DNA of 21,927 nt from a virus, in IMG/VR virus record IMGVR_UViG_3300035698_014777, positions 1 to 21,927 of that record. One strand, given 5' to 3'. Positions 1-21,927 of this stretch are shown piece by piece; the first letter of the stretch is position 1, and every line of letters starts with the position of its first letter. Position numbers and translations under genes: made by a program. Below the pieces are notes generated by a model. That model saw nothing but the letters and a program-made list of their open reading frames with translations, was not told the DNA's origin and did not search any database.

Positions 1-129
1 CTCCCTATATCTAATAATTTGAGGATGATCCTTATACTTGGTTTTATCAAGCGGAAACCTACCATAACCCAAAAATGTTAAAGCCCTACGTAATGCGCTT
101 GATACTGCTTTTTCAATTTTACCCTTCAC
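1..129 (-). CDS. Partial small protein, runs off left edge
   Basis: This is an open frame on the minus strand that begins with GTG at 129 and stays open to base 1, so at least 43 codons are present and the C-terminus is missing. The GTG overlaps the TGA of the gene to its right in a GTGA arrangement (126-129), the same kind of coupled stop-start seen elsewhere in this operon, and this is the main reason to believe it is real. The visible part is basic and begins with a short helical stretch (VKGKIEKAVSSALRRALTFL), followed by a GYGRFP segment. I do not recognise a family. The alternative is that the frame is open by chance; the phase with its neighbours argues mildly against that. Confidence 0.5.
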   Translation of the reverse strand, partial: MKGKIEKAVSSALRRALTFLGYGRFPLDKTKYKDHPQIIRYRE

Positions 130-257
130 TCAAGTACTGTTTTAATACCAGTAATATATTGGCTAAAGTAGCTAAGCAACCTATTTACCCTACCATTACT
201 ACGTTTATACGTCTTAAAAAACACGTCGTAGTAAGCTATTTGTTCCTTTATACCCAC
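126..257 (-). CDS. Small basic protein of unknown function (43 aa)
   Basis: This minus-strand frame starts with GTG at 257, just after the stop of the upstream gene (TAG at 261-259), and ends in TGA at 128-126. It encodes 43 residues rich in Lys, Arg and Tyr, beginning MGIKEQIAYYDVFFKTYKRS if GTG is read as Met. An AAGAGA-like stretch inside the end of the previous gene could serve as a weak ribosome binding site. Its spacing of one base after one stop and its 4-base overlap with the next start fit the compact operon. No domain is recognised. Such small proteins are common in phage early operons and often bind host factors, but nothing in the sequence shows that here. Confidence 0.5.
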   Translation of the reverse strand: MGIKEQIAYYDVFFKTYKRSNGRVNRLLSYFSQYITGIKTVLE

Positions 258-258
258 C

Positions 259-540
259 CTATTCTATCTCTTTTCTTAACTCAAGCATCATCGACAAATT
301 AGCTACGTCTACCCACCTATTCTCATCTACACATACTTGTAACCACTCTTTTAACATTTGGTCGTGGTCTTCCCTAGAGATATTTGTATTTTGATGCCAA
401 CTATAGTGCTTTAATTGTTTTGTCCCACGTTTTTCCTCTAGTCTTTTATGCATCCTATTACAAAAATCTATTACTCCAAACCAATCGGCTACTTCATTCG
501 ATGTGGCAGAAGTTATCTTGAACTTACCACTTTCACCCAT
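259..540 (-). CDS. Small phage protein, possibly NTP-pyrophosphohydrolase-like
   Basis: This 93-residue protein has an ATG start at 540 that lies one base after the stop of the glycosyltransferase gene, with GAAG and a farther GGAG upstream. It looks all-helical. The segment FCNRMHKRLEEKR followed by W47, and the C-terminal VDVANLSMML (about 77-86), resemble the pattern of small phage proteins annotated as dATP/dGTP diphosphohydrolase-like or MazG-like, in which a conserved Asp-Val-Ala-Asn sits in a helix near the end. That resemblance is from memory and weak: the ExxE half of a MazG site is not evident. It may therefore be a degenerate or unrelated protein. Its place in an operon with a MazG protein and a dNMP kinase is at least compatible with nucleotide metabolism. 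Confidence 0.5.
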   Translation of the reverse strand: MGESGKFKITSATSNEVADWFGVIDFCNRMHKRLEEKRGTKQLKHYSWHQNTNISREDHDQMLKEWLQVCVDENRWVDVANLSMMLELRKEIE

Positions 541-541
541 A

Positions 542-2656
542 CTACTTCATTACTCCTACATCTGTTAACAGTTCTGTCATAATGTGTTTCAATGTATACT
601 TTTGTTTGTATAATTCATACCCTTTGTTACTTATTTTGTCTTGCAACGTTGTGTTAGCCAAAATCAACTTAATCTTTTCAATGCAGTCATCCTTATCCTT
701 AAAAAACACCATATGTTTACCATCTTCAAACATTTCTTCTAATTGCGGAACATACTGGTTTAATCCAACAGTTTTTACCGCCATAGGATAGAAGTAACGA
801 TCAGAGAAGTATAAGGGCACGTTGTTAATAATATTGGTATTTAGAAGTATCCTTGCTTTTTGCATAATTTCTAACGCATCTTGTCCAAAAACACCAGGAC
901 GTACAAATGGCTTTAATTTTTCAGGCCACTTTCCATTACCAAAAATATGTACATCGATTCCGTTATCAACTAAATATTCTAATAATTCCAACCGTGGTTT
1001 ACTATGTGGTGTTCCAATAAACACTACATCTATATCTTTTTCAACAGTTGAATCAGGGTAATAACACACATCATCAGGTACGATAGGCAAAAATCTACAC
1101 AGATTATACGTTTGTGAGTGCACATGTGACAGCATACTTGGATCACCTGTAGTCCAGTAAGAATAATGACATACTGATGACAAACCAATAAACCAATGTT
1201 CTGGTTTTTGTCTGTTATCTACATACCAATTTACTAACTTGGTGTTAGGAGCAAGTATATTTACGTAAGCTAGTATTTCAGGTACTAAATTTTGGCCTCC
1301 ATTAATAATAACTAAATCGGGTTCCTGTTGTACTATTTCATTTAATAGCTCGTAAGTTGCGTCAATTGGTTTCTTGCTTTGTTCAAGCACTTTACGATAA
1401 TCATATCCAAACGATTTGCATCCTAAATCACGTTTTAATATATCTCTAATATAAACTTCATTTCTTAACGCACCATCAGAATAATCTCCTACGACCATCA
1501 CACGTGGTTTAGAATACTGTTTTTTACCTTCAAACACAATACCATAAACTTCATCAGCGTTCATATAAGCGGTACATTCACTGCATTTATCCCACATAGT
1601 TGTATATTGACAAGGTTGGCATGGAAGGTTTTTGCACAAAACAGTTACGTTAGGACCAAGTGGTTTATTTTTAGATACCAACGTAGGTCCGAATATTGCG
1701 AACGTCTTGGTTCCAATTGCGGCTGCCATATGAGTGGGACCAGTGTCGTTGCCAATATATAGAGGCGCAAAAGAAAGTAAAGCACCTAATTCAATTAAAT
1801 TAATTGTTCCAACAAAATTAAGCGTTACATTTGATGGCCATGCAATTTGTTCTAATCGTTTTTTGTCTATTTTATCGCCAATAAAAATTACTGCTGTTTG
1901 AGGACGTTCCACTTCCAACTTTTCAGCTAACTCTTTATAGTAAGGCCAACGCTTTCTATCCCATCCATAATTATTCAAAGTAGTGTCACCAAAAACTACA
2001 AAGTCATTATATTTCTTTTGATTACTTGTTAAAAATGTTGCAATATTCGCTTCAGTTAACATTGTTTGGATTGTTCGCACGTCTTCGCTATCACCTGTTG
2101 GACAGTATGGATATGTGAGATCACCGTAACCACCTAAAAATTCAGTGGCAGCCAAATGTTGTATTGACTTGTGGTGTTTTTTTAACGATACGTTAATTGT
2201 CATTTTGCAGTGTTCAGCAATATGTTTTTGGTACATTGCCATATACTTACTACTCCAAACAGTAGCAAAACATAAGTCGTAATAACCATAGTCAAATTCA
2301 GTTAAAACCTTGTCAACACACTGCCAGTTGCGTATTAGCTGAGCAGCTGGTTCTTTACACAGTACCGTTACTTTAAGTAATGGGTGTATGCTTTTAAGAA
2401 TACGCAAGGCAGGTGTTAGCATTACCATATTGCCTATTCCTTCTTCCATTGGAATTAGTATACTACTAACAGTAGTTGTTTCTAATATAGGTAGTAAACG
2501 CTCAAATATGAGCCTACTAAGATTAACTCCTTGCGCCTCTAATTTACGTCTAGTATCTTTATCTGTTGACATAAATTGCATCAGGGCACCACTTACCTCT
2601 GTGTTAATGCGGTCGGCTTGTACATGTGATAATTTATGTAGTTGATTGTTCTTCAT
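542..2656 (-). CDS. Two-domain glycosyltransferase: GT9 (heptosyltransferase-like) + CgeB-like
   Basis: This 704-residue protein looks like two GT-B-type modules. Residues about 60-375 match glycosyltransferase family 9: a nucleotide-sugar fold start (SILIPMEEGIGNMVMLTPAL, 65-84), the diagnostic NDTGPTHMAAAIG (303-315), an IFGPT strand and a following cysteine cluster (C341, C346, C349, C358, C361). Residues about 385-700 resemble CgeB/DUF3880-type glycosyltransferases: VMVVGDYSDGALRNE, then DVVFIGTPHSKPRLELLEYL, HIFGNGKW, and a C-terminal acceptor-side helix region (SDRYFYPMA to LKHIM). ATG at 2656 has a good CGGAGAA site seven bases upstream and overlaps the HNH gene by 23 bases. GT9 enzymes usually transfer heptose from ADP-heptose in LPS cores; the phage substrate could be host surface glycan, virion protein or modified DNA, and the sequence does not decide. 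There is no signal peptide, so it should act in the cytoplasm. Confidence 0.85.
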   Translation of the reverse strand: MKNNQLHKLSHVQADRINTEVSGALMQFMSTDKDTRRKLEAQGVNLSRLIFERLLPILETTTVSSILIPMEEGIGNMVMLTPALRILKSIHPLLKVTVLCKEPAAQLIRNWQCVDKVLTEFDYGYYDLCFATVWSSKYMAMYQKHIAEHCKMTINVSLKKHHKSIQHLAATEFLGGYGDLTYPYCPTGDSEDVRTIQTMLTEANIATFLTSNQKKYNDFVVFGDTTLNNYGWDRKRWPYYKELAEKLEVERPQTAVIFIGDKIDKKRLEQIAWPSNVTLNFVGTINLIELGALLSFAPLYIGNDTGPTHMAAAIGTKTFAIFGPTLVSKNKPLGPNVTVLCKNLPCQPCQYTTMWDKCSECTAYMNADEVYGIVFEGKKQYSKPRVMVVGDYSDGALRNEVYIRDILKRDLGCKSFGYDYRKVLEQSKKPIDATYELLNEIVQQEPDLVIINGGQNLVPEILAYVNILAPNTKLVNWYVDNRQKPEHWFIGLSSVCHYSYWTTGDPSMLSHVHSQTYNLCRFLPIVPDDVCYYPDSTVEKDIDVVFIGTPHSKPRLELLEYLVDNGIDVHIFGNGKWPEKLKPFVRPGVFGQDALEIMQKARILLNTNIINNVPLYFSDRYFYPMAVKTVGLNQYVPQLEEMFEDGKHMVFFKDKDDCIEKIKLILANTTLQDKISNKGYELYKQKYTLKHIMTELLTDVGVMK

Positions 2657-2927
2657 TCAATTCTCCGTTTAATTTGTTATAAACTGCTTTCCAATAAAAT
2701 GGTATACGGTATTTTATTTTAGACAAAATATCTTCTATTCTTATTTTCCTGTCGTGAATTTCGTCGTGGTGTTTTGTGCACAGGCAAATTAAATTCCCTA
2801 ATTCGTTTTTCCCGCCTTGACTTCTGAATATTATGTGATGTACGTGAATATCTCCACGGCCACAACCCCAAACTTGGCATCTATATTTATCTCTTTTCCT
2901 GACTTGTTCGTTAATGTTCAAGATCAA
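2634..2927 (-). CDS. HNH endonuclease
   Basis: This 97-residue protein is nearly all one HNH beta-beta-alpha-metal domain. It shows C17-x4-C22, the core H28-V-H30-H31, a GG turn (38-39), N45 in GNLICLC, then C50-x2-H53 and the closing H58 of HHDEIHD. The two Cys pairs probably hold a structural zinc and the histidines and Asn the catalytic metal. The domain cuts double-stranded DNA, and free-standing phage copies act as homing endonucleases or in packaging and recombination. It overlaps the kinase gene by 17 bases and the glycosyltransferase gene by 23. The start is uncertain: only TTG codons (2927 or 2921) are available after an in-frame stop and neither has a clear ribosome binding site, so translation may depend on coupling to the upstream gene. 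Confidence 0.85.
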   Translation of the reverse strand: MILNINEQVRKRDKYRCQVWGCGRGDIHVHHIIFRSQGGKNELGNLICLCTKHHDEIHDRKIRIEDILSKIKYRIPFYWKAVYNKLNGELNEEQSTT

Positions 2928-3756
2928 TGTTTATGTTAAATTTTGCTTTTTGCTTCTCGTTAAAGTACCCTACATGATCGAGTTTACGAACAATATTTAG
3001 AGCATCTTGCATTAAAGTTTCTCTCCAAGTTGGCTTGTGCTCGTTAGTAACTTCAAAGAACCACTCTTTCATATCATCTAAATCAATTTCTGATTGATGT
3101 TGTTCACCTGCCTCTATTGGTGGCTTATCTATTCGAGTAATATTAATTACCGGATTATTTGTAGTTTCAAGTAGTTCTTTTTCATTTTTGTACCGGACGT
3201 CTGGAATAACATATACAATATCTTCATTACACTGCTTTTCGAGTGTTCTTACCCATATCAAATCCGTCTTTCCATCTTTTATGCTATCCTTAAACATTTC
3301 TATATTCTCCGTCCAAAATGTAGTAATCGATTCCAACATTTCTCTAACGGCCTTTTTTAACTTTTTCTTGTTATACTCTTTTCTATCCACTCCAAATTCA
3401 TTTGCTCCAATTTCTTCTGCATATTTAGGAAACTTTGATGACCCAGTTCCAATGAGAGCAGTATCAGCAAGAAAGTCGTTAGTAAAACGATCTGTTTCAG
3501 GTTTATTCATATCAGATAGAATAATCATAGGTGTTAAATAATTACGTACACTATTTCCAATACCTTGTAACGTAATACGTGTTTTTTTGTTCTTCTTTAT
3601 GTAAACTTGTTCCGACGTTAACCCCCAATATCTTATACCTATTTCCTTTACTGGGTCAGCAAACGCTTTACGTTCGAACCCGAATGCGTCACATAATAAG
3701 TTACACAATTCATCTTTACCTGATCTCGCCTTGCCATGTATTCCAATTGCCTTCAA
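2911..3756 (-). CDS. Deoxynucleoside monophosphate kinase-like P-loop protein
   Basis: The 281-residue product begins MKAIGIHGKARSGKDELC, a Walker A loop (GKARSGKD, 8-15) in the style of phage dNMP kinases and the dephospho-CoA/adenylate kinase superfamily, followed by the family-like FERKAFADPVKE (27-38). These enzymes phosphorylate dNMPs, including those with modified bases, to supply phage DNA synthesis. It is somewhat longer than the T4-type enzyme; the middle (about 100-200) is Lys/Glu-rich, with VYVIPDVRYKNE (about 192-203) plausibly carrying the Asp-Val-Arg substrate or lid element. The start is TTG at 3756, supported by an AAAGGAG site seven bases upstream and a TTGA overlap with the MazG gene stop. 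It lies between MazG and HNH genes. The exact substrate is not visible. Confidence 0.8.
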   Translation of the reverse strand: MKAIGIHGKARSGKDELCNLLCDAFGFERKAFADPVKEIGIRYWGLTSEQVYIKKNKKTRITLQGIGNSVRNYLTPMIILSDMNKPETDRFTNDFLADTALIGTGSSKFPKYAEEIGANEFGVDRKEYNKKKLKKAVREMLESITTFWTENIEMFKDSIKDGKTDLIWVRTLEKQCNEDIVYVIPDVRYKNEKELLETTNNPVINITRIDKPPIEAGEQHQSEIDLDDMKEWFFEVTNEHKPTWRETLMQDALNIVRKLDHVGYFNEKQKAKFNINIDLEH

Positions 3757-4154
3757 CGATTATCTCCTTTAGAATCTAATACACCACGTTCTTGTCTGTC
3801 TTTTAATTTATCCATGTTCATTTGAGCCACTTCTTGAAAAGACACGCCAAAGGTAGTACAAATTTCAGCGAGATACCATAACACATCACCTAATTCATAT
3901 AATATACTATCTAATTCTTGCGACGAGTACTTACCGTAATTGTTACGCATCAATTTTTTTATTTTTTCATTTACTTCGCCAGCCTCTCCAGCTAACCCCA
4001 ATGCGGGATAAACATAAGGTGTTTCTATTACATCATGGACATATACCTTATCTGATGTGGACCCTGTTGATACATCACTATTTGGTCCTTCAATAAAAAT
4101 TACTGGATAAACAGCGGTTTTATGCGCTATTTTTTGGTACTCATCAAAAGTCAT
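3753..4154 (-). CDS. MazG-family nucleotide pyrophosphohydrolase
   Basis: This 133-residue protein carries the all-alpha NTP-PPase signature: YPALGLAGEAGEVNEKIKK with E57-x2-E60, then E87-x2-D90 in ELGDVLWYLAEI, and a closing NMDKLKDRQERGVL typical of phage and bacterial MazG-like proteins. Such enzymes hydrolyse (d)NTPs to monophosphates and pyrophosphate using Mg2+ held by the four acidic residues, all present here. Residues 20-45 form a polar insertion between the first helix and the active-site helix. ATG at 4154 overlaps the previous stop as ATGA and has an AAAGGAA site. Being just before a dNMP kinase-like gene, it probably tunes the dNTP pool or removes unwanted nucleotides during infection; a role in lowering host (p)ppGpp has been discussed for phage MazG proteins but is not shown here. 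Confidence 0.88.
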   Translation of the reverse strand: MTFDEYQKIAHKTAVYPVIFIEGPNSDVSTGSTSDKVYVHDVIETPYVYPALGLAGEAGEVNEKIKKLMRNNYGKYSSQELDSILYELGDVLWYLAEICTTFGVSFQEVAQMNMDKLKDRQERGVLDSKGDNR

Positions 4155-4459
4155 TTTAGTTCCTTTATTTCACTAGTAATATATGTTGTTAATTTTGCTT
4201 TTTTTCTAAGGTTGAAATGACGCCTAGGTAAATTTGCATAATACGTCATATAGTCTCTTAACCTTTTTTGATCTTTTTCTTCAATAGTGTCGGTATCCAT
4301 ATAAACACCATTAAAAGATGAGTCTTTATAAAGTTGCCTGTATAAACTACGAAAAACGAATGCTACTTTTGCTTTAACCATGTAATCATAATGGGCAAGA
4401 AATTGTTTTTTATAATCTGCCTTGTTTATACCGCCGCCAAACAATATTAGAAATTTCAT
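4151..4459 (-). CDS. Unknown small basic protein (102 aa)
   Basis: I place the start at the ATG at 4459, which overlaps the TGA of the preceding gene as ATGA and has GAGG about ten bases upstream; a longer frame from a TTG at 4495 is possible but lacks this support. The protein begins MKFLILFGGGINKADYKKQF, with a hydrophobic strand and GGG turn, then a Lys/Tyr/Arg-rich body (FVFRSLYRQLYKD, then DYMTYYANLPRRHFNLRKKA). The opening could be a nucleotide-binding-like beta strand but no complete P-loop (GxxxxGKS/T) is present. I do not recognise a family. It is coupled by 4-base overlaps on both sides, so it is almost certainly translated as part of the early operon. Confidence 0.65.
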   Translation of the reverse strand: MKFLILFGGGINKADYKKQFLAHYDYMVKAKVAFVFRSLYRQLYKDSSFNGVYMDTDTIEEKDQKRLRDYMTYYANLPRRHFNLRKKAKLTTYITSEIKELK

Positions 4460-4920
4460 CCATCTTCCCTCATCGATTTTAACATAGATTGACAAGTAGT
4501 AATTCTGTTACGTAATACTTCTTTCACTGCTAATAAGTCTTTTTCAAGGCTACGTTGCCGCACCATCATACATTTTACATACCCATCACGATCCGCTTCC
4601 GTCAAATCCTGCCGCCTTGGTATCCTATATATTGCTTTATATATAGTTTTGAAAGACTCTGCTTGTGTGTGCAAGTAGGCTATGGTAGCTTCAAGACCAG
4701 ATAATTCTGCCATATGTTCTACTATCAGTACCGGATCAGTGTCTATGGCCTTCTCAGTGGCCTCATAGCTCATTTGTAGTACTGGCTCAGCTTTGTCTTG
4801 GAGCTTATTCCATGTTGCCATGATTTGGGTAATCTGGCCCCTATAATATACCTGTTGCTTTACTGGTACATCTATTTCAAATCCCATGTCATGTTGTATT
4901 TCGTTCAGATAACGTTTCAC
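4456..4920 (-). CDS. Unknown helical protein, first gene of the minus-strand operon
   Basis: This 154-residue protein starts with GTG at 4920, supported by AAGAGG six bases upstream; no better start exists. It appears wholly alpha-helical, with long amphipathic segments (about 30-55 and 60-95) and a Leu/Val/Lys-rich C-terminal helix (LEKDLLAVKEVLRNRITTCQ) that could form a coiled coil. A basic IPRRQDLTEADRDGY segment near residue 100 could be a helix-helix turn. No family is recognised. As the promoter-proximal gene of the nucleotide-metabolism operon and facing the terminase operon across the divergent region, it would be expressed first, which makes it a candidate early regulator or host-interaction protein, but that is only position-based inference. 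Confidence 0.65.
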   Translation of the reverse strand: MKRYLNEIQHDMGFEIDVPVKQQVYYRGQITQIMATWNKLQDKAEPVLQMSYEATEKAIDTDPVLIVEHMAELSGLEATIAYLHTQAESFKTIYKAIYRIPRRQDLTEADRDGYVKCMMVRQRSLEKDLLAVKEVLRNRITTCQSMLKSMREDG

Positions 4921-4945
4921 CAGAACCTCTTCTTGTGTCTCTATT

Positions 4946-4990
4946 ATGCATTTTATTGCATCGGGTATGCAAAACTTTGCATATCCCGAT
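4946..4990. repeat. ATGCAA/TTGCAT palindrome cluster with a long hairpin
   Basis: Arms 4960-4973 (ATCGGGTATGCAAA) and 4976-4990 (TTTGCATATCCCGAT) pair over 14 positions with a single extra base and a two-base centre. Further copies of the same word occur at 4946-4950 (ATGCA) and 4956-4961 (TTGCAT), so the four words can pair in alternative ways (4946 with 4957, 4956 with 4967, 4967 with 4977). There is no T-run on either strand, so this does not look like an intrinsic terminator. It lies about 40 bases before the GTG of the first minus-strand gene, in what would be its 5' leader or operator. Confidence 0.6.
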
Positions 4991-5066
4991 AGAAGTTAAA
5001 ATATAATTCCGTAAAAGATACATCTGATATAAAATACTTATAGGTAATATACGGAACTGCTAACAC

Positions 5067-5087
5067 GTTACTTTTAAGCTAAGTAAC
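5067..5087. repeat. Inverted repeat GTTACTT-7-AAGTAAC, possible operator
   Basis: A perfect 7-base inverted repeat (5067-5073 and 5081-5087) is separated by seven bases, TTAAGCT. A further TAAC at 5061-5064 pairs with GTTA at 5067-5070. The size and symmetry suit a dimeric repressor site close to the start of the plus-strand operon, but chance is not excluded in such AT-rich DNA. Confidence 0.35.
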
Positions 5088-5121
5088 TTTTTTACAAGTA
5101 TATCGTAATTTTAGGCCAAAT

Positions 5122-6075
5122 TTGCACATTTATTTTCCAGGTCCAAAAAAATTCATGGACATCCTTATCCATGTTCCAAATCGTAGTCCAATTTTTCCTG
5201 ACCCGTTCGTTAATAATATAGAGGAAATGGAGGCAGAATTGGAGATTCTATTTGACGTAACTCCAACGGACAGAGAGATTTACCGTACAATCATCAGGGA
5301 CTACCTGGTTTTTGAACTATATAAGGAGGAGGCGGAAGCTGAGGAATTATCGGCCACCTACCTCGCTAACCTGTTGTCCGGTAAGGACTTTGAAGGAAAA
5401 AACGTGCCTGTAAATCAGGCTCGTTACTTTACCACGCTCCTGTCGAAACAGACGGGTATGTATTATAAACCCACAGCAGCCGTTCGTAAGAAACATCCCC
5501 GGCTGGCCAAGGCAAAGAAGAGTGCAACAGCGAAAAAAGACAAAGAAACCATAGATGGTGTAGCACTCGATTGTCTCGTTCCGATAGACGAGAAACAAGT
5601 ACAGAGAATTAGGATTACTCTATTAACAGAGTATTCTTTTTTGACACGTGATGACTTGAGAGAAGATGTCGAAAATTACTGTAGACTAAAAGTAGTGATT
5701 AACAACTTAACCAATAACGCTGATATTGATAAGGAAACGTCGGTCACACTAAAAAATCTTATGGATGCTCAAATCCGTTTGGGCAACTATCTTGGAATTG
5801 ACGAAGGCCGTAGGGCCAAGCAGAAAGAAATATCAGATAGACAATCTGTTGCTGCACTGTCAATACAGTTCCAAGAGACTGTAGAACGTTTTCCAGATAT
5901 GATGGAAAAGTTCAGATATGAAGAAATACGTATATTACTGGAGCGCTACGACCGTAACGAATTAGAAAGAATGTTATTCGAGTCACCAGCTTACGCCAGT
6001 ATGACAGTTTCCGATGCACGAGATTTTGTGGCCAGTCGAGAAGACAAGTATGAACGAGGTACAATTCACCGATAA
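5122..6075 (+). CDS. Probable terminase small subunit or terminase-associated protein
   Basis: This gene lies directly before and overlaps the large terminase, the usual place for the small subunit, which recognises phage DNA and feeds it to TerL. Length is up to 317 residues from a TTG at 5122, or 306 from ATG at 5155; the ATG has only a distant AGG (5139-5141), and I cannot settle the start. The protein is acidic and helical at the N-terminus (MEAELEILFDVTPTDREIYR), has a Lys-rich linker around 128-143 (VRKKHPRLAKAKKSATAKK) that could touch DNA, and a long helical C-terminal half (about 190-300) likely used for oligomerisation and TerL contact. A helix-turn-helix is not obvious, so the assignment rests on context. 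Codons in the first 500 bases look more GC-rich than in neighbouring genes. Confidence 0.6.
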   Translation: MHIYFPGPKKFMDILIHVPNRSPIFPDPFVNNIEEMEAELEILFDVTPTDREIYRTIIRDYLVFELYKEEAEAEELSATYLANLLSGKDFEGKNVPVNQARYFTTLLSKQTGMYYKPTAAVRKKHPRLAKAKKSATAKKDKETIDGVALDCLVPIDEKQVQRIRITLLTEYSFLTRDDLREDVENYCRLKVVINNLTNNADIDKETSVTLKNLMDAQIRLGNYLGIDEGRRAKQKEISDRQSVAALSIQFQETVERFPDMMEKFRYEEIRILLERYDRNELERMLFESPAYASMTVSDARDFVASREDKYERGTIHR

Positions 6076-7891
6076 AGAGCTGTTCGAGCGAATATATCCC
6101 ATATATTTTTATCGTCGGCATCTTGACATAGCCTGTATCGACCTTTTAGGGCTTGATCTGGCACCACACCACAGACTAATTTTACGTGATTGGGGCAATG
6201 GTAAGCCTATCAACATGTTTTTCGCCTCTCGTGGTTCCGGGAAGTCAGTACTAATGGCTATCTTTTTCGTACTTATGGCGATGCTTTATCCAAAACTAAA
6301 ATTAGTAGTCATTGGCGGCCAGGGATTTCGTGGCTCAAAAATGGTTATGATGGAATGTGAAGCAGTTATTCGAGGTGATTTAATGGGCCAACGCTCTGTT
6401 GGTTACGCACGATACTGCTGTCGTGATACACGTAAAATAATTAACAAAGATCCTGCATATTGGAATATTATGTTTTCGAATGGCTCATCCATCAGAGGTG
6501 TGCCATTAGGAATGTCTTCTGATGGTGCTGGAATCAGAGGAACACGTGCTCATATATTAGGCGAGGACGAAGCATTTTTAATTCCACACAAGTTACATCA
6601 AGCTGTGTTGGAACCCATGCAAAATGTATTATACGAACCACACAAAGATGCTTCTGACCAATTATTTAGAAACATGTTGTTAACTGTTTCTACATGTGAT
6701 TATGATTTCAGAGATTTTTATAAGCAATTCCTTTACTACAAATCTGTATTAGCTAATGAAGCAGTTGAAGACCCAGAAGTGACAGATTCGGTTGGTGCAT
6801 TAGATATTCGAAAAGACGACCTTTCACTATTTAATTTTGATATTGATGATTCATACTATATTCATAATGGTAAACGTAGAACTATGTGGGGTATTGATTA
6901 TGAACGTATTATGAAAAAGTATAACTTGCCTACTACGGACAAGGATTTATGGTTATCTGAGAATAAAAACATACCACTTAATGTTCAAGGTGGCTATTTT
7001 CCATTCGGACCAATTGATATTGGAATGAATTTAGAACTAATTGGTCGTAATGATGCTAAAAATGAACCACAGCGTTTTCCTGAATTAGTTAGTAGATGTT
7101 CTGCCCCTTGTATTATGGGTGTTGATTCAGCTCCTTCCGGTGCAAACACTGCCTTTACAGTTATTAAAGCAGGTACATATAATGAAACAGATAGGGACCG
7201 CAGACATTGTGAAACAGCTGCTTTAGGTGGTCCGTGTCCAATGTTACACAAGGGTAAATGTACGTTGGGTAGAAGGTCACATGTTGTCTACGCCTTCGAA
7301 GGCAACAAAATGTCACAACGAGAAAAAGTTGAAAAAATATATGAGTTAGCAAATCGATACAATATAGTAGCGATAGGTATGGACGCACGTGGTGGCGGCT
7401 TCGAATTAGAAAGTCTATTAATGGATGAGCGTTATATTAAACATTTAGACCCATTATACGTTCCAATTTATGACCCCGAACGGTTTACCTTATCTTTTGG
7501 TTTACCTATATTATCATTGTTTACTACAACTCAAGCAATGAACATGGAGTTCAATGGATACATGAAAGGTTTGATGTCCAATCAACATTTAATTTTTCCA
7601 AAACCGTTGCGTGGTAGACCAGAAGACCCTTGGATTTTAGAATCTGCGGGTCATGTAGAAACACTAATAAGTCAGATTGCAAGAATAAAAGCGTTACCTG
7701 CTGGCAATGGGGTAAAATTTGAAATTGAAACGATTGACCCAAACACAGGATTAATTGTAGCAGCCCAAAAAGACATATACTCTGCACTATTATATGCTAC
7801 TGCAAAAATGAAACGTTTAATAGATGAGCAGATACAAGATGATACGCAAGAAGCACTGCCAGTAGCGCAAGCAGTTGCATTTAACCTTTAA
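6050..7891 (+). CDS. terL: Terminase large subunit (ATPase-nuclease)
   Basis: The 613-residue product is the packaging motor. The ATPase has Walker A FASRGSGKS (58-66), Walker B ILGEDEA (about 170-175, with E174 as likely catalytic glutamate) and a coupling motif LLTVSTCDYD (about 210-219). The RNase H-like nuclease shows D359 in IMGVDSAPSG, D445 in IGMDARGGG and a third acidic residue D575 in QKDIYSALLYA. A short Cys/His-rich insertion (H386, C387, C396, H400, C404; also C350 and C354) lies between the first two nuclease motifs and could bind zinc. I chose ATG at 6050, with GAGAAG upstream; a longer frame from ATG at 6014 has no ribosome binding site. It overlaps the upstream gene by 26 bases and is followed by the portal gene. 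Confidence 0.95.
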   Translation: MNEVQFTDKELFERIYPIYFYRRHLDIACIDLLGLDLAPHHRLILRDWGNGKPINMFFASRGSGKSVLMAIFFVLMAMLYPKLKLVVIGGQGFRGSKMVMMECEAVIRGDLMGQRSVGYARYCCRDTRKIINKDPAYWNIMFSNGSSIRGVPLGMSSDGAGIRGTRAHILGEDEAFLIPHKLHQAVLEPMQNVLYEPHKDASDQLFRNMLLTVSTCDYDFRDFYKQFLYYKSVLANEAVEDPEVTDSVGALDIRKDDLSLFNFDIDDSYYIHNGKRRTMWGIDYERIMKKYNLPTTDKDLWLSENKNIPLNVQGGYFPFGPIDIGMNLELIGRNDAKNEPQRFPELVSRCSAPCIMGVDSAPSGANTAFTVIKAGTYNETDRDRRHCETAALGGPCPMLHKGKCTLGRRSHVVYAFEGNKMSQREKVEKIYELANRYNIVAIGMDARGGGFELESLLMDERYIKHLDPLYVPIYDPERFTLSFGLPILSLFTTTQAMNMEFNGYMKGLMSNQHLIFPKPLRGRPEDPWILESAGHVETLISQIARIKALPAGNGVKFEIETIDPNTGLIVAAQKDIYSALLYATAKMKRLIDEQIQDDTQEALPVAQAVAFNL

Positions 7892-7900
7892 GGAAAGATA

Positions 7901-10081
7901 ATGCCAACATACATACCTAAAAAGAGGAAGAACAGACCCGCCAGACCTAAAAGGTTGAGTAAAGTTGACCAAGCTGTACACCAAGCTAAAATAAGCATGG
8001 ATGAACAACTCAAGGGTGCTAATGAGGCACAGGGTGTGGCTATCCATTCAGTAGTTAATAAACGAACATCTTCTACATTGTTATCTAAAATTAACGATTA
8101 TACTGATCCTAATTTAGATGACCGGGAGGCTACAGTTAAATTGTCTCGACAACTTCGTAACGTAGAGGGTGTATGTTCAACTGTTGGTGACCTGCTTGTT
8201 GACTTTGCTGCTACACGTGGTTTATTTTATTGTGATAATGATGAACTAAAAGACTTACTAAACAAGTGGGCGAAAAGAGTTAACACATTTGGGTTTGGTG
8301 TAACAAAAAAGACAACCATAAAACCTACTCCGGGTCTAAGACAAATTACTCGTAAAATTATTGATGATTTTCTAACTGACGGTGATGCAGTCATTACTCT
8401 TAAATGGGAAAAAATGCAAGTAGATGCTGAGGGACAGCCCATATATGTACCCGTAGAAATACGTGCACTTGATACTACTTCTTTAGAAATTGATCCAGCA
8501 TTTGCACAACTCGGTATCGAACTTATTGAAATGTCAATAGATGATAAAATTAAGAAACGTTTGTTAAAGCCAGAAACTGATCTTGACAGAATTGCAGCAA
8601 AGCTAATTCCCAAAGAATGGTTAGCATTCTTACGTAAAGATGAACCTATTTTACTAGACCCCAATGTAACATACCATTTCAAACGTAATCCAAAAGATTA
8701 CAAGGCATGGGGGGTACCACTTTTCTTAAAAGCATTTGGTGCTGTTGCTAATAAACGTAGAATACAAGCCGTTGATGAAGCAACTATCGACGGGTTAATT
8801 AATCGATTTACTGTTTTCAAATTAGGTTTGCCAGATAAACAAAAGAATCCCGCCTATCATATTCCATCTGGTGCTAGAGTAGAGTCATTAATTGGACTGT
8901 TAACAAGCCCCAAACGTACAAATGCAATTGTATGGCCGGGCCCGGATTTAGAAATTGACGATATTGGACCTGATGGTAAAATTCTTGAGTTCGATAAGAA
9001 GTATCACCAAGCCGATGTTGACATCCTACGTGCACTTCATGTGTCTGAGTTACTTATTGATGGTGCATCTAGTGGCCAAGCTACTAAGGACTGGGCTGCA
9101 TTTATTAGTACAGAAGTGGGTTTGGACTCTATTCGAAACGAAGTTGAGAGTATTTTTACACAAGTTGCTGAAGAAATTGCACTAACAAATAAGATGTCAT
9201 ACGAAACATTATTGTTTAAGTTTGATCCACAGTTACTAAAGGATGAACAATTCGTACGCAAATTTGCTCTTGAAATTTACCGGCTTGGTGGAATTTCAAC
9301 TGAAACGTTTGTCAAAGTCATGGGTTACAACTTCGAAATTGAAAAAGCAGCAAAAATTAAAGAAAAGGCTGAGGGTATTGATGAAATCTTTATCAACCAA
9401 TACTTCCCTGGTACGTCATTCCCGGATAAGGGAGGCCGTCCAGATGATACAAAAGAAGAGGACAAAACAAGCCCTAAAGATAATAAGAAGACAGATAAAG
9501 AAAAGGCACAGACCGAATCCGGTGTACGAAGTGTAGATTTTTACCAGTCGTTCTATAATAGGATGTTTGACCGAATTGCAACGTCTGTTGGAAAACGTAA
9601 AAACAGTGAGATTGCTAGAATCACATTATTAAATGGGTTGAACAAATTCAGGCAGAACACTAGTAACCATATATTAGAAGTATTTATGAAACAAACAGGT
9701 GGTAACTTGACTGCTGGAATGAACTATTTAAGTAGGTGGAACTCCAAATACATTGATAATTTTATTGCAGAAATCATACAGGCTTATGATAGTAACCCAG
9801 ACGGTTTTACATCATATATCCGATCAATAAAACACAGAGTGAGTTTATACGCTTCACAGGGCTACCTAAAAGCCTTCTGGGTTGGTCAAATTGAGATGCA
9901 TATAATACAGGGTTACAATAGCGCTACATGGAGATGTAATAATGAAGACAGTGCATGTATGGAACACAATAATAAAACTTACTTGTTAAAAGATCTTGCT
10001 GACATTTTCCCTGGTCATGTTAATTGTACTTGTAGTCTTGATTTTATGAAACATGTTAAGGAGTCGATTAGACATGAATAG
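7901..10081 (+). CDS. Portal protein fused to a MuF-type head morphogenesis domain
   Basis: The 726-residue product starts at an ATG with AAGGAA nearby. After a very basic N-terminal tail (KKRKNRPARPKR) comes a portal core (about 60-500) with typical phage portal features: the early helical wing, DFLTDGDAVITLKW near 160-175, RALDTTSLEIDP, YHFKRNPKDYKAWGVPLFLKAF, and the SELLIDGASSGQATKDWAAF segment around 382-401. Residues about 515-545 are a charged linker (DDTKEEDKTSPKDNKKTDKE). The C-terminal part (about 550-726) ends in a MuF-like pattern: C679, C686, H689, then FPGHVNCTC with H706, C709 and C711. Portal forms the dodecameric DNA gateway at the head vertex; MuF proteins are minor head proteins, some injected. 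Here they are one chain. There is no toxin domain after the Cys motif, unlike MuF polymorphic toxins. Confidence 0.9.
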   Translation: MPTYIPKKRKNRPARPKRLSKVDQAVHQAKISMDEQLKGANEAQGVAIHSVVNKRTSSTLLSKINDYTDPNLDDREATVKLSRQLRNVEGVCSTVGDLLVDFAATRGLFYCDNDELKDLLNKWAKRVNTFGFGVTKKTTIKPTPGLRQITRKIIDDFLTDGDAVITLKWEKMQVDAEGQPIYVPVEIRALDTTSLEIDPAFAQLGIELIEMSIDDKIKKRLLKPETDLDRIAAKLIPKEWLAFLRKDEPILLDPNVTYHFKRNPKDYKAWGVPLFLKAFGAVANKRRIQAVDEATIDGLINRFTVFKLGLPDKQKNPAYHIPSGARVESLIGLLTSPKRTNAIVWPGPDLEIDDIGPDGKILEFDKKYHQADVDILRALHVSELLIDGASSGQATKDWAAFISTEVGLDSIRNEVESIFTQVAEEIALTNKMSYETLLFKFDPQLLKDEQFVRKFALEIYRLGGISTETFVKVMGYNFEIEKAAKIKEKAEGIDEIFINQYFPGTSFPDKGGRPDDTKEEDKTSPKDNKKTDKEKAQTESGVRSVDFYQSFYNRMFDRIATSVGKRKNSEIARITLLNGLNKFRQNTSNHILEVFMKQTGGNLTAGMNYLSRWNSKYIDNFIAEIIQAYDSNPDGFTSYIRSIKHRVSLYASQGYLKAFWVGQIEMHIIQGYNSATWRCNNEDSACMEHNNKTYLLKDLADIFPGHVNCTCSLDFMKHVKESIRHE

Positions 10082-10451
10082 AAACGAACACATTAATAAA
10101 ATAGCCCATCTTTGGGATGATAACGAATTAGGTTTTGATGCTGGTAGTTTGCGCTGCTGGTTTTTAACACCTAACTATTTTAAGGAAGATACGCAAATAG
10201 CTGAGTGTTTCGATTTCAATGGAGAAGAAAAAGAAGTTCCTAGACACAATCATGTAAACAGCTATGAAATTTTTGTCCAGTTAAAAGGGGAGACTTATTT
10301 TAAGGAAGACAAAACAATATTAAAAGCACATGAAACTAAGACGCTTTCACCGGGGCAAGACCACACGATAATCCCTAAAAAAGGAAGCAAATTTGTTGTG
10401 GTTATCCATCCACCGGATGATATATTCGCAAAAAAACTTTTAGGGAGATAG
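10074..10451 (+). CDS. Metal-binding cupin-domain protein
   Basis: I start this 125-residue protein at ATG 10074, which has AAGGAG (10058-10063) upstream and overlaps the portal gene by eight bases; an in-frame ATG at 10053 precedes that site. The product carries a complete cupin signature: motif 1 as H58-x-H60-x4-E65-x6-G72 in RHNHVNSYEIFVQLKG, and motif 2 as PG-x2-H97 in LSPGQDHTII, followed by a beta strand (KFVVVIHPP). These residues normally bind one divalent metal ion in a small beta barrel. Cupins range from isomerases and dioxygenases to sugar-binding and storage proteins, so the reaction cannot be named. Translational coupling to the portal suggests late expression and perhaps a virion or assembly role. 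Confidence 0.8.
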   Translation: MNRNEHINKIAHLWDDNELGFDAGSLRCWFLTPNYFKEDTQIAECFDFNGEEKEVPRHNHVNSYEIFVQLKGETYFKEDKTILKAHETKTLSPGQDHTIIPKKGSKFVVVIHPPDDIFAKKLLGR

Positions 10452-10452
10452 C

Positions 10453-10869
10453 ATGGCTTCTATTGAAGTGCGTTTAAGTAATGTGGAAGCTTCAGTTAAG
10501 TCCACCGCTTACGACCATAACAAACTAATGCAGATTTGTACTAAAGTTGATATGCTTGATCCAACTGCTGTGATTGAATTTAAGGCAGTGGCTGTAGAAG
10601 CGTTACGTAAAATATCAGAAGACTTAGAAAAAAGCGAAATATCTATACAAAAAGTGGGAACATCAGTAACTAATAACAAAGAAGAAGTTGTACGGCTAAT
10701 AACAAAGTTGCGTACAAATATGTCCAAAGAATTAAAAGAGGACAAAGAAGGTCTTAATGCTGCCGTCAATAAGTGTAGTTCACGTATTACTCTTTTGGAA
10801 GGTAAAGCTGCCTTATTTGGAGCGGTTGCTGGTGGAATTTTCGGTGGCATTATTCATTATTTTTTTTAG
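10453..10869 (+). CDS. Coiled-coil protein with C-terminal membrane anchor
   Basis: The 138-residue product starts one base after the cupin stop, with GGGAGA before the ATG. Residues 1-115 are helical and heptad-like (ASIEVRLSNVEASVKS, later ISIQKVGTSVTNNKEEVVRL and ELKEDKEGLNAAVNKC), and the end is one hydrophobic helix with small-residue packing motifs (ALFGAVAGGIFGGIIHYFF, 120-138). This is the layout of a tail-anchored or virion-membrane protein: soluble coiled coil plus a single C-terminal segment. XhlA-type lysis accessory proteins and some spanins or holin partners look similar, as do virion proteins that touch the host membrane. The position straight after portal genes does not decide between them. 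No lysin gene is visible in the window. Confidence 0.65.
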   Translation: MASIEVRLSNVEASVKSTAYDHNKLMQICTKVDMLDPTAVIEFKAVAVEALRKISEDLEKSEISIQKVGTSVTNNKEEVVRLITKLRTNMSKELKEDKEGLNAAVNKCSSRITLLEGKAALFGAVAGGIFGGIIHYFF

Positions 10870-10878
10870 GGGTACATT

Positions 10879-11400
10879 ATGGCTGTAGCAGCATTAAACG
10901 CATATAAATGTGTTAGTACCGATGTAGCAAACGAGTATCTACTTTCAAGCAAGCAGTTTGCTTTTTTAAGTGTAGACGCAACTACATTAAACACTACTAC
11001 TTATCCAATAGCAATACCTAGCGATGTGGGTGATCTGGCTAATTATTCATATGAGGTTTGGATACGTTGGAAACTAGGTAATGATTTTGGTGGGTACATT
11101 CAGAATATGAAGTTATGGTACTCTACTACGGCACCTGCTGCTAGCATTCATTTAATGATGGGTACAACGTCTGTTGCTGATACACCTACAGATGATGCAA
11201 GTTCTATTGCTGTAGCAACAGCTTCAGATAATTACTTTGACGCATCGAATTATTTGTATATACCTATCGCTGGTGATGGTAAATTAGATGTTGTTGGCGA
11301 TAGTACTGGTTATGCAGTAATTCAAACAAAAGTTGAAGAGGGTGCGCACACTGCTGTGCCCTTTATGCTTTTTAATATTAGCTATGAGGAAGTGGTATAA
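10879..11400 (+). CDS. Probable virion structural protein (beta-rich, 173 aa)
   Basis: The ATG at 10879 follows an AGGGG site. The 173-residue product is rich in Thr, Ser, Ala and Tyr, with predicted beta strands and few charged residues, as in small phage head or tail proteins. Features include a central YEVWIRWKLGNDFGGYIQNM segment, then LWYSTTAPAA, and a C-terminal strand ending FMLFNISYEEVV. The pattern of alternating strands with aromatic residues suggests a beta sandwich, perhaps a decoration or tail-associated protein. No specific family is recognised. Its stop overlaps the next start as TAATG (11398-11402), so the two are coupled. Confidence 0.65.
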   Translation: MAVAALNAYKCVSTDVANEYLLSSKQFAFLSVDATTLNTTTYPIAIPSDVGDLANYSYEVWIRWKLGNDFGGYIQNMKLWYSTTAPAASIHLMMGTTSVADTPTDDASSIAVATASDNYFDASNYLYIPIAGDGKLDVVGDSTGYAVIQTKVEEGAHTAVPFMLFNISYEEVV

Positions 11401-11729
11401 TGTTAGTGTGGATATTAAATTTTGTAGATGGAACACAAGCGCAACAATATAAAGATAGTATTGATCCAAATAATCCGGGTAAAGCGGCTGTTAGTATATC
11501 ACTGCTAAACGATAAGACAGGACAACTGAAAACGGAAGAAATACCTCTTAGGGCACTACCTGTTTATGCTCGTGAACGCTTGTTTATGGGCCTTAGTAAT
11601 GGTACTCAATTAGATACAATTATTAAAATTGGTTATAACATTTGTGGTGTTCGTACTATGAAATGTTATTCTGCTAATCAGGATAGGTGGTTTAACAAAC
11701 AGGATGATAAGGGATGGCACGAGAAATAG
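11400..11729 (+). CDS. Unknown small late protein (109 aa)
   Basis: Its ATG overlaps the previous TAA by one base and is preceded by GAGGAAG. The 109-residue product begins with a hydrophobic strand (MLVWILNFVDGTQAQQY), carries a Pro/Asn-rich turn (DPNNPGKAA), and ends in an aromatic, charged tail (NQDRWFNKQDDKGWHEK). There are three cysteine-free halves and only two Cys (C82, C88). There is no signal peptide, membrane helix or known motif. By position it is probably a head-tail joining or tail accessory protein, but this is inferred only from its place in the late operon. It overlaps the following gene by 16 bases. Confidence 0.55.
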   Translation: MLVWILNFVDGTQAQQYKDSIDPNNPGKAAVSISLLNDKTGQLKTEEIPLRALPVYARERLFMGLSNGTQLDTIIKIGYNICGVRTMKCYSANQDRWFNKQDDKGWHEK

Positions 11730-12103
11730 TAGTTCGAGAAATTATGGGAAGAGAACCAAAGCCATGTGATAAATGGTACAATCCACATAAATTATCACGT
11801 GCCTTTGGCGGTGACGTTGTTTCTATTACACACTTTATGCAACTAACGAGTATAACTGTGGATGAAAAATTATGGGTGTTATTACATCCCTCAATAATAG
11901 ATGAAAATGACCTGTCCGTTCTTATTACTAACATACTTGATGCAAACTATGTTGATGCTCCATATTACAAGGAGGCGTACACACAATTAAAACATGAGAG
12001 GTACTGGGGTGCTATCTATTTTGCTGCTCATGCCGTCTCTACTCTTTACGAACAAACATTATCTGCTGTAAAGGAGTATTTCAATGTCAACCGCTACATT
12101 TAG
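11714..12103 (+). CDS. Unknown late protein (129 aa)
   Basis: The likely ATG at 11714 has AGGA nine bases upstream and lies inside the end of the previous gene; a second in-frame ATG at 11744 is an alternative. The product mixes a charged N-terminus (MAREIVVREIMGREPKPCDKW) with a helical middle (DEKLWVLLHPSIIDENDLSV) and a C-terminal helix bundle (YWGAIYFAAHAVSTLYEQTL). It is compact, acidic to neutral, with no export signal. I do not recognise it. Its end overlaps the start of the giant fibre gene by 20 bases, so it could be an assembly partner or chaperone for that protein, a common gene order in phages, but this is inference from position. Confidence 0.55.
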   Translation: MAREIVVREIMGREPKPCDKWYNPHKLSRAFGGDVVSITHFMQLTSITVDEKLWVLLHPSIIDENDLSVLITNILDANYVDAPYYKEAYTQLKHERYWGAIYFAAHAVSTLYEQTLSAVKEYFNVNRYI

Positions 12104-15100
12104 ACCTTTATCCGATGGTACTTATTCTCAATGGACTGCTATAGGGGATCATTATCCATATGTAGATGATGGGGTTGATTGGGGGTCGTCCTCTGATTAT
12201 ACAGCACGTGGTGGCGGGGGGTTTAATACAGCTGCTGATACATTCGACTTTACTGTGTCTGGTGTAAGTGGTGTAGTTAATAGTGTTACAGTCCATTATG
12301 TTCTTTATCAGGACTCAACAGGTTCACCAGATGTATCTGGTTTTTTGTATTTAGATGGTAGTACTCTTAGTGACACTTTGCAAGATGTAGACGCATTAAC
12401 TACGTGGGAAGAAAAAACAACGGTTTTTAATCTTACTCCCGCTGGTAATTCTTGGACAGTTGCTTCTTTATCCGATTTAGAATTTGGGTATATAACGCTT
12501 GGTGGTTCATTTAAGACAAACACACGCCTAAATAGTACTTGGTTAAGTGTAGACTATACAAGTGCAGCAGGTAGTGTAAATGTAGCTCCCGCTTCTTTAC
12601 TTTGTGAGGGAACAACAGGTTTTAATAACGCATGCGCTATTCCAATTTTTAGCGCCATATTTAAGACCGAGTTCGTAATAGGTACAACGCATCAGTCATA
12701 TATAGAGATATGTGAAGGCACATCTAATTTTGACGTAATTTTTGCGTCTGGTTGGAACTCTTTTGCTTCTACTCAACAAGACACAAGATGTCCAAATATT
12801 TATTATGGAGTGGGTGGCACATGGAGTATTGGAACATTATATTCACATCCTACCTATTATTGGAGAATAAAGTTTATTAATGATGATGGTGGTACCTCAC
12901 CTACTAGCGCAATCGGACAGTTTTCTGGTATTAACAGATATTGGGTAAATGATGATTACATTTTTAGACGCAAGTTGCTATTTGGTAGTGCTCATGCTAC
13001 AATAACATCTGGGAGTACCGCAACATTTAGTATCAAAACAGGCAATCGTTTAATTATTGCACAAAATGGATGTTTCAATGAGTCAATTCAAGCATCTGGT
13101 GGGTTTAACTTGGCACGTTTTGATGCAAAGACTCATATCTCTTATTTAGCACAGCCACCACACACGGGCGAAAACAAAGGAAATTACGAAAATTGGATTA
13201 ACACCTTAGATTTATCTACTACGCCACCAGTGGTAGGTGAACCGCATAAAATATCTGACGCTGGTTCCCATTCAGATACCCATCACTATCCGTCCATATG
13301 TGTAGATAATGATGGTTACATTCATTGTTTTTTATCAAGACATCCAGGTGGGGTAAAGTACTTACGTTCATTTCAATCAAATATATCAGGTTGTCTTAGT
13401 GGCGAAGACACGGGTGCAACTTTATGGTTTAATCCCATAACCGAGGGTCTTGAGGAACACAGTGAAGGTGCGGGATTAACTTATCCAACGCCTTTTGTTG
13501 ACCCTATAACAAACTCAGTTATACTATTTAGTCGCTATAATGAAAATGAATACGTTTATTACACAGTAACAGATAACGGGGCAACTTGGAACGGCCCTTA
13601 CATTTTTATGACAGATGAACATGCAAACGGTGATCGTATATATTGTTACGGTCTACGAATGGACCGTGCAACCCGTCGAATGCATATAGGTTTTACACTA
13701 AACCATCGTGATACTGGTGACGCAGAAGAGCTCGAACGTGGTGTTTGGTATATGTATTCTGATTATGATTCAACTGGTACCACTACAATGCCATATAAGG
13801 ACTGGTATTACGCTAACGGTTCTTTAGCAGGTAAAACACATGATGGGTATTGGGGAGAAGAGCAGGTTTGTTATTTGAATAACACGGCTGCTGGTTGGGC
13901 TACAATGGTAAAGAGGGCGTTAATATTCACTGAACCGTGGGATGACACTGTTGCCCCACCTGGAACTCAGTATAATGCTCGTGCCTTTATTGAAAACTTA
14001 GAACTGGTTGGTTCTGACCCAGTTGTTTTTTGGGAACAGAAGGCTCGACCTGGTGAACCTGATGCAAAATACTCTGCTACGGGAGAAACCGATTTATTGT
14101 GTGCAAGGTACACAGCCGATATTGGGGATAACACAGGAAATTGGAAAATTAATCCAATAACCACTAATTTAGAAGGTCACGATAAAATGTTGCGGGTACG
14201 TCGTTCTGGTGTATCTGTTATGGGTGACATTGATGGATCATTGAGTGCATGGTTTCCAGTTGCCGGTCGAACACGTGGGTGGCGTCGTATTGGTACTAAG
14301 GATATAACGAGCTCTAATTGTACCGCTTCATCAGTTACGGGGTCGTTTCATAGTGCTATTGGCGGCGATATTTCATTAATTGATGGTGATGCCACAAGTG
14401 TTCCTATGTCTACTATAGATTGTTATTTTTCCGTTGGTAGTATAGAAAAACCAACATCAGACAAAACATTATTTGCGTTAGATATTGACGCTATAGTAAG
14501 GGCTGAATCGAATGCATCAGTACAACTTTTTATAAACAAAGGGGATACCGATACCTTCTCTGCTACCTTGAATATGTTTTGTACTGCTACTAAATTTGTC
14601 TACTACCGTTATTTACGTAATACATGGACCACTGATCCTTGGACAGACAATCCGTGGACAGCAACATCTATTGGCAGTCTTTCTTTCGGTATTAAATTGG
14701 TTGCCGGTGGTACCGTTCATGTGTCAAAACTCTATGCTAAAATGGAATATACTGTATCCTCAAACGGTGAGTGGACTGCTTCTGAGATGTGGAAAATTAA
14801 AAGTTATGATAAAGGGGATACGTGGGAAGTAACAGAACTTTCCAGAAATAGCCACATTGGTGTCCCTATGATGTCTCAGAAACCTTGGCTGTCTAGTGAC
14901 CAACAAGAAGTGTCTTGGACATCTGGTTCTGATGTATTTTATTCATATGATGCACCCTACGGATTGGTAGACTATTCTGGACAAGATTTTAAGGTGTACT
15001 ATGGTACAACTGAGATTGACAGAGTAGCTGATTATTTTAATAACAATGGTTCAGAGGTTTCTTTTAAGCTACAGGAAGATATCTGTAAAGATAAAATGGC

Positions 15101-18100
15101 GGATCGTTACGGAGATTATTACATTTATTTTGGTAATAAAGATGAGATAACCAAACCATTATCTGCTCCAGCAAGTGTTTTTCACTACTTTCAAAACTTT
15201 GAGTCTCTGATTGATGGGCAAGATGTTTCTGAACTGGATGATGGCTATGTTACAATTAGTGGTGATGTGGAAGCCTACAGGTCACCAAAACAACATTCAA
15301 ATAAAGTTTATGCAGGACACGTTAGTGCTTCTTTAACAAACTCAGAAATTGATTTTGACTTTCCTACACTGAATGGCGGTGTTGTAGAATTTGCATATTG
15401 GCAAGAAACAAATGCGCCTGCTTGGACGTATTTAAGTGCAAATTTAAGTAAAATTACCACTGGTGGTTTTTTGTTACAAGACCCATCTAACTATGAGTAT
15501 ATACAGGATAAACAAGGGGGTGCCTTTAACGGGGTACTCACAGTAAACCCAGTCTACAGCACAGGCAAACAAATGTTGTTGCTAAAATACCATCACACAC
15601 TTGATGGTAGTGATTCCCATTGGGTTAATAAAGTACCGATAACATATGAACGACATACTAATGCTGCCTTAGGCTCTCTTGTTTCGTTCAAGGTGGACAC
15701 AAACGGGGCACACATATTCACAGACTATATTAAAGTGTGCAAAAGTTCAGAACATGCCTTAAATTATTACAACAGAGCCATCACACATCCAACCTTATCA
15801 GGTGATAGGTATTTAGGAACTATCCAAAAGTATATTGCTTTCCATCGTACTGTTGCAACAATTAAATTTGACCCTATTTATGACGCTTACCAAAATGGGT
15901 TGGATGTAACACAGTTAGAAACATCTAGAATAGCATACAAAATTAAATACGATATGGATAACTATGGCTCTGTCCCAGTAACTTTCAACATCAAAACATG
16001 GGTGTCTAATACGGTTACTTATAATAGTGCTTCTGTTATTGCTTCTATCGAAGTTGAGTGTACAACACACACTTTAGCGTTAGATAAGTATTTAATTGGT
16101 ACTGTATTAAATACTGATCTCTACGACAATTTATCAATGAAAGTTAGTTGTGACGCTGCAACGGCAGATGGCGGGTATTTAGATATTTCGTTGTGGGAAG
16201 TGGAGGTCTATAATAAATCTGCTTTACATAGTCAGGTAACAATTGGTACGTTAGAGGTTCGGGGTTTGTATGGTGATATTTCATTACAGGGCGCAGGTCG
16301 ATCTCAAATTTGGGGAATGCTGTATGTAAATGGTTATAAATACAGGTACTTTAGCGGTATCCCATTAAGTCAAGAGACCGGTCTTCTCTACACTGGCTCA
16401 TCTTATCCTGAGTACACTAAAAAAATAGTGACTGCACCTTCAGTTCATGCGGAAGCTGTTGGGTACCATACTTCTAGTATGAAGTCGCAAACTGAGTTTC
16501 AAATGGGTGTACTGCATAGTTCACTACTTCCGTTATCATATTTCGGGAAAGTTGAATATATAAATGCTGTTATGACCGAACAGATGGCAATTGAAAACAT
16601 CGCACTCAATATACCGCTTGAATACACTCTGTTGAAAGATGAAAGTATTAATGTACCCATTAGCATGACTGAGGGTATTGAGTTTAAGGGGGCTATACCA
16701 GTTGGGTATCAACAGTTAGTTCCTGTTTATATTTCTAACAGCCCTGTTGATAACATTTCAGGACGTTCAATTGGGTATACAACTAATGTTGAAACTGGTA
16801 GTGGTGTTATTAGCGCACAAGTTATACCTCTTAATTTCTTATCGGGTGCTATATATCGAGATACATTGTTGGTTGGGTACATGGCAGGTGTTTCCGAAAA
16901 ACTACAACAACGAGTAGGATACACTAAAGCAGGTACTATTAGTGGTAACATACCAGCTGGCAACGAGTTAGGTATAGTGCTTAGTGTTGATACACCAGTT
17001 GAAGCACTGCAATTACAAGACATTACTAGTCGTGCCAATATTGAAACTAACCAAAATATAGAAGAGCTACAACTAACTAATGTTGAAACTGGCAGTGGTG
17101 TTGTTGATGTGCACACTGTTCCTCATAGTTTTCTAGAGGGGGTTGCACACAAAAGCATATTGTTAGTTGAAGATGTGGCAAAAGTAGCAGACAGATTGCA
17201 ACAACAAGTAGAGTACACTAAAGCAAACGTTATTAACGATAATATACCAGTTGGGGATGAGTTAGGAGTTGCAATTAATGCAGACACACCAGTTGAGGTA
17301 ATACAAATACAAAATATTATCAACACTGTTGATATTAAAACGCTATTAAATATAGAGGAAACACAACAAACCCCTATTAATACTGGTATTGGTTTTGATG
17401 AAAGCCAGAAGGTACCAGTCTTTCTCCCTATCGGATTGGTTGCACCAAATTCCATGCCAGCCGGGGTGTCGAGTTCGGTAGTTGAAATTGCTAAAGGTAT
17501 TATACCAATAGACTATAGTAAAATAGTTGAATTCAAGAAGTCAACACCTGTTTCATACGAACGTGGGTATACCACGTCACATAAAATACCTTCTGGGATA
17601 CAAGAAGGAATAATAGATACCAATGAATTGAGTACAGAATTTGTTTCTGGTACTGATATTCCTGTCTCCTCTCCTGTTGAGAGTGGTGTAGGAATGGTTG
17701 AATCTGTGTTACTTCCGTTGTTTATACCTGTTGGTGTCAGGTCCGGAAACGGTATTCCAATAGAGGTGTTTAGTTCAGTCGTAGAAGTTTGCAAGGGTGT
17801 GATACCTGTAGACTTTTTACAGACGTCATCATTTGTAGAAACGATACCGATTGATTATCTACAAAAAATTTCAGGGTATACTAATATCTATTTTGAAGCA
17901 CTACGTGACGTCGAATCAGGAGGACAAACATTAGTAGAAATTAATGAGGAGTTGGAAGAAACATCTACAACCCCATTAGACCTTCTGGTGAGTTTTTCCG
18001 AAGAACTAAGTAGTTATACTGAGTTTTTAACTGGTCTCAGTATTGGTGGAAAGTCACCTGTTGAGTATACAACCTCGGCGGTTGCGCTATTAACGTCTGG

Positions 18101-18449
18101 TAATATGCCCATAGAAACGATTAAAACTGTAGAGTGGGTTAACCGAGCATTAATTGAACAGTTGAGAGATGTTGAAGTACCACATAAAATTGTGGTAGAT
18201 AATGTTTCAGGCGTTGGTGTAACTGTTAGTGTTTTAATTGATGTTTTAGCGGGTGTGTCTTTCACACCTTTAATTTCTTTTCCAATAGAGGTACTACGTG
18301 GTGAATTAATTAAAGCTGGATTACCTGTTGATTTTACCGGAGTTGCAGTTATTACGAGAAAAATATTGGCCAGGTACTTTCAATTAACACGCAGTACAAT
18401 TAATCAGGTGTCACTCGATAATAGTATAACAAGAATGATTAAACCCTAA
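12084..18449 (+). CDS. Giant multidomain tail fibre/spike with BNR_4-like propeller
   Basis: This 2121-residue protein starts at ATG 12084 with AAAGGAG upstream. Domains in order, by eye: beta jelly-roll (1-167); fibronectin-III-like module with YYWRIKFIND (about 168-282); a probable BNR_4-type beta propeller (about 295-735) with the family-like DTHHYPSICVDNDGYIHCF at H400-H401 and DNGATWNGPYIF; a second jelly-roll resembling the first (about 740-892), with Trp repeats WTTDPWTDNPW; a DUF2341-like segment (about 955-1040) ending YYIYFGN; a LamG-like sandwich (1045-1235); another beta domain (1245-1390); then about 630 residues of short IP-type repeats, including 98-100 residue tandem units. 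BNR_4 propellers occur in polysaccharide lyases, so host glycan binding or cleavage is likely. The lack of long coiled coils or membrane segments argues against a tape measure. Confidence 0.8.
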   Translation: MSTATFRPLSDGTYSQWTAIGDHYPYVDDGVDWGSSSDYTARGGGGFNTAADTFDFTVSGVSGVVNSVTVHYVLYQDSTGSPDVSGFLYLDGSTLSDTLQDVDALTTWEEKTTVFNLTPAGNSWTVASLSDLEFGYITLGGSFKTNTRLNSTWLSVDYTSAAGSVNVAPASLLCEGTTGFNNACAIPIFSAIFKTEFVIGTTHQSYIEICEGTSNFDVIFASGWNSFASTQQDTRCPNIYYGVGGTWSIGTLYSHPTYYWRIKFINDDGGTSPTSAIGQFSGINRYWVNDDYIFRRKLLFGSAHATITSGSTATFSIKTGNRLIIAQNGCFNESIQASGGFNLARFDAKTHISYLAQPPHTGENKGNYENWINTLDLSTTPPVVGEPHKISDAGSHSDTHHYPSICVDNDGYIHCFLSRHPGGVKYLRSFQSNISGCLSGEDTGATLWFNPITEGLEEHSEGAGLTYPTPFVDPITNSVILFSRYNENEYVYYTVTDNGATWNGPYIFMTDEHANGDRIYCYGLRMDRATRRMHIGFTLNHRDTGDAEELERGVWYMYSDYDSTGTTTMPYKDWYYANGSLAGKTHDGYWGEEQVCYLNNTAAGWATMVKRALIFTEPWDDTVAPPGTQYNARAFIENLELVGSDPVVFWEQKARPGEPDAKYSATGETDLLCARYTADIGDNTGNWKINPITTNLEGHDKMLRVRRSGVSVMGDIDGSLSAWFPVAGRTRGWRRIGTKDITSSNCTASSVTGSFHSAIGGDISLIDGDATSVPMSTIDCYFSVGSIEKPTSDKTLFALDIDAIVRAESNASVQLFINKGDTDTFSATLNMFCTATKFVYYRYLRNTWTTDPWTDNPWTATSIGSLSFGIKLVAGGTVHVSKLYAKMEYTVSSNGEWTASEMWKIKSYDKGDTWEVTELSRNSHIGVPMMSQKPWLSSDQQEVSWTSGSDVFYSYDAPYGLVDYSGQDFKVYYGTTEIDRVADYFNNNGSEVSFKLQEDICKDKMADRYGDYYIYFGNKDEITKPLSAPASVFHYFQNFESLIDGQDVSELDDGYVTISGDVEAYRSPKQHSNKVYAGHVSASLTNSEIDFDFPTLNGGVVEFAYWQETNAPAWTYLSANLSKITTGGFLLQDPSNYEYIQDKQGGAFNGVLTVNPVYSTGKQMLLLKYHHTLDGSDSHWVNKVPITYERHTNAALGSLVSFKVDTNGAHIFTDYIKVCKSSEHALNYYNRAITHPTLSGDRYLGTIQKYIAFHRTVATIKFDPIYDAYQNGLDVTQLETSRIAYKIKYDMDNYGSVPVTFNIKTWVSNTVTYNSASVIASIEVECTTHTLALDKYLIGTVLNTDLYDNLSMKVSCDAATADGGYLDISLWEVEVYNKSALHSQVTIGTLEVRGLYGDISLQGAGRSQIWGMLYVNGYKYRYFSGIPLSQETGLLYTGSSYPEYTKKIVTAPSVHAEAVGYHTSSMKSQTEFQMGVLHSSLLPLSYFGKVEYINAVMTEQMAIENIALNIPLEYTLLKDESINVPISMTEGIEFKGAIPVGYQQLVPVYISNSPVDNISGRSIGYTTNVETGSGVISAQVIPLNFLSGAIYRDTLLVGYMAGVSEKLQQRVGYTKAGTISGNIPAGNELGIVLSVDTPVEALQLQDITSRANIETNQNIEELQLTNVETGSGVVDVHTVPHSFLEGVAHKSILLVEDVAKVADRLQQQVEYTKANVINDNIPVGDELGVAINADTPVEVIQIQNIINTVDIKTLLNIEETQQTPINTGIGFDESQKVPVFLPIGLVAPNSMPAGVSSSVVEIAKGIIPIDYSKIVEFKKSTPVSYERGYTTSHKIPSGIQEGIIDTNELSTEFVSGTDIPVSSPVESGVGMVESVLLPLFIPVGVRSGNGIPIEVFSSVVEVCKGVIPVDFLQTSSFVETIPIDYLQKISGYTNIYFEALRDVESGGQTLVEINEELEETSTTPLDLLVSFSEELSSYTEFLTGLSIGGKSPVEYTTSAVALLTSGNMPIETIKTVEWVNRALIEQLRDVEVPHKIVVDNVSGVGVTVSVLIDVLAGVSFTPLISFPIEVLRGELIKAGLPVDFTGVAVITRKILARYFQLTRSTINQVSLDNSITRMIKP
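16785..17972 (+). repeat. Tandem 98-100 residue units inside the fibre C-terminus
   Basis: Units begin at 16785 (residue 1568), 17079 (1666), 17373 (1764) and about 17673 (1864), spaced 294, 294 and 300 bases. The first two are clearly duplicates: NVETGSGV opens both and IEELQLT aligns with IEETQQT near the end. Units three and four match each other over about 70 residues (SSSVVEIAKGIIPIDYSK against FSSVVEVCKGVIPVDFLQ). Units one/two and three/four are more distant but share the phase and the small motif (I/V)P(V/I/L)-x-(Y/F). Within units this motif recurs roughly every 14-16 residues. The end of unit four is approximate. Confidence 0.8.
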
Positions 18450-18467
18450 TAGTTAAGGAGTTAACAC

Positions 18468-19508
18468 ATGGCAGTAGAAGCAAGACATATTGTTTTTTAC
18501 GGCTCAGCCGATATGCAGGAAACCGATACGGGTACTACTCAAGGTGGAGCCATTGATAAAACAGTTAAGGTAACCTTTGCTGATTTGAAAGCAGCGGCTT
18601 CTCTTTTGCTCTATTCAGATAGTGCTAGTGATACAGCTGTTCACGTAGTTATTACTGGTAGAGATAGCAGTGGAGCGTTAATCAGTGACAATAAAATACT
18701 TACTGGATTAACCAAGTCAGTTATTGCGACTGCTTACGAACGTTTGTTAAAAGCAACTAAATCGACAGGATCAACTTATGCTGGTAACATCGCTGTTGTA
18801 CAAGGAGCAGAGGCATCGTTATCTGGAACAGCACAAAGTGGTGGTACAACATGGATTCAATTAGCAAATGGTGCTATTACAGCAAATAATGATTACAAAG
18901 GTAAGGTGCTTTATGTAACAGGTGGTTCGGGCACAGCACAATTTGGTGAAATTGTAAAAACGGTGGCAGACGATGATAAATGCTATGTTCGATTAAGAGA
19001 TAAATGGGCTGTTGCAACACCTTGTTTTGGAACTGATTCAACATACGAAATTCGAGCAGGTATTGTATTCGAAAAAGCATTAGGTTACAGTACTGAGGCA
19101 GAAGAAATTAATGTGGTAAGACGTCCATTTTATAATGCAGCTTCAGACCCATCAACAGCAGCAACATTTTATGAGAAATTGTTTGCGACAAATGTAAACG
19201 GTACGTTAACACTAAGTAACACAACACTAACAGAAGTTGCAAGTGGTATTTATGCAAAAGTTTCTTTTGCGTTAGCTACTGGACTAGCTGATGCTGCAAC
19301 TATTCATGATAGACGTGTTGTAGCCGCTTCATTACCTAGCAACATCACATCATTTTTCGATAGTACTGATGGTGCGCAGGACTGTCCCAATAGCAAGAAC
19401 TTTACCTATTCAACAGGTCTTGGTGTTTGGTTACGTCTTGGTTTGAGTTCAGGTGACTCTGCTCAAAACAGTTTTTATGAACTACAGATCAACGGTCAAA
19501 CCATTTAA
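18468..19508 (+). CDS. Virion structural protein (346 aa)
   Basis: The ATG at 18468 has AAGGAG nine bases upstream. The N-terminal third (MAVEARHIVFYGSADMQETD, then GGAID, and VVITGRDSSGALISDNKILTG near 63-83) resembles a recurring phage structural family whose members begin with an Ala-rich strand, a GGAID turn and a GRDxxG strand; I recall this from phage virion proteins without a firm role. The rest is Ala/Thr/Ser/Gly-rich beta structure with a DRRVVAASLPSNITSFFDST segment near 285. No coiled coil, signal peptide or HK97-like N-arm is evident. It is the last gene before a terminator. A major capsid or tail-tube role is possible because those are otherwise missing, but the sequence does not establish it. 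Confidence 0.65.
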   Translation: MAVEARHIVFYGSADMQETDTGTTQGGAIDKTVKVTFADLKAAASLLLYSDSASDTAVHVVITGRDSSGALISDNKILTGLTKSVIATAYERLLKATKSTGSTYAGNIAVVQGAEASLSGTAQSGGTTWIQLANGAITANNDYKGKVLYVTGGSGTAQFGEIVKTVADDDKCYVRLRDKWAVATPCFGTDSTYEIRAGIVFEKALGYSTEAEEINVVRRPFYNAASDPSTAATFYEKLFATNVNGTLTLSNTTLTEVASGIYAKVSFALATGLADAATIHDRRVVAASLPSNITSFFDSTDGAQDCPNSKNFTYSTGLGVWLRLGLSSGDSAQNSFYELQINGQTI

Positions 19509-19513
19509 ATCTG

Positions 19514-19541
19514 AAGTAGCCCTTAATTGGGCTACTTTTAT
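19514..19541 (+). terminator. Rho-independent terminator
   Basis: A nine-base perfect stem, AAGTAGCCC (19514-19522) and GGGCTACTT (19529-19537), with a six-base loop TTAATT, runs into TTTTATT. It lies six bases after the stop of the 346-residue virion gene and just before the ribosome binding site of the beta-helix gene, so it should end or reduce transcription of the main late operon here and lower expression of the two exported proteins downstream. Confidence 0.85.
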
Positions 19542-19553
19542 TAAGGAGTATAA

Positions 19554-21380
19554 ATGTCTTTTTCTAAGTACGTGATGTGCTTGTTAATGATCATTCTTTT
19601 TGCAGCTACTAATGCAAGTGCCACAAATTATTATGTTTCAGAGTCCGGTGATAACACTACCGGGCTCTCTTGGTCAACAGCATTTACACACCCAAATACG
19701 TTAACAGCAAATGTTAGTGGTGGAGACACATCATTTATCGGTATATCTCTTTGGATGGATTGCTTTATTGAAACGCCGTCAGGTGGCACACTTACAGCAC
19801 CAACGGTTTACATTTGTTCCACATCTGTTGTTGATGGTTCAATTGGTAAACCACGTTTATACGCATGTGAAGAGGTAACTGGTTGGACTGTGGCCGATGG
19901 TAATGCAGGGGATACAATATATAGGTCTACTTATATTACTAATTACCCGTACGCTGTTAATACACCATACCCAGATAGTAACATCAATTTGTGTGCAATT
20001 GTAATGCCTGATGACACTGTTATTTTAGAAACCAGACATTTAGTTTGGGATTCATCAGAGGTTTCCGCTTGTGACGGAATAACAGTGTTAAATTGGACAC
20101 GAAATGTAAAAAATGATGACTCTACTTTTATGCATTGGTACGACTCTGCTTCTGGTGCTCTTTATATTAATCCACCAACTGACGATTTTCTTTCTGCGGG
20201 GCATAAGGTATTTGTTTCAACACATCCTGTATTTTTAACCTCTAATGGAAATAACCATGTTTATATACGTGGACTAAGAATGGGGTTTGCGAAACAAGCC
20301 TCTGTACATTTAAGAGGCAGGGCTGATAGTTGCGAGATAACAGATTGTGTTATGGAATACACATGTGGTGAAATAGGCGAGAATACAACTGCTGGTGTAC
20401 ATACTAACAATATTTTTCCTGACCACAAAACCCGTATCCTAATTGCACGGGATACAATTAGGCAATCACGTGGTGGAATTGGGTGGGCTTCCGGCGGAGC
20501 TGGATACAAGTCATATCGCAATAATAACTACTGTACTATGACAGAAAATAGTTACGAACACACGGGTTCCGGATGTATGTTGTATGCTGCGACAGATGTT
20601 ATTGTAGAGTATTGTCTCTTTGAAGAATTACACGGTACGGGAGTGTACTTAAAAAATTCAGGCGATCTTAATGACAGTTTAGAATTTGTAGCACGTTTTA
20701 ATACGTTTAGAGAAAATGGTAAGTATGATGGACCAAATAATGGAATGGATGGTTCTGGTAATGGTATTTGTATAGGGTACCGTAATTACGCTTGTTCTAT
20801 CTATGCTAACATATTCGACCATCAAGCTGGCGCTGGTATTGCTCTTGCGTACCAACATAGCGTAGGATATGAACACGGCCACCATTGGATAGCATTTAAC
20901 AATTTTGTACGTATGGGTACGGCTATTTGGACAGTTACAGGTGCTTCATACAAAGAGGCGGATGATTATAGTTACATTATGTACAATATTATGTACGACT
21001 ACATGTGTCCACCTTACAATGGTTATTTAGGTTGCGGTTATTGGGGGACGTATCAAAATACAGACATTAATCAAGACAAAATAGACTATAACATTTGGTG
21101 GGATGGAGGTTCTGATAATTTATGGTATCCACATGGTGGTCCCGCTGGACAAAATTTTGCTGCATGGCAGTCTGATGGATTTGACGTACATGGTTCTGAG
21201 TCGAATCCTAACTTTACTGACACAACGATTAATTGGGCTAGAAGTTCTTATACTGAACTTAGTACACCAATAGCAGTTGATGTTGGTGATTCAATAGTCT
21301 ATTTTATTACTCAAGGTGTTTGGCAGCCTGATTATACACCGTCGAGTACTAGTAGTAGAGTTAGAATAAGGAAAAATTAA
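19554..21380 (+). CDS. Exported right-handed beta-helix protein, tailspike or polysaccharide lyase-like
   Basis: The 608-residue product starts at ATG 19554, with AAGGAG eight bases upstream and immediately after a terminator. It begins with a convincing Sec signal peptide: K5, a hydrophobic core (VMCLLMIILFAAT), and an A-x-A site NASA|T after residue 23. The mature start (NYYVSESGDNTTGLSWSTAF) is the usual N-cap of pectate-lyase-like parallel beta-helices. Residues about 210-480 show the repeating turns of such a helix (VYIRGLRMGF, CEITDCVMEY, ILIARDTIRQSR, VIVEYCLFEELHGTGVYL, FVARFNTFREN, CSIYANIFDHQAGAGIAL, IAFNNFVRMGTAI). It has more than a dozen cysteines, fitting export and disulfides. 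It could be a surface-glycan depolymerase secreted by the infected or lysogenised cell, or a spike. Catalytic residues cannot be assigned. Confidence 0.8.
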   Translation: MSFSKYVMCLLMIILFAATNASATNYYVSESGDNTTGLSWSTAFTHPNTLTANVSGGDTSFIGISLWMDCFIETPSGGTLTAPTVYICSTSVVDGSIGKPRLYACEEVTGWTVADGNAGDTIYRSTYITNYPYAVNTPYPDSNINLCAIVMPDDTVILETRHLVWDSSEVSACDGITVLNWTRNVKNDDSTFMHWYDSASGALYINPPTDDFLSAGHKVFVSTHPVFLTSNGNNHVYIRGLRMGFAKQASVHLRGRADSCEITDCVMEYTCGEIGENTTAGVHTNNIFPDHKTRILIARDTIRQSRGGIGWASGGAGYKSYRNNNYCTMTENSYEHTGSGCMLYAATDVIVEYCLFEELHGTGVYLKNSGDLNDSLEFVARFNTFRENGKYDGPNNGMDGSGNGICIGYRNYACSIYANIFDHQAGAGIALAYQHSVGYEHGHHWIAFNNFVRMGTAIWTVTGASYKEADDYSYIMYNIMYDYMCPPYNGYLGCGYWGTYQNTDINQDKIDYNIWWDGGSDNLWYPHGGPAGQNFAAWQSDGFDVHGSESNPNFTDTTINWARSSYTELSTPIAVDVGDSIVYFITQGVWQPDYTPSSTSSRVRIRKN

Positions 21381-21927
21381 ATGTGGAAATATATTGTAGT
21401 ATTAATTATCACAACTATTTTAGTTGCTAGTTTTGCTTTTCCAATTAACGTTCGCCCTGGTACCGATGTAACAATACCAGTATACAGTGAATTAGCAGAT
21501 GGTACAGTCATTGTTCCAGACTCTATGCGTATGCAGGTTTATTATGAAGGAACTGAAGTATTTGATGCGTGGTTTAATAGCGCCGATGCTGAATGTGCTG
21601 TTGATGATGTTAATTTAATATTTCATGATGTTTTTGGTGATATAGATGGCGCTGGTGGAGAAGGACAATACCTTATTATTGCCACTGCGTATGATAGTAG
21701 TACAAAAAAATTAACACCTTTTTATTCCAACTATGAAGTGGGCTTATTTGATTCTCTTTTAGCAGGTGCTTCTGTGTCAGATGTTTATGACGAGTTTGTG
21801 GATGGTACTAATGAGGATGCATTTAAGGCAACAGGTTTTTCTACTCATGATCCAGCCGGAGTTTACACTGAGTTTGTGGATGGTACTAATGAGGATGAGT
21901 TCAAAGCTGATGTGTCTGGAGTAAGTA
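21381..21927 (+). CDS. Partial exported fibre-like protein with 26-residue repeats
   Basis: This frame starts at ATG 21381, directly after the TAA of the beta-helix gene, with AAGGAA upstream, and is open for 182 codons to the window end. The N-terminus (MWKYIVVLIITTILVASFAF) is a probable signal peptide with cleavage near SFA|F. Mature residues begin with a beta-rich region (PINVRPGTDVTIPVYSELAD) that resembles small Ig-like tail modules, then YLIIATAYDSSTKKLTPFY, and finally two repeats built on EFVDGTNEDxFKA at about residues 138-150 and 164-176. Such D-G-[TS]-N-E-D-x-F-K-A units recur in phage fibre proteins before coiled coils. The C-terminal part is outside the window, so function cannot be stated. 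Confidence 0.7.
   Translation, partial: MWKYIVVLIITTILVASFAFPINVRPGTDVTIPVYSELADGTVIVPDSMRMQVYYEGTEVFDAWFNSADAECAVDDVNLIFHDVFGDIDGAGGEGQYLIIATAYDSSTKKLTPFYSNYEVGLFDSLLAGASVSDVYDEFVDGTNEDAFKATGFSTHDPAGVYTEFVDGTNEDEFKADVSGVS
21792..21897 (+). repeat. Direct repeat, 28 bp perfect, 78 bp period
   Basis: The 28 bases at 21792-21819 recur exactly at 21870-21897 (both begin GAGTTTGTGGATGG and continue to GAGGATG). The spacing of 78 bases equals 26 codons, so the protein repeats in frame. Identity at the DNA level, including third positions, suggests a recent duplication or ongoing recombination. More copies may follow beyond the window. Confidence 0.85.

Follow-up and report, generated by a model that had tools for sequence, protein, structure and literature searches.

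Tailed phages are taken to assemble their tail spikes and fibres in the cytoplasm. Among the described systems closest to the locus considered here are the beta-helix tail spikes and capsule depolymerases of phages, the secreted beta-helix proteins of bacteria, and GTAs such as RcGTA (PMC10218006, PMC10883770). The fibres of RcGTA bind capsule (PMC10218006), which shows that particles of the GTA type can rely on polysaccharide at the cell surface.

The locus comprises the last two genes, A and B, of a 21,927-base virus fragment, the whole of which was analysed and is referred to as the window. Gene A resembles phage tail spikes and depolymerases in its beta-helix family match and its late-gene position, but differs from them in carrying a signal peptide, in having no recognised head-binding or catalytic family, and in that its closest relatives are secreted host proteins. 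Those host proteins (e.g. L103:4544-7645) share with A a signal peptide and a homologous beta-helix, but are longer, bear F5/8-type C, fn3 or FlgD-like C-terminal domains that A does not have, and are encoded in chromosomal polysaccharide-synthesis loci. The likeness to GTAs is that chromosomal relatives of the pair lie in a phage-derived, apparently vertically inherited head cluster; it applies to that cluster and not to the window phage, and the cluster differs from GTAs in ending in signal-peptide proteins and in having no recognised tail genes. The features of the locus are as follows.

19513..19538, + strand: terminator-like hairpin with a 10-bp stem and a weak U-tract, lying between A and the late gene before it (z -5.2 and -16.6 kcal/mol on folding)
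19543..19548, + strand: AAGGAG ribosome-binding site of A, read from the sequence
19554..21380, + strand: gene A (G1 of the pair), predicted exported protein of 608 aa with a right-handed beta-helix and 16 Cys
19554..19622, + strand: Sec signal peptide predicted for A, with the cut following NASA (at residue 23 by the signal-peptide rule; helix at residues 3-19 in an otherwise unusable model)
20361..20861, + strand: Pfam-matched beta-helix region of A (residues 270-436)
21368..21372, + strand: AAGGA ribosome-binding site of B, within the end of A, read from the sequence
21381..21926, + strand: gene B (G2 of the pair), predicted exported fibre-like protein, 182 aa, cut by the contig end
21381..21437, + strand: predicted Sec signal peptide of B, cut read after SFA (residue 16 by the rule; residue 19, between SFA and F, by eye)
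21441..21746, + strand: conserved Ig-like N-terminal domain of B, with motifs FDAWFNSAD and FGDIDG (AlphaFold pLDDT 62)
21783..21926, + strand: start of the tandem fibre-type repeats of B (VYDEFVDGTNEDAFKA), read from the translation

The N-terminus of A reads MSFSKYVMCLLMIILFAATNASA up to the predicted cut and TNYY beyond it, and that of B MWKYIVVLIITTILVASFA and then FPIN; each has n-, h- and c-regions and an AXA-type site, and the positive n-region, hydrophobic h-region and AXA site of type I signal peptides are present in both. A rule that asks for an n-region charge that is not negative, an uncharged h-region and an AXA-like cut, and that 2% of random internal 45-mers pass by chance, is passed by A and B alone among the 19 window genes. 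It is likewise passed by 33 of 37 relatives of B and by 25 of 30 complete upstream partners, as against 9 of 123 other same-strand upstream genes of the same loci, and the failures mostly reflect an over-long start call or a charge that follows the h-region, the N-terminus still being hydrophobic by eye (L059 excepted). This conservation across very divergent relatives is the strongest support for export. The claim of a sequence-only reading that both proteins carry Sec signal peptides thus stands, and their export by the Sec pathway is well supported by sequence. Together with the occurrence of the same exported pair in other phages and in a chromosomal cluster, the export signals make it probable that A and B work outside the cytoplasm, in contrast to ordinary tail spikes.

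Gene A is indeed cysteine-rich, as that reading had it, its 16 residues (2.6%) being the highest content among 14 window genes counted. Its match to the Pfam family Beta_helix (PF13229, 2.9e-7) is over the curated cut-off and generic, and the beta-helix is followed by a short basic tail ending in SSTSSRVRIRKN. No relatives of A were found in IMG/VR and phage records, no convincing match or solved relative in the PDB, and no type IX secretion sorting domain in the protein, the FlgD-like C-terminal region of the host relatives being missing. For the proposal that the pair are surface enzymes no catalytic family came to light: comparison with lyase families (PL1, PL6 and others) gave no Pfam lyase match for A, whose fold model (pLDDT 30) is unusable, nor did A match a hydrolase family, and no active site was found for A or for G1. 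A may still be an enzyme; B, with its Ig-like domain and repeats, is fibre-like and not an enzyme. The stop codon of A directly adjoins the ATG of B, with no gap, and no relatives of B were found in phage records. The intrinsic terminator said to precede A is borne out as a real hairpin, but its UUUAUU tail is weak and it is absent from the listing of a consensus terminator scan.

Upstream in the window are a terminase (Terminase_6N 7e-5, PHROG 6e-10) with no relatives in IMG/VR, a portal (PHROG 1e-14) and a 2121-aa BNR-type protein; defence-system models gave no match. On the opposite strand (542-2656, - strand) is a 704-aa protein of two domains, a GT9-type and a GT1-type glycosyltransferase. 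The sole relative of B found in IMG/VR is in an unrelated phage (L002) with a gene that is integrase-like by eye, where a putative holin and a weak match to an endolysin are followed by a signal-peptide gene, the B-type gene and an OmpA lipoprotein. The gene for that OmpA-type lipoprotein lies directly 3' of the exported pair (13574-14137). A relaxed motif scan for further relatives of B gave pattern matches due to chance, apart from the known contig L003.

A MAG labelled Calditrichota yielded a B-type locus (L004), and a profile search placed the N-terminal domain of B in 35 of 132 genomes of that MAG's phylum, which is little studied, one match being on a circular 64-kb contig. That contig (G047:C327; loci L049, L050, L101 and L102) has 64,242 bases and a 141-base end repeat, is taken as circular, and is probably a complete myophage-like genome: by eye it carries tail-sheath-like and baseplate-J-like genes, with the pair between spike-like and baseplate genes. 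It has in common with the window the 10879, 12084 and 18468 proteins (E 7e-20, 2e-69 and 7e-54), but its terminase and portal are unrelated to those of the window, a pattern indicating that the late genes move as a cassette. From these shared late proteins, the host of the window phage is probably also a member of this phylum. The 12084 protein as query led to one distant phage, in which the stretch read does not contain the pair.

Repeated rounds of searching brought the B-type genes to 38, with one locus counted twice, and the pair is found in three settings: the window phage, the G047 circular contig and a chromosomal head cluster. The partner genes are mostly 0 to 29 nt apart. G2 is built of a conserved N-terminal domain, Ig-like by prediction at modest confidence (pLDDT 62), and then a variable middle, several chromosomal members having CarboxypepD_reg-like domains. 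G1 is highly variable and mostly without a family match, and the upstream proteins of L002, L004 and the window show no mutual similarity beyond a basic C-terminus. In the chromosomal clusters, 28 of 30 G1 members, which have little else in common, finish with an Arg-rich motif (RRR plus 3-15 residues), of which A of the window has a weaker form, RVRIRK. The motif is rare in the cluster's other proteins (5 of 25 for the 97-aa protein and at most 2 elsewhere). This C-terminus is possibly a docking or sorting signal.

The chromosomal cluster runs from portal and terminase through several small genes, a decoration-like protein, the major head protein and a BNR-type protein to 270-aa, 124-aa and 97-aa proteins, G1, G2, a small membrane protein and host genes. 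The PHROG matches of its portal, terminase and major head protein are 2e-19, 1e-34 and 2e-66, respectively, and no tail or fibre genes were recognised in it. The small membrane protein, often directly after G2, is holin-like by appearance only. The host flank comprises a dockerin-like secreted protein, lipoyl synthase, an HD-GYP regulator and a site-2 protease. In most of the genomes with B-type genes the pair forms the end of such a cluster of portal, terminase and capsid genes. Head genes and host flank, whole or partial, are present in many of the fetched loci, the remainder being hidden by short contigs, and the flank is missing in a few (G116, G117 and G118). The cluster occupies one chromosomal place in many species (L004, L051, L057/L058, L061/L074, L062, L063, L064, L065, L066, L072, L078, L079, L082 and others).

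Distances compared with those of the flanking HD-GYP gene gave r 0.95 for the capsid (n 9) and 0.97 for the BNR protein (n 10), and 0.74 and 0.65 for G2 and G1; dN/dS lay between 0.05 and 0.08 in the capsid gene, and was 0.07-0.29 in G2 and 0.07-0.23 in G1. Co-divergence with the host flank and purifying selection are the signature of a domesticated head cluster, and the chromosomal cluster is thus apparently GTA-like and vertically inherited. Vertically inherited phage structural genes, a conserved site and purifying selection, which are among the marks of a GTA, are found here together, and the portal-terminase-capsid cluster is a candidate for an undescribed GTA-like element; neither GTA-like clusters in this phylum nor signal peptides in phage fibres were found in the open-licence literature.

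Of 129 genomes of the phylum, 15 encode homologs of A that are secreted beta-helix proteins, the best at 30% identity over residues 12-593. At the three host loci read, glycosyltransferase (by eye), MBOAT, GDSL, flippase or VanZ genes adjoin. The host proteins of L103, L104 and L105, of 856-1810 aa, lie among polysaccharide-synthesis genes. That the relatives of A are secreted and that their loci have this setting fits an action of A on surface glycan.

The reading that we favour, as somewhat probable, is that A and B form a conserved two-gene module whose products, exported by Sec from the cell that makes the particles and directed at its envelope or polysaccharide, have a part in release or attachment. 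The particles made by that cell would be phage or phage-like. G2 (B) would be elongated, its N-terminal domain Ig-like and conserved, and G1 (A) would be its variable partner, which in the window has a beta-helix like those that the host phylum secretes. The two may act jointly at the cell envelope or on surface polysaccharide, complex, target and role all being putative; they might loosen or coat polysaccharide such that particles leave without re-binding, or might be adhesins freed at lysis. Signal peptides, constant pairing, near-abutting genes, purifying selection in the chromosomal relatives and the homology of A to secreted host proteins all argue for this module, as do the presence of the pair in an unrelated phage, a circular myophage-like contig and chromosomal head clusters, the MBOAT, flippase, glycosyltransferase or VanZ genes beside three host loci, the small membrane protein often found after G2, and the position of the L002 pair after a presumed lysis region. 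Against it are the failure to find an enzymatic family or an active site in A or in G1, and the absence from A of the C-terminal domains of its host relatives, which leaves periplasm, outer surface and medium all as candidate destinations; the location of the G047 pair inside baseplate genes also fits a virion part.

The main rival, a serious contender although we consider it unlikely, is an appendage that is exported and becomes part of the particles after lysis: G1 and G2 would stay in the periplasm and attach to capsids or tails once the inner membrane is breached, so that fibres would be assembled outside the cytoplasm. The fibre-like character of G2, the fast, modular variation of G1, which is like that of receptor-binding proteins, the chromosomal head cluster without a recognised tail or fibre gene, and the baseplate neighbours of the pair in the G047 phage all accord with it. 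The docking is a candidate step only, and the other fibre-like proteins of the window (12084-18449) have no signal peptides, which tells against it; we know of no precedent in tailed phages for exported fibres that dock onto particles. The earlier opposition of surface proteins to virion parts is not supported, since proteins that are exported might become part of particles after lysis all the same. A bolder reading, distinctly unlikely in our estimation, is that G1-G2 is an exported adhesin module that joins or serves particles only after lysis, one version of which forms part of a GTA-like head cluster, undescribed and inherited vertically, that many species of a single phylum have.

Modification of the host surface during infection or lysogeny, i.e. 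superinfection exclusion or conversion, with the proteins decorating or altering the surface glycan of the producing cell, appears quite improbable. Homologs of A do sit in polysaccharide clusters, the two-domain glycosyltransferase is also in the window, and an integrase and an OmpA lipoprotein are near the pair in L002; but the pair is located among late genes and is conserved in a vertically inherited head cluster, where there is no infection to exclude, and the superinfection block suggested from the sequence makes little sense for the same pair in that setting. An ordinary tail spike and fibre assembled in the cytoplasm, with hydrophobic N-termini that anchor them in the virion in place of signal peptides, is very improbable indeed: late position, fibre-like sequence and the 2% chance pass rate of the rule are in its favour, but dozens of divergent relatives of the two genes retain the signal-peptide character, which other cluster genes mostly lack, and the homologs of A are secreted proteins.

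A conserved, exported, fibre-like late pair, present in phages and, in one bacterial phylum, in a head cluster that seems vertically inherited, would suggest a little-known envelope-directed step in the release or attachment of particles, and the chromosomal cluster makes the question testable in any cultured relative.
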